From contig NZ_FNSN01000003.1 of the NCBI RefSeq assembly GCF_900105345.1, positions 2,790,001-2,854,000 on the forward strand: a stretch of 64,000 bases of DNA, given 5' to 3'. The stretch comes from Arthrobacter woluwensis. Its GTDB lineage: Bacteria; Actinomycetota; Actinomycetes; Actinomycetales; Micrococcaceae. A program made the translations under genes and the position numbers. Under the pieces are notes generated by a model, which worked only from the letters and a program-made list of their open reading frames with translations, was not told the origin of the DNA and searched no databases. Positions within the stretch are counted from its first letter, which is position 1. The number at the start of each line of letters is the position of its first letter. This document shows positions 1 through 64,000 of the stretch, one piece after another.

Positions 1-347
1 GACGGTCTGATCAGGCGTTCCTCGGCTGGATCACCTTCAACAGCTGGAACCCGGATTTCCGGAGCGCGTCCCTCGGATACTGCCTCCGGCAGTCCGCCTG
101 GGGCCAGGGCCACGCGACCGAAGCCGCCGGGGCGCTGCTGCAGTGGGCGTTCGGCGCCCTGGACCTCAACCGGGTGCAGGCCGAAGCCGACACCCGCAAT
201 GCGCCCTCCGCCCGGGTGCTCGAGAAGCTCGGTTTCGTCCTGGAAGGGACGCTGCGCGAGGACTGCATCGTGAACGGCGTTGTCTCCGACTCGTGGGTCT
301 ACGGGCTGCTGCGCCGCGACTGGGCGGCCCTGCACCTCGTTCACTGA
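1..347 (+). CDS. GNAT family N-acetyltransferase (RimJ/RimL type), 5' truncated
   Basis: The reading frame is open from base 3 to a TGA at 345-347, so the start lies left of the window. The visible 114 residues contain the RimJ/RimL acetyl-CoA-binding pattern (Q-S-A-W-G-Q-G-H-A-T-E-A), then R-V-Q-A-E-A-D-T-R-N-x-x-S-x-x-V-L-E-K-L-G-F and L-E-G-T-L-R, the classic second half of acetyltransferases acting on ribosomal-protein or small-molecule amines. The substrate cannot be told from this fragment. The gene converges on the tRNA-Asn gene behind it. Family assignment is secure; exact function is not. Confidence 0.85.
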   Translation, partial: RSDQAFLGWITFNSWNPDFRSASLGYCLRQSAWGQGHATEAAGALLQWAFGALDLNRVQAEADTRNAPSARVLEKLGFVLEGTLREDCIVNGVVSDSWVYGLLRRDWAALHLVH

Positions 348-425
348 CACCTCGTCCGCTGACCGCCGTCGCGCGACAGGGCACGGAGCTCGGACACGGC
401 GCTCGGACACAGAAGCCGGGCAAAG

Positions 426-468
426 AAAAACCCCGGGTCAGCGGCCGTTTCAGGCCGCCCACCCGGGG
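426..468 (-). terminator. Rho-independent terminator of tRNA-Asn copy 1
   Basis: Read on the minus strand just after the tRNA, an 8-bp stem CCCCGGGT/ACCCGGGG (461-468 with 431-438) encloses a second stem (GCGGCC/GGCCGC) and is followed directly by TTTTT (430-426). This is one of the few terminators in the window with a real U-run. Confidence 0.85.
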
Positions 469-474
469 CGGAAG

Positions 475-547
475 CTCCTCCTGCTGGACTTGAACCAGCA
501 ACCCTTCGATTAACAGTCGAATGCTCTGCCAATTGAGCTAAGGAGGA
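475..547 (-). tRNA. tRNA-Asn (anticodon GTT), copy 1
   Basis: A 73-nt cloverleaf on the minus strand. The acceptor stem is TCCTCCT/AGGAGGA with discriminator G at 475. The anticodon arm is TTCGA-CTGTTAA-TCGAA, giving anticodon GTT, and the T-arm contains GGTTCAAGTCC. The 3' CCA is not encoded (CTT follows). It is identical to the second copy at 2949-3021. Confidence 0.95.
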
Positions 548-630
548 TCGAAGCGAGTAAGACGTTACCAGAGGCGGGGCCCGAACATGAAATCGAGCCC
601 CGCTCGCCGCCCCGTTTCAGGGACGCCGGC

Positions 631-1899
631 TCAGACCACGGCCCCTTCCCCGCGAGGCGCTTCGTGGGCGCTCCTCGGCAGCCTCAGGCGCGAGAAGACC
701 ACCGCCGCAGCCAGGATGAAGAGCACACCCAGCAGGTAGGGCGCCACATGCGCGATCCCGCTGTACAGGAGACCGGCCACGATCGGCGCGGCCATCTGGA
801 TGGCCGATCCGACAGCCTGGAGCGCTCCCGCCACGCGGCCCTGCTCGTCGTCGCCCACGGAGCTGGAGATGAGTCCGTCCAGCGGAGCCTGCGTGAGGCC
901 TTGCGAGGCTCCGAGCATGAGCACGCCGGCGATCAGCAGCCACGGCTGGGCCAGCACCGAGGCGAGGATGACCAGAGCCGCACATCCGAGACCCTGCCCC
1001 AGAATGCCGATGATGATGGTCTTCTTCTCGCCGATCCTCGGAAGCAGCACGGCCAGCAGGCCGCCCTGCACCGCGACGTCCAGGACGCCGATGACGGCCA
1101 CCAGCAAGCCGATCTGGGCGGCGCTCCAGCCGACGGCGTCGATGGCGAGCACGCTGAAGTTGTTGGTGAAGAAGGCGAACGGGATCATCATCAGCGCGAA
1201 CACGAGGAGCAGACCGCGCAGCCCGGGCCGGCGGAACGCATCGGAGATGACCTTCACCGGGTGCAGTTCCTCGAGCGCGAGCTTCGGGGTGCGGTTCTCC
1301 GGCGCGAGGGACTCGGGCAGCAGGAAGATCGCGAGGATCGCCACGAGTAAGGCGACGACGGCGGTGGCGAAGACCGGCAGGTGGATGTCGATGGCGGAGA
1401 GGAGCCCGCCGAGGGCCGGGCCGATCATGAAGCCGATGCCGTTGAGAGCCCCGAGGAGCCCGAATCGCTTGGCGCGGTCCTTGGCGGGGGTGATGTCCGC
1501 GGTGTAGGCGAAGAGCGCGGGGAGGTCGCCGGCGGTGACGCCCTGGATGACACGGCCGAGCAGGAGGACCCACAAGGATCCGCCGATGCCGAACACCAGG
1601 TAGCCGATGACCGCGCCGAACGAGGCGATGATGATGACGGGCCGGCGGCCCACTCGGTCGGAGAGACCGCCGAGGAACGGCGCCGCGAGGAAGGCGCACA
1701 ACGCGTTCACGCCTTCGAGGACCCCCACCCAGAGGGCGAGGTTCGGGTCGCCGTGCGGGAGGTACTCCTGGACGATGAATGGCATGACGGGCAGGACCAC
1801 CGTCATGCCGATGACGGTGAGCATGGCGAGGACGACGAGCATGAACCAGGCGCGGCGCGGAGACGGCGGCGGAGCTGGAGGGGAGGAATTCAGGGACAT
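631..1899 (-). CDS. MFS efflux transporter (DHA1, TetA-like)
   Basis: A 422-residue integral membrane protein with about 12 hydrophobic segments. The cytoplasmic-loop motif G-G-L-S-D-R-V-G-R-R-P (about residues 77-87) is MFS motif A, and G-x-x-x-G-P-A-L-G-G-L near residue 160 is motif C of drug/proton antiporters. It is read divergently from a TetR regulator with a 27-bp palindrome between them, the usual layout of a ligand-inducible efflux pump. The gene lies within the tRNA-Asn direct repeat bracket. The substrate is unknown; tetracycline resistance should not be assumed. Confidence 0.88.
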   Translation of the reverse strand: MSLNSSPPAPPPSPRRAWFMLVVLAMLTVIGMTVVLPVMPFIVQEYLPHGDPNLALWVGVLEGVNALCAFLAAPFLGGLSDRVGRRPVIIIASFGAVIGYLVFGIGGSLWVLLLGRVIQGVTAGDLPALFAYTADITPAKDRAKRFGLLGALNGIGFMIGPALGGLLSAIDIHLPVFATAVVALLVAILAIFLLPESLAPENRTPKLALEELHPVKVISDAFRRPGLRGLLLVFALMMIPFAFFTNNFSVLAIDAVGWSAAQIGLLVAVIGVLDVAVQGGLLAVLLPRIGEKKTIIIGILGQGLGCAALVILASVLAQPWLLIAGVLMLGASQGLTQAPLDGLISSSVGDDEQGRVAGALQAVGSAIQMAAPIVAGLLYSGIAHVAPYLLGVLFILAAAVVFSRLRLPRSAHEAPRGEGAVV

Positions 1900-1914
1900 G
1901 TCGCTAGAGTAACA

Positions 1915-1941
1915 CTAAAACTAGAGTCATTCTAGTTTTAG
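1915..1941. promoter_or_regulatory. TetR operator, perfect 27-bp palindrome
   Basis: Arms CTAAAACTAGA (1915-1925) and TCTAGTTTTAG (1931-1941) are exact reverse complements around a 5-bp spacer GTCAT. The site starts 16 bp before the MFS start codon and ends 20 bp before the TetR ATG, so one bound dimer could block both promoters. A/T-rich arms in GC-rich DNA argue against chance. Binding by the neighbouring TetR protein is inference. Confidence 0.8.
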
Positions 1942-1960
1942 AGCGACTATCCTGGTGAGC

Positions 1961-2566
1961 ATGGCCGACACCACCACCCCGGGACGCCGGGAACGCAAGA
2001 AGGCAGCGACCCGCAAGGCGATCTCGGACGCCGCGCTCGAACTCTTCCAGGACCGCGGCTTCGACGCCGTGACCATCAAGGAGGTGGCCGAACGCGCCGA
2101 CGTCTCCCTCGCCACCGTCTACGCTCACTTCCCCCAGAAGGAGGCCCTCGTTTACGACGAGGACGACGAGATCCGGGACGCACTCCTGGACGCGGTCAGG
2201 AACCGCGAGCCGGGCATGACCATCTGCACCGCCATCCACCAGTGGCTCCGCGCGGTCATGGAGGAGCACGAGCAGTACGGCGCGCAAGTGGCGGCCTTCG
2301 ACGCGATGGTCCAGGCCGCGCCGTCCCTCCGTGAGTACGAGCGGTCCATGTGGATGCGGCACGAGAAGGCCCTGATCCTGACCATCGCCGACGAGCTGGG
2401 GCTGCCCGCCACGGACCCTTTCATCCAGGTCTTCTCCCACTACGCGCTGGAGACCTGGGCGTTCCTCGACCGCACGGAGGACCCCCGGGCATCCCTCGAG
2501 GCCACATTCGCCCTCCTGTCCCCGGGGTGGACCGCGTTCGAAGAACGTGTGACCAGCGGGAGCTGA
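1961..2566 (+). CDS. TetR family transcriptional regulator
   Basis: This 201-residue repressor has an N-terminal helix-turn-helix, about residues 10-56 (A-T-R-K-A-I-S-D-A-A-L-E-L-F-x-x-R-G-F-D, then A-D-V-S-L-A-T-V-Y-A-H-F-P-x-K-E), and an all-helical ligand-binding domain. I use ATG 1961; a GTG six bases upstream is also in frame. It is divergent from the MFS pump across the 27-bp palindrome, so it most likely represses the pump and itself. The small membrane protein gene follows 22 bp downstream and may share its transcript. Confidence 0.9.
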   Translation: MADTTTPGRRERKKAATRKAISDAALELFQDRGFDAVTIKEVAERADVSLATVYAHFPQKEALVYDEDDEIRDALLDAVRNREPGMTICTAIHQWLRAVMEEHEQYGAQVAAFDAMVQAAPSLREYERSMWMRHEKALILTIADELGLPATDPFIQVFSHYALETWAFLDRTEDPRASLEATFALLSPGWTAFEERVTSGS

Positions 2567-2588
2567 GCCGGACGGGTAGTCTGGCCGC

Positions 2589-2849
2589 ATGACGCCACAG
2601 GAGATGCGGAACACACCAGGACCGGACCGTGCACGGAAGGCCGACGGGACGTTCGGCCCGCTGCTGATCGGCATCGGCCTGCTGCTCGTGGCCATGGACG
2701 CGTTCGTGACCGGCGGATTCCGCGTCTCGCTCCTGGGAGGGCTCCTGGTGATCGTGGGGTGCACCGAACGCCTGATCGGAGCCCTGCGGGCCACTCAGGA
2801 CTCCGGGACGCCTGCGGACGCTCCACGTCGGACGCCGTCGGAGCGCTGA
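2589..2849 (+). CDS. Small two-TM membrane protein, unknown function
   Basis: An 86-residue protein with a charged N-terminus (about residues 1-22) and two hydrophobic helices, roughly 23-41 and 46-66 (F-G-P-L-L-I-G-I-G-L-L-L-V-A and V-S-L-L-G-G-L-L-V-I-V-G). The tail is rich in Pro, Arg and Asp. Small DUF3017-like or DUF2516-like actinobacterial proteins look similar, but I cannot assign a family. It begins 22 bp after the TetR stop, so it may be cotranscribed with it. It is the last gene before the second tRNA-Asn repeat. Confidence 0.65.
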   Translation: MTPQEMRNTPGPDRARKADGTFGPLLIGIGLLLVAMDAFVTGGFRVSLLGGLLVIVGCTERLIGALRATQDSGTPADAPRRTPSER

Positions 2850-2899
2850 TCGGCTCCCCCCGGGTCCTTCCCGGCTCACGAAAACGTTCCCAGGCAAAG

Positions 2900-2942
2900 A
2901 AAAACCCCGGGTCAGCGGCCGTTTCAGGCCGCCCACCCGGGG
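2900..2942 (-). terminator. Rho-independent terminator of tRNA-Asn copy 2
   Basis: Identical to the terminator of copy 1: stem CCCCGGGT/ACCCGGGG (2935-2942 with 2905-2912) followed on the minus strand by TTTTT (2904-2900). Confidence 0.85.
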
Positions 2943-2948
2943 CGGAAG

Positions 2949-3021
2949 CTCCTCCTGCTGGACTTGAACCAGCAACCCTTCGATTAACAGTCGAATGCTC
3001 TGCCAATTGAGCTAAGGAGGA
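2949..3021 (-). tRNA. tRNA-Asn (anticodon GTT), copy 2
   Basis: 73-nt cloverleaf identical in every base to the copy at 475-547: acceptor TCCTCCT/AGGAGGA, anticodon loop CTGTTAA, discriminator G, no encoded CCA. It is transcribed in the same direction as dnaG and lies just downstream of it. Confidence 0.95.
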
Positions 3022-3093
3022 TCGAAGCGAGTAAGACATTACCAGAGCCGGACCCCGAACATGAAATCGGGCCCCGCGCCTGCCCGGAGACGC

Positions 3094-4980
3094 TCAGGCG
3101 GTCTGGCGCAGCGACCGCCGCTGCATCTCCAGGGAGAGCAGTTGCCGGTTCAGGTCCTGGACCGTGGCGGGGTCGGCGTCGGCCCCCATGCGCTGCAGCT
3201 GACCGAGCAGATCCGCTTTCTGACGGGTGATGTCCAACTCGAACAGGCGGGCCAGGATGTCCCGGCACGCCCGCAGGAGAGCATCCTCGTCGGGCGCCGG
3301 GATCATCGCGACCGCGAGCTCCGACACGAGGCCCCGCAGCGGCTCCGGAACCTCTTCGCGGACGGTCTCGACCCAGGTCACCGGGTCGGCGCCCCGCGCC
3401 GTGCCCACGGCTCGGATCGCCGTGTGGACGGCCTGGTAGGCGGGCACCACGAAGTGGGCCTGGGAGAACATCTGCCAGTGACGCTCGTCGAGCACCTGAG
3501 GCTGCTGCAGGGCGACCTCCAGCGACTGCCGCTCCATGGCGGCGGCAGGATCCCGCGGATCCGGGCGGCCGTACAGCGGTGCGCTGTCCGCCGGCTCCTG
3601 CGCGGGCGCTCCCCCGTGATCGCCCGACGACGGCGCCGCCGCGGCCCGGCGCGCGGCCGTCTGCACCGCGCGGGACACCTCCTCCATGGACATGCCCAGC
3701 CAGCCGGCCAGTTCGCGGGTGTACGCGGGACGCAACGACCCGTCCCGGATCCGGGCCACGATCGGCGCGGCCTCCCGCAGGGCCTGGACCCGGCCCTCCA
3801 CGGTGTTGAGATTGTGCTTCTTCAGGCCCACCCGGATGGCGAACTCGAACAGGGGCCTGCGGCTGTCGATGAGATCCTTCACGGCCTGGTCACCCCGGTG
3901 CTGCCGGAGCTCACAGGGGTCCGCGCCGGACGGCTCGACCGCCACGTAGGTCTGCGCCACGAAACGCTGATCCTCCTCGAAGGCGCGCAGGGCCGCTTTC
4001 TGGCCCGCGGCGTCGCCGTCGAAGGTGAAGACCACTTCGCCACCGGTGCCGTCGTCCGAGAGGAGCCGCCGCACGATCTTGATGTGGTCCCCGCCGAAGG
4101 CCGTGCCACAGGTCGCGACCGCGGTGGTGACGCCCGCGAGGTGACAGGCCATGACGTCCGTGTAGCCCTCGACCACCACGAGCTGCCGGCCACGCACGAT
4201 GTCCCGCTTGGCCTTGTCGATCCCATACAGGACCTGGGATTTCTTGTAGAGCGGAGTCTCCGGGGTGTTGAGGTACTTGGGGCCCTTGTCGTCCTCGAAG
4301 AGCTTGCGCGCGCCGAAGCCGATGACGTCTCCCGTGATGTCCCGGATGGGCCAGATCAGCCGTCCCCGGAAGCGGTCGTACAGCCGGCCGGACCCTTCCC
4401 GGCCCGTGGAGAACATGCCGGTCTGCACCAGTTCGTCATCACGGAAGCCCTTGGTGCGCAGGTGGCCGAGCAGCCCGTCCCAGCCCTGCGGGGCGAACCC
4501 CACGCCGAAGGACTCCGCGGCGGCGCGGTCGAAACCGCGTTCGGCGAGGAACCGCCGGCCCTCGATGGCGCCCGGCGTCAGGAGCTGGACGGCGAAGAAC
4601 TCCGCGGCGATCTTGTGGGCGTCCAGGAGCTTCTGGCGCTTGCCCACATCCTCGCGTCGCGGTCCGGTGCCGCCGTCTTCGTAGCGGAGTTCGATGCCGA
4701 CCTTGGCCGCGAGCTTCTCCACCGTCTCACTGAAGGACAGATGGTCCATCTTCTGCACGAAGGAGATGACGTCGCCGCTCTCACCGCATCCGAAGCAGTG
4801 GTACGTGCCCACTTGGGGACGGACGTGGAAGCTGGGGCTGCGCTCGTCATGGAAAGGACAGAGTCCCTTGAACGAGCCGATGCCCGCGCTGCGGAGGGTG
4901 ACGTACCCGTCCACCACCTCTTTGATGTCGGTGCGCTGGCGGACCGCCTCGATGTCTTCCCTTTTGATCAGTCCAGCCAC
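3094..4980 (-). CDS. dnaG: DNA primase DnaG
   Basis: Synthesises RNA primers at the replication fork together with DnaB helicase. The 628-residue protein has the N-terminal CHC2 zinc finger (C41, H44, C62, C65 in C-P-F-H and C-F-G-C). The primase core and TOPRIM domain follow, with V-V-V-E-G-Y-T-D and the metal-binding F-D-G-D-A-A-G, and a helical DnaB-interacting C-terminus. Length is typical for actinobacteria. It is followed by dgt upstream on the same strand (76-bp gap), a pairing common in this group. ATG 4980 is the start. A 693-aa open frame on the opposite strand is a composition artefact. Confidence 0.97.
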   Translation of the reverse strand: MAGLIKREDIEAVRQRTDIKEVVDGYVTLRSAGIGSFKGLCPFHDERSPSFHVRPQVGTYHCFGCGESGDVISFVQKMDHLSFSETVEKLAAKVGIELRYEDGGTGPRREDVGKRQKLLDAHKIAAEFFAVQLLTPGAIEGRRFLAERGFDRAAAESFGVGFAPQGWDGLLGHLRTKGFRDDELVQTGMFSTGREGSGRLYDRFRGRLIWPIRDITGDVIGFGARKLFEDDKGPKYLNTPETPLYKKSQVLYGIDKAKRDIVRGRQLVVVEGYTDVMACHLAGVTTAVATCGTAFGGDHIKIVRRLLSDDGTGGEVVFTFDGDAAGQKAALRAFEEDQRFVAQTYVAVEPSGADPCELRQHRGDQAVKDLIDSRRPLFEFAIRVGLKKHNLNTVEGRVQALREAAPIVARIRDGSLRPAYTRELAGWLGMSMEEVSRAVQTAARRAAAAPSSGDHGGAPAQEPADSAPLYGRPDPRDPAAAMERQSLEVALQQPQVLDERHWQMFSQAHFVVPAYQAVHTAIRAVGTARGADPVTWVETVREEVPEPLRGLVSELAVAMIPAPDEDALLRACRDILARLFELDITRQKADLLGQLQRMGADADPATVQDLNRQLLSLEMQRRSLRQTA

Positions 4981-5056
4981 GGTTCCATCCTAGTCCGGCT
5001 GGCAAGCCGGGACGGCCGCGGTGGGTGGGCCGGCCCGGGGACGGCCGCCCGCGGGA

Positions 5057-6322
5057 TCACCAGAGTGACGGCAGGCTGCCCACCAGGCGTTCGTGCAGGC
5101 TCAGCGCCGATCCGTCCGTCAGCGACGCCACCTGGTCGATGACGACCCGGAAGCGCGCGTCGTCGCTGTCCGCGGCGCGCCAGTCGGCGGCGAACATGGG
5201 CTCCAGATGCTTGTCCCCCGTGGCGGTCAGCGCGCTCACGAGAGCCCGCAGCACCTCCTGCTGCCGCTCGTAGATCGGCTGGCGGTGGTCCGTGGTCATG
5301 ACGAACGTGGTGGCCAGGCCCTTCATGACGGCGATCTCCATGACCGTCTCCTCGGGCACCATCAGCTGTCCGTTGTACCGGGTCAGGGGGTCCGGGCCGT
5401 AGACGGACCGGGTGGCCTCGAGCGCGCTCTGGCAGAACCGTCCGATCAGCTGGCTCGTCATGTTCTTCAGGGCGGCCATCGACTTCCGGCTGCCGTCGGC
5501 TTCCCGCACCCAGACGGCCGTCTTCTCGAGGCGGCTCAGCGCCTCGTCCACTTCGGCGGGGTCGGCGTGCGGCAGGTACCACTGCCGGGTGTAGCCCACC
5601 ACGCGGGCGCGGTGGTCCGGGTTGTCCATCCAGCGCAGCTGGAAATGCCCGGCCACGACGGCGTCCTCCACGTCGTGCACCGAGTACGAGATGTCGTCGG
5701 CCAGGTCCATGACCTGGGCCTCGATGCAGGTCTGGCCCGCCGGGGCGTTGTCCCGGACCCAGTCGAAGATCGGCAGATCGTCCTCGTAGGCGCCGAACTT
5801 GCTCGTGCGGCGGCCGTGGATCACGGGGGCGTCGGCGGCCTGCCACGGGTACTTGCACGAGGCATCCAGGCTGGCGCGGGTGAGGTTCAGCCCGGCGGGG
5901 GTGCCGTCCGGGGCGAGCACCTTCGGCTCGAGACGGGTGAGAAGGCGCAGGGTCTGGGCGTTGCCCTCGAAGCCCCCGATGTCGTGGGCGATGTCGTTCA
6001 GCGCGGACTCACCGTTGTGGCCGAACGGCGGATGTCCCAGATCATGGGAAAGGCAAGCGGTGTCCACGACGTCGGGATCGCAGCCGAGCGCACGGCCGAG
6101 TTCACGGCCCACCTGGGCCACTTCGAGGCTATGGGTCAGGCGGGTCCGGACGAAGTCGTCCGTGTCCGGCGCCACCACCTGGGTCTTCGCCCCGAGCCGC
6201 CGCAGGGCGGACGAATGAAGCACCCGGGCGCGGTCCCGTTCGAAGTCGGACCGGTAGGTGTTCTTGGCCGGCTCAGCGACCCAGCGTTCGGAGGCGTGGG
6301 CCGGGTACTGTGCGTCACTCAC
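5057..6322 (-). CDS. dgt: Deoxyguanosinetriphosphate triphosphohydrolase-like HD protein
   Basis: Hydrolyses dNTPs to the nucleoside and triphosphate and so influences dNTP pools. The 421-residue protein has the HD-superfamily metal site: H64 in R-L-T-H-S-L-E-V, H93-D94 in S-H-D-L-G-H-P-P-F-G-H-N-G-E, and a later Asp in L-A-D-D-I-S-Y-S. The pattern R-R-L-x-x-K-T-Q-V near residue 41 matches Dgt. It precedes dnaG in the direction of transcription, consistent with a replication-linked operon. Real substrate preference in this subfamily varies, so 'dGTPase-like' is safer than strict dGTPase. Confidence 0.93.
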   Translation of the reverse strand: MSDAQYPAHASERWVAEPAKNTYRSDFERDRARVLHSSALRRLGAKTQVVAPDTDDFVRTRLTHSLEVAQVGRELGRALGCDPDVVDTACLSHDLGHPPFGHNGESALNDIAHDIGGFEGNAQTLRLLTRLEPKVLAPDGTPAGLNLTRASLDASCKYPWQAADAPVIHGRRTSKFGAYEDDLPIFDWVRDNAPAGQTCIEAQVMDLADDISYSVHDVEDAVVAGHFQLRWMDNPDHRARVVGYTRQWYLPHADPAEVDEALSRLEKTAVWVREADGSRKSMAALKNMTSQLIGRFCQSALEATRSVYGPDPLTRYNGQLMVPEETVMEIAVMKGLATTFVMTTDHRQPIYERQQEVLRALVSALTATGDKHLEPMFAADWRAADSDDARFRVVIDQVASLTDGSALSLHERLVGSLPSLW

Positions 6323-6439
6323 GCCCTCAGTCTAGTCAGAGCGGGCCCTTCTCCCCCGGCCCATGACGCCATGGCCCACGGATTTTCCGCGGACTTCACC
6401 TCAGGGCGGAACCGGCCCGGGGGGCCGAGGCCGGTTGAC

Positions 6440-7759
6440 TCAGGTCCGGGCGAGCGTCCCGATGTCCTCCAGGAACGCTTCGCGGACCTCCTCGCTGACG
6501 GTCGCCCGGGTGTCGGCGATGGTCTCCAGGTAGTCGCGCGTGGTGGGACCGCGGCGGCCGGCGCCAGCGACAGCGCCGGGCGCAGCCGCGAGGGCCGAGC
6601 CGCCGGCGTCGTACACCGCCTTCTCCAGGGCCCGCTGGGAGGCGCTGCGCGCAGCGAATTCGATGTCCGCCGGGGAGAACCCCTCGCTGCGGTCCACGAG
6701 AGCCTGGATGTCGACGTCCGCCAGCACGGTCGCGGGGATGAACCGCTGCCACATGGCGGTCCGCGCCTCCTCGTCCGGGAGCCCGATCGGGATCACGTAA
6801 TCGAAGCGTCCGTGCCGCAGGAAGGCGGAGTCGAGGGACCGGATGAAGTTCGTGGCGCACACGAGGAGACGGCCGGGCTGATCGCGGAATGCCGGAATGA
6901 TTTTGAGCAGTTCGTTCGTCACCCCCTGCAGAGGCGACGGCGGTTCGCCCGAACGCTGCGCCGCGATCTCCTCCACCTCGTCGATGAACACCACCGCGTG
7001 CTCCAGCTCCGCGATCTCCAGGAACGTCTCACGCAGGGCGCCGGCCAGGCCCGCGGGGTCTGCTGCGAGGCGCGAGGGGAACACCTCCACGAACGGCCAT
7101 TCGAGCCGGGAGGCGATGGCCTTGGCGAAGGTCGTCTTGCCGGTGCCGGGCGGGCCGAAGAGCACGACGGCGCGCGGCGGCACCACGCCGAACTCGTCCG
7201 CCAGCTCGCCTTCCGCCAGGGGCAGCACGAGCCGCCGTTCCAACAGCTGCTTCTCCCGGGTCATGCCCGCGACCTTCTCCCAGAGATCGCGCGGCAGGAT
7301 GCGGCCCCCGAGCTGCTCCAGGGCCCCGAGCTCGGCCCGCTGGATGGGGATCCGCCGCTCGTAGTACCGCAGGTCCGCCTTGACCTGGAAGCCGCGGTTC
7401 AGGAACGCCTCCACCCGGGTCTCCTGGGTGGGCATGAGCGCGGACAGCTTGTTCAGACCGAGGGACGCCATGCGCTGTTCGACGCCGGCGAGCAGCGAGG
7501 TGCCGATGCCCTGCCCGTGCCAGGACTCGAGCGTGGCCAGGAAGACGATCCAGCCCTGATCGTGCGCCGCACGCCCGACGGCGGCTCCCACCACCGTGTC
7601 CCCGTGCACGGCGACCACGGCGTGGTCCTTCTCGCAGGACGCGAGCACTTCGGCCAGATCGTAGACGGACTCCACTCCGGACGCCTTGAGGGATTCCCAG
7701 AGGTGCAGGATCCCCTCCACATCCGAGGCGTGGAAATCGCGGATCTTCCAGGTGGTCAT
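6440..7759 (-). CDS. Fusion protein: N-terminal GNAT acetyltransferase plus AAA+ ATPase
   Basis: 439 residues in two clear parts. Residues 1-135 are a GNAT fold: R-D-F-H-A-S-D start, acetyl-CoA loop W-H-G-Q-G-I-G-T-S-L-L at 80-90, N-R-G-F at 121-124. Residues 150-415 are an AAA+ module of the Cdc48/spastin type: Walker A G-P-P-G-T-G-K-T-T (202-210), Walker B V-V-F-I-D-E (256-261), sensor-1 A-T-N (302-304), arginine-finger region R-H-G-R-F-D (315-320), and a helical lid with F-S-P-A-D-I-E. All catalytic residues look intact. It stands alone, 117 bp upstream of dgt on the same strand. The biological role is not known to me; an acetylation-coupled remodelling or unfolding machine is a guess. Confidence 0.85.
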   Translation of the reverse strand: MTTWKIRDFHASDVEGILHLWESLKASGVESVYDLAEVLASCEKDHAVVAVHGDTVVGAAVGRAAHDQGWIVFLATLESWHGQGIGTSLLAGVEQRMASLGLNKLSALMPTQETRVEAFLNRGFQVKADLRYYERRIPIQRAELGALEQLGGRILPRDLWEKVAGMTREKQLLERRLVLPLAEGELADEFGVVPPRAVVLFGPPGTGKTTFAKAIASRLEWPFVEVFPSRLAADPAGLAGALRETFLEIAELEHAVVFIDEVEEIAAQRSGEPPSPLQGVTNELLKIIPAFRDQPGRLLVCATNFIRSLDSAFLRHGRFDYVIPIGLPDEEARTAMWQRFIPATVLADVDIQALVDRSEGFSPADIEFAARSASQRALEKAVYDAGGSALAAAPGAVAGAGRRGPTTRDYLETIADTRATVSEEVREAFLEDIGTLART

Positions 7760-7841
7760 GACATCAGCTCCTTCGCCGGCCTTCTCGCCAGGGTGCCGAC
7801 ATCATGCCACGGGCCACACCGGCGCGGCCAGGGTCGTTCGG

Positions 7842-8465
7842 CTAGAGCAACCAACCGTTCTCCGCGGCGATCCGTGCCGCATCGCCGCGGGTCCGTCCGC
7901 CCGTCTTCGCCATGGCCGCCGAGAGGTGATTGCGCACCGTGCCCTCCGAAAGGAACACCTCGCGCGCGATGTCGGCCACCGTCCCGCCGCCCGCGGACAC
8001 CCGAAGCACCTCGACCTCCCGCGCGGTGAGCGGGGACTCCCCCGCCACGAGCGACTCGGCAGCAAGCGACGGATCGATGACCCGCAGCCCGGCGTGCACC
8101 CTCCGGACGGCGTCCGCGAGCTGACGGGCCGGGGTGTCCTTGACGACGAAACCGGCGGCCCCGGCCTGCAGCGCACGCCGGACATAACCGGGCCGGCCGA
8201 ACGTCGTCACCATGAGCACCCGGCACTGCGGGGCCTCCCGGCGCAGCCGTTCCGCCGTCGCCAGTCCGTCCAGCCCCGGCATCTGCACGTCCAGGAGCGC
8301 GACATCGGCCCGCTCCTCCCGCACGGCGACCAGCGCCGCTTCGCCGTCCCCCGCCTCGGCCACCACTTCGATGTCGTTCTCCAGCCCCAGCAGGGCGGCG
8401 AGCGCACCCCGGACGAGGGCCTGGTCGTCCGCGATCACGAGGCGGATCGCACTGTCCTGCGCCAT
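7842..8465 (-). CDS. NarL/LuxR-type response regulator
   Basis: 207 residues. The receiver domain has the acidic pair D13-D14, phosphoacceptor D59 (A-L-L-D-V-Q-M-P-G), T87/T88 and K109 (V-V-K-D). The C-terminal LuxR-type HTH runs from about 143 (L-T-A-R-E-V-E-V-L) to the end, with L-S-E-G-T-V-R-N-H-L as the recognition helix. It begins 3 bp after the histidine-kinase stop, so the pair is cotranscribed with the ABC exporter upstream. DesR/LiaR-like cell-envelope or drug sensing is typical of this arrangement; the signal here is unknown. Confidence 0.93.
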   Translation of the reverse strand: MAQDSAIRLVIADDQALVRGALAALLGLENDIEVVAEAGDGEAALVAVREERADVALLDVQMPGLDGLATAERLRREAPQCRVLMVTTFGRPGYVRRALQAGAAGFVVKDTPARQLADAVRRVHAGLRVIDPSLAAESLVAGESPLTAREVEVLRVSAGGGTVADIAREVFLSEGTVRNHLSAAMAKTGGRTRGDAARIAAENGWLL

Positions 8466-8468
8466 GTA

Positions 8469-9674
8469 CTACATCACCACCGTCAGGCGGAAGCCGCCCA
8501 GTTCCGAGGGACCCGTGCTGAGGGTCCCTCCCGCCTGCCTGACCCGTTCGGCCAGACCGTCCAATCCGGAGCCCCGTCCGCTCCAATGCGAAGTCGCCGG
8601 GCCCCCGGTGCCGCCGGAGGACGCGCGGCCGCCCCCGGAGGCTCCCGCGGCGACGGCGAGCGCGGGGCGCCACGCGCCGTCGTCGTCCACCTGGACGCCG
8701 TCCGCGGACACGGTGACCCGGCAGCGTGCCGCGCGGGAGTGCCGGACGACATTGGTGACGCCTTCGCGCACCACCCAGCCGAAGAGTTCCCGGTGTGCCG
8801 CGGGAACCTCGTCCACGGAGCCGGGCAGGTCCGCCTCGATCCCTGCGGAGGCGAGAGCGCCGCGGGCCTGGGCCAGCTCCGAGACGACGTTCACCCCGCG
8901 GTACCCGGCCACCGTGGCCCGCACATCGGCGAGCGCTCCCCGGGCCAGGTCCTCGATGTCCTCCAGCTCGCGGGCGGCACGGGCCGGGTCGGCTTCCAGC
9001 AGCCGGCCCGCGAGTTCGGCCTTCACGGCCACCACGGTCAGGGAGTGGCCCAGGATGTCGTGCATGTCCCGCGCCATCCGGTCCCGTTCGGCGGCAACGG
9101 CCGCGACCGCGAGGTCCTTCCGGGTGGCTTCGAGCTGCTGCCGGAGCTGGATCTGCCGGGCGAAGGCCATCATCATGAAGCCGAGGGACAGCACCAGCGA
9201 CGCCTGCATGAACCCCGCCTCCGGCTGCCCGCCGGCCGACTGCAGCAGGAGGGAGCCGACGGCCAGGGCGAAGACCGACACCGTACGCCACCGGGCGGGC
9301 AGCGGCAGCATGGCCGCGGCGCAGGCCACGAACGTCCACGTCCAGAGCCCGGGAAGGCCGAGGGTGAGCACGACCAGGGCGTTGCTGACCAGGAGCACCA
9401 CCAGGACCACGGCCGCTGCCACGACGCGCTCTTCAGGCTTCCTCCGCGACCAGGCGTACAGCGGACCGACGGCATAGCAGGCGAAGAAGAGCACGGTCAG
9501 GCCCGTGATCAGCAGTTTGTTCCCGAGCGGGTCGGCCGGATCCGCCCAGACCGTGGTGTAGGTGGGCCACGTCCACAACAGCAGGGAGAACCCGGCGCCG
9601 ATGAGCCAGTTCCGGGGCCCGGCCCCGGAACGCCGGCTCGCCCATCGGCCGGGTGACTCCCGTGTGTCTTCCAT
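8469..9674 (-). CDS. Membrane-bound sensor histidine kinase (HisKA_3, DesK-like)
   Basis: 401 residues from ATG 9674 (the open frame runs further upstream but overlaps the permease gene). About five or six transmembrane helices occupy the N-terminal half, followed by the dimerisation/phosphoacceptor helix R-D-M-H-D-I-L-G-H-S-L with H205. The HATPase domain has N-V-V-R-H-S (N-box) and D-D-D-G (G1). The ATP-lid region carries a Gly/Ser/Ala-rich insert between D-D-D-G and G-S-G-L-D-G-L-A-E-R. It is in one transcription unit with the ABC genes and the response regulator. The ligand is unknown. Confidence 0.92.
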   Translation of the reverse strand: MEDTRESPGRWASRRSGAGPRNWLIGAGFSLLLWTWPTYTTVWADPADPLGNKLLITGLTVLFFACYAVGPLYAWSRRKPEERVVAAAVVLVVLLVSNALVVLTLGLPGLWTWTFVACAAAMLPLPARWRTVSVFALAVGSLLLQSAGGQPEAGFMQASLVLSLGFMMMAFARQIQLRQQLEATRKDLAVAAVAAERDRMARDMHDILGHSLTVVAVKAELAGRLLEADPARAARELEDIEDLARGALADVRATVAGYRGVNVVSELAQARGALASAGIEADLPGSVDEVPAAHRELFGWVVREGVTNVVRHSRAARCRVTVSADGVQVDDDGAWRPALAVAAGASGGGRASSGGTGGPATSHWSGRGSGLDGLAERVRQAGGTLSTGPSELGGFRLTVVM

Positions 9675-9691
9675 GAGAACCAATCTAGGGC

Positions 9692-10501
9692 TCAGACGCG
9701 CTTGGTGTCTTTGCGGAAGGCCAGGGCGGCGCCGGTCACGAAGATGGCGAGCCAGACCACGGCGTTCACCACCCAGATCCAGTCCCAGTTCCCGGTCAAG
9801 GGGCTGCGGGCGATCTGTCCGATCCCGTAGGCGGGTGAGAAGCGCGCGATGTCCGCGAAGGTGCTGCCCATGACTTCCAGTGGCATGAAGAGCCCGCCGA
9901 GCATCGCCATGATCGCGAGCACCGGGCCGAGGAGCTGCATGACGTTCTGACTCGGCATGAGATATCCGACCATGAGGCCCAGCGCAGCGAAGACGAGGGA
10001 GCCCAGCCAGGCGGCGAGGCCCGCCACGACGAGGGTCGCGGCGTCGAGGTGGACGCCGAAGAGGGCGCCGATCACGAACTGCGCGACGACGGCGATCAGG
10101 CTCATGGCCAGGGCGGCCGCGGCCTTCACCAGGATGTACGCCCCAGGACGCAGCGGTGTCAGCCGGAGCTGCCGGGACCAGCCCTGGGCCCGTTCGACCG
10201 CCACCTGCGATCCGGACGCCGTGGCCGAGGTCATCGCCGCATACACGGTGAGGCTGATGAGGATGTACTCCCCGTAGCTGTGAGTGCCGCCCGGGAGCAT
10301 CTGATTCTTGTTCGACAGGCCGAAAATCGCGAAGAACAGGGCCGGGATGGCGATGGTGAAGATCAGGGTGCGGCGGTTGCGCAGAAGCCGCTTGATCTCG
10401 ATCCACAGGAAGGTGCCGTTGACTCCTCCCGCGGCGGGTCTGCGGTCGACCAGTTGGATGGCGGCCTGCGGGTCCCTGGTGGTGCCGGTGGTGGTGCTCA
10501 T
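9692..10501 (-). CDS. ABC-2 type exporter permease
   Basis: A 269-residue membrane protein with six predicted helices and the ABC-2 pattern. A cytoplasmic N-terminus leads into L-L-R-N-R-R-T-L-I-F (residues about 33-43), followed by periodic hydrophobic spans and a Pro-rich turn before the last two (M-F-x-P-L-E-V near 205). Its ATG overlaps the ATPase stop by 4 bp (ATGA), so the two are translationally coupled. Together with the downstream kinase/regulator pair this is a self-contained sensing and export module of the type used against antibiotics or peptides. Confidence 0.9.
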   Translation of the reverse strand: MSTTTGTTRDPQAAIQLVDRRPAAGGVNGTFLWIEIKRLLRNRRTLIFTIAIPALFFAIFGLSNKNQMLPGGTHSYGEYILISLTVYAAMTSATASGSQVAVERAQGWSRQLRLTPLRPGAYILVKAAAALAMSLIAVVAQFVIGALFGVHLDAATLVVAGLAAWLGSLVFAALGLMVGYLMPSQNVMQLLGPVLAIMAMLGGLFMPLEVMGSTFADIARFSPAYGIGQIARSPLTGNWDWIWVVNAVVWLAIFVTGAALAFRKDTKRV

Positions 10502-11430
10502 GCCCGGGCCTCGTTTCCAGTGGGGGTCGACTCGACGGCGGATGCGGCGTCGTCGCTGGTGAGGGCCACGAAGGCGTCCTCGAGGTTGTTGGCGCTGACC
10601 TCGACGTCATGCGCGTCGGTCTCGGCCAGGAGGAAGCGGAGCACGGTGTCCGAATCCTGGGAGCGGATGGTGACCCGGGCGCCGTCGTACTCCATGGAAT
10701 CCACGGCGGGGAGCCGGACCAGCCGCGGATCCTCGTGGCTCAGTGCCGCGCGGATGGTGCGTCCGGCCGCGAGGTTCTTGATCTCGGCGGCGGTGCCGTC
10801 CGCCACCACGCGGCCCTGGCGGACCAGGACGATCCGGTCCGCGTAGGCGTCGGCCTCGTCCAGATAGTGGGTGGCGAAGACCACCGTGCGGCCCCGCTGG
10901 GCGTCCTGCCGGATGGCGTGCCAGAAGTCGCGGCGGCCGGTCACGTCCATGCCGGTGGTGGGCTCATCGAGGATCATGAGGCCGGGGTCGGAGACCAGGG
11001 CCATCGCGAAGCGCAGGCGCTGCTGCTGACCGCCCGAGCACTTCTCCACCCGGCGGTCCGCCAGGTTCGCGATGCCGGCACGTTCCAGGACCTCCGCCAC
11101 CGGGCGCGGCGAGTCGAACATCGCGGCCGTGAGCTGGACCGTCTCCTTGACGGTGATGTCCCTCAGCAGCCCGCCCGTCTGCATGACGGCGGCCACCTGG
11201 CCCCGGGCGATCGCCTGACGGGGCGTGCCACCGTAGATCGTGACGCTGCCCTTCGTCGGCTCCGAGAGCCCCAGGATCATGTCGATGGTGGTGGTTTTGC
11301 CCGCGCCGTTCGGGCCCAGGAAGGCCACGACTTCGCCGGGCTTCACCTGCAGGTCCAGGCCGCGGACGGCCTGCACCGTCCCGAAACTCTTGTGGAGGCC
11401 CTGGGCGTCCACGGCCAGTGACTGGCTCAT
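10498..11430 (-). CDS. ABC exporter ATP-binding protein
   Basis: About 310 residues. Walker A is G-P-N-G-A-G-K-T-T, the Q-loop lies near M-Q-T-G-G, the signature is C-S-G-G-Q-Q-Q-R, Walker B is L-M-I-L-D-E-P-T-T-G-M-D, and the switch His is in A-T-H-Y-L-D-E. The C-terminal domain resembles DrrA/CcmA-type drug exporters. The open frame extends to 11553; I choose ATG 11430 (M-S-Q-S-L) because GAGGA lies at proper spacing upstream, while the ATG at 11433 is too close to it. First gene of the exporter/two-component operon. Confidence 0.92.
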   Translation of the reverse strand: MSQSLAVDAQGLHKSFGTVQAVRGLDLQVKPGEVVAFLGPNGAGKTTTIDMILGLSEPTKGSVTIYGGTPRQAIARGQVAAVMQTGGLLRDITVKETVQLTAAMFDSPRPVAEVLERAGIANLADRRVEKCSGGQQQRLRFAMALVSDPGLMILDEPTTGMDVTGRRDFWHAIRQDAQRGRTVVFATHYLDEADAYADRIVLVRQGRVVADGTAAEIKNLAAGRTIRAALSHEDPRLVRLPAVDSMEYDGARVTIRSQDSDTVLRFLLAETDAHDVEVSANNLEDAFVALTSDDAASAVESTPTGNEARA

Positions 11431-11536
11431 CATGTCCTCGCATTCCCCGTCTGCCGGATGGATCCGGAAGAGCCTGTGCTCTCCCTCGGTATCCATTCGA
11501 CCGTGGAGGGGATGCGAGGACCCCGGCCGTGCGTCA

Positions 11537-11570
11537 CGTTCCGGGCATGACATCCGTCATGCCCGGAACG
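11537..11570 (-). terminator. Perfect 34-bp hairpin after dusB
   Basis: Arms CGTTCCGGGCATGAC (11537-11551) and its exact complement (11556-11570) flank a 4-nt loop ATCC. It lies 28 bp past the dusB stop and 107 bp before the ABC ATPase start on the same strand. No U-run follows. A U-less terminator of dusB is the simplest reading; an operator for the exporter operon is possible. Confidence 0.6.
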
Positions 11571-11597
11571 CTGCCGTCCGCCGGGCGCGCTGGGGCG

Positions 11598-12770
11598 TCA
11601 GCCGCCCGAGACGTCCAGTTCGGCCGCCTTGATGGTGGCGCGCTGCTCGTCGTTCAGGCTGCGGCTCTCGAGCCAGCGGTCCGGGAGCGCGGTCCTCTTC
11701 GGGGTGCCGGCGCGGCCACGGGGGCCTTCGGCGTCGGCTCCCGGGTACGGGGATTCCATGTCCAGCTGGTCGAGCAGTCCGCGCAGCGTCGCCAGGTCCG
11801 GCACCGTGGCCAGCTGAGCCCGCAGGTCCCCGCCGACGACGTAGCCCTTGAAGTACCAGGCCATGTGCTTGCGGATGTCCCGCAGCGCCTTGCCCTCATC
11901 GCCGAAGGTGTCGATCATCAGCTCCGCGTGCCGGTACACGGCGTCCGCCACCTCGCGCAGGCCCGGGCGGATGCGGTCCTCGCGGCCGTCGAACGCGGCC
12001 TGCAGATCGCCGAAGAGCCACGGTCGGCCCTGGCAGCCACGGCCGACCACCACGCCGTCGACGCCGGTCTGGCGGACCATGCGCTCGGCGTCCTCGGCGC
12101 TCCAGATGTCGCCGTTGCCCAGCACCGGGATGTCCGGCAGGGCCTCGCGCAGCCGGGCGATGGAGTCCCAGTCGGCCTTGCCGGAGTAGAACTGGCTCGC
12201 CGTGCGGCCGTGCAGCGCGACGGCGGCCACTCCGGCGTCGCGGGCGATGCGGCCGGCCTCGAGGTACGTCAGGTGATCCTCGTCGATGCCCTTGCGCATC
12301 TTGATCGTCAGCGGGATGTCCCCCTTGGACGCCTCACGCACGGCGGTCTGGACGATCGCGGTGAACAGGTCGATCTTCCAGGGCAGCGCCGAACCGCCGC
12401 CACGACGGGTGACCTTCGGGACGGGGCAGCCGAAGTTCAGGTCGATGTGGTCGGCCCGGTCCTCCTCCACCAGCAGGCGGACGGCGGCGCCGACCGTGAC
12501 GGGGTCCACGCCGTACAGCTGGACGGAGCGGACCTCCTCGTCGTCGTCATGCTCGATGATCCGGAGTGATTCCGGGGAGCGTTCCACGAGCGCCCGGGAG
12601 GTGACCATCTCCGCGACATAGAGGCCGCCGCCGAACTCGCGGCAGAGCCGGCGGAAGGCCTTGTTGGTGATGCCGGCCATGGGCGCGAGCACCACGGGGG
12701 TGTCCACGGTGATGTCGCCGAGCTTCAGGGGTGGCAGCTCGATTCTGGTGGGAAGTGCTTCAAGGGTCAC
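11598..12770 (-). CDS. dusB: tRNA-dihydrouridine synthase DusB-type
   Basis: FMN-dependent reduction of specific uridines in tRNA. The 390-residue protein starts at GTG 12770 (V-T-L-E-A-L-P) and shows the Dus signature: A-P-M-A-G-I-T-N (29-36), N112-F-G-C115-P with the catalytic Cys, and K-M-R-K-G. L-H-G-R-T, N-G-D-I-W and G-R-G-C-Q-G follow. The C-terminal helical domain is followed by a basic Arg/Pro tail. Frames upstream of the GTG overlap the TetR gene and are rejected. In related actinobacteria dusB sits between glyS and dgt, as here. Confidence 0.94.
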   Translation of the reverse strand: MTLEALPTRIELPPLKLGDITVDTPVVLAPMAGITNKAFRRLCREFGGGLYVAEMVTSRALVERSPESLRIIEHDDDEEVRSVQLYGVDPVTVGAAVRLLVEEDRADHIDLNFGCPVPKVTRRGGGSALPWKIDLFTAIVQTAVREASKGDIPLTIKMRKGIDEDHLTYLEAGRIARDAGVAAVALHGRTASQFYSGKADWDSIARLREALPDIPVLGNGDIWSAEDAERMVRQTGVDGVVVGRGCQGRPWLFGDLQAAFDGREDRIRPGLREVADAVYRHAELMIDTFGDEGKALRDIRKHMAWYFKGYVVGGDLRAQLATVPDLATLRGLLDQLDMESPYPGADAEGPRGRAGTPKRTALPDRWLESRSLNDEQRATIKAAELDVSGG

Positions 12771-12817
12771 CCCACCATTCTCCCGCAACGGCGCAAATCG
12801 TGCGCGCCGCGCGTTGT

Positions 12818-13447
12818 TCAGAGGCCGGCGGACAGCCTCCGGAAGGCCTCGACCGCGAGCGACGACGCCGGGTGGCCGGGCTTGCCGTCGTCGTCCCCGG
12901 GGGCGGGACTCACATCCGCCGCCCACGCTTCCAGCCCCACCCGGACGGCCGCGGTGGCCGCGGTGGCGTGGAGCCTGAGGAGCAGACTGTTCGCGGCGCC
13001 GAACCGGTCCGCCATGACGGCCAGGAGTTCGCGCTCCGAACGGGCGTTCACCACGGCCCACACCCCGGCCAGCTCGGCATCCTCCTCCGCGGCGATCAGG
13101 AGGTTGCGCACGAGCTCCATCCCGTCCGCGGTCTCCCGGTCCTGAGGCGTGAGCGCATGTCGGATCGCCGCCGTCACGGCCTCCTTGCCGTCCGACCCTG
13201 CGGGCACAGCGCGCAACGCATCCTGCCAGCGTTCGGCCCCGATCTCCAGGAGCGGCGCGATGGCCTCTTCCTTGGTGCGGAAGTAGCGGTAGAAGGTGCG
13301 CAGGGAGATGGCGGCACGCGCGGCGATCTCCTCGGCCGTGGTGGCCACGACCCCCTGCGCGGTGAAGAGCTCGGCCGCGGCGGCGGCGAGCTCCCTCCGG
13401 GTCTGGGCGCGACGGCGCTCCCTCAGGCTGGGCTGTTCTGTTTCCAC
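12818..13447 (-). CDS. TetR family transcriptional regulator
   Basis: 209 residues from GTG 13447 (V-E-T-E-Q-P). The N-terminal HTH, about residues 10-58, includes R-R-E-L-A-A-A-A-A-E-L-F-T-A-Q-G and A-I-S-L-R-T-F-Y-R-Y-F-x-x-K-E; the rest is helical effector domain. It is divergent from an SDR oxidoreductase gene 160 bp away, and the gap contains a short inverted repeat placed over the SDR promoter. The open frame continuing to 13609 overlaps that promoter and is rejected. It probably represses the SDR gene. Confidence 0.88.
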   Translation of the reverse strand: METEQPSLRERRRAQTRRELAAAAAELFTAQGVVATTAEEIAARAAISLRTFYRYFRTKEEAIAPLLEIGAERWQDALRAVPAGSDGKEAVTAAIRHALTPQDRETADGMELVRNLLIAAEEDAELAGVWAVVNARSERELLAVMADRFGAANSLLLRLHATAATAAVRVGLEAWAADVSPAPGDDDGKPGHPASSLAVEAFRRLSAGL

Positions 13448-13494
13448 CCCGTGATCGTAACCCAGCAACCCGAAGCTCGGCACATCATGCCGTA

Positions 13495-13523
13495 TTGGCA
13501 CAACGTGCCACAAAGCGTATGCT
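13495..13523 (+). promoter_or_regulatory. SDR promoter with overlapping TetR operator
   Basis: -35 TTGGCA (13495-13500), 17-bp spacer, -10 TATGCT (13518-13523). An inverted repeat TGGCAC-AAC-GTGCCA (13496-13510) covers the -35 box, where a repressor would block RNA polymerase. The SDR start lies 85 bp downstream of the -10. Confidence 0.65.
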
Positions 13524-13607
13524 GACAGGACGGGGCCGACCACACCGCCAGGCCCAGCCAGTGGAGACCGGAGCAGTCCTTCGGCCACCCGGAACGAAAG
13601 GAACATC

Positions 13608-14393
13608 ATGCTTCGCTATACAGACCGCCGCGCCCTCGTCACCGGTGGCGGTTCCGGCATCGGGCAGGCCACCGTGCTGCGGATGCTCTCCGAAGGCGGC
13701 ACCGTCGTCGCCGCCGATGTGAGCGAGGCCGGCCTGGCCGACACCGTGGCCAAGGCCGGCGACGCCGCCCCGCGCCTGAAGACCGTGGTCATGAACATCG
13801 CCGACGAGGCCTCGGTCAAGGCCGGCGTCTCCGGGGCCGTCGAGTTCCTGGGGGGCCTGGACGCCCTGGTCAACGCGGCAGGGATCCTGCGCTCCTCCCA
13901 CACCGAGCAGACCACCCTCGAATCCTTCGAGCAGGTCATCCGCATCAACCTGGTCGGGACGTTCCTGGTGATCCGGGAAGCGATCCCCGCGCTCCAGGAC
14001 GGCAAGAGTGCGGCGGTGGTGAACTTCAGCTCCACGTCGGCGGCGTTCGCGCACCCCTATATGGCGGCTTATGCGGCCAGCAAGGGCGGCGTGCAGTCCA
14101 TGACCCACGCTCTCGCCGCGGAGTATGCCTCGGCGGGCATCCGCTTCACCGCGGTCCAGCCGGGCTCCATCTCCTCCGGCATGACCGACGGCAGCGGCCA
14201 GAGCCGTCAGAGCGTGGGCCCCGGCCTTCCGGAGGACGCCGACATGCGCCTCTTCCTGAAGCTCTCCCCCGCACTCGGCGAGGGCTTCGCGGGCCCCGAG
14301 ACGGTGGCCGGCGTGGTCGCGATGCTCGCGAGCGAGGACGGCGCCTTCATCACGGGAACCGAGATCCGGATCGACGGCGGCACCCACTTCTAG
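13608..14393 (+). CDS. Short-chain dehydrogenase/reductase (SDR)
   Basis: 261 residues with the classical SDR plan: T-G-G-G-S-G-I-G cofactor loop (12-19), N-A-A-G (89-92), catalytic S142 and Y155-x-x-x-K159 (Y-A-A-S-K), P-G-S near residue 185. D37 at the end of the second beta strand suggests NAD(H) rather than NADP(H). An AAAGGA ribosome site precedes ATG 13608. The divergent TetR regulator and its promoter-overlapping operator suggest substrate-inducible expression. The substrate is unknown. Confidence 0.92.
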   Translation: MLRYTDRRALVTGGGSGIGQATVLRMLSEGGTVVAADVSEAGLADTVAKAGDAAPRLKTVVMNIADEASVKAGVSGAVEFLGGLDALVNAAGILRSSHTEQTTLESFEQVIRINLVGTFLVIREAIPALQDGKSAAVVNFSSTSAAFAHPYMAAYAASKGGVQSMTHALAAEYASAGIRFTAVQPGSISSGMTDGSGQSRQSVGPGLPEDADMRLFLKLSPALGEGFAGPETVAGVVAMLASEDGAFITGTEIRIDGGTHF

Positions 14394-14426
14394 GACCCGC
14401 TTCCCGGCCTTGCGTGGTCAGTTGCC

Positions 14427-14485
14427 TTGTGTGCTCAGTTGTTGCGGGTGTTCGGCGAAAACACCCGCAACAACTGAGCACTCAA
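14427..14485. repeat. Intergenic hairpin repeat, family 1 (copy A)
   Basis: A 22-bp perfect stem (14431-14452 with 14460-14481; left arm begins GTGCTCAGTTGTTGCGGGTG) has a 7-nt loop and an outer TTG/CAA clamp past one mismatch. The same 22-bp arms recur at 48220-48270. It lies 33 bp beyond the SDR stop and 16 bp from the YibE/F stop, between convergent genes, so it may act as a bidirectional terminator. Confidence 0.85.
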
Positions 14486-14501
14486 CCGAGCGGGGCATGG
14501 C

Positions 14502-15914
14502 TCAGCGTCCCAGGGCGCGGCGTTCGCGGCGCGTGAGGGGCTGCTCGGCGTCGACGGCGTGGCGGTGCAGATTCGTCGCCTTGACCACCAGGACGGCCAC
14601 GAGCGTCGTGAGCGGGATCGCGAGGACCAGGCCGATCGAGCCGATCAGGGTGCGCACCACTTCCTCGGCCAGCTCGGCGCTGGTCAGGGTGTCCAGGAAC
14701 GGCCGTTCGTAGAGCATCACGATGATCAGCACCGGCAGCGCGGCGCCCGCATAGGCGAAGGCGATCGTGTAGACGGTGGACGCGATGTGATCACGGCCGA
14801 TCCGCATGGCCGAGGCGAACAGCTTGGGCGCCGAGGTCTCCGGGGAGAACTCGTAAAGCTCCCAGACGGCGGAGGCCTGGGTGATGGTGACGTCGTTGAG
14901 CGCGCCCAGGCTCGCCACGATCAGGCCGCACAGGATGACACTCGAGATCGAGATGGTCCCGCTCGTGTTGACCAGGGTGGACGCCTCGTGGCTGCCGATG
15001 CCCAGGAGCTTGGCGGCATCGGTCGCCCACAGGGCCAGGCCGGCGGTGACGAGCAGTCCGAAGATCGTGCCGAGGAGCGCCGTGGAGGTCCTGGCCGAGA
15101 AACCGTGCGCGAAGTACAGCACCGCGATCAGGATGGCCGTCGACGCCGTGAGCGCCAGCGGCATGGCGGGTTTGCCGTCCACCAGGCCCGGCAGCAGGAA
15201 GAACGCCAGCACCAGATACGCCACCCCCAGCCCGAGCAGTGCGCGGAAACCCCGCCAGCGCGCCACGAGGATCACCACGGCGGCGTACAGCACGGCGAGG
15301 ATCGCGATGGGTGCGGACCGGACGAAGTCCACGAACACATACGACGGCGCATGCCCGGCCGAGGCTCCCTGCACCTGCGAGAGGTTCAGGTACCGGATCC
15401 CGTCACCGGGGTGGACGGAATCCGAGGCGGACACCTCCGGGTTGAACACCACCTGGACCGGCGAACCGCCCGCGTCCGGCTGCGTCACGGCCCAGAAGCA
15501 GGACGTCAGACGGCTGGCGCCGGGCGTGGAGCCGCTCTGGCCGGAGCCTTGCGAGGCGCCTTGGGAGGGGCTCTGTGAGGGGCTCTGCGCGGGACTCTGG
15601 CCAGAGCCGTTCTGGCTCGAATCCGGCTGCGCATCGGGGGAACTCCCCGAACAGGAAGCCTTGGTGACGCTCATGACCTTGCCGGTGTCGAAACTGACGC
15701 CGGGCGCCGTGGAGTACGGCGAGCTCAGGCGCAGATCCTCGTGCTTGCCCGAAGGCCACAGGAGCACCATGCCCAGCACCGTGAGGACGGTGACCGGCAC
15801 CAGGATGGCGGCCAGGATCCACCCGGCCCGACGGCGTGCCGCCGCCGCTTCCGCGGACGGAGCCACGCCGTCGTCGTGCGAGTGGCCCCCGCCGTGTGAA
15901 TGTCCGGCACCCAT
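14502..15914 (-). CDS. YibE/F-like multi-pass membrane protein
   Basis: 470 residues. The N-terminus is strikingly His-rich (G-H-S-H-G-G-G-H-S-H-D-D), followed by one TM helix, an external region with a Gln/Ser/Pro repeat (about 115-145), and seven or eight further TM helices. The core L-G-A-L-N-D-V-T-I-T-Q-A-S-A-V and the conserved L-I-G-S-I-G-L-V-L-A-I-P-L-T-T near the C-terminus match the YibE/F family. The family's biochemical role is unsettled. The His-rich head suggests divalent-metal binding; this is inference. It converges on the SDR gene across a hairpin repeat. Confidence 0.85.
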   Translation of the reverse strand: MGAGHSHGGGHSHDDGVAPSAEAAAARRRAGWILAAILVPVTVLTVLGMVLLWPSGKHEDLRLSSPYSTAPGVSFDTGKVMSVTKASCSGSSPDAQPDSSQNGSGQSPAQSPSQSPSQGASQGSGQSGSTPGASRLTSCFWAVTQPDAGGSPVQVVFNPEVSASDSVHPGDGIRYLNLSQVQGASAGHAPSYVFVDFVRSAPIAILAVLYAAVVILVARWRGFRALLGLGVAYLVLAFFLLPGLVDGKPAMPLALTASTAILIAVLYFAHGFSARTSTALLGTIFGLLVTAGLALWATDAAKLLGIGSHEASTLVNTSGTISISSVILCGLIVASLGALNDVTITQASAVWELYEFSPETSAPKLFASAMRIGRDHIASTVYTIAFAYAGAALPVLIIVMLYERPFLDTLTSAELAEEVVRTLIGSIGLVLAIPLTTLVAVLVVKATNLHRHAVDAEQPLTRRERRALGR

Positions 15915-15944
15915 GGGTCCGCTCCGCTCCTGTCGGTTCCGCCG

Positions 15945-16952
15945 CTACTTGTCGCTGACCACCAGGACGTCCGCCCCCAGCTGCCGGGCCTCGCCCGACT
16001 CCAGGAGGGGCTCGACGGCGGCGCGCAACGCCGTCATCGAATCGTCCACTTCCAGCACCACGGGGTGCGGGTAGGCGATGAGGGAGAGCAGGTCACGGAC
16101 CGCCTCGGCCGCGTCTTCCGCGTCCAGGGCAGGGTCGTGGCCCAGGAACACGTCGGTGGCGCCCTCCTGCAGCTCCTCCCCCGTGCCCGGCGCCGCGTAG
16201 CTGATCGCGAAGGCGCGGATCCTGCCCTTGCGGGTCGGCGAGACGGTGCTGCCGAACGCCGACTCCGGCTTGGCCCGCAGCACGATCGCGCCGTGGGCTC
16301 CGGAGAGGTCGTCGAGGAAGAGCCGCTGGACCGTGCCGAGGGACAGCTCGCCCGGGTCGTCCCAGGAGTGCACCTCCCGGTAGTAGCGGCCCACCACCTG
16401 CGTCAGCTCCACGGACCCCGTGGCGAGGTCCATGATGATGTCGCTGCCGGCGTCCTCGCCCTCGCCGTCGAACACGGGGAGCTTCAGGGCGCCCGCGGAG
16501 ACCTCCACGAGGCGCGAACGCTGGATGGGCTCGAGCCCGGCGGACGCGGCGAAACCCGCGCCGTCGGTGCCCACGGCGACCTTGGACCGGAGGGCCGTCA
16601 CGCCCGAAGGCGAGAGTTCGGCCTCGCGGCGCAGCATCACCAGGAGGCTCGAGCCGATGCCGTGCCCGCGGTGATCGCGGGAGACCTCGATGTAGGACCA
16701 GAGCCGCTCGCTGTGCAGGGCGGTCTCGTAGACCACGCCCGCGGCGACCGGGATGGCGACACCGTCCACCACGTCCTCGGCCACGATGCACTGGCGCCAC
16801 GGCTCGCCGTTCGCGCTGCCTCCGTCGATGCTGCCCACGGACGGCGCGAAGGACGCCCGGAACTGCCCCGCTGCCGGGGAATCAGGATCCCCCCACAGCT
16901 GGAGCAGTTCCAGGTCATCGCCTTCGCGCCAGGGACGGTACTGGATGGTCAT
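15945..16952 (-). CDS. GNAT family acetyltransferase, two-domain
   Basis: 335 residues. The N-terminal half has a good GNAT acetyl-CoA motif (D-H-R-G-H-G-I-G-S-S-L-L, about 102-113) and an A-A-S-A-G-L turn; the C-terminal half looks like a degenerate second GNAT fold. The size resembles mycothiol-synthase-like tandem GNATs, but I see no specific MshD signature, so the substrate is open. It starts 1 bp downstream of the glyS stop, so it is almost certainly cotranscribed with glyS. Confidence 0.8.
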   Translation of the reverse strand: MTIQYRPWREGDDLELLQLWGDPDSPAAGQFRASFAPSVGSIDGGSANGEPWRQCIVAEDVVDGVAIPVAAGVVYETALHSERLWSYIEVSRDHRGHGIGSSLLVMLRREAELSPSGVTALRSKVAVGTDGAGFAASAGLEPIQRSRLVEVSAGALKLPVFDGEGEDAGSDIIMDLATGSVELTQVVGRYYREVHSWDDPGELSLGTVQRLFLDDLSGAHGAIVLRAKPESAFGSTVSPTRKGRIRAFAISYAAPGTGEELQEGATDVFLGHDPALDAEDAAEAVRDLLSLIAYPHPVVLEVDDSMTALRAAVEPLLESGEARQLGADVLVVSDK

Positions 16953-16953
16953 G

Positions 16954-18339
16954 CTAGGCGCCCAGCAGCTTTCCGGCCAGGTAGGCCTCGAGCTGGTCCA
17001 GGGAGACGCGCTCCTGGCTCATGGTGTCGCGTTCGCGGATGGTCACGGCGTTGTCCTCGAGGGTGTCGAAGTCGACGGTGATGCAGAACGGGGTGCCGAT
17101 CTCGTCCTGGCGGCGGTAGCGGCGGCCGATCGCGCCGGCGTCGTCGAAGTCGATGTTCCAGTGCTTGCGCAGCTTGTCACCGAGCTCGCGGGCCAGCGGG
17201 GAGAGCTGCTCGTTGCGGGACAGCGGCAGCACGGCGGCCTTGACCGGAGCCAGGCGCGGGTCCAGCTTCAGGACGGTGCGCTTGTCCACGCCGCCCTTGG
17301 AGTTGGGAGCCTCGTCCTCGGTGTAGGCATCGGCCAGGAAGGCCATCATGGAGCGGGTCAGGCCGAAGGACGGCTCGATGACGTACGGGACGTACCGTTC
17401 GCCGGAGGCCTGGTCGAAGTAGGAGAGGTCCTGCTTCGAGTGCTCGATGTGGTTCTTCAGGTCGAAGTCGGTGCGGTTGGCGACACCCATGAGCTCGCCC
17501 CAGCCGGAGCCGGCGAAGCCGAACTTGTACTCGATGTCGATGGTGCGGTCCGAGTAGTGCGCACGCTCGCCGTCCGGGACGTCGAAGCGGCGCATGTTCT
17601 CAGGGTTGATGCCCAGGTCCACGAACCAGTTCCAGCAGGCCTCGACCCATTCCTCGAACGCGGCGGGCGCCTCGGCCGGCGGGGTGAAGTACTCGATCTC
17701 CATCTGCTCGAACTCGCGGGTGCGGAAGATGAAGTTGCCGGGGGTGATCTCGTTGCGGAACGCCTTGCCGACCTGGCCGATGCCGAACGGCGGCTTCTTG
17801 CGGGCGGCGGTCACCACATTGGCGAAGTTCACGAAGATGCCCTGGGCCGTCTCCGGGCGCAGGTAGTGCTTGCCGGACTCGTCGTCGATGGGGCCGAGGT
17901 AGGTCTTCATGAGGCCCGAGAAGTTCTGGGGCTCGGTCCACTCACCGCGGGTGCCGCAATCGGGGCACACGATGTCGTCCATGCCGTTCTCCGGGGCGCG
18001 GCCCTTCTTCGCCTCATACGCCTCCAGGAGGTGGTCCTGGCGGTGGCGCTTGTGACAGGAGAGGCACTCGACCAGCGGGTCGGTGAAGGTGGCGACGTGG
18101 CCGGAGGCCTCCCAGACCTTCGACGGCAGGATCACGGAGGAGTCGAGGCCGACCATGTCGGCGCGGCCGCGGACGAAGGTCTGCCACCACTGGCGCTTGA
18201 TGTTCTCCTTGAGCTCGGCGCCGAGGGGGCCGTAGTCCCACGCGGAGCGCGATCCACCGTAGATCTCACCGGCCTGGAAAACGAATCCGCGCCGCTTGGC
18301 GAGGGAGATGACCGAATCGAGGGTGGACTTTGCTGCCAT
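16954..18339 (-). CDS. glyS: Glycyl-tRNA synthetase (homodimeric type)
   Basis: Charges tRNA-Gly. This class II enzyme of 461 residues starts at ATG 18339 (M-A-A-K-S-T-L-D). Motif 1 precedes the zinc insertion C92-x-x-C95 / C125-x-x-C128. Motif 2 is visible as F-R-N-E-I-T-P-G, motif 3 as G-L-T-R-S-M-M-A-F, and [12 protein letters not shown] lies at 29-40. The C-terminal anticodon-binding domain ([10 protein letters not shown]) is complete. This is the alpha2 form, not the alpha2beta2 GlyQS form. The open frame above 18339 is not coding. Confidence 0.97.
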
Positions 18340-18422
18340 ATGAACAACTCCAGGGAAAGCGGGCCGCTGGGTGCGGTCCGGGTGCGGATACTCGTGCCGG
18401 TCCCCCGCAGGGGACACACGTC

Positions 18423-19469
18423 CTAGCCTACCGGCAGCACGTACGTCGGGCTGAATGTCCCCACGCCGCCCACCGGGGTGAGATCGCCGTCCGGGCCGGG
18501 GACGAACACGCTCAGCCGGTGCCCGCGTTCCGCCGCGACGCAGAGGTGCGGGGCGCCGTCGTCGTCGCGTGCCCAGGCCAGGTGACGGGGCCACGCACCG
18601 CCGCACGGAAGCGTGCGGAGCAGGCGCTCCTCCCCTTCTCCTTCCCCGAGTCCCCCGCGCGCGACGACGGCGAGCGTGTCGCTCCCGCGCACGCCCACCA
18701 CGAGTGCCCGCTCACCGGAGCCGGGGTGGCCGGTGATCTCACTCGGATAGGCGTGCTCGTGACCGGGAGCCAACGCCACGGGCGGCCCGGCCAGGTCCCA
18801 CGACCCGTCCGCGGCACGGACGGCCCGGTGGAGCGCGGCGTCGAGCTCACCGACCACCCGGAGGACCACGGCGCCGTCGGCAGCGGGCCGGTCCAGCAGC
18901 AGATGCCGCGGACCGGTGCCGGGCGGGAGGCCCAGCCCGCCCACGAGCTCCGGACCGCCCTCACCCAGGAGGTATTCGTCGACCCGGTCCCGCCCCAGGT
19001 CCGCCACGAGGAAACGGTCGTCGCCCAGCGCGATGGTCGAGTGGGCATGGGGACCTTCCTGGCGGCCGGCCACCGGGCCCGCGCCCTCCTGGCCCACCGT
19101 CCACAGCGGCTCGGCGCCCCACGGCTCATCCAGCGAGAGGCCGGACACCGTCCCGGAGCCATAGTTGGCCACAAGGAGGAGGCCTCCGGCCAGCCCGAGG
19201 TGGCATGGCGACGACCCGCCGCTGCTCACCCGGGCCCTGACCGCGAGCGTCTCCGGATCCAGCTCGACCACCTGGCCGGCGTCGAGCTCCTCCACGGCGA
19301 AGAGGCGCCCGCCCGGCCCGCGCAGCAGGAAGGACGGGTTCCGCACACCGTCGCTCGTGGCGAGCACGGTCAACTCCCCCTCCACCGGGTCCACCGTCAC
19401 GCGCTGCACGCCCGGGCCGCGGCCGGAGCCGTCCTCGGTGTAGCTCCCGAGATAGAGGGGGATGGTCAT
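18423..19469 (-). CDS. Lactonase family beta-propeller protein (6-phosphogluconolactonase-like)
   Basis: 348 residues of the YbhE-type seven-bladed propeller. The start is L-Y-L-G-S-Y-T, followed by [30 protein letters not shown] region, G-T-G-P-R-H-L, and A-W-P-R-H-L-A-W-A at later blades. Family members hydrolyse 6-phosphogluconolactone or related sugar lactones, but many paralogues are uncharacterised, so I leave the symbol blank. It is head to head with the S4-domain gene (32 bp between start codons), so both promoters must overlap the two genes. Confidence 0.85.
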
Positions 19470-19501
19470 GGTTCCTCCGTGGGGTAGGGCATCATGGGGT
19501 T

Positions 19502-19741
19502 ATGACTTCTCCTGAGCCGGACGGCATCGACACCATCGAGATCCGGGATTCGATGATCCGCCTGGGTCAGCTTCTCAAGCTCGCCTCCCTCGCCGACGAC
19601 GGCGTCGAGGCCACCGAGCTCATCAAGAACGGGCTGGTCAAGGTCAACGGCGACATCGAGGACCGCCGGGGCCGTCAGCTCACGGCCGGCGACGTGGTGA
19701 GCGTCAACGGTCAGAGCGTCCGCATCACCGCTGCGGGCTGA
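19502..19741 (+). CDS. S4-domain RNA-binding protein (YbcJ/YaaA-like)
   Basis: A 79-residue protein that is essentially one S4 domain: I-R-L-G-Q-L-L-K-L-A, G-x-x-A-T-E-L-I-K-N-G-L-V-K-V-N-G, D-R-R-G-R-Q-L-x-x-G-D-V-V, the usual RNA-binding alpha-L motif. Related small S4 proteins associate with ribosomes or tRNA, but the role of this one is unknown. Its last 17 bp overlap the convergent esterase gene. Confidence 0.88.
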   Translation: MTSPEPDGIDTIEIRDSMIRLGQLLKLASLADDGVEATELIKNGLVKVNGDIEDRRGRQLTAGDVVSVNGQSVRITAAG

Positions 19742-20381
19742 GCACCTCGAAGCCGAGGAATTCGGCGACGTGGCCCACTTCCTGAGGGCTGATCCCGTGC
19801 CACACGCCGCTGTACTGCACCTTCGTGGCGCGCGCCTTGCCCAGCAGCCAGGCCGCGGTGAAATCGATCCGGTCCCGCGGGATGACGGGATCCTGAGGGT
19901 CACGGCCCCAGAAGAACGGTGTGCTGCCGTCCAGCTCCGCGTCACGGAACCAGTCCGTGCCGCCCTCCACGGCGAAACCTGAGAGCCCCACGATCGCCGC
20001 GAAGTCCTGCGGGCGCCGGCGCCACATGCTGGTGGCCATCGCCATGCCCATGGAGAAGCCGAGGAGGCTCACGGAGCTGAACTCCTCGCGCACGCCGTCC
20101 AGCCAGTCGAGCACGTACTCGGTCGCGTCCTTCACGGCGTCGAAGGAGTAGTCGAGGGACCCGGTGAGCGGGAACCAGGTGAAGCCTGGGCCCATGGCCA
20201 GGGGCGCACGCACGCTCGCGACCACGAATTCTTCGGGGAGCTGATCCGCCAGGCCGAACAGATCGGCCTCGTTGGCGCCGTAGCCGTGCAGGAGGACCAA
20301 GAGTGGCCGCCCCTGCCGCTGATCTTCGGGGACGGACCAGAGGACCGTGGGTTCAGGGAAGGCTGGGGCGTCAAGACTCAT
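19725..20381 (-). CDS. Alpha/beta hydrolase, phospholipase/carboxylesterase family
   Basis: 218 residues. L-L-H-G-Y-G-A-N-E-A-D (30-40) provides the oxyanion region and G-F-S110-M-G the nucleophile elbow. The Asp is likely in G-R-D-P-Q-D-P-V-I-P and the His in W-H-G-I-S near the end. It matches the YpfH/carboxylesterase-2 group, cytosolic esterases with no signal peptide. The natural substrate is unknown. The 3' end overlaps the convergent S4 gene. Confidence 0.9.
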   Translation of the reverse strand: MSLDAPAFPEPTVLWSVPEDQRQGRPLLVLLHGYGANEADLFGLADQLPEEFVVASVRAPLAMGPGFTWFPLTGSLDYSFDAVKDATEYVLDWLDGVREEFSSVSLLGFSMGMAMATSMWRRRPQDFAAIVGLSGFAVEGGTDWFRDAELDGSTPFFWGRDPQDPVIPRDRIDFTAAWLLGKARATKVQYSGVWHGISPQEVGHVAEFLGFEVLSPQR

Positions 20382-20474
20382 GGCTCGTATTCTGCCATCA
20401 CGTCCTGATCGGCCCCGCCGAAGAGGACGGCGCGTTCCGGAAGCTACGGTGGCGTAACCGGGCCGCCCGGGGGC

Positions 20475-21365
20475 ATGATGGGAAGAATGAGCGACTCCTC
20501 TCAGTTATCTTCAGGGCCGGTATCTTCAGGGCCGGTATCTCCCGCGCCGGCCACGTCTCCTGAGGCCCAGCAGCAGGGCGACGGCGGCCACCCGTGGTCC
20601 CGGTACGTGGCCCTCGGCGACTCCTTCACGGAGGGCATCGGCGACCCCGAGCCCGCGAGCCCGGGCGGTCACCGCGGCTGGGCGGACCGCGTGGCGGAGG
20701 AACTGAGTGCCGGGCACCCGGACTTCGCCTACGCCAACCTCGCCATCCGCGGGCGTCTATTGCAGCAGATCATCGATGAGCAGGTGGACCCCTGTCTGGA
20801 CCTCAAGCCGGATCTGATCACCATCTCCGCCGGCGGCAACGACCTCATCCGTCCCGGCGGTGATCCCGACGCCCTCGCCAACACGCTGGACGCCGCCGTC
20901 GGCCGCCTCGCCTCCGAAGGCGCCACGGTGGTGCTGTTCAACGGCCCGGACACGGTCTCGACCGTGCTGAGCCCGCTCCGCGGCAAGGTGGCCATCTACA
21001 ACGAGAACCTGCGCACCGTCGCCGCCCGGCACGACGCCGTGATCGCGGACATGTGGTCGCTGCGGCAGCTCGCCGGCTCGCAGTACTGGGACCAGGACCG
21101 CCTGCACTTCTCACCGCTCGGGCACCACACCATCGCGACGATGGTCCTGGACGCCCTGAACGTCCAGCACACCCTGGAACCGCTCTCCCCCAAGCCTCTG
21201 CCGGAGAAGACCTGGCGCACCGCCCGCACCGAGGACTTCCTGTGGGCCCGCGAGCACTTGTTCCCGTGGGTTCTGCGGCGCCTGCGGCACCAGTCCTCGG
21301 GCGACGGCATCCAGCCCAAGCGCCCGGTGCCCGGGCCGGTGTTCCTGCCGGGTCAGGAGCTCTGA
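20475..21365 (+). CDS. SGNH/GDSL hydrolase
   Basis: Esterase/lipase-fold enzyme of about 296 residues. Block I is A-L-G-D-S50-F-T-E-G, the Gly and Asn blocks lie in I-R-G-R and S-A-G-G-N-D-L, and block V is D-R-L-H-F-S-P-L-G-H-H. No signal peptide is evident. Three in-frame ATGs (20475, 20478, 20487) are possible starts; the ribosome site does not decide. A 15-bp tandem duplication near the 5' end (about 20508-20540) encodes S-S-G-P-V twice in a low-complexity leader. Substrate unknown. Confidence 0.9.
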   Translation: MMGRMSDSSQLSSGPVSSGPVSPAPATSPEAQQQGDGGHPWSRYVALGDSFTEGIGDPEPASPGGHRGWADRVAEELSAGHPDFAYANLAIRGRLLQQIIDEQVDPCLDLKPDLITISAGGNDLIRPGGDPDALANTLDAAVGRLASEGATVVLFNGPDTVSTVLSPLRGKVAIYNENLRTVAARHDAVIADMWSLRQLAGSQYWDQDRLHFSPLGHHTIATMVLDALNVQHTLEPLSPKPLPEKTWRTARTEDFLWAREHLFPWVLRRLRHQSSGDGIQPKRPVPGPVFLPGQEL

Positions 21366-21366
21366 C

Positions 21367-21909
21367 TCAGGACGCATCCGGGGCCTGATCGTCCAGGTCC
21401 CGGTCCTCCGGACCCAGGTCCCGGGGCGCGCCCGGCTTCCGGAACGCGGTCCTCATGTGATCGCTCGTGAGGAAGTCGGCGATGCCGATCATGATGAGGC
21501 TGAACACAATCTGCTCGGTCACCATCCACAGCGGATACAGCCCGGGGATCGCGGCCATGACGAGCGTGACCACGGGGAAGATCTGCGCGAAGAGTCGGAG
21601 CCGCTGGTACGCCCAGTACCAGCCCTTGGTCGCGCGCCAGGCGAAGTAGAACAGGGTGGCCGTCATCCCGAGCACCACCACGGTACGCATCCAGACGGCG
21701 AACGGCACCGGCTCGCCGCTGCTCGACAGCACCAGCGCGACGCCGACGGCCCCCACCCCCAGCACGAGCTCCAGCACCAGAAGCCACAAGACCCAGGTGA
21801 AAGCGCGCCGCGTCTTCGGATGGAGCCGCTGCCGCTCCCCGATGCGGACGCCGGACTGGCGGCCGCCGGCGATGCGGTCGAGACGGAGCAGCAGGTTTTC
21901 CAGGGCCAT
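21367..21909 (-). CDS. Four-TM membrane protein, unknown function
   Basis: 180 residues. A basic cytoplasmic N-terminus leads to four hydrophobic helices (about 38-61, 69-89, 100-122, 126-146) and a charged, Asp/Arg-rich tail. I recognise no family. It converges on the SGNH hydrolase gene with one base between stop codons. There are no strong clues to its role. Confidence 0.75.
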   Translation of the reverse strand: MALENLLLRLDRIAGGRQSGVRIGERQRLHPKTRRAFTWVLWLLVLELVLGVGAVGVALVLSSSGEPVPFAVWMRTVVVLGMTATLFYFAWRATKGWYWAYQRLRLFAQIFPVVTLVMAAIPGLYPLWMVTEQIVFSLIMIGIADFLTSDHMRTAFRKPGAPRDLGPEDRDLDDQAPDAS

Positions 21910-21999
21910 GGTCGGAGCCTACACCGGGAGCCCGGCCCGTCCCGGAAGCGTCTCCGGCCGGGCCCGGGCTCACTCCTATGGACCCAGTCCGTCCGCCGC

Positions 22000-22105
22000 C
22001 GCTGAGTCCGCTATCCAAGGCGCGAGTCCGCTACCTGATGTAGCGAACTCAACACCCCGATAGCGAACTCAGCCAGGCAAGCCACCCCCGATAGCGGACT
22101 CAGCC
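22000..22105. repeat. Intergenic hairpin repeat, family 2 (copy A)
   Basis: The 294-bp gap between the membrane-protein gene and metX holds nested inverted repeats. GCTGAGTCCGCTATC (22001-22015) matches GATAGCGGACTCAGC (22090-22104), and again, with one change, 22060-22074. An inner stem GAGTCCGCTAC/GTAGCGAACTC is centred at about 22037. The same motifs recur in the same order at 47099-47170. It lies about 100 bp downstream of the metX stop. I see nothing else in the gap. Confidence 0.8.
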
Positions 22106-22203
22106 AAGGTGGCACCGGAACAGCGGACCCACCCGGGTTCTGGTTCCGAGGCCGCGAACCCGGCCCCAGGAGAACCAGCGGCCCTAAGACCAGAAGCCGG
22201 GAG

Positions 22204-23361
22204 TCACGCGAACAGCGTCCGGCCGAGCAGCGCGCCGAGCTGGTCGGCCTCGGTGAGGAAGCCGTCGTGGCCGATCTCCGAGGCGATCCGGTGCACCGTG
22301 ACGTCGCCGGGCAGGGCGGCCGCGAGGGCCTCCGACTGCCGGGGCAGGTAGAGGCGGTCGGACTCGACCGCCGCGACGAAGAACTCGACCGGGCTGTCCG
22401 CCAGGGCCGCCTCGACTCCCCCGCGGCCGCGTCCGACGTCGTGGCTCATGAGCGCTTCCGTCAGCGCGATGTAGCTGTTGGCGTCGAAACGGCGGACGAG
22501 CTTGGTGCCTTGATGATCCAGGTAGCTTTCCACCTGGTACCGGCCCCGTTCGGCGAGGGCCGAGGCGTTGAGCGGTGACTCGCCCTCCTGGGGTTTGCGG
22601 CTGAAGCGGGCCTCGAGCTCCGCCTCGCTGCGGTACGAGATGTGCGCGATCCGGCGTGCCAGGGCCAGGCCCGCCTCGGGGGCCGGACCGTCGTAGTAGT
22701 CGCCGTCCCGGAAGGCGGGGTCCTGGCGGATGGCGAGGGTCTGCGCCTGGGCGAGCGCGATCTGTTCGGCGGTGCTGTGGGCGCCGATCGCGATCACCGC
22801 GCACTTCCGGACCCGTTCGGGGAATCCCGCGGCCCATTCCAGCGCTCGCGCGCCGCCCATGGACCCACCGACCACCGCGAACCATTGCGAGATGCCCAGC
22901 TGATCCGCGAGCCGCGCCTCGGCGACCGCCGCGTCGCGGAGCGTGATGAACGGAAAGCGGGAACCCCACGGCTTGCCGTCGGGCGCGGGGCTCGACGGTC
23001 CCGTGCTGCCGTTGCAGCCGCCGATGATGTTCACGGCCACCACGAAGAACCGGTCCGTGTCGATCGCGCGGCCCGGACCGACCAGGCCGTCCCACCAGCC
23101 CTCCTCGTCCGTGTCCCCCTGGGCGACGTGCGCGCTTCCCGTGAGGGCGTGCTGGATCAGGACGGCGTTCCCGGCATCCGGCGCGAGCGTCCCCCAGGTC
23201 TCGTACGCGAGGGTGACGTCCGGCAGCTTCCCGCCGGCCTCCAGCTCCAGCGGCCCGACGACGGCGGTGCGCTGGACGCCGTGGCGTGCGCCGGCGTCGC
23301 GCTCCTCGCGGGTGGTGGTGTCCCGCGCGGTGGACAGTGGACGGGATGCAGCGATGGTCAT
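22204..23361 (-). CDS. metX: Homoserine O-acetyltransferase
   Basis: Makes O-acetyl-L-homoserine from homoserine and acetyl-CoA, the entry to methionine. It is a 385-residue alpha/beta hydrolase-fold enzyme with nucleophile S167 in G-G-S-M-G-G, Asp in V-E-S-D-R-L-Y, and His in I-G-H-D-G-F-L near the C-terminus. N-I-I-G-G-C-N-G-S-T-G-P (111-122) is diagnostic of MetX. A SAM-IV-type riboswitch lies 44 nt upstream of the ATG. The next step, the sulfhydrylase, is encoded just upstream on the same strand behind its own riboswitch. Confidence 0.95.
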   Translation of the reverse strand: MTIAASRPLSTARDTTTREERDAGARHGVQRTAVVGPLELEAGGKLPDVTLAYETWGTLAPDAGNAVLIQHALTGSAHVAQGDTDEEGWWDGLVGPGRAIDTDRFFVVAVNIIGGCNGSTGPSSPAPDGKPWGSRFPFITLRDAAVAEARLADQLGISQWFAVVGGSMGGARALEWAAGFPERVRKCAVIAIGAHSTAEQIALAQAQTLAIRQDPAFRDGDYYDGPAPEAGLALARRIAHISYRSEAELEARFSRKPQEGESPLNASALAERGRYQVESYLDHQGTKLVRRFDANSYIALTEALMSHDVGRGRGGVEAALADSPVEFFVAAVESDRLYLPRQSEALAAALPGDVTVHRIASEIGHDGFLTEADQLGALLGRTLFA

Positions 23362-23404
23362 GGGGCCTCTATTCCTGTGCTTGCCCGCGCCGGCCGGCGC
23401 TGGG

Positions 23405-23494
23405 CCGAGTCTTCACCCGGGGCACCCCACCGCAGGAGGAGGGTTGCCGGCCAGCGAACCGGGGTTTGGCGCTGGCACTCGTGACTCTCGGACC
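23405..23494 (-). promoter_or_regulatory. SAM-IV-type riboswitch upstream of metX
   Basis: On the minus strand the leader carries GAGTGCCAGCGCC, CCCCGG, CTGGCCGGCAACCCTCC and GGTGGGGTGCCCCGGGTG, the core of actinobacterial SAM-IV riboswitches. A P1 helix pairs GAGTC (5' side) with GACTC (3' side). It ends 44 nt before the metX ATG, followed by a GC-rich self-complementary segment without a U-run. Control is therefore more likely at translation than by termination. It should shut metX off when S-adenosylmethionine is plentiful. Confidence 0.85.
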
Positions 23495-23580
23495 AGTGTA
23501 AAGGATCGGGAGGGGCCGATTCTGAAGATGACGCTTCATGAGACAGCCCCTCGGGATTTATGTTCGCCTGGAAGGCGTCG

Positions 23581-23612
23581 AGGGCCGCGCATTCCGAAGA
23601 ATGCGCGGCCCT
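23581..23612 (-). terminator. Hairpin terminator after metY
   Basis: A perfect 14-bp stem (AGGGCCGCGCATTC with its complement, 23581-23594 and 23599-23612) has a CGAA tetraloop, 32 bp past the stop of the sulfhydrylase gene. There is no U-run. It separates metY transcription from the metX riboswitch. Confidence 0.7.
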
Positions 23613-23643
23613 GCGGATGTCCCCAGGGACTCCGACGGCAGAC

Positions 23644-24963
23644 TCAGACGGCGGCCTTCGCGGCCCGGAAACCGGCGTCCAGATCGGCGAGGATGTCGTC
23701 GATGTGCTCGATGCCCACCGCGAGACGGACCAGGCCCGGGGTGACGCCCGCGGCCCGCTGACCGGCCTCGCTCAGCTGAGCGTGCGTGGTGGACGCCGGG
23801 TGGATGACGAGGGATCGCACATCGCCCAGGTTCGCCACGTGCGAGTGGAGTTCCAGCGCGTCCACGAACGCCTTGCCGGCTTCGAGTCCGCCGGCGATCT
23901 CGAACGCCACCACGGCGCCGATGCCGTTCGGCCCGTACTTGCGTCCCCGCTCGTACCACGGGCTGCTCGGCAGGCCCGCATACGCGACGCGTTCGACGTC
24001 GTCGCGCGCCTCCAGGAATTCTGCGACCTTCAGCGCATTCTCGACGTGACGCTCGACGCGAAGGCTGAGCGTCTCGAGACCCTGTGCGATGAGGAACGCG
24101 TTGAACGGGCTGACGGCCGACCCGAGGTCACGCAGCAGCTGCACGCGGGCCTTCAGGATGTAGCTGAGGTTGGCGCCCAGCGCTCCGTCCGCGCCGAGGT
24201 CACGGGCGTAGACGAGTCCGTTGTAGCTCTCGTCCGGGGTGTTGAAGCCCGGGAACTTCTCCGGGTCCGCGCCGAAGTCGAACTTGCCGGAGTCCACGAT
24301 CACGCCGGCGATCGCGCTGCCGTGACCGCCCAGGTACTTGGTGGCCGAGTGCACCACGATGTCCGCGCCCCACTCGAGCGGCCGGATGAGGTACGGGGTG
24401 GCGAGGGTGTTGTCCACGATCAGCGGGACCCCGGATTCGTGCGCCACGGAGGCCACACCTTCGATGTCCAGGATGTCCTGCCGCGGGTTGGAGACGACCT
24501 CGGCGAAGAAGAGCTTGGTGTTCGGACGGACGGCGGCGCGCCAGTGGTCCAGGTTGTCCGGGTCCTCGACGAAGGTGACCTCGATGCCGAACTTCTTCAG
24601 GGTGTTGGCCAGCAGGTTGTAGGTGCCGCCGTACAGGCTGGGGCTGGCCACCACGTGGTCACCGGCCTCTGCCACGTTGAGGATGGCGAACGTCTCCGCG
24701 GCCTGGCCGGAGCTGAGCAGCAGGGCCGCCAGACCGCCTTCGAGACTGGCGATGCGCTGCTCGACGGCGTCCTGGGTCGGGTTGCCGATACGGGTGTAGA
24801 TGGGCGCCAGCTCGGCGAGTGCGAAGCGGTTGGCGGCGCTCTCGGCGCTCGGGAACACGAAGGACGTGGTCTGGTAGATCGGCAGGGCCCGCGCGCCGGT
24901 GACGGCGTCCGGCTCCTGTCCGACATGGATCTGGCGGGTTTCGAAGGACCAGTTGTTGGTCAT
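23644..24963 (-). CDS. metY: O-acetylhomoserine sulfhydrylase (aminocarboxypropyltransferase)
   Basis: Converts O-acetylhomoserine plus sulfide to homocysteine. The 439-residue Cys/Met-metabolism PLP enzyme has S-S-G-Q-A-A near 84-89, Y-G-G-T-Y for cofactor phosphate binding, D184 in V-D-N-T-L-A-T-P, and the Schiff-base K209 in S-A-T-K-Y-L-G-G-H-G. The long insertion around 220-260 (F-P-G-F-N-T-P) distinguishes it from cystathionine gamma-synthase. A SAM-IV-type riboswitch lies about 124 nt upstream. With metX it gives a direct-sulfhydrylation route to methionine. Confidence 0.94.
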   Translation of the reverse strand: MTNNWSFETRQIHVGQEPDAVTGARALPIYQTTSFVFPSAESAANRFALAELAPIYTRIGNPTQDAVEQRIASLEGGLAALLLSSGQAAETFAILNVAEAGDHVVASPSLYGGTYNLLANTLKKFGIEVTFVEDPDNLDHWRAAVRPNTKLFFAEVVSNPRQDILDIEGVASVAHESGVPLIVDNTLATPYLIRPLEWGADIVVHSATKYLGGHGSAIAGVIVDSGKFDFGADPEKFPGFNTPDESYNGLVYARDLGADGALGANLSYILKARVQLLRDLGSAVSPFNAFLIAQGLETLSLRVERHVENALKVAEFLEARDDVERVAYAGLPSSPWYERGRKYGPNGIGAVVAFEIAGGLEAGKAFVDALELHSHVANLGDVRSLVIHPASTTHAQLSEAGQRAAGVTPGLVRLAVGIEHIDDILADLDAGFRAAKAAV

Positions 24964-25086
24964 GGCTTTCCTTAGATTTCAAGGGCCAGGAACGGTCTCC
25001 CCCACCATCGCGGCGTCAGCCTTCCCGAGTGGAAGGAGACGGCGCCCACGGCCCGCGCTTGCGTGCCGGCCTGCATGCCGACCCGC

Positions 25087-25169
25087 CTGGTCTTCACCCG
25101 GGGCACCCCGCCGCGGACGGAGGGTTGCCGGCCAGCAAGCCGGGGCTCGATGCTGGCACTCATGACCTG
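25087..25169 (-). promoter_or_regulatory. SAM-IV-type riboswitch upstream of metY
   Basis: Minus-strand leader with GGTCATGAGTGCCAGC, GCCCCGGCTTGCTGGCC, GGCAACCCTCC and GGGGTGCCCCGGGTGAAGACC; P1 pairs GGTC with GACC. It is closely similar to the copy at 23405-23494, so metY and metX are parallel SAM-controlled units. The remaining leader to ATG 24963 is about 120 nt. The rest of the 378-bp gap up to 25341 holds the presumed promoter, which I cannot place with confidence. Confidence 0.88.
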
Positions 25170-25341
25170 CAACCCAGGGTAGGGGGCCGGAGGGAGCGCG
25201 GAAAAGGGGTGCGTCACAGAACGTCCCAGAGGCGTCGCGTGCGGCGGGCGGTGCGGATGGGGAGGTCTGCCCATTCCCCTCCGCAGTGCGGTGGGGTTGA
25301 CTCTGAACCATCACTCACCCGCACCATCGAGGAGTTTCATC

Positions 25342-25800
25342 ATGGGGATTCAGACACATCACGCACGGCGGTTCGGCCGGTGCCTCCTGGCGACCGCAGC
25401 CGCAGCCGGGCTCGCCCTGGCGGGCCTGCTGGCATCCAGCGTTCCGGCGTCCGCCGGGACGCTGGAACAGCACGGCCAGGTCGTGAAGCAATGCACCGGG
25501 ATCAAACACGGGCCGTACTCGGTTGCCGGCACCACCGCCACCATTGAGTACTGGTATTCCACCAAGAACGGCGGGACGGCCTGCGCCATGCTCTACGACA
25601 ACAAGTCCGGCGCAAGCAACCTCCAGCTCAACATCGCCACGAGTTCGGTGTACTCCCATGACCACGGGATCTACGAGTACTACGCCGGCGGGGTCCAGCT
25701 GGCGAACATGAGGGGCAAGTGCGTCGGCATCGCGGCCAATGTGTACAACAGGGCCGGGGACAAGGTCCTGGGCTACCGCCACGTCAGGGTCTGCAACTGA
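25342..25800 (+). CDS. Small secreted protein with four cysteines, unknown function
   Basis: 152 residues from ATG 25342, chosen because GAGGAG lies 7 bp upstream; an ATG at 25291 is in frame but has no such site. The signal peptide has a basic n-region, a Leu/Ala core, and a probable cleavage after A-S-A (38). The mature domain has four Cys (51, 81, 127, 151), suiting two disulfides, and is rich in Tyr and Gly. It recalls small spore-associated-protein-like secreted proteins of Streptomyces, but the resemblance is weak. There is no operon partner. Confidence 0.75.
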   Translation: MGIQTHHARRFGRCLLATAAAAGLALAGLLASSVPASAGTLEQHGQVVKQCTGIKHGPYSVAGTTATIEYWYSTKNGGTACAMLYDNKSGASNLQLNIATSSVYSHDHGIYEYYAGGVQLANMRGKCVGIAANVYNRAGDKVLGYRHVRVCN

Positions 25801-25994
25801 TCAGGGTCTGCGACGGATCCGGGTCTGCGACTGATCGGGGCATGAAACGGCTCCACGGGCGTCTCCGGCCAGGAACCTCTGCGGTCGGCCCACCAGCCGG
25901 CGGGCACCCTGACCGCGCGTTCCGGGCCTGGACACCCGGGCCCGGAACCGGGGAAATCCGCCCGGGCCTCCGGCATTCCGCCGCCGTCGCGTGA

Positions 25995-26010
25995 CTTAGG
26001 TAACCCTAAG
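25995..26010. promoter_or_regulatory. Short inverted repeat before VOC gene
   Basis: CTTAGG-TAAC-CCTAAG, perfect 6-bp arms, 35 bp before the VOC start. TTAGG...CCTAA recalls a DtxR/IdeR iron box, but the spacing between half-sites is 4 instead of 9, so it is not a canonical one. It is an operator candidate only. Confidence 0.35.
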
Positions 26011-26045
26011 CTGAGTGCCTAGTCACAAAGTGCAAGGATGATGCC

Positions 26046-26684
26046 ATGCGCATGGATCACGTTTCTTACGCTTGTGAACGCGATGGCCTGGAGGCCACGG
26101 CGGAGCGCATTTCTGCTGCTCTTGGACTGCACGCGGTGCGCGGTGGGGTACACCCCCGTTTCGGCACCCGCAACATGATCTTCCCCTTGGCCGACCACAA
26201 ATATCTTGAGGTCGTGGAAGTCCTGGACCACCCCGCTTCGGACAAGGCACCGTTCGGCCAGGCCGTGCGGGCCCGCTCCGCGATGGGCGGTGGGTGGATG
26301 GGCTGGTGCGTCGCCGTGGACGACCTGGCCCCCTTCGAATCACGTCTGGGCCGCGAGGCCGTCCCCGGGAACCGCAAGTTCCCCGACGGCCGCGAGCTCA
26401 TCTGGAAGCAGATCGGCATCCTGGGTCTCATCGCGGACCCGCAGGTGCCGTACATGCTCAAGTGGGAGGGTGACTCCACCCTCCACCCGTCGCTCGTGTA
26501 CCCGAGCGACGTCCGGGTCTCCAGCCTCACCATCGCCGGTTCCGCGGAACGCGTGACCGAGTGGCTCGGCGAGGAAGTGGAGAACCCGCTGGAGGACGTC
26601 GCCGTGGAGTGGATCGCTCCGCACGGCACCCCCGGCATCATGTCCGTGACCTTCGAAACGGCGAACGGCTCCGTGACCCTCTGA
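26046..26684 (+). CDS. VOC family (glyoxalase-like) protein
   Basis: 212 residues beginning M-D-H-V-S-Y-A, the first beta strand and metal-His position of vicinal-oxygen-chelate proteins. K-Y-L-E-V-V-E-V follows near residue 57 in the place of the next metal Glu. The second half has weaker VOC repeats, matching the 'glyoxalase-like domain' group rather than true glyoxalase I. Substrate unknown. It is a single-gene unit ending in a strong hairpin. Confidence 0.82.
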   Translation: MRMDHVSYACERDGLEATAERISAALGLHAVRGGVHPRFGTRNMIFPLADHKYLEVVEVLDHPASDKAPFGQAVRARSAMGGGWMGWCVAVDDLAPFESRLGREAVPGNRKFPDGRELIWKQIGILGLIADPQVPYMLKWEGDSTLHPSLVYPSDVRVSSLTIAGSAERVTEWLGEEVENPLEDVAVEWIAPHGTPGIMSVTFETANGSVTL

Positions 26685-26706
26685 GGCTCACCCGCCCACG
26701 CCGTCT

Positions 26707-26746
26707 GAAGGCCGCCTGTTCCGCATCGCGCGGAGCGGCGGCCTTC
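26707..26746 (+). terminator. Hairpin terminator after VOC gene
   Basis: GAAGGCCGCC (26707-26716) pairs with GGCGGCCTTC (26737-26746), with an inner CCGC/GCGG stem. It starts 23 bp past the stop. A short run TCGTCG follows, without U-run. Confidence 0.65.
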
Positions 26747-26922
26747 GTCGTACCCCGGTGCCACCCCTCTTTCGGGGCGTCCCGTGTTCAGTACCATGAG
26801 TCCACCAGCGACGGCGCCACGCACCGACGGGGCCACGGCCTCCCGGCGGTCCGGGGAGCCGCTCGCTGATCAGGCCATGCCCGCCGGCGCGGGCGTGGTG
26901 TCAGAGCCCAGAGGGAGGGCCC

Positions 26923-28533
26923 ATGAAGAGAACGTCGCTCGCAGCCGCACTCGCACTGCTGACCGTGCTGGTCACAGCGTGCACCCCCGACGGCGGGCGG
27001 CCGGCGCCGCCCCAGCCGTCCGTGACGCCGCGCGCTGTGCCGGCCGGCAACCCCGACCGCGACCAGGCCGCCGTCCGGCGGCAGCTGGCCGCCGTCGATC
27101 CCTGCGCCCTGCTCGAGTCCCGCATCACCGCCGGCTTCAGGCAGAAACCCGGACTCGTCAGCACCACCCCGTTCGACTGCCGGGTCCAGGACCGGGGCGT
27201 GCAGGCCGTCAGCTATGCGGACAGCACCGCATCCCAACGGCACTGGCAGGAGCGGATCGAGCTCGGTGGCGTGGTGGCTTATCGCTCCAGCAAGGCGGCC
27301 GGCCGGTGCACCATCAGCCTGCCGGTCGACTTCGGGCATGCCATCACCTGGTCCCAGGATCCCGACGGCGCCTACGACTGCACACAGCCCGAGGCCTACG
27401 CCCAAGCCGTCGCGCCCCGACTGCTGGACGATCCGGCGTCGTTCGCGCGGAAGGACACCCGGCCCGGAGTCTCCGTGTGCGATGTCCTGTCCTCTGCCCT
27501 TGGCCCGCTCCCGGCCGGGCAGGCCCTGGCACCGCGCAAGGCCTTCGCCGGCAGCCTCGCCGAATGCGGTGTCTGGAGGGACGCCGCGACCCCGGGCGGC
27601 CCACCCGTCTACACCCGGCAGGCCCTGACGCTGGCGTACCGCCCGCCCCTGGCCGAGCTGCGCACCGGCGGCGGCTGGGAGGACAGCGAGGTACGGAGGA
27701 TCGCCGGTGCCGACGTGCTGTTCTGGAAGGACTCCGGAGCGGGCTGCACGCTGCTCTGGGATGCGTGGCCGGACCAGACCGCCGTGAGCGGCCGTGTCGT
27801 TCAGGCGCAAGCCGAGGCGGTGACGTGCGCCGACGCGACGGCACTCGCGCAGAAGCTCGTCCCCGTCCTTGCCAAAGCGGCGCCGCAGACCCTGGCGAAG
27901 ACACCCCTCGTGTACGCGGTCACGGAACCCGACACCGCCGCCGTCGGGGCCTGCGCCCACGTGGTGGATCAGGACCTCAGAAAGTGCGCACCGGCCACGG
28001 AGGCCGCCGCGCCCACCGACCCGCGGCAGACCGTCGCGTTCGGAGCAGCCGATGCCAACACCCTGTGTGCGGCCGCGTCCGCCACGGTCCAGAGGATCGC
28101 GGGGTCGTCACTGGAACCCGTCACCGCCGCAGCGCCGGAGAACGGCGCGTTGGACGACACAGCCCTCCCGGTGCTGTGCGAGTTCGTCGAACCGAGCCAC
28201 AGCCTGGTGGTGCGGGTCGGCGCCGTGGCGGATCTGCCCCTGAACAGCAGAAAGCTGCTCACGCAGACCCGCACCGCCCGCGACACGGAGTTCGCGGGGC
28301 ATGCCGCCAAGACGATGGCGGGCGAAGCCCTCCGCGGAGCTCCGGACACCCGGCGGACCGCTCTGATCGCCGACACCACGCAGGATGCTCCCGGCCTGCT
28401 GTTCCTGGAGATGTCGGCTCTGCCGGACCGCGGCCAGGGCACGGGCACGGTGTCACCGGCCGCCAGGGAGCGCTTGAACGGCTTCGACGACCTGGCCACG
28501 GCGCTCAGCACAGAGCTGCTCGGCGCCCGCTGA
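26923..28533 (+). CDS. Large lipoprotein with repeated Cys-containing modules, unknown function
   Basis: 536 residues. Signal peptide and lipobox L-V-T-A-C20, then a Pro-rich linker. The rest reads as three or four weakly repeating units, each opening with a Cys-centred stretch (D-P-C-A-L-L near 64, S-V-C-D-V-L near 190, V-G-A-C-A-H near 346, N-T-L-C-A-A near 386) and containing another Cys about 35-90 residues on (F-D-C-R-V, A-E-C-G-V-W, V-L-C-E-F). This is the pattern of DUF3558-type actinobacterial lipoproteins, here in tandem; the assignment is tentative. It is surface-anchored and monocistronic. The 238-bp gap upstream holds only the VOC terminator and an unremarkable leader. Confidence 0.72.
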   Translation: MKRTSLAAALALLTVLVTACTPDGGRPAPPQPSVTPRAVPAGNPDRDQAAVRRQLAAVDPCALLESRITAGFRQKPGLVSTTPFDCRVQDRGVQAVSYADSTASQRHWQERIELGGVVAYRSSKAAGRCTISLPVDFGHAITWSQDPDGAYDCTQPEAYAQAVAPRLLDDPASFARKDTRPGVSVCDVLSSALGPLPAGQALAPRKAFAGSLAECGVWRDAATPGGPPVYTRQALTLAYRPPLAELRTGGGWEDSEVRRIAGADVLFWKDSGAGCTLLWDAWPDQTAVSGRVVQAQAEAVTCADATALAQKLVPVLAKAAPQTLAKTPLVYAVTEPDTAAVGACAHVVDQDLRKCAPATEAAAPTDPRQTVAFGAADANTLCAAASATVQRIAGSSLEPVTAAAPENGALDDTALPVLCEFVEPSHSLVVRVGAVADLPLNSRKLLTQTRTARDTEFAGHAAKTMAGEALRGAPDTRRTALIADTTQDAPGLLFLEMSALPDRGQGTGTVSPAARERLNGFDDLATALSTELLGAR

Positions 28534-28588
28534 CGGCACGGGTGTGAGGGTGTCCGGCCAGGTGCCCGGGCCGGGCCGTCGTCCGCGT

Positions 28589-29413
28589 TCAGCCCAGCCC
28601 GATCGCCTTGCCGAACAGGTCGTAACCCACGAAAGCCCCCACATCGAGCAAGGCGTGTGCCACCACGAGCGGCATCACGCGCCGCCACTTCAGGTACACC
28701 CAGCCGAACACGAGCCCCATCACGACATTGCCGAGGAACGGCCCGAATCCCTGATACAGGTGATAGCTGCCCCGCAGCAGGGCGCTCGCCAGCACGATCC
28801 ACAGCGGAGAGAAGCGCAGCTGGCCGAGCCGCCGGAACAGGTAGCCGACCACCAGGGTCTCCTCCAGGACGCCGTGCCGGATGCCGGACAGCACCAGGAC
28901 CGGCACCGTCCACCAGTGGGCGTCCAGCGCGGCCGGGATGATCGCCGTGGTGACGCCGAGCGCCCTGCCTGCCGCGTACAGTGCCAGCGTCCCCGCTCCG
29001 AGACCGACCGCGAGCGCCAGGCCCGTCCCGGCGTCGCGCACCGGCCGTGCCAGGTCGAAGCCCATCCCCCGCCAGGGCTTCCGCCCCGCCTCGCCGCGCC
29101 AGGGCAGGAAGGTGGCGAGGAGATAAAAGGCGAGCAGCACCGGCACCAGCGAGAACACGATGTCCAGCAGCTGGTAGAGCAGATCGAAGAACTCCCGCTG
29201 ATTGCGGGACGGGTTCAGGGTGGACGTCGCGGAGGAGAGCGGACCGCGGCTGAGCTTGTCGGCGAGCTGCACCACTGAGTACACCGCCGACTGCCCCAGC
29301 GACAGCCCCAGCACGAGCGCGATCTCCCACCAGAGGCGCCGCCGTCGTCCCACGTCCGCGAGAGGCTCCCAGTCCAGGGACGACGACGGCGGGGACGGCT
29401 TCACGCGTGGCAT
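28589..29413 (-). CDS. CPBP family intramembrane metalloprotease
   Basis: 274 residues from ATG 29413. About seven or eight TM helices. The Abi/CPBP motifs are visible: E-E-T-L-V-V-G-Y-L-F-R-R-L (motif 1 with the Glu pair), L-R-G-S-Y-H-L-Y (motif 2 His), G-N-V-V-M-G-L-V-F-G and H-A-L-L-D (motif 4 His). Members act as prenyl-protein-type proteases or in bacteriocin self-protection; the target here is unknown. The ORF extends 54 bp upstream, but the near-start GGTGAC favours 29413. Confidence 0.85.
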   Translation of the reverse strand: MPRVKPSPPSSSLDWEPLADVGRRRRLWWEIALVLGLSLGQSAVYSVVQLADKLSRGPLSSATSTLNPSRNQREFFDLLYQLLDIVFSLVPVLLAFYLLATFLPWRGEAGRKPWRGMGFDLARPVRDAGTGLALAVGLGAGTLALYAAGRALGVTTAIIPAALDAHWWTVPVLVLSGIRHGVLEETLVVGYLFRRLGQLRFSPLWIVLASALLRGSYHLYQGFGPFLGNVVMGLVFGWVYLKWRRVMPLVVAHALLDVGAFVGYDLFGKAIGLG

Positions 29414-29674
29414 GTCACCACTGTAGTGACGCGCCGCGGACACGCGCACACTCCGCCGATCCCGCATGGACAGTCAGAAAACTAGGTCCACCTTCAAGGG
29501 AAGTTCGCGATATGACAGTCACGTAATCCACCGCAAGAGATACAACCAAACCAAGCGGCGCCCCGGGGCCCGAGCGCCATCAAATTCGGTCTAAGCTCAT
29601 ACGCCAGTTTAGGAAGTCCAGGCTCAAACCGTTCGAAAAAAGGTGCGCGAACACGAATCCAAACAACACAGATC

Positions 29675-29683
29675 TGGTATAGT
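29675..29683 (+). promoter_or_regulatory. Extended -10 promoter of the HEPN-like gene
   Basis: TGG-TATAGT: a -10 hexamer TATAGT preceded by TGn, 39 bp before the GTG start. No good -35 lies 17 bp upstream, as expected for an extended -10 promoter. Confidence 0.5.
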
Positions 29684-29722
29684 CCAGAAACAGGCCAGCA
29701 ATAGCACAACACTGGGGGAACC

Positions 29723-31141
29723 GTGTCCAAAAAAATCGAAACTTCCGAAATGCCCGAGCTAGACCCTCTTGCCATGAAACTAATCTATCTACTGGATCGG
29801 TTTCAGTCGAACCAAGAAGATCTATTGTACACTTCCGAATTCATCCTCGAGCGCGAGGCTGATATCAATGACCGCAAAGCGCGCGCAAAAAGCGACATCA
29901 AGAACAACTTTCCGCACGTGGATCCCTCATTAGTCGACGAAGGCTGGGATTTAGTTCTGTCAAAGCTATCGCCCAGCTCGAGCTCGAGTGCCGATAACGA
30001 CCAGGGAGAAAATGCGCCGAGAGACCAAATTGACGATGATCTCGCGGACTTCTTGAGTCGAATTCCGAAAGACTGCAGAGGCGGCTACACCCGTGCGCTC
30101 TTCAAAGGAATCCTCGACAGCAAAATCAAAAAGAGTTCGAGTCGCCTCTGGGCATCAATTCTAACGAGCATCGTCGCGGACTTCGAGGTTCTCATCGGGA
30201 ACCTCATGCGCGAGATCATTTCAAAGCATCCTATTATAATCAGCAATTCGGGCACGACTTATAGCTGGAAAGAAGTTGCCCAGTTCGAAACACTTGAGGA
30301 TTTCAAAGACCATCAGATAAACCAGTATGTGGACAAGCTTCTGTTCGGAAGCTACTCTGATTGGCTAGATTTCCTCGATTCAAAGGTACACATCGATGTT
30401 CCCAAATTAGCTCGCAGCTCAGCGGTCATTGAGATATTTCAGCGACGCCATATGATCGTTCACAATGCTGGCATCGCATCTAAACAGTATGTGAGCTCCA
30501 TTGGCGCCGATTCCGCCGACGAAGTTCTGGGTCGAGAACTAATCGTCGACCCAGCATATCTAATCGCCGCTTCAAATCGAGTTATCGCAGTTGGGACCTG
30601 TCTCGCTCTAAACCTGGGGACAAAGTTTGTTCGGGACGATCGGTCCCGACGATACTTAGAATCATTCGTAGTATCAGAGGTGTCATACCGGCTCCTCCAC
30701 GCTGGCCGCTTCGACGCTGTCACCGATCTCTGCAACATTGTGGATCGGTCTGCGTTTGTGAGCAGTGATTCTGCTCTAAGGTTTGCTGTGAACGGGTGGA
30801 TTGCGGCGAAGTACGGCGGCAGCTCGGATTCCTATATTAAAGATGTCAGGAGCTGGGACACTTCTGCACTAAATCCGGTATTCCAGCTGGCTAAACTAAC
30901 ACTACTTGACGAATTGGATGAAGCTCTGAAGATGTCTTCCGTTCTCCGGAAATCTGGGGTCATCAAATTGCATCACTGGCTCACCTGGCCGCTTTTCAAG
31001 GAGCTTCGCGAGTATGAACGAACCCGCGCGGAGTCGGATGCTCCATCCTTGGATCAAGGTACCGTGGCGCAGTTGCCGCTGGCTGAAGAGTCAATGGCGA
31101 GCAGTGGCGGCCAGATGCCATCACCGCATCGTGAATCCTGA
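29723..31141 (+). CDS. HEPN-like protein, candidate RNase/defence gene, unknown family
   Basis: 472 residues from GTG 29723 with GGGGGA 4 bp upstream. The N-terminal 85 residues are charged and helical, followed by a Ser/acidic linker (81-100). A mostly helical domain of about 105-300 ends in Q-R-R242-H243-M-I-V-H247-N-A-G, which fits the HEPN ribonuclease motif R-(N/D/H)-x3-H. The C-terminal 300-430 looks like helical repeats, then a disordered tail. HEPN proteins are usual in toxin-antitoxin, abortive-infection and other antiviral systems, but no nucleotidyltransferase partner or second gene is present. The AT-rich codon use marks recent acquisition. I do not recognise the full-length family. 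Confidence 0.6.
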   Translation: MSKKIETSEMPELDPLAMKLIYLLDRFQSNQEDLLYTSEFILEREADINDRKARAKSDIKNNFPHVDPSLVDEGWDLVLSKLSPSSSSSADNDQGENAPRDQIDDDLADFLSRIPKDCRGGYTRALFKGILDSKIKKSSSRLWASILTSIVADFEVLIGNLMREIISKHPIIISNSGTTYSWKEVAQFETLEDFKDHQINQYVDKLLFGSYSDWLDFLDSKVHIDVPKLARSSAVIEIFQRRHMIVHNAGIASKQYVSSIGADSADEVLGRELIVDPAYLIAASNRVIAVGTCLALNLGTKFVRDDRSRRYLESFVVSEVSYRLLHAGRFDAVTDLCNIVDRSAFVSSDSALRFAVNGWIAAKYGGSSDSYIKDVRSWDTSALNPVFQLAKLTLLDELDEALKMSSVLRKSGVIKLHHWLTWPLFKELREYERTRAESDAPSLDQGTVAQLPLAEESMASSGGQMPSPHRES

Positions 31142-31219
31142 GAGTTTCCACAGTGGGCGCGTGAATATCCGTCAAACAACGAAGCGCCTAGAATGCCCCC
31201 GCTCGATTAAGCTGGGCCT

Positions 31220-31900
31220 ATGAGTGCGCCGCAGCAAATCATCATGATCCGGCACGGGCAGTCGGCGGCCAATGTGGACACCGGGATCTACAACCGGGTC
31301 CCGGACTACCGGATCCCGCTCACCGAGCTCGGAGTGGAGCAGGCCCGGCAGGCGGGCGAGAAGATCCGCCGGCAGCTGGACGGACAGCAGGTCTGCGTCT
31401 ACGTCTCGCCGTACCTCCGGGCCTATCAGACCCTGGACGCCCTGGGACTAGGCGATCTGACCGAGCGCGTCATCGAGGAACCGCGTCTCCGGGAGCAGGA
31501 CTGGGCCAACTTCCAGATCGCCGGGGACATCGCGGACCAGAAGGAGCTCCGCAACGCCTACGGCCACTTCTTCTACCGGTTCCGGGAAGGCGAGTCGGGG
31601 TCGGACGTCTACGACCGCATCTCCAGCTTCATGGAGACCCTGTACCGCCACTGGTCCAAGCCGAGCTACGCCCCCAACACGCTCCTGGTCACGCACGGCC
31701 TCACCATGCGCCTGTTCTGCATGCGCTGGTTCCACTGGTCCGTGGAGTATTTCGAATCGCTCAACAACCCGGGGAACGCGGAGATCCGCACCCTCATCCG
31801 GGAAGAACACGGCAAGTACCGGCTGGACGCGCCGTTCAGCCAGTGGACGCAGTGCCGCGAGACGGCGACCGTCCTGGACGCGCCGCCGCTGCACTTCTGA
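31220..31900 (+). CDS. Histidine phosphatase family protein (phosphoglycerate-mutase-like)
   Basis: 226 residues. I-R11-H12-G-Q-S-A-A-N is the catalytic RHG motif and T-H-G-L-T-M-R-L near 155 the second His. Y-V-S-P-Y-L-R-A-Y-Q-T (about 53-63) and E-P-R-L-R-E-Q-D-W are phosphatase-branch signatures. It is probably a small-molecule or sugar phosphatase rather than glycolytic mutase. The first normal GC-rich gene after the AT-rich island. Confidence 0.9.
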   Translation: MSAPQQIIMIRHGQSAANVDTGIYNRVPDYRIPLTELGVEQARQAGEKIRRQLDGQQVCVYVSPYLRAYQTLDALGLGDLTERVIEEPRLREQDWANFQIAGDIADQKELRNAYGHFFYRFREGESGSDVYDRISSFMETLYRHWSKPSYAPNTLLVTHGLTMRLFCMRWFHWSVEYFESLNNPGNAEIRTLIREEHGKYRLDAPFSQWTQCRETATVLDAPPLHF

Positions 31901-31901
31901 G

Positions 31902-31928
31902 ACGGGGCACGGCTGGGACGTGCCCCGT
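31902..31928. terminator. Hairpin terminator between convergent genes
   Basis: ACGGGGCACG (31902-31911) pairs with CGTGCCCCGT (31919-31928) over a 7-nt loop, directly after the phosphatase stop. TTCC follows on the plus strand. The DeoR gene converges from the right. Confidence 0.75.
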
Positions 31929-31974
31929 TCCGCAACGGGCCCGGGACGAACCGGAGTCCGAGGCCGGCCCGGCC

Positions 31975-32820
31975 CTAGTGCGCCGGTTCCTCGTCGGACG
32001 GGACCGTGGACGCGTGCCGGTGATCCGCGACGCCGTCCCGGGCCACGAGGACCTTGGTCCCGCGGTCCTGGAATGCCTTGAGATCCTTGGCGGAGATCCC
32101 CTCATCCGTGATGAGGTTGCGCATCTGGAAGCCGTGCATCGTGGCGAAGGCCCTCTTGCCGATCTTCGAGGAGTCGGCCAGGATGTAGCCCTCCAGCGCC
32201 CGCTTGGCCATGAGGGAGTTCACCTGGGCTTCGCCCTCGTCGTTGATGGTGGGGCCGAGGATCGGATCCACCCCGTTGACACCGATGAACGCGATGTCCA
32301 AAGCGACCTTCTGCATGATGGTGTCCGTGAACGGTCCCACGAGTTCGTAGGACCGCGGATTCAGGATGCCGCCCGTGACCATGATCTTGATGTTCGGGCG
32401 CACGGCGAGCTGCGACGCGATGTTGATGGCGTTCGTGACCACGGTCAGCGTGGGCCGGTTGGACGGGGCGTTGAGGTCGTCGCGGGTGGCCAGGACCTGT
32501 GCCAGGGCCGTGCTCGTGGTGCCGCCGCCCAGGCCCACCACCATGTACGGCTCCACCAGCGAGGATGCGGCGAGGGCGATCTGCTGCTTCGCCTCGGCGT
32601 TGTCATCGCGGTTGTAGCGGCCGGGCAGATCGTAGGAGACGGAGCCCGTGGTGGCGCCGCCGCGGGTGCGGCTCAGGAGGCGCTGCTTGGCCAGCGAGTC
32701 CAGGTCACGCCGAGCCGTGGCGGGAGAGACCCCCAGCTGGGTGACGATGTCCTCCACCTCGATCTGGCCACGCTCGGCCAGGAGGTCGAGGATCGCCGTC
32801 AATCGGTCTGTCCGGTTCAT
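31975..32820 (-). CDS. DeoR family transcriptional regulator (AgaR-like)
   Basis: 281 residues. The N-terminal winged HTH has R-L-T-A-I-L-D-L-L-A-E-R-G, V-E-D-I-V-T-Q-L-G-V-S-P-A-T-A-R-R-D-L, L-S-R-T-R-G-G-A. The C-terminal DeoRC sugar-phosphate-sensing domain has G-L-G-G-G-T-T and T-G-G-I-L-N, G-V-N-G-V-D, D-S-S-K-I-G. Its ATG overlaps the aldolase stop by 4 bp, making it the last gene of the ROK-PfkB-aldolase operon. By analogy with AgaR it should release DNA on binding a pathway sugar phosphate. Candidate operators are the palindromes near 36661 and 36984. Confidence 0.92.
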   Translation of the reverse strand: MNRTDRLTAILDLLAERGQIEVEDIVTQLGVSPATARRDLDSLAKQRLLSRTRGGATTGSVSYDLPGRYNRDDNAEAKQQIALAASSLVEPYMVVGLGGGTTSTALAQVLATRDDLNAPSNRPTLTVVTNAINIASQLAVRPNIKIMVTGGILNPRSYELVGPFTDTIMQKVALDIAFIGVNGVDPILGPTINDEGEAQVNSLMAKRALEGYILADSSKIGKRAFATMHGFQMRNLITDEGISAKDLKAFQDRGTKVLVARDGVADHRHASTVPSDEEPAH

Positions 32821-33665
32821 GAAGTACGCTCCGCAGTGTCGAAGAGAGTCAGAAGCCGGGCCACTTCTGGAATCAGTGCGGCCCGCCCTGCCCCCAGGTA
32901 TTTCCGGGAATCCACAATATCCGGATGAGCTTCAAGGTACTCGCGCACAGCCCGTGTGAAGAAACCATTAAGGTGTGTCGACACGTTGATCTTCGTCATG
33001 CCCGCACGGATCGCCGCCTGGATGTTCTCGTCGGAGACGCCGGAGGAGCCGTGCAGCACGAGGGGGACGTCGAGCGCCGCGTGGAGGGCCGCGATGCGCT
33101 CCAGGTTCAGCTGGGCGTCGCGGTTCGTCATCGCGTGGGAGGATCCGACGGCGACGGCGAGGGCGTCGACGCCGGTGGCGGCCACGAAGTCCCGGGCCTC
33201 CTGCGGGTCGGTCAGCACGCCGGGAGCGTGGGCCCCGTCCTTCCCTCCGACCTTGCCGAGCTCCGCCTCGACGTAGACGCCTGCGGCGTGTGCGTACTCC
33301 CGCACCCGCGCGGTCGAGGCGACGTTCTCCTCGTAGTCGAGGTGCGCGCCGTCGTACATGATGGACCCGAACCCGAGGTCGACCGCCTGCCGCGCCAGAT
33401 CCTCACTCTCGGCGTGGTCCAGGTGCACGGCGAGGTCGACGCCGGCGGCGCGGGCCGCGGACAGCGTCGCGAGCGCGATGGGCTCCAGGCCGCCGTGGTA
33501 CTTCGCGCAGTTCTCGGAGATCTGGAGGATGAGCGGCAGGCCCGCCTGCTCGGCGCCCGCGATGAGGCCTTCCACGGTCTCCAGATGGATGACGTTGAAC
33601 GCCCCCTGACCGCTCCCCCGCCCTGTGGCGCGGTCCATGATGGTGCGGGTGCTGACCAGGCTCAT
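32817..33665 (-). CDS. Class II ketose-bisphosphate aldolase (AgaY/GatY/KbaY-like)
   Basis: 282 residues from ATG 33665. Zn-dependent aldolase: D83-H84 in V-H-L-D-H-A-E-S carries the catalytic Asp and a zinc ligand, and G-S-I-M-Y-D-G-A-H-L follows. The motif V-E-A-E-L-G-K-V-G-G-K-D-G marks the tagatose/fructose class II group, then A-V-G-S-S-H-A, L-H-G-S-S-G-V and K-I-N-V-S-T as phosphate site. In an amino-sugar pathway it would split tagatose-1,6-bisphosphate to DHAP and glyceraldehyde-3-phosphate. It overlaps the kinase gene by 4 bp and the DeoR gene by 4 bp. Tagatose versus fructose specificity is inferred from context. Confidence 0.9.
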   Translation of the reverse strand: MSLVSTRTIMDRATGRGSGQGAFNVIHLETVEGLIAGAEQAGLPLILQISENCAKYHGGLEPIALATLSAARAAGVDLAVHLDHAESEDLARQAVDLGFGSIMYDGAHLDYEENVASTARVREYAHAAGVYVEAELGKVGGKDGAHAPGVLTDPQEARDFVAATGVDALAVAVGSSHAMTNRDAQLNLERIAALHAALDVPLVLHGSSGVSDENIQAAIRAGMTKINVSTHLNGFFTRAVREYLEAHPDIVDSRKYLGAGRAALIPEVARLLTLFDTAERTS

Positions 33666-34648
33666 GCAAGTTCCTCCAGGGTGATGATCAGGTGTTGTTC
33701 CAGTTCGGTGTGCCGGGGCGAGATCTCGCCCGCTCCGGGCATCAGGACCGCGGCCGCCGACCAGGAGGTGGCGCGCCGCAGCAGGTCTTCGGGGTCGTCC
33801 ATGCCCTCGGCGAGCGCCGTCGCCAGGGCGGACACCGCGGCGTCCCCCGCGCCGGTCGGATTGCCGCGGAGAGGTTCCGCGAGCCGGGCCCGCCAGCAAT
33901 GCCGGGGGTGGTCCGCGGAGAAGAGCCGCATGCCTTCGCTGCCGGAGCTCACCACGACCGTGCGGGCGCCCAGCTCCAGGAGCCGACGCGCCGCGGTCGG
34001 GAGGTCGTCGCCGTCGAACGCTTCGAGCAGTTCGTGGTGATTGGGCTTCAGCACATCGGCGCCGGCGCGCGCGGCGGCCAGGATGCCGGGGCCCGAGGTG
34101 TCGATGATGGCCGGGACGCCGTGCTGGTGCGCGAGCGTCACCAGGGCCGGGTAGAAATCACCGGGCGCCCCGGGCGGCAGGCTGCCGGATCCCACCAGGA
34201 CCGCCGCGTCCTGCAGGGAGTCGACGACGGCGGCCGCGAGCCGCTGCCAGTCGGCGGCGGCCAGGGCGTGCCCGCTTTCGTTGAAGATGGTCGTGTCGCC
34301 GAGGAACTCCTCGACGAAGGCCATGCTGCGACGGGTCTCGGCCTCGACCGGGACCAGCCGGTGCGGGACCCCGCTGGCTTCCAGCTCGGCGGCGAAGACG
34401 TCCCCCGTGGCGCCGCCGACCGGGGCGATGGCCAGCGTCGTGCGGCCCTGCTGATGGGCGACCCGCGAGACGTTGAGCCCCTTGCCTCCTGCACGGGCCA
34501 AGGGAGGCGCGACACGGTGGCTGGCCCCGTGCTCGATCCGCTCCAGGAAGTAACTGGTGTCGAGCGCCGGGTTCGGGGTGACGGTGACGACGCGGCCCGG
34601 CGAGGGCTGCGGGTCCGGGGTGTCCGGTGCCAGGGTCGTGTCGCTCAC
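33662..34648 (-). CDS. PfkB family sugar-phosphate kinase (tagatose-6-P / 1-phosphofructokinase type)
   Basis: 328 residues from GTG 34648, whose GTGA overlaps the ROK kinase stop by 4 bp. V-T-P-N-P-A-L-D is the start signature of the 1-phosphofructokinase/LacC group. A-G-G-K-G-L-N-V-S-R is the substrate loop, and G-N-P-T-G-A-G-D-A-A carries the catalytic Asp and anion hole. The next gene is the aldolase, so the likely role is phosphorylation of tagatose-6-phosphate to the bisphosphate. The longer open frame above 34648 is out of register with the ROK gene and not coding. Confidence 0.9.
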   Translation of the reverse strand: MSDTTLAPDTPDPQPSPGRVVTVTPNPALDTSYFLERIEHGASHRVAPPLARAGGKGLNVSRVAHQQGRTTLAIAPVGGATGDVFAAELEASGVPHRLVPVEAETRRSMAFVEEFLGDTTIFNESGHALAAADWQRLAAAVVDSLQDAAVLVGSGSLPPGAPGDFYPALVTLAHQHGVPAIIDTSGPGILAAARAGADVLKPNHHELLEAFDGDDLPTAARRLLELGARTVVVSSGSEGMRLFSADHPRHCWRARLAEPLRGNPTGAGDAAVSALATALAEGMDDPEDLLRRATSWSAAAVLMPGAGEISPRHTELEQHLIITLEELA

Positions 34649-35574
34649 GGCAGCCGCACCTCCAGGAGACGGGCGCGTGCTTTCAGCGCCGAGCCGAGCA
34701 TCCCGGCGTCCTGGCCGAGGGACGCGGCGCGGATGACCGGGCGGCGCTGGAAGTCGAGGGCGTGATCCACCGCGTGGCGGAGCGGATCCAGCAGGGCCTC
34801 CCCGGCGGCGGAGAGCCCGCCGCCGATCACGACGGCTTCCGTCCCCAGGATCGAGACGCATTGGCAGATGCTGAACGCGAGCGCCTCCACGGCCTCGTTC
34901 CAGATCTTGAGGGCTTCGGGCTCGCCCGTGAGCGCCCGGTCCAGGACTTCACGCGCGCCGTCCACCGGGGTGCCCGTCAAGCGGACATAGCGCTTGGCGA
35001 TGGCCCCGGCGCTGCCGACGGATTCCAGGATGACGCTGCCTTGGCCCTCGGGGTCCGGCACCATCGAATGCCCGATCTCGCCCGCGAAACCACCGGCCGA
35101 GACGGCGCGGCCACCCGTGAAAATCGCGGCGGCGATCCCGGTCCCCACCACCATGACCATGGCGTCCTGGAATTCGCGGGCGGCGCCGAGCTCCATCTCG
35201 GCCGCCCCAGCGCTGGAGACATCGTGGCCGAAGGCGACCGGCATGCCGAGCATCTCCTCCGCCCGCTCGCGGAACGGGAAGTTCCGCCAGCCCAGATTGG
35301 CCGAGTAGATGCCGATCCCGTGAGCCTCATCCACGAGGCCGGGCACCGTGATGCCGACCGCTTCGAACGTCCCGACCGGGTACTGCCGGCTGTAGTCGGC
35401 GAAGAGTTCGGCGATCCGTTCCAGGATCGCCTCCCCCGGACGGTCCGGGTCCAGCGGCGTCTTGTGCCGTCGAAGAGCGAGCACCGAGCCCGCGGCGTTG
35501 ACGACCCCGGACTTCATGTCCGTGCCGCCCACGTCGAAGGCGAGTACCCCTGCGTCCGCGAATCCCAGTGCCAT
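34645..35574 (-). CDS. ROK family sugar kinase lacking the zinc-binding Cys motif
   Basis: 309 residues. ATP-binding D-V-G-G-T-D (15-20), V-V-G-T-G-I-A-A-A-I, G-E-I-G-H-S catalytic/metal-site region, then V-I-G-G-G-L-S near the C-terminus. In most ROK kinases the GEIGH block is followed by C-x-C-G-x-x-G-C; here the corresponding stretch reads E-G-Q-G-S-V-I-L-E-S-V-G-S-A-G, with no cysteine. The start of a tightly overlapped four-gene operon. By context it may phosphorylate N-acetylgalactosamine or a related hexose(amine). An own promoter is likely since a terminator hairpin precedes it. Confidence 0.88.
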   Translation of the reverse strand: MALGFADAGVLAFDVGGTDMKSGVVNAAGSVLALRRHKTPLDPDRPGEAILERIAELFADYSRQYPVGTFEAVGITVPGLVDEAHGIGIYSANLGWRNFPFRERAEEMLGMPVAFGHDVSSAGAAEMELGAAREFQDAMVMVVGTGIAAAIFTGGRAVSAGGFAGEIGHSMVPDPEGQGSVILESVGSAGAIAKRYVRLTGTPVDGAREVLDRALTGEPEALKIWNEAVEALAFSICQCVSILGTEAVVIGGGLSAAGEALLDPLRHAVDHALDFQRRPVIRAASLGQDAGMLGSALKARARLLEVRLP

Positions 35575-35648
35575 GCTTCCTGCCCGTCCGTCTACTGACC
35601 GTACTATCCTGCTGTTGATGCGTGGCGGCCCCTGAAGGCCGGTCCCAT

Positions 35649-35674
35649 GGCCCGCGCACCGAAGTGCGCGGGCC
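35649..35674 (-). terminator. Hairpin terminator after the SIS-domain gene
   Basis: A perfect 11-bp stem GGCCCGCGCAC/GTGCGCGGGCC with a CGAA tetraloop, 14 bp past the SIS-gene stop. It separates that gene from the ROK operon, which is read in the same direction 75 bp later. Confidence 0.75.
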
Positions 35675-35688
35675 GTGAAACTCAGGCC

Positions 35689-36603
35689 TCAGGCCTCGTC
35701 GAGGATGACCGACCGCGTGAGGTTGCGCGGCAGGTCCGGATTCAGACCACGGACGCGGGCGCGTTCCAGCGTCACCCGGTGCACCCGGGCCAGATCCGCG
35801 AGGGGGTGCAGGCCCGAGGTGATGTACAGCGCGCCGGTCTTGGCGACGTCGGCGGCCAGGCCTTCCGGCTCCTCGCCGAACAGCCAGGTGACACGATTCG
35901 GGGCGGCGATGGAGATCGGGCCGTGGCGGTACTCCATGGCCGGGTAGGACTCGGTCCAGCCCTGCACGGCCTCGCGCATCTTCAGGCCGGCCTCATGCGC
36001 CAGGCCCACGGTCCAGCCGCGGCCGAGGAAGGTGAACTGCTCGGCGTCGAGGAGTTCCTGGGACACCGGGGCGCTCACGGCGTCCTTCGCCTGCTCGATC
36101 GCCACGTCGAAGCTCTCCCCCAGGCTCGTCAGCAGGTACACGAGGGCGGTGGTGGCGAAGCGGGTCTGCACCACCGACTGCTCGTCCGCGTACGGAAGGC
36201 CGATGACGACGTCGGCGAGATCCACGATCGGCGAATTGATGTCGCCGATGAGCGCGATCGTGCGGACCTTGCCTTTGAGCTGCGCCAGGACTTCCAGCAC
36301 CTCGGTGGTGGTGCCGGAGCGGGTGATCGCGACGACGGCGTCATAGCCGCGCTCCGGGCTGTTGCTGTTCAGGAACGCCTCCGACGCTGCGAAGGCGTCC
36401 GTGACGCCGTGGCCTGCCGCTTCGCGAGCGGTGGCGTAGCTCTGCGCCATGAACCAGGAGGTGCCGCAGCCGATGACGGCGATCTTCTGGCCCTTGGCCG
36501 GCAGCAGCCCTTCCTCCCGGCTCTGCGCCTGCGCCTGCGCCCAGACCTGGGGCTGCGAGCTGAGTTCCTCGTCCATGTAGGCGCCGAGCACGGGCTCCGT
36601 CAT
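35689..36603 (-). CDS. SIS-domain sugar isomerase/deaminase (AgaS-like)
   Basis: 304 residues from ATG 36603 (M-T-E-P-V-L-G). Two SIS domains without the GlmS glutaminase half: V-I-G-C-G-T-S-W-F-M-A and I-T-R-S-G-T-T-T-E-V in domain one, F-L-G-R-G-W-T-V-G-L-A-H-E-A-G-L-K-M-R-E in domain two, followed by E-Y-R-H-G-P. AgaS proteins deaminate and isomerise galactosamine-6-phosphate to tagatose-6-phosphate, the intermediate needed by the downstream PfkB kinase and aldolase. It is divergent from the GH101 gene with palindromes between them. A plain GlmS-like or fructoselysine deglycase role is less likely. Confidence 0.85.
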   Translation of the reverse strand: MTEPVLGAYMDEELSSQPQVWAQAQAQSREEGLLPAKGQKIAVIGCGTSWFMAQSYATAREAAGHGVTDAFAASEAFLNSNSPERGYDAVVAITRSGTTTEVLEVLAQLKGKVRTIALIGDINSPIVDLADVVIGLPYADEQSVVQTRFATTALVYLLTSLGESFDVAIEQAKDAVSAPVSQELLDAEQFTFLGRGWTVGLAHEAGLKMREAVQGWTESYPAMEYRHGPISIAAPNRVTWLFGEEPEGLAADVAKTGALYITSGLHPLADLARVHRVTLERARVRGLNPDLPRNLTRSVILDEA

Positions 36604-36660
36604 CGTTGACTCCTTCTCTGTGGTGTCTCTGTGGTGATCGTCGGTCGGGACGAACCCCGG

Positions 36661-36686
36661 CATGAGTGGTAATCACCCCACTCATG
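36661..36686. promoter_or_regulatory. Operator candidate upstream of the SIS gene
   Basis: CATGAGTGG (36661-36669) and CCACTCATG (36678-36686) are exact complements around 8 bp, 58 bp before the SIS start. The position and symmetry suit the DeoR regulator of the operon. It lies in the 459-bp divergent gap 36604-37062, which holds no gene. Confidence 0.55.
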
Positions 36687-36983
36687 ATCAAACATGCGTG
36701 GACCGGGGTTCAATCAATCAGTTTTACGCTACTGCATCACCGCCCAAACGTCCACAGAACGCGCATAACGTTTCATTCCTCGGTCATGGAATTTCCGGCC
36801 CGATCCCGCGGATCCACGGGGCTGGGGGGTGCTCGACGAGCCCGCCCCCGCTTCCCTGAGGAAGAAGCGCGACCGGCGCCCGACGCCGAGAGACTCCGTC
36901 GTGACGTCGATGATCACTCTGCAAGCGCCCTGCCGAGAGGTGCGCGAAGGTAAGCATCTGATGTGCAAATCGATCAGAACATG

Positions 36984-37023
36984 TCACAAACCCCTTGTGA
37001 TCTGTCGCACATTGAACAATAGT
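36984..37023 (+). promoter_or_regulatory. GH101 promoter with overlapping inverted repeat
   Basis: TCACAA-ACCCC-TTGTGA (36984-37000) is a perfect inverted repeat. Its right half TTGTGA can serve as -35, with AATAGT (37018-37023) as -10 after 17 bp. The TTG start of GH101 follows 40 bp on. The repeat is inverted relative to a CRP site, so a local repressor is more likely. Confidence 0.5.
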
Positions 37024-37062
37024 TACCATTACCGCACTTTTTCGCTCAGAGAGGAGCATCCC

Positions 37063-40000
37063 TTGAGGATTCACAGACCCACGCGGCGGGGCATGGCCTG
37101 GTGCATGGCAGGGGCACTGGCACTCCCCCTCACCGGGCTGGCCGGGAGCCTGCCCGCCTGGGGTGACGCGCCGTCGTCCGCCCCCGCGCAGGCGGCCATC
37201 GCCCCCTCCGCCAAGACCAGACCGCCCACCCCGGGCAAGGACCAGGAGGTCCTGGTCACCGGGAAGCTGGCCGCGGTCGTGTCCACGACATTCCCCCAGG
37301 TCATCAGCTATCTGGACCGCGACGGCGGCGGCACCCTCGCCGGCACGCGGCAGGCGCTCAGCACGCTGAAGATCAACGGCACGGAGCAGAGCGCCACGGT
37401 CACCTCGCGCAAGACCGACGACACCACCATGACTTACACGCTCACGGTGCCCGGGCTGCCCGGCGTCGCGCTGGATGCGTCCCTCGCTCTCCAGCGGAAC
37501 GCCCTCACCTTCCGCATCACGGCCATCCGGGACACGGCGGAGAACAGGGTGTCCACCGTCGAGATCCCGGGTCTCAAGCTCGTCACCGTGACCTCGGCGG
37601 AACCCGGGGCGCAGCTCGCCACCACGCGTCTCTCCACCAACCGCAACGCCACCGGTGACACCTTCACCCCCGTCACGGCCACCACGCCTGTCGATGCGAA
37701 GCCCAAGGGCTCCGCCTACGCTCTGGCGGGCACGGCGAAACTGGCCGCCGCCGTCGAGAGCAACTCGCTGTACGACGCATCCTCCGGGCCCGCCAACCTC
37801 GACGGCAGCCGCTTCTTCAGCCAGGTCACCGCGGCGCCCGACGGCGGCCGTGAGGCCTCGATCGCGAGTGGCGCCTGGCTCTACCGCGCCGCCGGCTCCA
37901 GCGCCACCGAGGAGCTCCCGTGGGCCAAGGTCGCGATCACCGCCGACGCCAACGCGGACCATCAGGTCGACTGGCAGGACGCCGCGATCGCGCTGCGCTC
38001 CATCGCCGTCCGCCCGAACAAGGGCGACCAGACCGCGGACAACGTCATCACGCACATCCCCTTCAACTTCGCCTCCCAGGCCACGCACCCGTTCCTGCGC
38101 ACCCTCGACGACGTCAAGCGCATCTCCCTGGCCACCGACGGCCTGGGCCAGGTCGCCATGCTCAAGGGCTACACCTCTGAGGGCCACGACTCCGCCAACA
38201 CGGACTACGGGAACAACTTCAACGAACGGGCGGGCGGGCTGAAAGACCTCAACACGCTCGCCTCGGAGAGCGCCCGGTGGAACGCCAGGATCGGTGTCCA
38301 CGTCAACGCCACCGAGATCTACCCCGAGGCCAAGTCCTTCAGCGAGGACCTGCTCACTGCCGACAAGAGCAAGGGCTGGAACTGGCTCGACCAGTCCTAC
38401 GGGATCAATCAGCGCGCGGACATCAACACCGGCAAGCTCGCCACCCGCATCAAGGAACTCCGCGACGCCACGGACAAGAACCTGGACTTCGTGTACGTGG
38501 ACGTCTACTACTCCTACGGCTGGGTCGCTCAGAAGATCCAGGACGAACTCGTGAAGAACGGGTTCCGTGTGGGCTCCGAATGGGCGTACTCCCTGAACCG
38601 CAACAACACCTGGTCCCACTGGGCGAATGACGAGAAGTACGGCGGCACGGACAACAAGGGCATCAACTCCCAGATCCTGCGCTTCGTGAACAACAGCCAG
38701 GCCGACGTCTGGAACCCGGACGTCCGCCTCGGCGGCAGCCACATCGTCGAATTCGAAGGCTGGACCGGCCAGAACGACTACAACGCCTTCACCAAGAACG
38801 TGTGGGAATCCAATCTGCCCACCAAGTTCCTCCAGCACCACGAGATCATGCGCTGGACCCCGGACAGCGTCGACCTCAGCGACGGCGTCTCGGTCACCGG
38901 CGCCACGGCCGCCGACCGCACGATCACGGCGGACGGCGTCACCGTCCTGAAGGGCCGTGACTACCTGCTGCCCTGGTCCTCCAAGGACAACGGCAAGGCC
39001 GACAAGCTGTACCACTACAGCGCCGCCGGCGGCTCCACCACCTGGTCGCTCGGCAAGGGCTTCGCCAACGCCCGCGAGCTGAGCGTCTACAAGCTCGGTG
39101 ACAACGGACGGACGCTCGTCACCACCGTGCCCGTGGTGAATGGCCAGGTCACGCTCACCGCCGACGCCGGTCAGCCCTATGTGCTTGTGCCGCGCGGCAA
39201 GGCGTCGCAGCTGCCCGCCACGGCGCGGTTCGGCTCCGGAACGCCTTTCCAGGACCCAGGCTTCAACGGCTCGGATCTCGCGGCCTGGAACCCGCAGGGC
39301 TCCGTCCAGCAGGTGCGGGATGCCAAGGGCCGCCGGTACGCCGAGCTCGGCTCCGGCGCGTCCTCCGTCTCCCAGAAGCTCGGCCGGCTCGAGCCCGGGA
39401 CCTATTCCGTGAGCGCCTGGGTGGAGATCGAACCGGGCAAGACCCGGGAGACCCGCCTCACCGTCGACACCGGTCAGGGCAAGCCCCAGGAGTACTCCCT
39501 GGACCGCTCCACCGCCCGCAATTACGTGGCGGGCGACGAGAAGAACGGCACGTACTTCCAGCGCATCCGCGTGCTCGTGGACCTGCCGCAGGGCGGCCGG
39601 CCCACCGTCCGGCTCTCCGCGGGCGACGGCGACGCCAAGGTCAGGGTGGACGACTTCCGGGCGGTGAAAACGGCTCCGGCCCAGGCTGGATCGACGCAGA
39701 CCGGTTCACCGCAGACCGGCGCCGTGCTCCAGGAGGACTTCGAGAACGTCGACCAAGGCTGGTGGCCCTTCGTGAAGGGCGACGCCGGCGGCACCACTGA
39801 TCCGCGCACCCACCTGAGCATCCGGAACGCGCCCTTCACCCAGCAGGGCTGGTACCGCAACACCGTGGACAAGACCCTGAACGGGAACTTCTCCCTGGTG
39901 GCGCACGAGGAGAACGACGGCCTGGTCTACCGGACCTCCGACTCCACCGTGAAGCTCACCCCCGGCCACCAGTACCGGGTGTCCTTCGACTACCAGAACT

Positions 40001-41496
40001 CCCTGGCCGATCAGTACAGCTGGGTCTGGGGCTACGACGCCAAGGCGCCGGTCACGGTCGAGAGCAAGCCTCTCCGCGCCCAGACCAAGACCACGCGCTT
40101 CGCCCAGGAATTCACCGCCGGCAACTGCGGGCGGTACTTCACCGGTCTGAGCCGCACGGGTTCCTCGGACGGCGCGGACTTCGTGCTGGACGACTTCCTG
40201 CTGGAAGACCTGGGCCCCGCCTCGGAGGTTCCGGCCTGCGCCACGGTGTCCGGCAAGCTCGGCGCCGACGTGATCCAGCAGGGCAAGGCCACCGAGTTCA
40301 CCACGGTGCTGGAGAACAACGAACCCGCGCCCGTGAGCGACGTGGCCGTCAGCCTCCAGCTTCCCGAGGGCTGGACCGCCGAGGCCAAGACCCCGGCCAC
40401 GACGGCCACCCTCGCCGCCGGCGCGAAGTTCACCACCACGTGGGCCGTCACGGCGCCGGGCAGCGCGGATGGTGGCTACTCCATCGGCATCAAGGGGACC
40501 TACCGGACCACCGCGGATCCGCAGGGGCCGCGCACGGCGAGCGCCGCCGTCGCGGTCAAGACGCTGCCGAAACCGCCGCAGCAGGACGTGTACGCGAGCG
40601 ATCACGAGTGGGTCAGTTCCAGCAACGGCTGGGGTCCCGTGGAGAAGGACCGGTCCAATGGTGAGCAGGGCGCCGGAGACGGCACGCCGATCACGCTCAA
40701 CGGCGTCGTCTACCCGAAGGGGCTCGGCGCGCACGCACCGTCCACGGTGAAGTACTTCCTCGGCGGGTACTGCACCCGGTTCACGGCGGACGTCGGGATC
40801 GACGATGTGCAGAAGAGCCGCGGCTCCGTGGTCTTCAGCGTCGTGGCCGACGGCAAGGTCAAGGCCGTCACCCCGGTGATGCGGCCCGACTCGGCCACCG
40901 CGAAGCTGGACGTGGACCTCACGGGCGCCCAGTACGTCGAACTCGTGGCGGATCCCACCGCGGACGGCAACGGCAACGATCACGCGGACTGGGGCGCCGC
41001 CCGCTTCAGCTGCTCCGATCAGCGCCACGACGCACCCGCCGCCGAGCTGTCCGGCACGGTCTACGCCTCGGACCTCCCGTGGGTCAGCGAGGAGAACGGC
41101 TGGGGGCCGGCCGAACGGGACACCGCCAACGGCGAAGAGAACCCCGGCGACGGCCCGGCCCTGACCCTGGACGGCACCCGGTACGCCAAGGGAATCGGCG
41201 TCCACGCGGACTCGTCCGTGGTGCTCGACGTGCAGAAGAAGTGCACGGCCTTCAACGCCCTCGTGGGGGTGGACGACAAGAAACTCGGCAAGGGTCTGCA
41301 AGGCTCCGTCGTGTTCGTGGTCCTGGTGGACGGCGCGGAGAAGTTCCGCAGCGCGGTCCTCAGCGCCCCGGACGCGGCGGTCCCCGTGAAGGTCGACGTC
41401 ACGGGCGCCTCACGCGTCGAGCTGAAGGCCCTGACCAACGGGGACGACGGCGGCGACGACTGGGGTGACTGGGCGGACGCCCGCTTCACCTGCTGA
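37063..41496 (+). CDS. Secreted GH101 endo-alpha-N-acetylgalactosaminidase with two NPCBM domains
   Basis: Releases O-linked glycans (typically Gal-beta-1,3-GalNAc) from glycoproteins outside the cell. 1477 residues from TTG 37063, set by GAGAGGAG 6 bp upstream; an ATG at 37093 is the alternative. Signal peptide about 1-35. A beta-sandwich precedes the (beta/alpha)8 core at roughly 300-600. There D480 in V-Y-V-D-V-Y-Y matches the nucleophile and E506 in G-S-E-W-A-Y the acid/base of GH101; the loop between them is six residues shorter than in the pneumococcal enzyme. Galactose-binding-like domains (about 730-1060) and a NEW3-like domain (about 1060-1150) follow. Two NPCBM carbohydrate-binding domains (about 1175-1325 and 1331-1477) end the protein. 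No LPXTG anchor. Flanked by the aga-type operon. Confidence 0.9.
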   Translation: MRIHRPTRRGMAWCMAGALALPLTGLAGSLPAWGDAPSSAPAQAAIAPSAKTRPPTPGKDQEVLVTGKLAAVVSTTFPQVISYLDRDGGGTLAGTRQALSTLKINGTEQSATVTSRKTDDTTMTYTLTVPGLPGVALDASLALQRNALTFRITAIRDTAENRVSTVEIPGLKLVTVTSAEPGAQLATTRLSTNRNATGDTFTPVTATTPVDAKPKGSAYALAGTAKLAAAVESNSLYDASSGPANLDGSRFFSQVTAAPDGGREASIASGAWLYRAAGSSATEELPWAKVAITADANADHQVDWQDAAIALRSIAVRPNKGDQTADNVITHIPFNFASQATHPFLRTLDDVKRISLATDGLGQVAMLKGYTSEGHDSANTDYGNNFNERAGGLKDLNTLASESARWNARIGVHVNATEIYPEAKSFSEDLLTADKSKGWNWLDQSYGINQRADINTGKLATRIKELRDATDKNLDFVYVDVYYSYGWVAQKIQDELVKNGFRVGSEWAYSLNRNNTWSHWANDEKYGGTDNKGINSQILRFVNNSQADVWNPDVRLGGSHIVEFEGWTGQNDYNAFTKNVWESNLPTKFLQHHEIMRWTPDSVDLSDGVSVTGATAADRTITADGVTVLKGRDYLLPWSSKDNGKADKLYHYSAAGGSTTWSLGKGFANARELSVYKLGDNGRTLVTTVPVVNGQVTLTADAGQPYVLVPRGKASQLPATARFGSGTPFQDPGFNGSDLAAWNPQGSVQQVRDAKGRRYAELGSGASSVSQKLGRLEPGTYSVSAWVEIEPGKTRETRLTVDTGQGKPQEYSLDRSTARNYVAGDEKNGTYFQRIRVLVDLPQGGRPTVRLSAGDGDAKVRVDDFRAVKTAPAQAGSTQTGSPQTGAVLQEDFENVDQGWWPFVKGDAGGTTDPRTHLSIRNAPFTQQGWYRNTVDKTLNGNFSLVAHEENDGLVYRTSDSTVKLTPGHQYRVSFDYQNSLADQYSWVWGYDAKAPVTVESKPLRAQTKTTRFAQEFTAGNCGRYFTGLSRTGSSDGADFVLDDFLLEDLGPASEVPACATVSGKLGADVIQQGKATEFTTVLENNEPAPVSDVAVSLQLPEGWTAEAKTPATTATLAAGAKFTTTWAVTAPGSADGGYSIGIKGTYRTTADPQGPRTASAAVAVKTLPKPPQQDVYASDHEWVSSSNGWGPVEKDRSNGEQGAGDGTPITLNGVVYPKGLGAHAPSTVKYFLGGYCTRFTADVGIDDVQKSRGSVVFSVVADGKVKAVTPVMRPDSATAKLDVDLTGAQYVELVADPTADGNGNDHADWGAARFSCSDQRHDAPAAELSGTVYASDLPWVSEENGWGPAERDTANGEENPGDGPALTLDGTRYAKGIGVHADSSVVLDVQKKCTAFNALVGVDDKKLGKGLQGSVVFVVLVDGAEKFRSAVLSAPDAAVPVKVDVTGASRVELKALTNGDDGGDDWGDWADARFTC

Positions 41497-41515
41497 GCTG
41501 TTCCCCCCTTACGGC

Positions 41516-41578
41516 ACGCGAGCCGCCAGTAGATGCCCTTATCCTTCGTGGTTTCGGGCATTTACTGGCGGCTCGCGT
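41516..41578. repeat. Intergenic hairpin between GH101 and hutI
   Basis: Arms at 41516-41538 and 41556-41578 (ACGCGAGCCGCCAGTA... / ...TACTGGCGGCTCGCGT) pair over 23 bp with one mismatch; the loop is 17 nt. It lies 20 bp after the GH101 stop and 26 bp before the hutI stop, between convergent genes. Same architecture as the other hairpin repeats, different sequence. Confidence 0.75.
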
Positions 41579-41603
41579 CGTAGGGAGCGGCTTTTCCGGG
41601 ACG

Positions 41604-42809
41604 TCAGACGACCTGCACGCCCGCCTGCCACACGGCGTGGGTGAGCGGCATGCCCGGACGATAGGCCAGGTGCGTCGCGCTGGGAGCGTTCAGGAGGTGC
41701 AGATCGGCGCGATGCCCGACGGCGATCGATCCGACCGCACGCCGCCCGTCGACGTCCTCGCCCACCTCGCGGTGCAGGGCCAGGGCGCCGCCGAACGTCG
41801 CCGCGCGCACGGCTTCGTGGACGCTGAGGCCCATCTGGAGCACCGCGGTGGTCACGCAGTAGTTCATGGCGCTCGTGTAGCTCGTCCCAGGGTTGAGGTT
41901 CGAGGCGATCGCGACCTGGACGCCCGCGTCCAGCAACCGGCGACCCGGGGCGAGGGGCTCCCGCGTGGACAGGTCGCAGGCGGGCAGGCACGTGGCGACC
42001 GTACCGCGGGGACCGCGTCCGCCGTCGTACGCCGCCCAGCTGTCCGCGAGCGCGGTGACGTCAGAGTCTTCGAGGTGATTCACGTGGTCGACGCTCGCGG
42101 CGCCGAGCTCGACGGCGAGCCTCACTCCGGCGCCCGGGCCGAGCTGGTTGCCGTGCACGCGCAGCCCCAGGCCGGCGGCGGCGCAGGCTTCGAGCACCCG
42201 ACGGGACTGGGCCTCGTCGAACGCCCCGCGTTCACAGAACACATCGGCCCAGCGGGCATGGGGCGAGACGGCGGTGAGCATCGGCCCGACCACTTCGTCC
42301 ACATAGGCGTCGGGCTCGGCGCCCTTCGGGACGAGATGCGCTCCGAGGAACGTGACCTCATCGGCCACCTGAGCGGTCACGCGGGCCAGCGCCTCCTCGT
42401 GCTCGGTGCTCAGGCCGTAGCCGGTCTTGGCCTCGAGGTACGTGGTGCCGCCGCGCAGGGCCTCGGCACGACGCGCGCGGGCGAGGTCCAGGAGTTCCTC
42501 ATCGGAGGCCGCCCGCGTGGCGTTCATGGTGACGCCGATGCCGCCGGCGCTGTAGCTCTCCCCCGCCATGCGCGCCTCGAACTCGGCGGTGCGGTCCCCG
42601 GCGAACACGAGGTGCGTGTGCGAATCCACCCAGCCGGGCAGCAGCGCGCGGCCCTCGGCGTCGTACACCTCGTCCGCGGCGGGAGCGTCGTCGGCCTGGC
42701 CGATCCAGGCGATGCGCTCACCCTCGACGACGACGGCCGCGTTCTTGAGGACCCGGTGCTCGCCGTCCTGGGTCATGAGTTCAGCGATGTTGGTGATCAG
42801 GAGGCTCAT
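41604..42809 (-). CDS. hutI: Imidazolonepropionase
   Basis: Third step of histidine degradation: 4-imidazolone-5-propionate to N-formimino-glutamate. About 401 residues from ATG 42809 (M-S-L-L-I-T), preceded by a GGAAG site; an ATG 9 bp upstream is possible. Amidohydrolase metal ligands: D-S-H-T-H-L-V-F-A-G-D-R at about 65-76. F-E-A-R-M-A-G-x-S-Y and K-T-G-Y-G-L are HutI-specific, then V-H-G-N-Q-L, D-H-V-N-H-L-E, and N-L-N-P-G-T-S-Y near 315. No hutH, hutU or hutG is adjacent, so the rest of the pathway must be elsewhere. Confidence 0.93.
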   Translation of the reverse strand: MSLLITNIAELMTQDGEHRVLKNAAVVVEGERIAWIGQADDAPAADEVYDAEGRALLPGWVDSHTHLVFAGDRTAEFEARMAGESYSAGGIGVTMNATRAASDEELLDLARARRAEALRGGTTYLEAKTGYGLSTEHEEALARVTAQVADEVTFLGAHLVPKGAEPDAYVDEVVGPMLTAVSPHARWADVFCERGAFDEAQSRRVLEACAAAGLGLRVHGNQLGPGAGVRLAVELGAASVDHVNHLEDSDVTALADSWAAYDGGRGPRGTVATCLPACDLSTREPLAPGRRLLDAGVQVAIASNLNPGTSYTSAMNYCVTTAVLQMGLSVHEAVRAATFGGALALHREVGEDVDGRRAVGSIAVGHRADLHLLNAPSATHLAYRPGMPLTHAVWQAGVQVV

Positions 42810-42899
42810 GGTTCCCATTCTTCCGGGACACGCCCGCCCCGTCCCGGACTCACCCTCACCCGTGTCCGGTATCCCGGACCAGCCGCACCCCCTTTAACG

Positions 42900-42969
42900 A
42901 TCGACTGCTCCATACGATGTCGAAATCTCCCGAAATCCCGGGGAAACGACATCCTACGGAGCAGTCGAT
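42900..42969. repeat. Intergenic hairpin after kbl
   Basis: ATCGACTGCTCC (42900-42911) pairs with GGAGCAGTCGAT (42958-42969); an inner stem TACGATGTCG/CGACATCCTA continues it with few mismatches around a 20-odd-nt loop. It starts 29 bp past the kbl stop on the minus strand. Same architecture as the other long intergenic hairpins. Confidence 0.7.
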
Positions 42970-42997
42970 GGGTGGTGAGGTGAGGAAAAGGCGCGGG

Positions 42998-44212
42998 TCA
43001 GGAAGCCTCGGCCCGGGCCGCCACGAACGCCTGGACGCACGCTTCGACGTCCTCGGCGCTGTGCCGCGCGGAGAGCTGCACGCGGATGCGGGCCGCACCG
43101 CGGGGCACCACGGGGAAGCTGAAGGCGGTCACGAACACGCCGTGTTCCAGCATCGCCGAGGCCACCTTCGCGGCGAGGACGGCGTCGTGGAACATGACGG
43201 GGATGATCGCGTGCTCGCCGTCGAGCAGTTCGAAGCCCTCCTCCTGCATCCGACGGCGGAACAGCGCGGCGTTCTCGAAGAGCTTCTCGCGGAGCTCCCC
43301 GGAGTCGCGCACGAGTTCCAGAGCCTTGAGCGTCGCGGCGACGATGGCCGGGGCGAGCGAGTTGGAGAACAGGTACGGACGGGCCTTCTGGCGCAGCATC
43401 GCGACGATCTCGGACCGGCCGGAGACGTAGCCGCCGGACGCGCCGCCCAGCGCCTTGCCGAAGGTGCCCGTGTAGATGTCCACCCGGTCGCTGACGCCGG
43501 CGTGTTCGGGGGTGCCGGCGCCCGTCGGACCCATGAAGCCGACGGCGTGCGAATCGTCCACCATGACGAGCGCGCCGTACTTGTCCGCCAGATCGCAGAT
43601 GTCGCGGAGCGGGGCGAGGTAGCCGTCCATCGAAAAGACGCCGTCCGTCACGATGACCACGCGGCGCGCGGCCGGCTGCCCGGGCGCGTCCGACGTCGCC
43701 TCGCGGAGCTTGGCCTCCAGGTCCGCCATGTCCTGGTTCGCGTAGCGGAAGCGGCGGGCCTTGGAGAGGCGGATGCCGTCGATGATCGAGGCGTGGTTCA
43801 GGGCGTCGGAGACGATCGCGTCCTCCGGGCCGAAGAGCGATTCGAAGACGCCGCCGTTGGCGTCGAAGCAGCTCGAGAACAGGATCGTGTCCTCGGTGCC
43901 GAGGAAGCGGGAGACCTGGCGCTCGAGTTCCAGGTGCAGATCCTGGGTGCCGCAGATGAAACGGACGCTCGCCATGCCGAAGCCGTGGCTGTCCATGGCG
44001 TCCTTGGCCGCGGCGATGATCTCCGGGTGATCCGCGAGACCCAGGTAGTTGTTCGCGCAGAAGTTGAGCACCTCGCGGGTGGGCTGTCCGAGCGGGCCGG
44101 CGGTGATCCGGTTGGACTGCGCCGAGGTGATGTTGCGCTCTTCCTTGAAGAGGCCGGCAGTGCGGAGGTCGTCGAGCTCCGTGGCGAGCTGGTCCTTGAT
44201 GAGGCCGTACAT
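42998..44212 (-). CDS. kbl: Glycine C-acetyltransferase (2-amino-3-ketobutyrate CoA ligase)
   Basis: Cleaves 2-amino-3-ketobutyrate with CoA to glycine and acetyl-CoA. The 404-residue alpha-oxoamine synthase starts at ATG 44212 (M-Y-G-L-I-K-D). PLP-site features are [24 protein letters not shown] and the Schiff-base K253 in T-F-G-K-A-L-G-G. It follows tdh on the same strand with a 143-bp gap containing a hairpin, so the two threonine-degradation genes may be one attenuated unit or two. The longer frame to 44341 is rejected. Confidence 0.95.
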
Positions 44213-44299
44213 GATGGTCCTTTCGGCGGTGCCCGCGGGGTGGGCGCCCCTTGCGAGCTTACGAGGGTGAGGTGCGTGCGGGAAGGCCCGGTCCGCGGT

Positions 44300-44337
44300 G
44301 GACGACGACGCGCGGAAGCCGCCGCGCGCCGTCGTCC
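44300..44337 (-). terminator. Hairpin between tdh and kbl
   Basis: GGACGACG and CGCGCGG pair with CCGCGCG and CGTCGTCC around a 6-nt loop, with one opposed mismatch in the stem. It sits 18 bp beyond the tdh stop and 87 bp before kbl. No U-run; it may reduce read-through into kbl or stabilise the tdh transcript. Confidence 0.6.
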
Positions 44338-44355
44338 TCAATCAGCGGTGGGCTG

Positions 44356-45402
44356 TCAGAGGGTGCGCCAGTCGAGCACGACCTTGCCGCCGTGCCCGCC
44401 GCGCGCCGCCTCGAAGCCCTTCTCCCACTCCGTGGCAGGCAGGACGTCGGTGATGACGGCGGAGATGTTCCGGTGCAGCACCGGGTTGGAGGAGAGCATG
44501 GCGCTCATGGCGTACCAGGTCTCGAACATCTCGCGCCCGTAGATGCCCTTCAGGGTCAGCATGTGGGTGACGACCTTGCCCCAGTCGATGTCGATCGACT
44601 GGCTCGGCAGGCCGAGCATGGCGATCCGGCCACCGTGGTTCATGTTCTCGATCATCTCGGGCAGCGCCGTCGGGTGTCCCGACATCTCCAGTCCGATGTC
44701 GAAGCCTTCGCGCATGCCGAGTTCCCGCTGCGCGTCACTGATGCGGGTGGTGGAGACGTCGACGGCGAGGTCGACGCCCAGGGAGCGGGCCAGTTCGAGG
44801 CGGCTCGGCGAGACGTCGGTGATGGCGATCTTGCGGGCCCCGGCGTGCCGGGCGACCGCGATGGCCATGAGGCCGATGGGGCCGGCGCCGGTGATGAGCA
44901 CGTCCTCGCCGACGAGCGGGAAGCTCAGGGCGGTGTGCACGGCGTTGCCGAAGGGGTCGAAGATGGCTCCGAGTTCCGGGGTGACGCTGGGGTCGTGGTG
45001 GACCCAGACGTTTTCCTCCGGGATGACGACGTACTCGGCGAACGCGCCGTCACGCTGCACCCCCACGCTGGAGGTGCGGATGCACATCTGGCGGCGGCCG
45101 GCGCGGCAGTTGCGGCAAATGCCGCAGACCACGTGGCCTTCACCGGAGACGCGGTCCCCCACCTTGACGTCCCGGACGTCCTCGCCGATCTCCACGACCT
45201 CGCCGTAGAACTCGTGGCCCGCGACGAGCGGAGCGTTGATGGTGCTCGCGGCCCAGGCGTCCCAGGACTGGATGTGCAGGTCGGTGCCGCAGATGCCGGT
45301 GGTGTGCACGCGGATCTTCACGTCCCCGGCGCCGGTGCCGGGTTCGGGGCGGTCCACGAGTTCGAAGCCGGGCTGTGCCCCGGACTTGTACAGAGCCTTC
45401 AT
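44356..45402 (-). CDS. tdh: L-threonine 3-dehydrogenase
   Basis: Oxidises threonine to 2-amino-3-ketobutyrate with NAD+. I choose ATG 45402 (M-K-A-L-Y-K), 348 residues, because GGGA lies just upstream and it puts the catalytic zinc Cys at position 38, as in E. coli Tdh. An ATG 9 bp upstream is in frame. Catalytic zinc: C38, H63, E64; structural zinc: C93, C96, C99, C107. Rossmann motif G-A-G-P-I-G-L-M near 170. Works with kbl downstream to turn threonine into glycine and acetyl-CoA. Confidence 0.94.
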
Positions 45403-45460
45403 GAGTCCCATTACAAGCTGTCCAAAGGCTTAGAACAAGCTCAAGTATCTCATTCCTGAA

Positions 45461-45476
45461 TTAAGCAATCACTTAA
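45461..45476. promoter_or_regulatory. Operator candidate upstream of tdh
   Basis: TTAAG-CAATCA-CTTAA, perfect 5-bp arms, in an AT-rich patch 59 bp before the tdh start. The spacing suits an Lrp/AsnC- or GntR-type site. No such regulator gene is adjacent. Confidence 0.35.
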
Positions 45477-45582
45477 CTGTTTTAGGAGGGACTGGCGGGA
45501 ACTCGTCACCATGACGTAACTTTGGTATTCCAAACTTAGTGAGCAGCGCCACACTCACGCCCTTCCCCGAGGAGACTCCCCC

Positions 45583-46920
45583 ATGTGCACCCATGATCAC
45601 GACAGCGTCGTCCAGCCGCCCAGCAACCTCCCCCGGCGGGGCGTCCTCGCCGGGGCGGCGGCCCTCGCGGGCATCACCGCAGCGGGCATCGCGGCACAGC
45701 TGGCGACAGCTCCCGCGGCCCAGGCTTCCGACCGTCCTGCCGCTCCCGCATACCGAGGACGCCCTGCGACGCCGGGCGCCGTGATCATCGAGGGCGGCAC
45801 CGTCGTCGATCCGCTCACCGGTGGCGCGATCGAGGACGGCGTCCTGGTGCTCGACGGCGGCAAGGTCACCGCCGTCGGAAATCGGGATACCACTCGGCGG
45901 GCCGTGGCCGCCGTCGCCCGCCGCGCTCAGCGCCTCCAGGCGCACGGGCGCTGGGTGGTCCCCGGTCTGGTCGACGCCCACGTCCACGCCAACGGCCTGG
46001 AGGACGTCCGGCTCCACCTGCGGAACGGGACCACGAGCGTCCGGAGCGGCAGCAGCAGCTTCTACCAGGACGTGGCTCTCGCCGCGCTGCCGGAATGGGC
46101 GCCGGGCCTGTCCCCGCGGATGCTCGCCGCCGGCCTGTTCGTCTCGCCGGACCAGGGCGATTCCATCCTCGCCGACCCGGATCTGGCGCCCTTGGCCGGG
46201 CTGAAGAACGGCATCAGGGACGTCCAGGATCTGGCGTACTTCACGAAGGTCAACCTGGCCCGCGGCGCGCGGGTGATCAAGACCCGCGCCAATCCCCGGG
46301 CGGGCATCCCCGAGCAGGATCCGCGGGAACTCGTCTACGGGCGCGAGCAGATCGCAGCGATCGTCAAGGCCGCCCGCGGCGCCGGGGTGTTGTGCCACGC
46401 CTACAGTGCCGAGGGCATCGACGGCGCCGTGCGGGGCGGTGTGAAGAGCATCGAGCACGGCGTGTACCTGACGGAGGCCACCATCGCGGAGATGGTGCGC
46501 CGCGGCACGTACTTCACGCCCACGCTCCAGGCCGTGGACAGCATGGCGACGGACCCGAACCCGATCCTGGCCGCCCGCGGCAAGGAGTACACGCCCATCC
46601 ACCAGGCCGCCGTCCGCGCGGCCCACGAGGCGGGCGTGACGATCGTGGCCGGCACCGATTCCTTCGGCACCGACGTCACGCCGCTGGGCACCGAGGTGCG
46701 CCGCCTGCACGAGGCGGGGCTGTCCACGCTGGAATCCCTCCGCGCCGCGACCACCTACTCGGCGCGCCTCCTGGGCCTGGAAGGGAAAGCCGGAAGGTTC
46801 ACCATGGGCGGCTTCGCCGACGCGGTGGTCGTGGACGCCGACCCGCTCAGCGACGGCACGGCCCTGGAGAAGGTCAACACGGTCGTGGCGCAGGGGGTCG
46901 TGGTCCGGAACGGTCTCTGA
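45583..46920 (+). CDS. Tat-exported amidohydrolase family protein
   Basis: 445 residues. The N-terminus has L-P-R-R-G-V-L-A-G followed by an Ala/Gly-rich hydrophobic run and an A-Q-A-S cleavage region: a twin-arginine signal peptide. The mature part is an amidohydrolase: V-D-A-H-V-H-A-N metal site, K in V-I-K-T-R-A (possible carbamylated Lys), H in C-H-A-Y, H in S-I-E-H-G, and D in A-G-T-D-S-F-G. It resembles the imidazolonepropionase/prolidase-like branch. Substrate unknown. Export by Tat fits folding with metal in the cytoplasm. A LysR gene lies downstream on the same strand beyond a repeat-rich gap. Confidence 0.83.
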   Translation: MCTHDHDSVVQPPSNLPRRGVLAGAAALAGITAAGIAAQLATAPAAQASDRPAAPAYRGRPATPGAVIIEGGTVVDPLTGGAIEDGVLVLDGGKVTAVGNRDTTRRAVAAVARRAQRLQAHGRWVVPGLVDAHVHANGLEDVRLHLRNGTTSVRSGSSSFYQDVALAALPEWAPGLSPRMLAAGLFVSPDQGDSILADPDLAPLAGLKNGIRDVQDLAYFTKVNLARGARVIKTRANPRAGIPEQDPRELVYGREQIAAIVKAARGAGVLCHAYSAEGIDGAVRGGVKSIEHGVYLTEATIAEMVRRGTYFTPTLQAVDSMATDPNPILAARGKEYTPIHQAAVRAAHEAGVTIVAGTDSFGTDVTPLGTEVRRLHEAGLSTLESLRAATTYSARLLGLEGKAGRFTMGGFADAVVVDADPLSDGTALEKVNTVVAQGVVVRNGL

Positions 46921-46995
46921 GGCGGGGCGGGGTCGCTCCTGCCCTGACCTCGCTATCCACGGGCCGACCTAGCTATCCGGCACACTTGTCCGGGT

Positions 46996-47172
46996 GAACT
47001 CGCTATCCAGGGGCCGAACACGCTACTGACGGTCGCGATCTCAGACTCGGGATAGCGAGTTCGGGCCCAATCGGCGACCGGTCTCGCCCCTCAAGCCGCT
47101 GAGTCCGCTATCCAGGGCGTGAGTTCGCCACATGATGTAGCGAACTCACCCCACCGATAGCGGACTCAGCCG
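46996..47172. repeat. Intergenic hairpin repeat, family 2 (copy B)
   Basis: The 324-bp gap between the amidohydrolase and LysR genes is almost filled by inverted repeats. GAACTCGCTATC (46996-47007) pairs with GATAGCGAGTTC (47051-47062). GCTGAGTCCGCTATC (47098-47112) pairs with GATAGCGGACTCAGC, enclosing GTGAGTTCGC/GCGAACTCAC. The second set matches copy A at 22000-22105 in motif and order. Partial CTCGCTATCC motifs occur from about 46950. The last 60 bp before LysR should hold its promoter. Confidence 0.8.
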
Positions 47173-47244
47173 GGTCAAGCTCTACCGAAGCAACAACACT
47201 TCAGCATTCCTTCATCGTCATACTGGACGATTTAGGATGTGCTC

Positions 47245-48162
47245 ATGGATATCCGTCAGCTTCAGGTCCTGCGGGAACTCGGCGAACTCGGCAGCGTCAA
47301 AGCGGTCGCGGAGACTCTGATGGTCACGCCGTCGGCCGTGTCGCAGCAGCTCATGCTCCTGCAGCGCAGCGTGAAGGTTCCCCTCACGCGCAAGGACGGC
47401 CGCACCCTGGTGCTCACCGAGGCCGGCGAGGTGCTCGCGGGTGCGGGGGCCGCCGTCGTCGCGGCGATGGCACAGGCGCGCGCGGCGATCGACGCGTTCC
47501 AGGAGGCTCCCGACGCATCCGTCACCGTGAGCGGCTTCCACTCCGCGGGCCAGGCGCTGTTCGCCCCGCTGGCGCGGGCGCTCTCCGGCGAGGGCCAGCC
47601 GAGGGTCCGGTTCACCGACGAGGACGTGGCGCAGCAGGACTTCCCCGCGCTGACGGCCCGGCACGACCTCGTCCTGGCCCACCGGATGGAGCACAGCCCG
47701 CCGTGGCCACGGGACCGGGTCGCGGTGATCGAGCTGACCCGCGAGCCGCTGGATGTCGCGCTGCCGGCGGGTCACCCTCTCGCGAGCCACGAGGAGCTCA
47801 CCGCCGCCGACGTGGCGGGAGAACCGTGGGTCACGAGTCGCCCGGGCTACTCCCCGGACGACGTCCTCACAGCGGTGGCGGCGCTAGCCAGCACACCCCT
47901 GGAGATCGTGCACCGCATCAACGACTACTCGACCGTCGCAGCCCTGGTCGCCGACGGCGGCGTGCTGGGCCTGCTTCCTCGGTACACCTCACGCGCGGCT
48001 CTGGGCCAGTCGCTGCCGGAAGGGATCGTGCTGCGGCCGCTGCAGGGCCTGGACACCCGGCGGTGCATCGACCTCCTGGCCCGGCCCGAAGCCCTGGAAC
48101 GGCGCAGCGTCCGGCGCGTCGCCGAGGCGTTCCGCGAGGTCATGGGGGCGCTGGTCGGCTGA
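47245..48162 (+). CDS. LysR family transcriptional regulator
   Basis: 305 residues from ATG 47245 (M-D-I-R-Q-L); an upstream GTG is in frame. The N-terminal winged HTH has L-G-S-V-K-A-V-A-E-T-L-M-V-T-P-S-A-V-S-Q-Q. The C-terminal periplasmic-binding-like effector domain is complete. It is not divergent from any gene, unusual for LysR proteins, so its target is not obvious. The preceding amidohydrolase is the nearest candidate. Confidence 0.9.
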   Translation: MDIRQLQVLRELGELGSVKAVAETLMVTPSAVSQQLMLLQRSVKVPLTRKDGRTLVLTEAGEVLAGAGAAVVAAMAQARAAIDAFQEAPDASVTVSGFHSAGQALFAPLARALSGEGQPRVRFTDEDVAQQDFPALTARHDLVLAHRMEHSPPWPRDRVAVIELTREPLDVALPAGHPLASHEELTAADVAGEPWVTSRPGYSPDDVLTAVAALASTPLEIVHRINDYSTVAALVADGGVLGLLPRYTSRAALGQSLPEGIVLRPLQGLDTRRCIDLLARPEALERRSVRRVAEAFREVMGALVG

Positions 48163-48215
48163 GGGCGGGCCGGCACATGAGCCGCCCCGCCCAGTCCGCC
48201 GGCCCCCTCGAGAGC

Positions 48216-48274
48216 TTGCGTGCTCAGTTGTTGCGGGTGTTCAGAGAAAACACCCGCAACAACTGAGCACACAA
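48216..48274. repeat. Intergenic hairpin repeat, family 1 (copy B)
   Basis: A 22-bp perfect stem (48220-48241 with 48249-48270), 7-nt loop and TTG/CAA outer clamp. Both arms are identical to those of copy A at 14427-14485, 34 kb away. It lies between the convergent LysR and oxidoreductase genes, 18 bp from the latter's stop. Confidence 0.85.
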
Positions 48275-48291
48275 CGCCTGCAGAGAAGGCG

Positions 48292-49461
48292 TCAGGCCGT
48301 CTGACCCCGTTCGAAGTACTCCACCAGTTCCGGGTCGAGCGGCGGGACCGGCAATGCGGAACCGTCACCCCGCAGCGATTCGGCAGCGAGGATTCCCGCC
48401 GCCACCGCCTGACGTGCCGCCACCGGAGAGGTCTGGGTCTGACCGCCGTCGCGCACGAACCGCAGGAACTCCCCGATCAGGAGCGGATCCGCGCCGCCGT
48501 GGCCGCCGTCGCCGTCGAGGATCTCCACTTCGAGGTCCGGCTCCGCGAATCCGTAGCTGGAGCGCGTGTTCCAGACCTTGATGGTCTCCCCCGGCCCGTC
48601 ACCGAAGTTCTCCAGACGCCCCTCCGTGCCGATCACGGTGTAGCTGCGCCAGTAGTCCGGCGTGAAATGGCACTGCTCGTAGGAGGCGAGCACGCCGTTG
48701 TCGAGCACCATGTTCATCATGGAGATGTCCTCGACGTCGATCTCCTCGGCGAGGTCCGTCTGCGCCGCGGGCGGCCAGTTGTCCACGGAGAACCAGTCCC
48801 CCATGCGCCGGTCGGAATTGTCCCGGCGGCTCGCGACCTCGCCGTAGACCGCGAGCTTGCCGATCGCCGACACCCGCGCCGTGTACCCGCCGGCGAGCCA
48901 GTGGATCACGTCCAGATCATGAGCGCCCTTCTGGAGCAGGAGGGTGTTCACATTCCGGCGCTGTGCGTGCCAGTCCTTGAAGTAGTAGTCCCCACCGTTG
49001 CCCACGAAGTGCCGGCACCACACGGCTTTGACCTCGCCGATCAGCCCCTGCTTGATGAGGTCCCGCATCTGCGTGACCACCGGCATGTGCCGCATGTTGT
49101 GGCCGACGTACAGCCGGGTGCCGGTCTCGCGCGCCGTCGTGAGGATCGAGTCGGCCGCCTCCAGCGAGATGTCCAGCGGCTTCTCGCAGAACGTCGCGAT
49201 CCCGGCCTTGAGCGTCTGCACCGCGACAGCGGCGTGCTGGCTGTCCGGGGTCAGGACCAGGACGGCGTCGACGCCGGAGTCCAGCACGTCCTGCAGGTCG
49301 CCGGTCACCGTCACGTCGGGCAGAGCCCTGGCGGCATCCGCCCGGCCCCGTTCGCTCGTGTCGCAGACGATGGTGACGCGCGATCCTTCGCCGGGCTTGT
49401 GAGCGTGACGCCACAGGCCGGAGCGCAGGCCGAAGCCGACGACGGCTACGGAGAGATCCAT
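48292..49461 (-). CDS. Gfo/Idh/MocA family oxidoreductase
   Basis: 389 residues. Rossmann start V-A-V-V-G-F-G-L-R-S, D-A-V-L-V-L-T-P-D, and the family hallmark E-K-P-L-D (about 94-98) with the catalytic-site region K-G-A-H-D-L-D-V-I-H-W-L (the H-D-x-D-x-x-H pattern typical of the family). Members are NAD(P)-dependent sugar or inositol dehydrogenases; some (GH109) use the same fold to hydrolyse alpha-GalNAc, but I see no proof of that here. It is the last gene after LacI and the sugar ABC genes, so it probably acts on the imported sugar. Confidence 0.88.
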   Translation of the reverse strand: MDLSVAVVGFGLRSGLWRHAHKPGEGSRVTIVCDTSERGRADAARALPDVTVTGDLQDVLDSGVDAVLVLTPDSQHAAVAVQTLKAGIATFCEKPLDISLEAADSILTTARETGTRLYVGHNMRHMPVVTQMRDLIKQGLIGEVKAVWCRHFVGNGGDYYFKDWHAQRRNVNTLLLQKGAHDLDVIHWLAGGYTARVSAIGKLAVYGEVASRRDNSDRRMGDWFSVDNWPPAAQTDLAEEIDVEDISMMNMVLDNGVLASYEQCHFTPDYWRSYTVIGTEGRLENFGDGPGETIKVWNTRSSYGFAEPDLEVEILDGDGGHGGADPLLIGEFLRFVRDGGQTQTSPVAARQAVAAGILAAESLRGDGSALPVPPLDPELVEYFERGQTA

Positions 49462-49526
49462 GAGGGTAGTTCCTTTGCTGTTGCCCCGTCCCCCTGGTGA
49501 GGGGGCGGGTGATGTCGCCGGTCCGT

Positions 49527-50585
49527 TCAGACCGGCTTTCCTGTTGATGCGCGTTCCCAGACCTCCCAGGGGAAGTCATGCAGTTCCCCGACGGGTCGCT
49601 GGTCCGTGGCGAGCTGCACCATGAGCTCGGCCACGCGGCCCAGCAGATTCCGGGGGCCCACACTGGTGAGCGCCGGGCTGAGCCGTTCGCCGGCCAGGGT
49701 GTTGCCCACCCCGGCGATGGCGATGTCCTTGCCGACCACGAGTCCCAGGCTCTGGGCCGCGTGGACGGCGCTGATGGCGATGTAGTCACTGGTGGCGTAG
49801 ATGGCGCGGGGCCGGTCCTCCGGGGTCAGAAGCTTCAAGGCTCCGGCGTACGCCGACTCCGGGGAGCCGTCGATGTCCGCCACCCGGTTCTCCGGCGCGG
49901 TCCTGCCGCGGTCCGCGAGCGCCGAGTGGAACGCCGCGGCACGGCCCCGGTCGGTCCGGGAGGCGCCGGGACCGAGGCACGCGACGTCGTCCCACCCGTC
50001 CAGCAGGTGATCGACCAGTTCGCGGCACCCGCGCAGATCATCCGAGCGGACCACGTCGAATCCGTCCGGTTCCACGGTGCTGTCGAAGACCACGAGCTTC
50101 AGCCCGCGGCTCGCCAGACCGGCCAGCGCACTGCGCTGCGCCGGCTTCACGGCATCGATGAACACCGCATCCGCCTGGGTGCGTTCCAGTGCGACGTTCC
50201 AGTCGTCATCCGCCATGATGAGCGGAGTGAGACCGTGGCTGCGGGCCTGGGCGCTGACCGCCTCGACGACCTCCAGAGACCAGGGGTCCTGGAGCATCGT
50301 CATGGAGAGCAGCACGGTCTGCGTCTTGCCGGTCCGCACCGCCCGCGCCGCCTGGTTGGGACGGTACCCGAGTTCTTCGGCCGCGTCCCGCACCCGTCGG
50401 GTGGTCTCCTCCTTCACCCCCGGCCCCTTGGAGCCGGAGCCCCGGCCGGAGAGGACGTAGGAGACGGTCGCCGTGGAGACCCCGGCCAGATCGGCCACCA
50501 TGCGGATGGTGGGACGGACCGCCGCCGGCGAGGCGTTTCCAGCGCCCGTGGAGGTGTCCGTTCCTGCGGCTGTGCGTTCGCTCAT
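49527..50585 (-). CDS. LacI family transcriptional regulator
   Basis: 352 residues from ATG 50585, with AGAGG 7 bp upstream. After a disordered Ala/Thr leader the HTH has I-R-M-V-A-D-L-A-G-V-S-T-A-T-V-S-Y-V-L-S-G, with hinge helix N-Q-A-A-R-A-V-R-T-G; then a periplasmic-binding-fold effector domain. An extra G-S-G-S-K-G-P loop sits inside the HTH region. It lies between the ABC genes and the oxidoreductase gene. The likely target is the pair of TTAATCGATTAA palindromes before the ABC operon. Confidence 0.92.
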   Translation of the reverse strand: MSERTAAGTDTSTGAGNASPAAVRPTIRMVADLAGVSTATVSYVLSGRGSGSKGPGVKEETTRRVRDAAEELGYRPNQAARAVRTGKTQTVLLSMTMLQDPWSLEVVEAVSAQARSHGLTPLIMADDDWNVALERTQADAVFIDAVKPAQRSALAGLASRGLKLVVFDSTVEPDGFDVVRSDDLRGCRELVDHLLDGWDDVACLGPGASRTDRGRAAAFHSALADRGRTAPENRVADIDGSPESAYAGALKLLTPEDRPRAIYATSDYIAISAVHAAQSLGLVVGKDIAIAGVGNTLAGERLSPALTSVGPRNLLGRVAELMVQLATDQRPVGELHDFPWEVWERASTGKPV

Positions 50586-50693
50586 GATCTGACCTCTTCC
50601 CCCGGGACATCCCGGAACCGACTCGCCCCGCCCATGCGGTGGACCTGCGGCAACTCTAGCCACAGGGTCCACCGCCCGGGTGTCACGCCATGC

Positions 50694-52349
50694 CTAGCGC
50701 CGGAAGACGGGCACGTCGGACGGGAGCTGGGACTGGTACTCGTCCCGGATCTTGTCGCCGCCGTCGTTCTTCCAGCGCTTCACCGCATCCTGCAGATCGC
50801 CCACCTTGGCGCGGCCCGTGATGATGTCCACCACCTTGTCCCGCAGCTGCTTGGTGATCTTCGCGCCCACCTTGGAGTTCGTGTCCGAGTAGGTCCCGTT
50901 GGTCGGGTTGCGCCAGGCCAGCTCCAGCAGCTTCTTCTCCTGCTGGTAGATGTACTTGGTGTCGTCGTCGAAGCCGGGGTTGAAGACCACGTTCTCCGGG
51001 CTGGACATGATGTTCAGCGCCGAGGCGAGGCCCGGGATGTTCGTGCTGCCGGACGAGGTGAAGACCGGGTTGCCCTCGCCGTCGACCGTGAAGTCCTGGC
51101 CCTCGGTGCCGAAGTTCTTCTGCATGTACTCGGCCGTGCCGAACGGTGCGGAGAGGTAGTTGATGAGAGCGAGCAGTTCGCGGATCTTGCCCTCGTCGGC
51201 CTTCTTGAACGGCGTGAAGCCCACTGTGCCGTAGCCCATGTCGTAGGTCGGCTTGACCTTGCCGTCCGCGCTGAACGGCACCAGGATGTCGAACGCCTGG
51301 TCCTTGTTGAAGGCGCGGTAGGCCTTGAGGTCGTGCGGACCCACCAGGACCTGCGCGGCGACACTGCCGTTGGCGACGCGATTGCGGATGTCCGGGACGT
51401 TGACGTCCGGGTAGAAGACCCCGGCGGCGAACATCTTCGCCACGAACTCCACGCCCGCGTGGTATTCGTCCGTCTCGTAGAGGTGGGTGAGGGTGCGGTC
51501 CTTGTTGACGGCCCAGGTGTTGGGAGCGCCGAACCACTCGGTGACCATGTGGAGCACGTTGATGTAGGCGGGTTCGAGGGCGTACTTCTTCTCGCCGGGC
51601 CGCGTGAGCTCCTTGGCCTTGGCCAGGAACTCGTCCGCGTTCGCCGCGGTCAGGCCACCCACCTTGCCCCAGACGTCGCGGCGGCCGGACATGATCTGGC
51701 CGAACGGCGTGCTCGGGATGGGGGCGCCCCAGATCTTGCCGTTGACGACGGCGGTCTTCCAGGAGTCCGGCTTGAGGGCCGCGAGGTTGGGGTACTCGAG
51801 GACGGCGTCGCCGGAGAGGTACTTGGTGAGGTCCTGGAACTTCGCCTCCAGCATGGGGCCGACGTTCGGGATGCCCTGGTTCGGCGGGACCCACATCATG
51901 TCCGGCAGGTCGTCACTGGCGAGCACCGTGGCGAACTTGGCCGGGTACCCGTCACCGATGTCCTCGGCGATCTGCAGTTCCAGCTCGCCGCCCAGCGCCT
52001 GGTTGAGCCGCTGCCAGAAGGCGTTGTCCTTCATGCCGGGACTCATGGTCTCGAAGGTCTCGGTGAGGCCCGTGACCTTGCCCTTGAGCGGCTTGTCCTT
52101 CACGGACACCACCGACTTGGGCAGCTTGAAGAACGCCGCCTGCAGGCCCTTGGCGTCACCGGCCAGATCGGGCGTGACGCCGGTGAATTCCTTGTACGTG
52201 GGGAGCTTGACGCCTGCGGAGGCGGCCGCGCCGCCGCTTCCGCCGGAGCTGCCGCCGCCACAGGCCGACAGGCCCACGGTGGCGACGGCCAGGCCGGCCA
52301 GACCCAGGAAGCCACGGCGGCTGACGCCGTGGGATGCGAGAGTGCTCAT
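50694..52349 (-). CDS. Extracellular solute-binding lipoprotein of a sugar ABC importer (LipO/LplA-like)
   Basis: 551 residues from ATG 52349 (M-S-T-L-A), set by AAAGG 7 bp upstream; a more distal ATG is rejected. The signal combines twin arginines (S-R11-R12-G-F-L-G) with a lipobox L-S-A-C30, so it is a probable Tat-exported lipoprotein. The body is the long family-1 binding-protein type seen with LplB/LplC permeases, used for complex or modified oligosaccharides. It is the third gene of the permease-permease-binding protein operon. Confidence 0.9.
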   Translation of the reverse strand: MSTLASHGVSRRGFLGLAGLAVATVGLSACGGGSSGGSGGAAASAGVKLPTYKEFTGVTPDLAGDAKGLQAAFFKLPKSVVSVKDKPLKGKVTGLTETFETMSPGMKDNAFWQRLNQALGGELELQIAEDIGDGYPAKFATVLASDDLPDMMWVPPNQGIPNVGPMLEAKFQDLTKYLSGDAVLEYPNLAALKPDSWKTAVVNGKIWGAPIPSTPFGQIMSGRRDVWGKVGGLTAANADEFLAKAKELTRPGEKKYALEPAYINVLHMVTEWFGAPNTWAVNKDRTLTHLYETDEYHAGVEFVAKMFAAGVFYPDVNVPDIRNRVANGSVAAQVLVGPHDLKAYRAFNKDQAFDILVPFSADGKVKPTYDMGYGTVGFTPFKKADEGKIRELLALINYLSAPFGTAEYMQKNFGTEGQDFTVDGEGNPVFTSSGSTNIPGLASALNIMSSPENVVFNPGFDDDTKYIYQQEKKLLELAWRNPTNGTYSDTNSKVGAKITKQLRDKVVDIITGRAKVGDLQDAVKRWKNDGGDKIRDEYQSQLPSDVPVFRR

Positions 52350-52392
52350 AGGGGTGCCTTTCATTGACAGGTGAGCTGGAGAGGGAGGAGGG

Positions 52393-53376
52393 TCAGCCCT
52401 TCACCGCGCCCGTGAGGACGCCCTTGGTGAAGTGCTTCTGGAGGAAGGGGTAGACCATGAGGATGGGCACGAGCGCCACGACCACCACGGCCATCTGGAT
52501 CGACTGGCTCGGCGGGACGGAGGAGACCCCCAGCCCGTCCGCGGCCCCGGAGCCCTGGACCACGAAATTGCGGAGCAGGAGCTGAATGGGCCACTTGGCG
52601 TGGTCGTTGATGTAGAGCAGGGCGTTGAAGAAGGAGTTCCAGAACGCCACCGCGTAGAAGAGCCCGACGACGGCGATCACCGCCTTCGACAGCGGCAGCA
52701 CGATGCGCCACAGGATCTGCCAGTCGCTCGCGCCGTCGATCCGCGCGCTTTCGATGAGCTCCGCGGGGATGTTCATGAAGAAGGAGCGCATCACCACGAA
52801 GTTGAAGGCGCCGAAGATGCCGGGCAGGATGAGCGACCACAGCGAGTCCAGCAGTCCGAGCTGCCGGATCATGAGGAAGCTCGGGATCAGGCCCGGGGCG
52901 AAGAGCAGGGTGAACAGCACGCCCAGGATCACCGGGCGGCCGAACAGGACGGATCGGCTCGTGGCGTAGGCCATGGTGATGGTCACGAAGAGTGCCAGTG
53001 CCGTGCCCACGACCGTGATGAAGGCGCTGACCCCGAGGGACCCGATGACCATGGGTCCGGCGAAGATCGTCTCGTACGCCTTGATGGTGGGACGTTCCGG
53101 CCAGAGGACGAATCCTCCGGCCTGGGCCAGCTGCTGGTCATCGGCGAGGGAGGTGGACACGACCAGGAGGATGGGGATCAGGATCGAGGCGCTGAACAGC
53201 ACCAGGATGACGGCCTTGACAAACTGGTAGAGGACCGACGGGCGTTCTTTCCAGGCGGGACGGCGGGTGTCGCGTTCCGCGGCGGCCCGTGAGCGGGCGG
53301 CCCGCCGCACGGCGAGGCTGCCGCGCCCGACGGCGTCGTCGCGCGTCTCGGTGTTCTGTGAGGTGAGCGTGGTCAT
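52393..53376 (-). CDS. Sugar ABC transporter permease (LplC-like, CUT1)
   Basis: 327 residues. A long basic N-terminal tail is followed by six TM helices. The EAA loop is visible as E-L-I-E-S-A-R-I-D-G-A-S-D-W-Q-I-L-W (about 202-219), with R-I-V-L-P-L-S-K-A after it, contacting the ATPase. Its ATG overlaps the stop of the other permease by 1 bp (TGATG). No ATPase is in the operon, so a shared MsiK-type ATPase is probably used. Confidence 0.93.
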   Translation of the reverse strand: MTTLTSQNTETRDDAVGRGSLAVRRAARSRAAAERDTRRPAWKERPSVLYQFVKAVILVLFSASILIPILLVVSTSLADDQQLAQAGGFVLWPERPTIKAYETIFAGPMVIGSLGVSAFITVVGTALALFVTITMAYATSRSVLFGRPVILGVLFTLLFAPGLIPSFLMIRQLGLLDSLWSLILPGIFGAFNFVVMRSFFMNIPAELIESARIDGASDWQILWRIVLPLSKAVIAVVGLFYAVAFWNSFFNALLYINDHAKWPIQLLLRNFVVQGSGAADGLGVSSVPPSQSIQMAVVVVALVPILMVYPFLQKHFTKGVLTGAVKG

Positions 53377-54353
53377 CAGCCGACCTTCCTGGCGAAGATC
53401 CCGTCCTCGCCGAACTTGTGGGCCAGGGAGTTGGCGCCCCAGATGAGCAGGAGACTGACGAGCCCCTTGGCGAGACCCGCGGCGGCGCCGGAGCTCCAGC
53501 CCCCGCCCACCACGCCGGTGTAGTAGGTGAAGGTGTCCAGCACTTCGGCGGCGCCGGCGCCGACGGCGTCGCGCTGGAGGATGAACTGCTCGAAGCCGAC
53601 CGACAGAATGTCACCGATCCGGAGGATGAGCAGCAGGACGATCACGGGTCGCAGCCCCGGCAGCGTGATGTGCCACATCCGCCGCCAGCGGCCGGCGCCG
53701 TCCGCGGCGGCCGCCTCGTAGAGGGAGACGTCGATGCTCGCGAGCGCCGCCAGGAAGATGATCATGGCCCAGCCGGCGTCCTTCCAGATCATCTGGGCGA
53801 CCACCAGCACGGGGAACGTGTCCGGGTTCGTCATGAACGGGATGGGGTCCATCCCGAACTGGCGCAGCGTGTTGTTCACGAAGCCCGCGCCACCGAGCAT
53901 CTGCTGGAACAGGGCGATCACCAGGACCCAGGACAGGAAGTGCGGCAGGTACGCGATGCTCTGGAAGATGCGGCGGACCCTCATGCTCATGAGCGAGTCC
54001 ACGATCAGCGCGAGCACGAGCGGCACCGGGAAGAGGAACACGAGCTGCCAGGCGGCCAGATACAGCGTGTTCCAGAGCGCGTGCAGGAAGTCCGGGTTGT
54101 GGAACAGGTCCACGAAGTTCTGCCAGCCGACCCACTCGCTGTCCGGGATGCCGAGATAGGGCTGGTAGTCCTGGAAGGCGATCACGTTGCCGAAGATCGG
54201 GATGTAGAAGAACAGCAGCAGGAAGACGATGCCGGGCACCATCATGAGCAGCATCTGCCGGTCCTGACGGAGACGGACGCGGAACGGCTTCTTGCCGCCG
54301 CGGTCCGGGATCGACGACGGCGGCGGACCCTTCCGCTGGGCTGCGAGTGTCAT
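53376..54353 (-). CDS. Sugar ABC transporter permease (LplB-like, CUT1)
   Basis: 325 residues from ATG 54353 with GAGGAG 5 bp upstream. Six TM helices. EAA loop Y-E-A-A-A-A-D-G-A-G-R-W-R-R-M-W (about 216-231), followed by H-I-T-L-P-G-L-R-P. First gene of the operon; the two LacI operators sit 60-85 bp upstream of its start. It pairs with the LplC-like permease to form the membrane channel for the substrate bound by the downstream lipoprotein. Confidence 0.93.
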   Translation of the reverse strand: MTLAAQRKGPPPSSIPDRGGKKPFRVRLRQDRQMLLMMVPGIVFLLLFFYIPIFGNVIAFQDYQPYLGIPDSEWVGWQNFVDLFHNPDFLHALWNTLYLAAWQLVFLFPVPLVLALIVDSLMSMRVRRIFQSIAYLPHFLSWVLVIALFQQMLGGAGFVNNTLRQFGMDPIPFMTNPDTFPVLVVAQMIWKDAGWAMIIFLAALASIDVSLYEAAAADGAGRWRRMWHITLPGLRPVIVLLLILRIGDILSVGFEQFILQRDAVGAGAAEVLDTFTYYTGVVGGGWSSGAAAGLAKGLVSLLLIWGANSLAHKFGEDGIFARKVG

Positions 54354-54411
54354 GGGGCTCCTCGTGAGTCCAGGGCTGCCCGGGGGCGCAGCCTGCGTTC
54401 TCAAAACGTTG

Positions 54412-54439
54412 TTAATCGATTAAGTTCTTAATCGATTAA
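54412..54439 (-). promoter_or_regulatory. Twin LacI operators of the sugar ABC operon
   Basis: Two copies of the perfect palindrome TTAATCGATTAA (54412-54423, 54428-54439), spaced 16 bp centre to centre, start 59 bp upstream of the first permease gene. The central CG and symmetric A/T flanks are typical of LacI-family sites. The LacI protein encoded three genes downstream is the expected binder. Confidence 0.8.
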
Positions 54440-54521
54440 CTGATGGTATGTGACGCAGGTCTCAGGTGCAAGAGATGACGTGAAAGAGCTCGACACGACG
54501 CCGCAACGACGCGTGGTGGCG

Positions 54522-54580
54522 TTGCGTGCTCAGCAGGTGCGGGTGTTCCGGGAGGGCATCCGCACCTGCTGAGCACGCAA
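54522..54580. repeat. Intergenic hairpin repeat, family 1 variant (copy C)
   Basis: A 21-bp perfect stem (54522-54542 with 54560-54580) begins TTGCGTGCTCAG and ends CTGAGCACGCAA. The outer part and the GCGGGTG end match copies A and B. Four middle base pairs are changed on both arms (TTGT to CAGG, ACAA to CCTG), so the pairing is kept. It lies 18 bp past the stop of the FAD dehydrogenase gene. Confidence 0.8.
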
Positions 54581-54597
54581 GATGGGGAGGACCGGAA

Positions 54598-56283
54598 TCA
54601 CAGCCTCCCGGCGAGGTCCCGTCCGGCCTTCAGGCCCGTGAAGATGCAGCCGCCCAGGAAGGTTCCTTCGAGGGCGTTGTACCCGTGGGCGCCCCCGCCG
54701 CCGAACCCGGCGGCCTCCCCCACGGCATACAGGCCGGGCACGGGATGACCGTCCTCACCGAGCACGCGGGAGGCGAGATCCGTCTGCATCCCGCCCAGGC
54801 TCTTCCGGGTCAGGACGTGCAGCTTCACGGCCACGAGCCCGTCCCGCGGATGACCCGCCTCGTCGAGGAAGAGGTGCGGCCTGGCCACCCGCACCAGCCG
54901 GTCCCCCAGGTACCGTCGCGCGTTGTGAACGCTCTGGGCCTGGGCGTCCTTGGAGAACGCGTTCCGGAACTCCGCATCCCGCTGCCGGATGACGTCCATG
55001 AGGGCCTCCGGGCCCACGGGCGCCTCCGGGGCGATCCGGCTCATGCCCCGCGCGAGAGCCGCCACCGAATCCGCGGAGACGAAATCCGGTCCGTGGTCCA
55101 CGAAGGCCTGGACCGGCCCAGGGATCCCCCCGCCCAGGCGGGTCTTGAGCAGGAGCTTACGGTCCCGATGAGTGATGTCCGGGTTCTGCTCCGAGCCGGA
55201 CAGCGCGAACTCCTTCGCCAGGATGCTCCGGCTGACGATGAACCAGGAGTGGTCGTGCTCCGCGAGGTCCGGGGTGTTGCGCAACAGGCGGAGCGTGCCG
55301 AGCGTGTCATGGCCGGGAAGTCCCGGCGCCGGCAGGCGCCGTCCGAGCGCGTCGAGCCAGAGCGGCGAGGGCCCCGGCAGGATCCGGATGCCGTGGGCGG
55401 GCCACACCGGGTCCCAGTTGCGGATGCCCTCCGTGTAGTGCCACATCCGGTCCCGGTTCACGAGGCGGGCTCCGGCGGCTTCGGCCGGCCCGTACATGCT
55501 GCCGTCCACATACGCGGGAACCCCGGTGATCATCTCGCGCGGCGGAGTGCCCAGCCGTGCGGGCCAGAACTGGCGCACCAGCCGGTGATTCCCGCCGATC
55601 CCGCCGCTTGCGAGCACGACCGCTTGCGCCCTCAGCTCGAACGTCCCCACCGTCCCGTCCGGGCCGGCCGCCCCGCGCGGCCCGGCGTCGTCGGCCAGCA
55701 GATCGCCCTGCACCCCGACGACGGCGCCGCCCTCCACGAGCAGCCCGCGCACCTTGTGCCGGTGCAGCAGCGTCGTGGCGCCGTCCTCGACGGCGGCGTG
55801 GGCTGCCGCTGCGAACGGCGAGACGACGCCGGTCCCGGTGCCCCAGGCGATGTGGAAGCGAGGGACCGAGTTCCCATGGCCGCCCACGTGCCCGTCGCCC
55901 CGCTCGGCCCAGCCCACCACAGGAGTCAGCTCGATGCCGGCCTCCCGGAGCCAGACCCGCTTCTCGCTCGTCGCGAATTCGACATAGGCCCGGCCCCAGC
56001 GCTGAGCCCAGGCATCCTGATCGCCCGGACCGTCCGTCCGGTCCCACGCGGCGCTCCCCTGCCAGTCGCGCCAGGCGAGATCGAAGGAGTCTTTGACGCG
56101 GAGTCGGCGCTGTTCGGGGCTGTCCACCAGGAAGAGTCCGCCGAAGGACCACCAGGCCTGTCCCCCGAGGTCCTGCGGCCCCTGCTGGTCCAGGATGATC
56201 ACGCGCTTGCCGGCCCGCGCGAGTTCCCGCGCCGCGACCAGTCCGGACAATCCGTGGCCCACCACGATGACGTCAGCGTCCAT
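54598..56283 (-). CDS. FAD-binding dehydrogenase (3-ketosteroid-dehydrogenase/fumarate-reductase-like)
   Basis: 561 residues. N-terminal FAD site V-V-G-H-G-L-S-G-L-V-A-A-R-E-L-A with E/D at the strand end (I-L-D-Q). Internal A-S-G-G-I-G-G-N-H is typical of the FAD_binding_2 group, and the C-terminal motif G-L-Y-A-V-G-E-A-A-G-F-G-G-G-G-x-H-G-Y-N-A-L-E-G completes the cofactor site. Length fits the KstD-like putative oxidoreductases common in actinobacteria. The substrate is unknown and no steroid genes are nearby. It is not part of the ABC operon. Confidence 0.88.
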   Translation of the reverse strand: MDADVIVVGHGLSGLVAARELARAGKRVIILDQQGPQDLGGQAWWSFGGLFLVDSPEQRRLRVKDSFDLAWRDWQGSAAWDRTDGPGDQDAWAQRWGRAYVEFATSEKRVWLREAGIELTPVVGWAERGDGHVGGHGNSVPRFHIAWGTGTGVVSPFAAAAHAAVEDGATTLLHRHKVRGLLVEGGAVVGVQGDLLADDAGPRGAAGPDGTVGTFELRAQAVVLASGGIGGNHRLVRQFWPARLGTPPREMITGVPAYVDGSMYGPAEAAGARLVNRDRMWHYTEGIRNWDPVWPAHGIRILPGPSPLWLDALGRRLPAPGLPGHDTLGTLRLLRNTPDLAEHDHSWFIVSRSILAKEFALSGSEQNPDITHRDRKLLLKTRLGGGIPGPVQAFVDHGPDFVSADSVAALARGMSRIAPEAPVGPEALMDVIRQRDAEFRNAFSKDAQAQSVHNARRYLGDRLVRVARPHLFLDEAGHPRDGLVAVKLHVLTRKSLGGMQTDLASRVLGEDGHPVPGLYAVGEAAGFGGGGAHGYNALEGTFLGGCIFTGLKAGRDLAGRL

Positions 56284-56391
56284 GCAGGCAGTCTACGCCG
56301 GGCCCACACCCCCGCGAAGGAACAGCTGGCGCCCCGAAAACGTGCGAATGAAGGCACGACGTGTTCCCTCGCGATGGCGAGAGGGCGGAGT

Positions 56392-57198
56392 TCAGTCCAG
56401 GGCGGCCGGGCGCAGGACGAGGACCGTGGCGTCGTCCGCCACCTCACCGATCCGGGCCTGTTCGCGCCGCAGTTCGGTCAGGAGTTCCAGCGCCTCGACC
56501 GGTGTGCTGACGCGGCGCAGGAACTCCTCCGCGGAGCCCACGAGCCCCAGGTCGACGGCGCGCCAGGCCCCGTCGCTGACGAGTGCCACGAGGGCCGGAC
56601 GGGGCAGCCGCACGAGGTCGGCGTGCTGCGCGGCCTCGGGCTCGCGCCGTGCCACCCAGAGGTTGCCGTCCGTGTTGCGCAGTTCGCGGTCCCGGCGCAG
56701 CAGGCGGAGGCGTTCTTCGGGGTCCGGGAGCTGCCCGTCCAGTGCCTCGTCCACGCGGCCGTCCGCCTGCTCGGCGAGCACCACGGTCACGCCGCCCTCC
56801 GGATCCTGGACCAGGACGCGGCAGTCGGCGAGGGACGCGATCTGCACGCCGTCGTCGTCCAGATGGGCGAGCGAGACGGCCGCGCTCGGGAAGCGCAGCC
56901 GCTCCCCGCCGACGAGGGGCTGCGCGACGGCGTCAATCCTCCGGAGCGCGGCGGCGAGCCGGTCCCGGGCACTCAGGGAACCGGACATCTCCCCCGTCCC
57001 GACCCGGGCGAGCGCCGTGGTCAGCGCCTGCGTGAGCCATTGGGGATCGGTGGCGGCCGGCAGGCCGAGGGGTTCCAGGAGGGTGGTGGCGCCGTCGATG
57101 ATCCAGGCGTCCGGCCCGGCGAAACCGCAGCCGTCCTCCTGGGGATGGGCGTCGCCCTCCGACTGGACGCGGGTCACGATCTCCCAGGAATGCCTCAT
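56392..57198 (-). CDS. PP2C-like protein phosphatase
   Basis: 268 residues. The PP2C metal-site pattern is recognisable though divergent: Q-E-D-G-C-G (21-26) and W-I-I-D-G-A-T-T in the place of the DGxGG block. A-S-L-A-D-C-R-V, L-V-S-D-G-A-W and a C-terminal D-D-A-T-V-L-V-L with the last metal Asp follow. It is cytosolic, with no sensor domain and no adjacent Ser/Thr kinase. The target protein is unknown. A terminator hairpin separates it from the dioxygenase gene upstream. Confidence 0.75.
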   Translation of the reverse strand: MRHSWEIVTRVQSEGDAHPQEDGCGFAGPDAWIIDGATTLLEPLGLPAATDPQWLTQALTTALARVGTGEMSGSLSARDRLAAALRRIDAVAQPLVGGERLRFPSAAVSLAHLDDDGVQIASLADCRVLVQDPEGGVTVVLAEQADGRVDEALDGQLPDPEERLRLLRRDRELRNTDGNLWVARREPEAAQHADLVRLPRPALVALVSDGAWRAVDLGLVGSAEEFLRRVSTPVEALELLTELRREQARIGEVADDATVLVLRPAALD

Positions 57199-57210
57199 GG
57201 GTCCATTAAA

Positions 57211-57254
57211 GGCCGGAGCGGCGCAGCCCCCGGGGGTGCCGCGCCGCTCCGGCC
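57211..57254 (-). terminator. Terminator after the dioxygenase gene
   Basis: A perfect 14-bp stem GGCCGGAGCGGCGC with its complement (57211-57224 and 57241-57254) has a small CCCCC/GGGGG inner stem and is followed on the minus strand by TTTAAT. It lies 47 bp beyond the stop. Confidence 0.75.
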
Positions 57255-57300
57255 CGTATCAACAGACCCGCATCAGCCGGTCCGCCTCTGCCGGCGCGCC

Positions 57301-58317
57301 TCAGCCCTTGACGAGGTCAGGGTGCTGGGCTGCGACGACGTTCGGGTGCGCCCGCACGCGGTAGCGCAGGGCGTTGTCGCCGTAGGTCTCGAGGATCGGG
57401 CTGTCGTTGGGGTCCACCGAGAGGCCTCGGGCCTTCTCCTGGAACTCCGGGCTGACGGCGAGCTGAGGCATCCGCGCGTCGAGTGCCGGGTTGTAGAAGA
57501 ACGGCACCGAGATGCGGTCCGTCCCGCGCAGCGGCGAGATGACCCGGTGCAGCGTGGCCTTGAGGTAGCCGTTGGTCGCGAGTTCGAGCATTTCGCCGAT
57601 GTTGACCACGAAGCTCCCCGGCACCTGCGGCGCGTCGATCCACGCGCCGTCGTGCTCCACCTGGAGGCCGCCCTTGCCCGGCTCCACGAGCAGCAGGGTC
57701 AGCACGCCGCCGTCGCGGTGGGATCCGACGCCCTGCTTGGGGTCCGGGTCCGATTCGCCCGGGTAGCGGACGATCTTCAGGACCGGGAAGGCCCGCGAGG
57801 CGAAGGCCTCGTCGAAGGTGTCCTCCGGTGCGCCGAGCGACAGCGCCAGGGCACGGAGGAGCTCGAGGGAGATCTCACTCAGACGGTCCATCCACTCGGT
57901 GACGATACCGCGCATCTCGGGCAGCGCCTCGGGCCAAAGGTTCGGCCCTTCCAGTCGCCAGTAGTCGGCGACACCGTCGCCGGCGGGAACCGCTTCACGG
58001 TCGACGCCGACGTCGATCTGCTCACGCCAGTCGACCTCGCCGGCGGTCAGCTCGCCGCCCATGCGGGTGTAGCCGCGGAACTGCGGGCTGTGGATGTTCT
58101 CCAGGGCGAGCTTCTGCTCCTCCGGCAGCTCGAAGAAGCGCCGGGAGATGTCGAGGATGGCGTCCGTCAGCTCTTGCGGGACGCCGTGGCCGGAGAGGTA
58201 GAGGAATCCCACCTCGTGCATCGCGTCGCGGAGGTCATCGCGGAAGCGGGCGGCCTCCTCCGGTCCAGCGCTCAGACGGGAGAAATCGAGGATGGGCAAA
58301 GTTTCGAGGGCCACCAC
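57301..58317 (-). CDS. Isopenicillin-N-synthase-like 2-oxoglutarate/Fe(II) dioxygenase
   Basis: 338 residues with N-terminal DIOX_N region (I-L-D-F-S, G-F-L-Y-L-S-G-H-G-V). The 2OG-Fe(II) core has iron ligands H200-x-D202 (S-H-R-D-G-G) and H257 (T-L-H-R-V), and the co-substrate pair R268-x-S270 (D-R-I-S-V-P-F-F). All ligands are present. Substrate unknown; no beta-lactam genes are nearby, so the name denotes only the fold family. A palindrome TATTGG-CT-CCAATA lies 38 bp before the start. Confidence 0.9.
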   Translation of the reverse strand: MVALETLPILDFSRLSAGPEEAARFRDDLRDAMHEVGFLYLSGHGVPQELTDAILDISRRFFELPEEQKLALENIHSPQFRGYTRMGGELTAGEVDWREQIDVGVDREAVPAGDGVADYWRLEGPNLWPEALPEMRGIVTEWMDRLSEISLELLRALALSLGAPEDTFDEAFASRAFPVLKIVRYPGESDPDPKQGVGSHRDGGVLTLLLVEPGKGGLQVEHDGAWIDAPQVPGSFVVNIGEMLELATNGYLKATLHRVISPLRGTDRISVPFFYNPALDARMPQLAVSPEFQEKARGLSVDPNDSPILETYGDNALRYRVRAHPNVVAAQHPDLVKG

Positions 58318-58354
58318 ATAATCCTTTTCGCGTTACATTGCAAGCCGAAGCCTG

Positions 58355-58368
58355 TATTGGCTCCAATA
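58355..58368. promoter_or_regulatory. Operator candidate upstream of the dioxygenase gene
   Basis: TATTGG-CT-CCAATA, a perfect 14-bp palindrome in an AT-rich patch, 38 bp before the dioxygenase ATG. No regulator gene is adjacent. Confidence 0.4.
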
Positions 58369-58551
58369 TTACGCTCGCTCCCGAGGCCCGCCCATCGGCA
58401 CGTCACGGAAGGTCATGAAGTTCGCCGCTTCCCGCCGAGGGCGATCTCACCAGTTCTTGTTAAACGATTGACAAGGGAGTGACGCGCATGACGATAATTC
58501 CTCGACGGGCCGAGAACGGTCCGTCTCCTCGACAGCACACAGGGAGAAGAC

Positions 58552-59310
58552 ATGCGGTTACCCCTCCACCAACGTCTCAGTGCAGTGATCGCGATCGGCC
58601 TCACCGCCGTCGCCGCCGGTCCCGGAATCCCCGCCCACGCCCAGACCTTCGGCGGCAACGAGCTGCTGTCCTGGTCGGTCAGCTCGGCGCCGGCCGCGGG
58701 GCTGAGTTCCGTCACGTTCCCCATCACCGTGGCCCCGGCGACAGCACGCCGCGCGGGCACGTATTTCGCCATGCAGTACGGCTTCACCGGCCAGAGCGAC
58801 GTCGGCTACACCGGCCTGCAGCCCCGGCCGGACTCGCAGGGCTCGGGCCGTCTGCGCGGCGTCTTCTCCTCGTTCATCTCCGGGACGACGTCGACCGATC
58901 CGAACTGCACCCCCGGCGCCGACGGCGGCCCGGGCGTCAGCTGCGGACTGGAGTTCAACGCCGTCTACGGTCACACCTACAACATGGTGGTGCGTCAGAC
59001 CGGCACCGACACCTGGAGCGGCACCGCCGTCGACACCACCACGGGACAGAGCACCCACATCGGCAGCTACAAGCTTCCGGCGGGGTCCGGCAACCTCAAG
59101 CCGTCCCAGTCAGGTTTCGTGGAGTATTACGACGTGCCGAGCTGCACCCAGCAGCAGAAATATGACGTCACCTTCGGGGCGCCGTCCTCCGGTTCCCTGA
59201 GCGGCAAGGTCGCGTGGGTCAAGGAGTACGGCGACTGCCTCGGACAGGGCAACACCACCGTGACGACGGTCGGCACCGGCGTGAGGATCACCCGCGGCAC
59301 GGTCGGCTGA
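58552..59310 (+). CDS. Secreted protein, unknown function
   Basis: 252 residues from ATG 58552 with GGGAGAAG upstream. Signal peptide with a Leu/Ala/Val core, likely cut after A-H-A (about 30). The mature domain is beta-rich with few Lys, carrying Y-F-A-M-Q-Y-G-F-T-G and Y-T-G-L-Q-P-R. It recalls the DUF3472-type secreted domain, a weak match by eye. Four Cys in two pairs (N-C-T-P..S-C-G and S-C-T..D-C-L). It is monocistronic, divergent from the dioxygenase gene. No activity can be assigned. Confidence 0.75.
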   Translation: MRLPLHQRLSAVIAIGLTAVAAGPGIPAHAQTFGGNELLSWSVSSAPAAGLSSVTFPITVAPATARRAGTYFAMQYGFTGQSDVGYTGLQPRPDSQGSGRLRGVFSSFISGTTSTDPNCTPGADGGPGVSCGLEFNAVYGHTYNMVVRQTGTDTWSGTAVDTTTGQSTHIGSYKLPAGSGNLKPSQSGFVEYYDVPSCTQQQKYDVTFGAPSSGSLSGKVAWVKEYGDCLGQGNTTVTTVGTGVRITRGTVG

Positions 59311-59380
59311 GCGGACCGTCTGCGCGAAAGGCGTCCCGGGCAGACCGACGGTCCGGGGAACGCCGACAGCTTGGAACGCC

Positions 59381-59423
59381 GACGGCCGGTGGCCGGAGAT
59401 CGGATCTCCGGCCACCGGCCGTC
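59381..59423. terminator. Long bidirectional terminator hairpin
   Basis: Positions 59381-59401 and 59403-59423 are exact complements over 21 bp (ends GACGGCCGG / CCGGCCGTC), essentially a continuous palindrome. It lies between the convergent secreted-protein gene and gatB, 17 bp past the gatB stop. No U-run. Confidence 0.75.
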
Positions 59424-59440
59424 GGGGGTTCAGGAAGGGA

Positions 59441-60949
59441 CTAGCCCTCCACGCCCAGCTTCTCGAGGATCAGCTCGCGGACGCGGCCGGCGTCGGCCTG
59501 GCCACGGGTGGCCTTCATGACGCCGCCGACGATCGCGCCGATCGCCTGCACCTTGCCGCCACGGATCTTCTCCGCGACGTCGGGCTGAGCGGCCAGAGCG
59601 GCGTCGATGGCTTCCAGCAGGGGGCCGTCATCGGAGACCACGGCCAGACCGCGAGCGGCCACGACCTCCTCCGGGGAGCCCTCGCCGGCCAGGACGCCAT
59701 CCAGGACCTGGGAGGCCATCTTGTTGTTGATCTTGCCGGCTTCCACCAGGCCGTTCACCTGGACGATCACATCCGGGGTGATGCCCAGCTCGCCCGGGTC
59801 CACCTCGGCGGCCTTGGCGCGGCCCACCACTTCACCCATCCACCACTTGCGGGCGGCGGCGGCCTTGAGGCCGGCGGCGACGGTCTCCTCGATCAGGTCC
59901 ATGACGCCGGCGTTCACCACGTCGCGGAACTCCAGATCCGAGTAGCCCCAGGCGGTCTTGAGGCGCTTGCGGCGTTCGGCCGGGGGCTCCGGCAGGGTCG
60001 CGCGCAGCTCCTCCACCCACTCACGGGACGCGACGACGGGAACGAGGTCGGGCTCCGGGAAGTAGCGGTAATCGTCCGCGTCGCTCTTGGGGCGGCCCGA
60101 CGTCGTCGTGCGCGTGTCCTCGTGCCAGTGGCGCGTCTCCTGCACGACCTTCTCGCCCGACTCCAGGACGGCGCCGTGGCGCTGGATCTCGAAGCGGACG
60201 GCGTGCTCGACGGCGCGCAGCGAGTTCACGTTCTTGGTCTCGGACCGCGTGCCGAACTTCTCCTGGCCGATCGGCTTGAGGGAGACGTTGGCGTCGCAAC
60301 GGACGTTGCCGCGCTCCATGCGGGCGTCGGAGACACCGAGGTTCTTCACGATCTCGCGGACGGCCGCCACGTAGGCCTTGGCCAGCTCCGGAGCGCGCTT
60401 GCCCGCGCCGACGATCGGCTTGGTGACGATCTCCACGAGCGGCACGCCGGCACGGTTGTAGTCCACGAGCGAGTAGTCGGCGCCCTGGATGCGGCCCGCC
60501 GCGCCACCCATGTGGGTCAGCTTGCCGGCGTCCTCCTCCATGTGCGCGCGCTCGATCTCCACGCGGAACACCTCGCCGTCCTCCAGCTCGATGTCGAGGT
60601 ACCCGTCGAAGGCGATGGGCTCGTCGTACTGCGAGGTCTGGAAGTTCTTGGGGGTGTCCGGGTAGAAGTAGTTCTTCCGGGCGAAGCGGCACGTCTCGGC
60701 GATCTGGCAGTTCAGGGCCAGGCCGATCTTGATGGAGGACTCCACGGCGGCCTTGTTGACCACGGGCAGGACGCCGGGCAGGCCCAGGTCCACCTCGTTG
60801 ACGTTCGTGTTGGGCTCGTCCCCGAACTCGTTGGGGGCGGAGGAGAACATCTTGGTCTTGGTGTTCAGCTCGACGTGCACCTCGAAGCCGAGCACGGGCT
60901 CGTACTTCTCGAAGACGGAGTCGTAGTCCAGGATCTCGTCGGCGGACAT
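59441..60949 (-). CDS. gatB: Asp-tRNA(Asn)/Glu-tRNA(Gln) amidotransferase subunit B
   Basis: 502 residues from ATG 60949 (M-S-A-D-E-I-L). Binds the mischarged tRNA and activates the acyl group with [20 protein letters not shown] at the N-terminus, Y-P-D-T-P-K-N-F-Q and [14 protein letters not shown] are GatB signatures; the C-terminal helical and YqeY-like tail domains are complete. Its start overlaps the gatA stop by 1 bp (TAATG). Confidence 0.97.
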
Positions 60950-62460
60950 TACTTGGCACCTCCCAGTACCGGGGCCTGCGCCAGCAGCGGGCCGCCCCAT
61001 TTCTCTTCCAGCAGCTTCTCCAGGGCGCCGGCGGCGCGGTACAGGCGGACGTCCTGACGGGCCGGGGCGAGGAACTGGATGCCCACGGGCAGGCCGTCCT
61101 CGTCCGCGAGACCACCGGGGATGGAGATGCCCGGGACACCGGCCATGTTCGCCGGGATGGTCGCGACGTCGTTGAGGTACATCGCCAGCGGGTCGTCGAC
61201 CTTCTCGCCCAGCTTGAACGCCGTGGTGGGCGCCGTCGGGGAGATCAGCACATCGGCCTGGGCGAACGCGGCGTCGAAGTCGCGCTGGATGAGCGTGCGG
61301 ACCTTCTGAGCCGAGCCGTAGTAGGCGTCGTAGTAGCCGGCGGACAGGGCGTAGGTGCCCAGGATGATGCGGCGCTTGACCTCGTCACCGAAGCCGGCGG
61401 CGCGGGTGGCGCCCATGACGCGCTCGATGGTCAGCGGGCCCTCTTCGGGGAGGACGCGCAGGCCGAAGCGCACGCCGTCGAACTTCGCCAGGTTGCTGGA
61501 GACCTCGGACGGCATGATCAGGTAGTAGGCGCCCAGCGCGTACTCGAAGTTGGGGCAGGAGACCTCGACGATCTCGGCGCCCGCGGCCTTGAGCAGCTCC
61601 AGGGACTCGTTGAAGCGGTTCTCGACGCCGGCCTGGTAACCCTCGCCGTGGAGTTCCTTGATGATGCCGATCCGCATGCCCTTGACGTCGCCGCTCGCAG
61701 CGGCGGCGGCCAGGCCGGTCCAGGATTCCTGCAGGGAGGTGGAGTCGTACGGGTCGTGCCCGCTGATGACCTCGTGCAGCAGCGCGGAGTCGAGCACGGT
61801 GCGGGACACCGGACCGATCTGGTCCAGCGAGGAGGCCATGGCGATGGCGCCGTAGCGGGACACGCCGCCGTAGGTGGGCTTCACGCCGACCGAACCGGTC
61901 ACCGAAGCGGGCTGACGGATGGAGCCACCGGTGTCCGTGCCGAGGGCCAGCGGCGCCTCGAACGCGGAGACGGCGGCGGCTGAACCGCCACCGGAACCGC
62001 CGGGGATGCGGTCCAGGTCCCACGGGTTGCGGGTGGAACCGTACGCGGAGTGCTCCGTGGAGGAGCCCATGGCGAATTCGTCCAGGTTGGTCTTGCCGAG
62101 GATCGGCATCTTCGCGGCGCGCAGCTTCTTGATGACGGTGGCGTCATACGGGCTGTGCCAGCCTTCGAGGATCTTGGACCCGGCGGTGGTGGGCTGGCCC
62201 ACGGTCACGATCAGGTCCTTGACGGCGATCGGGACACCGGCGAGCGCGTGGAGGTCCTCACCGTTGGCGCGGGCGGAGTCCACCTCGGCCGCGACGGAGA
62301 GCGCTTCCTCGGTGTTGACGTGCAGGAACGCGTTCACGTCGCCGTCGACGGCGGCGATGCGGTCCAGGTGCGCCTGGGTGACCTCGACGGCGGACAGTTC
62401 CTTGGCGGCGAGCTTCTCGGCGAGCTGCGCGGCGGTGGAGTGGATGATCTCCTGGGTCAT
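60949..62460 (-). CDS. gatA: Asp-tRNA(Asn)/Glu-tRNA(Gln) amidotransferase subunit A
   Basis: 503 residues. The glutaminase subunit, releasing ammonia for transamidation. The amidase-signature triad is visible: K81 (I-A-V-K-D), cis-Ser S156 (G-G-S-G-G-G-S) and nucleophile S180 (D-T-G-G-S-I-R). It lies between gatC (3 bp upstream) and gatB in one operon in the order gatC-gatA-gatB. Confidence 0.97.
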
Positions 62461-62463
62461 GGC

Positions 62464-62760
62464 TTACTCCTCATCCAGGATTGCGGGGACCTTGAAACGG
62501 TTCTCGTCGGCGTCGGGCGCACCGGAGAGGGCCTGCTCCGCGGTCAGCACATGCCCCACCACGTCCTCGCGGAACACATTGCTCAGCGGGATGGGGTGCG
62601 AGGTGGCGGGCACATCGGCGCCGGCGACCTCACTGACGGACTTGACGGAGTCGACGATGACGGCCAGTTCGCCGGCCATACGATCGAGCTCCTCATTGCT
62701 CATCTCAATGTGAGCGAGACGCGCCAGATGCGCGACGTCGTCACGATCGATCGCAGCCAT
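62464..62760 (-). CDS. gatC: Asp-tRNA(Asn)/Glu-tRNA(Gln) amidotransferase subunit C
   Basis: 98 residues from ATG 62760 (M-A-A-I-D-R-D-D-V), preceded by GGGGAG. I-x-x-D-D-V-A-H-L-A-R-L-A and the C-terminal F-K-V-P-A-I-L-D mark GatC, the clamp that holds GatA and GatB together. First gene of the operon. The longer frame to 62808 is less likely. The 257-bp gap upstream, before the GNAT gene, holds the gat promoter region and a long hairpin. Confidence 0.95.
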   Translation of the reverse strand: MAAIDRDDVAHLARLAHIEMSNEELDRMAGELAVIVDSVKSVSEVAGADVPATSHPIPLSNVFREDVVGHVLTAEQALSGAPDADENRFKVPAILDEE

Positions 62761-62866
62761 GGATCTCCCCTGCAATTGGTGAAAAGGTTTCTGGTCCAGT
62801 TTAGTCACTCCGCCGCGGCCCGTCCGACCGCGGCGGGGGCGTGGGGTCGGCAGGGCGTCGGACCCA

Positions 62867-62938
62867 CGGTTTCGGTGTCTTTGTTTCCTCTGGGTGCGGC
62901 AATTGTGGCACCCAGCGGAAACTAGGACACCGAAACCG
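62867..62938. repeat. Intergenic hairpin in the divergent gatC/GNAT gap
   Basis: CGGTTTCGGTGTC pairs with GACACCGAAACCG; further in, GTTTCC/GGAAAC and CTGGGTG/CACCCAG, around a short loop. Total about 26 bp paired with short mismatched spacers. It is the only long hairpin in this window not downstream of a gene: both neighbours are read away from it. Confidence 0.75.
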
Positions 62939-63017
62939 GAACGACAGGTGAGGAGGTGTGAGCACGCCCGGTTCTCGCGACCAGAGGGTGACCCGGCGCA
63001 CCCCTAGTATGTGGACC

Positions 63018-63563
63018 ATGCTCCCTGTGCCGGATGACTTCGCCCTCCGTGTCCCGACCTCGGACGACGTCGGCCGCGTCCATGAGCTCTACAGCGACCC
63101 GGCTGTCTGGCGGCACGCGCCCCACGGACGGCACGTCTCACTGGCGACCACGCAGCGACTGGTCGACCGGTGGGTGTCGGACTGGGAGGACCACGGGCTC
63201 GGCTCGTGGCTGGTGGAGGACGCCGGAACCGGCGAACTACTCGGCAACGCCGGCTGTTCTCTGCGGAACGGCACTCACTGGAACCTCGGATACCGATTCG
63301 CGCCGGCCGCCCAGGGCCGCGGCCTCGCGACCCGTGCAGCCCGCCTCGCCCTGGCGGCAGCATGGGAGAAGGACGCCTCGCTCCCCCGGGTCGCGTCGAT
63401 CCTGGAACACAACGCCGCTTCGGCCGCGGTGGCGGTCCGGGTGGGTCTCACCCTCCGATTCCGTGGACCGGACGCAGGCAACCCCGACCCGTCGGCGATC
63501 CGTCTGCTCTACGCCGACCGGCCGCTGACCCCGGACACGGTCGCCCTGATCCTGGGGCACTGA
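63018..63563 (+). CDS. GNAT family N-acetyltransferase
   Basis: 181 residues from ATG 63018; ATG 63009 is possible. RimJ/RimL-like: L-R-V-P-T-S-D-D-V, W-N-L-G-Y-R-F-A-P-A-A-Q-G-R-G-L-A-T-R-A (acetyl-CoA site), then S-I-L-E-H-N-A-A-S-A-A-V-A-V-R-V-G-L. There is no ribosome site, but TAGTAT (63005-63010) lies 7 bp before ATG 63018, as in a leaderless message. Substrate unknown. Confidence 0.85.
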   Translation: MLPVPDDFALRVPTSDDVGRVHELYSDPAVWRHAPHGRHVSLATTQRLVDRWVSDWEDHGLGSWLVEDAGTGELLGNAGCSLRNGTHWNLGYRFAPAAQGRGLATRAARLALAAAWEKDASLPRVASILEHNAASAAVAVRVGLTLRFRGPDAGNPDPSAIRLLYADRPLTPDTVALILGH

Positions 63564-63632
63564 ACTGGCCGACTCGTCGGCCGGCTGGTGGACTCGCCGG
63601 CGTCGTCGCGTCTGGCCGCACCCGAGTTCGCA

Positions 63633-63677
63633 TTCTGCGCCCCAATGGGGGCGCACAACGTGGAAGAGGGCGCAGAA
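63633..63677. repeat. Intergenic hairpin with two alternative stems
   Basis: TTCTGCGCCC (63633-63642) can pair with GGGCGCAGAA (63668-63677), or its TGCGCCCC part with GGGGCGCA at 63648-63655 over an AATG loop. It lies between the convergent GNAT and transporter genes, 70 bp after the GNAT stop and 21 bp from the transporter stop. Confidence 0.6.
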
Positions 63678-63698
63678 CCCGCGAGAAGCGAGCGGCCG

Positions 63699-64000
63699 TC
63701 AGGCCCCCCGCGCACGGCGGGACGTGCGCAGCACCACCAGCACGACGGCGGCCAGCGTGAGCGCCGTCGCCGCCCACTGCCCGGGCGACGGCCACGGTCC
63801 GAGTCCGGCGAGCGCCGCGGCGACCCCGACCACGGGCGGCACCGCGAGCCCGAGCAGCGCCGAGTACGTGGCACCCGCCGCGACCAGGATGCGGTGCTGC
63901 AGCAGGTACGCCGGCACGTACACCACGACGCCGAGGATCACGAGCGAGAGCAGCGCGCCGGGGGTGACCGTTCCTCCGCCCAGAAGGTCGGCCCCGGCCC
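63699..64000 (-). CDS. EamA/DMT-type transporter, C-terminal fragment
   Basis: The frame is open to the window edge, giving about 100 residues of the C-terminus. G-G-G-T-V-T-P-G-A-L-L-S-L is followed by three hydrophobic helices with Y-V-P-A-Y-L-L-Q-H-R and A-L-L-G-L-A-V-P-P-V-V-G-V, and a basic tail R-T-S-R-R-A-R-G-A. This fits the last helices of a drug/metabolite transporter (EamA). The 5' part is outside the window, so identity is moderate. Confidence 0.7.
   Translation of the reverse strand, partial: AGADLLGGGTVTPGALLSLVILGVVVYVPAYLLQHRILVAAGATYSALLGLAVPPVVGVAAALAGLGPWPSPGQWAATALTLAAVVLVVLRTSRRARGA

Follow-up and report, generated by a model that had tools for sequence, protein, structure and literature searches.

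HEPN effectors, prophage-encoded HEPN defence proteins and fusions of HEPN to TPR domains are all known already. Tha consists of one HEPN protein (301 aa) that is encoded by a prophage; this RNase is non-specific, is triggered by minor tail proteins and, during induction, is kept in check by Ith, an inhibitor encoded antisense to it (PMC11087260). In the LA2681 family (PF18733) a catalytic HEPN is joined to TPR; some HEPN clades are linked to restriction-modification (R-M) systems, and some HEPN families are non-catalytic (PMC3710099). PrrC is an R-M-linked HEPN anticodon nuclease, and the HEPN-MNT modules are small two-gene toxin-antitoxin systems.

Here, we examined a 472 aa protein encoded in a 64 kb stretch of Arthrobacter woluwensis DNA (the window, 64,000 bp, from genome G000 of 3.86 Mb), together with its relatives in other bacteria. 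We conclude, with a probability of roughly two in three, that it is a HEPN-type ribonuclease working as a single protein, that its gene was acquired from a mobile element and that it most likely acts as an abortive-infection effector.

The window protein resembles Tha-1 and Tha-2, from Staphylococcus prophages, in being a single protein with one HEPN domain that includes R-N/H-x3-H, and in being made up of putative sensor and RNase parts. Tha-1 adjoins the integrase/excisionase end of its own phage, as do some members of the family described here. However, Tha is shorter (301 aa against 472 aa) and its HEPN domain is C-terminal, whereas that of the window protein is central and is followed by a TPR-like domain, and Tha has the antisense inhibitor Ith while no conserved antisense ORF was found for the window gene. 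The window protein and Tha-1 share no sequence similarity (BLASTP E 2.2; hhalign probability 0.1). On this reading, the window protein would work like Tha, yet is no Tha.

Other known families are similar in part. The HEPN-MNT toxins 7ae8 and 7ae9 and YutE (1ylm) have a four-helix HEPN core like that predicted here (Z of 6.1, 6.0 and 5.7, respectively, to the domain model), but the family has extra N- and C-terminal domains and no recognised MNT partner. LA2681 (PF18733) also combines a catalytic HEPN with TPR-type repeats. The PF18733 profile did not match any of 14 members tested at E ≤ 1, and no LA2681 protein turned up in the phylum that was sampled or among the controls. In common with PrrC, cyanobacterial members lie in or adjoin R-M operons, but no ABC ATPase domain was recognised in the family and most members are without R-M neighbours. 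Among the HEPN families of Pfam, RiboL-PSP-HEPN (PF18735) alone was matched by a member at E < 0.001: to it, residues 115-247 of the relative at locus L030 align with an E-value of 2e-4 and a score of 21.7 bits, below the gathering cut-off of 28.4; L030 was the best member, and the window protein gave no match to PF18735. No match to ApeA (PF18739) was found with the Pfam and PADLOC profiles.

Searches with the window protein of Pfam, PADLOC-DB 2.0 (E ≤ 10), NCBIfam and PHROGs returned no match, and among the family members tested none matched a curated family model above threshold. Judged against Pfam, NCBIfam, PHROGs and PADLOC-DB 2023, the order of domains in the family, the Trp-Pro that is invariant in the C-terminal part and the occurrence of members on mobile elements in several phyla seem to be undescribed. 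As these libraries do not see the family, surveys of defence genes that depend on them overlook it.

A horizontally inserted solo gene

The features of the insertion and its flanks are as follows.
28589..29467, minus strand: left flank, CPBP-like membrane protease gene, kept in 13 of 13 genomes searched
29466..31207, no strand: inserted segment of 1.74 kb, standing for 26 bp of the congeners' empty site, placed by homology breaks and GC content
29466..29722, plus strand: imported upstream region, from the sequence
29723..31141, plus strand: HEPN-family protein gene, 472 aa with a GTG start, from the ORF list and homologues over most of its length
31220..31900, plus strand: right flank, histidine-phosphatase (PGM-like) gene, 93-100% identical in three congeners

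The first-pass annotation had described an abrupt, AT-rich island of recent acquisition, and this was borne out. The GC content of 29466-31207 is 0.509, while the other 1742 bp segments of the 64 kb have a mean of 0.695 (sd 0.018, minimum 0.66), and the alien composition extends to third codon positions, with a GC3 of 0.56 for the 472 aa gene and of 0.93 and 0.90 for its two neighbours. The boundaries of the insertion are exact: the alignment of the window to congeners G001 and G002 ends at 29465 and restarts at 31208, and these relatives have 26 bp there. Thus, a 1.74 kb segment was cleanly inserted between two conserved neighbours. The proteins encoded either side of it are 98-100% identical between the window and both G001 and G002, and in the three available congeners, all of which lack the 472 aa gene, the right-flank gene directly adjoins the left-flank gene, the two being separated by 40 bp in G001, 40 bp in G002 and 20 bp in G003. 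Rather than being conserved and syntenic, the gene is therefore a variable insertion. We take the left-flank gene to encode a CPBP protein and the right-flank gene a PGM protein, on the basis of their sequences and general knowledge. The ATG listed for the left-flank gene (29467) uses inserted bases, so the true start of this gene is probably internal.

No direct or inverted repeats of 9 bp or more and no att-like sites were found at the ends of the segment, nor was there a tRNA adjoining it. The earlier question of whether the island lies next to defence genes has a positive answer for several homologues (see below), but not for the window copy, which has no other mobile or defence genes beside it and was inserted alone, with housekeeping genes on both sides. 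We also considered whether the window copy is a piece of a larger prophage remnant, and rejected this because the insertion measures just 1.74 kb and is bounded by conserved genes of the chromosome.

The segment contains one credible gene, the 472-codon gene at 29723-31141 that had been called previously, for which the numbering of residues R242 to H247 was also correct. Directly 5' of its GTG start is ggggga. Approximately 40 bp 5' of the gene, TATAGT (29678-29683) lies within an imperfect palindrome, TCTGGTATAGTCCAGA (29673-29688), that a terminator scan reported as the 5 bp inverted repeat TCTGG-N6-CCAGA. From its sequence, TATAGT in an inverted repeat is a candidate promoter/operator, and the gene may possibly be autoregulated. 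The upstream region (29466-29722) has no similarity to the upstream regions of homologues and yielded no conserved upstream RNA, and no Rfam match was found around the gene or in this region.

The lack of a partner gene that had been remarked on also stood. None was found for the 472 aa gene, and no recurrent antitoxin-like gene adjoins the family gene across the loci read. While antisense ORFs of 92-93 aa are present on the 472 aa gene, they are not conserved at L018, the locus of the closest relative, or at other loci, and no conserved antisense inhibitor was found; an inhibitor may be encoded at an unlinked locus.

HEPN motif and predicted fold

The domains of the protein and its predicted active site are placed as follows.
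30056..30643, plus strand: HEPN domain, residues 112-307, from an AlphaFold2 (AF2) model of the domain alone (pLDDT 88.7) and structural neighbours
30431..30463, plus strand: predicted active site, E237-x3-R241-R242-H243-x3-H247, from the homologue alignment
30638..31042, plus strand: C-terminal TPR-like helical domain, residues 306-440, from AF2 helices and structural matches

HEPN domains are defined by Rx4-6H with a polar residue (N, D or H) after the arginine, and typically have an extra acidic residue in Ex3[KR] (PMC3710099). Dimers that share a cleft, and RNase activity that needs no metal, also belong to the description of the superfamily. The window protein reads E237-IFQ-R241-R242-H243-MIV-H247, and so has both the Rx4-6H with a polar residue next to the arginine and the Ex3[KR]. 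In an alignment of 33 homologues, R242 (33/33) and H247 (33/33) are invariant, E237 (32/33) and R241 (30/33) are nearly so and residue 243 is N in 23 and H in 10, with motif conservation inflated in several rows that were fetched with motif-based patterns. R242 and H247 are also kept in the rows that came from the whole-protein or profile search (L002-L010 and L085-L088). A bare R[NDH]x3H would be weak evidence, as it was found in 8% of shuffles of the window protein; the longer Ex3[KR]R[NDH]x3H was found in 0.055%. Profile-profile comparison of the domain with the RiboL-PSP and ApeA HEPN sets gave no significant match, but this comparison lacked power, since these two known HEPN families also failed to match each other.

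The full AF2 model (mean pLDDT 83.9) is all-helical and has three parts. The N-terminal 110 residues are helical and variable, with 33% K/R/D/E. The central domain carries an insert and is longer than a typical HEPN domain (about 100-120 aa); it is all-helical, with a four-helix core of residues 139-168, 191-222, 233-247 and 277-302, in which R242 and H247 are on one helix. When the domain was compared with known structures using VIA-align, HEPN proteins were ranked 2, 3, 4, 6 and 7, making up five of the top seven. These neighbours (7ae8, 7ae9, 1ylm, 8xdj and 8yuf) aligned over 104-116 residues with an rmsd of 4.2-5.0 and Z of 5.1-6.2, though a Z of 5-6 falls in a range that the tool deems unremarkable for helical bundles. 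One of them, 1ylm (YutE), has been given as a HEPN structure (PMC3710099). Foldseek alone returned no PDB match at E ≤ 0.001. With Z values that are modest for helical bundles and a Foldseek search that was not significant, the fold match of the model supports the HEPN assignment but falls short of proof. The HEPN assignment of the first-pass annotation is thus supported by the motif kept in homologues and the helical domain model.

The C-terminal region, previously described as helical-repeat-like, is helical in the AF2 model and TPR-like in VIA comparisons. Matches to the whole model were mostly TPR-like proteins, and residues of the C-terminal domain aligned with NprR (4gpk; residues 309-442, Z 6.7) and MalT domain III (1hz4; residues 309-440, Z 6.5), both with modest Z. 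Among the rows with a letter at the position, N357 is conserved in 31/31, W422 in 31/32 and P423 in 32/32.

Distribution and surroundings of relatives

The family is real but sparse. In whole-protein or profile searches, relatives were found in 4/395 other genomes sampled from the order, 2/394 from the class and 4/395 from the phylum, a prevalence of approximately 1%. Among the named genomes with relatives are Geodermatophilus, Sinomonas, Kribbella, Oerskovia, Pseudonocardia, Demequina, Azonexus, a Comamonadaceae, Ureibacillus, Arenimonas and a Chloroflexota MAG. Pseudomonadota, Bacillota, Cyanobacteria and Chloroflexota thus also have relatives, which were found as well on three cyanobacterial plasmids and in IMG/VR viral contigs. 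The closest relative of the window protein, L018, is only 44% identical to it. In a tree, the two group together, and phage, plasmid and chromosomal copies are intermingled, with long branches that leave the deeper joins unsure. A scan of genome contigs with a single protein returned no match, and with a five-sequence alignment it returned 12 loci. Searches of phage GenBank records with the window protein, L018, L020 and L023 found no relatives, E. coli genomes contained no match to the L093 gene and PDB sequence searches gave nothing meaningful.

Prophages, AICEs and defence loci are where family members are concentrated. L018 comes after a serine recombinase, L020 and the stop of a tyrosine integrase overlap, and L021 sits in a P2-like phage with the portal gene on one side and gpA on the other. 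There is an integrase 4 kb from L014. Pfam bore out the recombinase, the integrases, the portal gene and gpA. The Oerskovia copy (L003/L019/L027) is in a prophage, and L016 and L028 are in AICEs with RepSA. Other neighbours were labelled by reading their sequences: L030 is within a prophage that appears Mu-like, L022 and L096 are upstream of terminase-like genes, L023 (which is near an integrase end) and L098 come after lysin- or tail-type genes, and L093 and L094 adjoin a repressor-like gene. In the ten genomes from the whole-protein or profile search, an integrase or resolvase was found within 10 kb of the family gene in four, against 0.74 expected (P 0.003, or 0.011 with one fragmented genome removed).

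Defence genes near relatives include GmrSD at L029, TIR at L024, type I R-M at L010 and NERD-UvrD and AbiEi/AbiEii at L032. At the Demequina-type locus L015 (L015:9749-14930), a CBASS cyclase and E1-E2 are approximately 1.4 kb away on the opposite strand. In Crinalium, the family gene comes after a type I R-M operon. At L008 and L009, the neighbours are an IIG-like methyltransferase and a DrmD-like helicase; in the Nostoc plasmids, the gene is in a tight operon, with the IIG-like methyltransferase and a 183 aa protein on one side and a SNF2-type helicase on the other. With its four genes, this operon resembles an R-M/DISARM-like system, as yet unnamed, that includes a HEPN component. The gene for the 183 aa protein (L009:5810-6358; L008:9241-9792), which has weak coiled-coil-type matches, lies between those for the methyltransferase and the HEPN protein.

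Predicted function and divergent relatives

The proposal that the gene is a single-protein defence system gains support from the context of the homologues: as prophages, defence islands and integrative elements are the usual setting of the family, the gene is probably a one-gene anti-phage system. Catalysis and anti-phage activity, which formed part of the same proposal, are still inferred, and RNase activity, dimerisation, a trigger and phage protection are all predictions. In the predicted mechanism, the protein would form a dimer in which the R242/H247 motifs of the two chains make one RNA-cutting cleft that stays inactive as long as the cell is not infected. An infection cue, such as a phage product, would be sensed by the N-terminal and TPR-like domains; for the R-M-linked members, this cue may be loss of the restriction enzyme. 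The activated protein would then cut RNA, halt growth and block the invading phage, making it an abortive-infection 'moron'. A tentative and somewhat doubtful extension is that family members are an undescribed class of one-protein phage sensors. A conserved phage protein would be recognised either by the N-terminal region or by the TPR-like domain, in which the Trp-Pro is invariant, and recognition would switch on the central HEPN RNase, a Tha-like strategy that would have evolved separately and be common to prophages of at least three phyla. If the abortive-infection reading is true, the family is a further HEPN effector, compact and self-contained, which probably has its sensor built in and is carried by prophages, AICEs and plasmids in distantly related phyla, and it provides a second case, besides Tha, for asking how a prophage stops a suicidal RNase from hitting itself.

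The R-M-linked genes of the Nostoc plasmids and Crinalium, along with the documented R-M linkage of HEPN clades (PMC3710099), suggest that some of the cyanobacterial relatives may serve as PrrC-like back-ups, in which a HEPN RNase is silenced by the R-M complex and freed when a phage blocks restriction. However, most homologues, including the window copy and L018, are without R-M genes nearby, and such a role is improbable for the window protein. A selfish or stress toxin, with an antidote that is one of its own domains, an RNA or an unlinked gene, might stabilise mobile elements or trigger dormancy instead of acting against phages. Carriage on mobile elements would suit a toxin of this kind, as would the fact that the solved structures nearest to the domain include HEPN toxins paired with MNT antitoxins, but with no recurrent antitoxin-like neighbour at the loci read, no conserved antisense ORF and no Rfam match around the gene we consider this unlikely.

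The remaining alternatives concern the HEPN domain itself. Non-catalytic HEPN families exist (PMC3710099) and several members are near repressors or integrases, as might be seen if the protein were a catalytically dead or RNA-binding HEPN regulator of phages or mobile elements. A dead enzyme would not be expected to keep its catalytic residues unchanged in members from several phyla, and we regard this alternative as very improbable. An unrelated all-helical TPR-like protein with an R-x4-H that arose by chance would accord with the failure of Foldseek alone to find a HEPN match and with the mostly TPR-like VIA matches of the whole model. It is scarcely credible, though, given an invariant motif with the correct flanking residues, the HEPN proteins that fill five of the top seven places in the VIA matches of the domain and the sub-threshold RiboL-PSP-HEPN match of L030.

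Several relatives depart from the domain arrangement of the window protein. L087 and L088 (283 and 257 aa) have kept the HEPN part and motif, and the C-terminal TPR-like domain is missing. In the closely related phage contigs L093 and L094, the family gene is present as two overlapping ORFs of 172 aa and 250 aa (L093:9911-11178; L094:4663-5930), which could reflect a frameshift common to both contigs or a sensor/effector pair that has been split. A 319 aa Nitrospirae protein (L035:2293-3252) has QRRHLIVHNRGIVDRKYL and little else in common with the family, and possibly represents a separate HEPN family that has no Pfam match.
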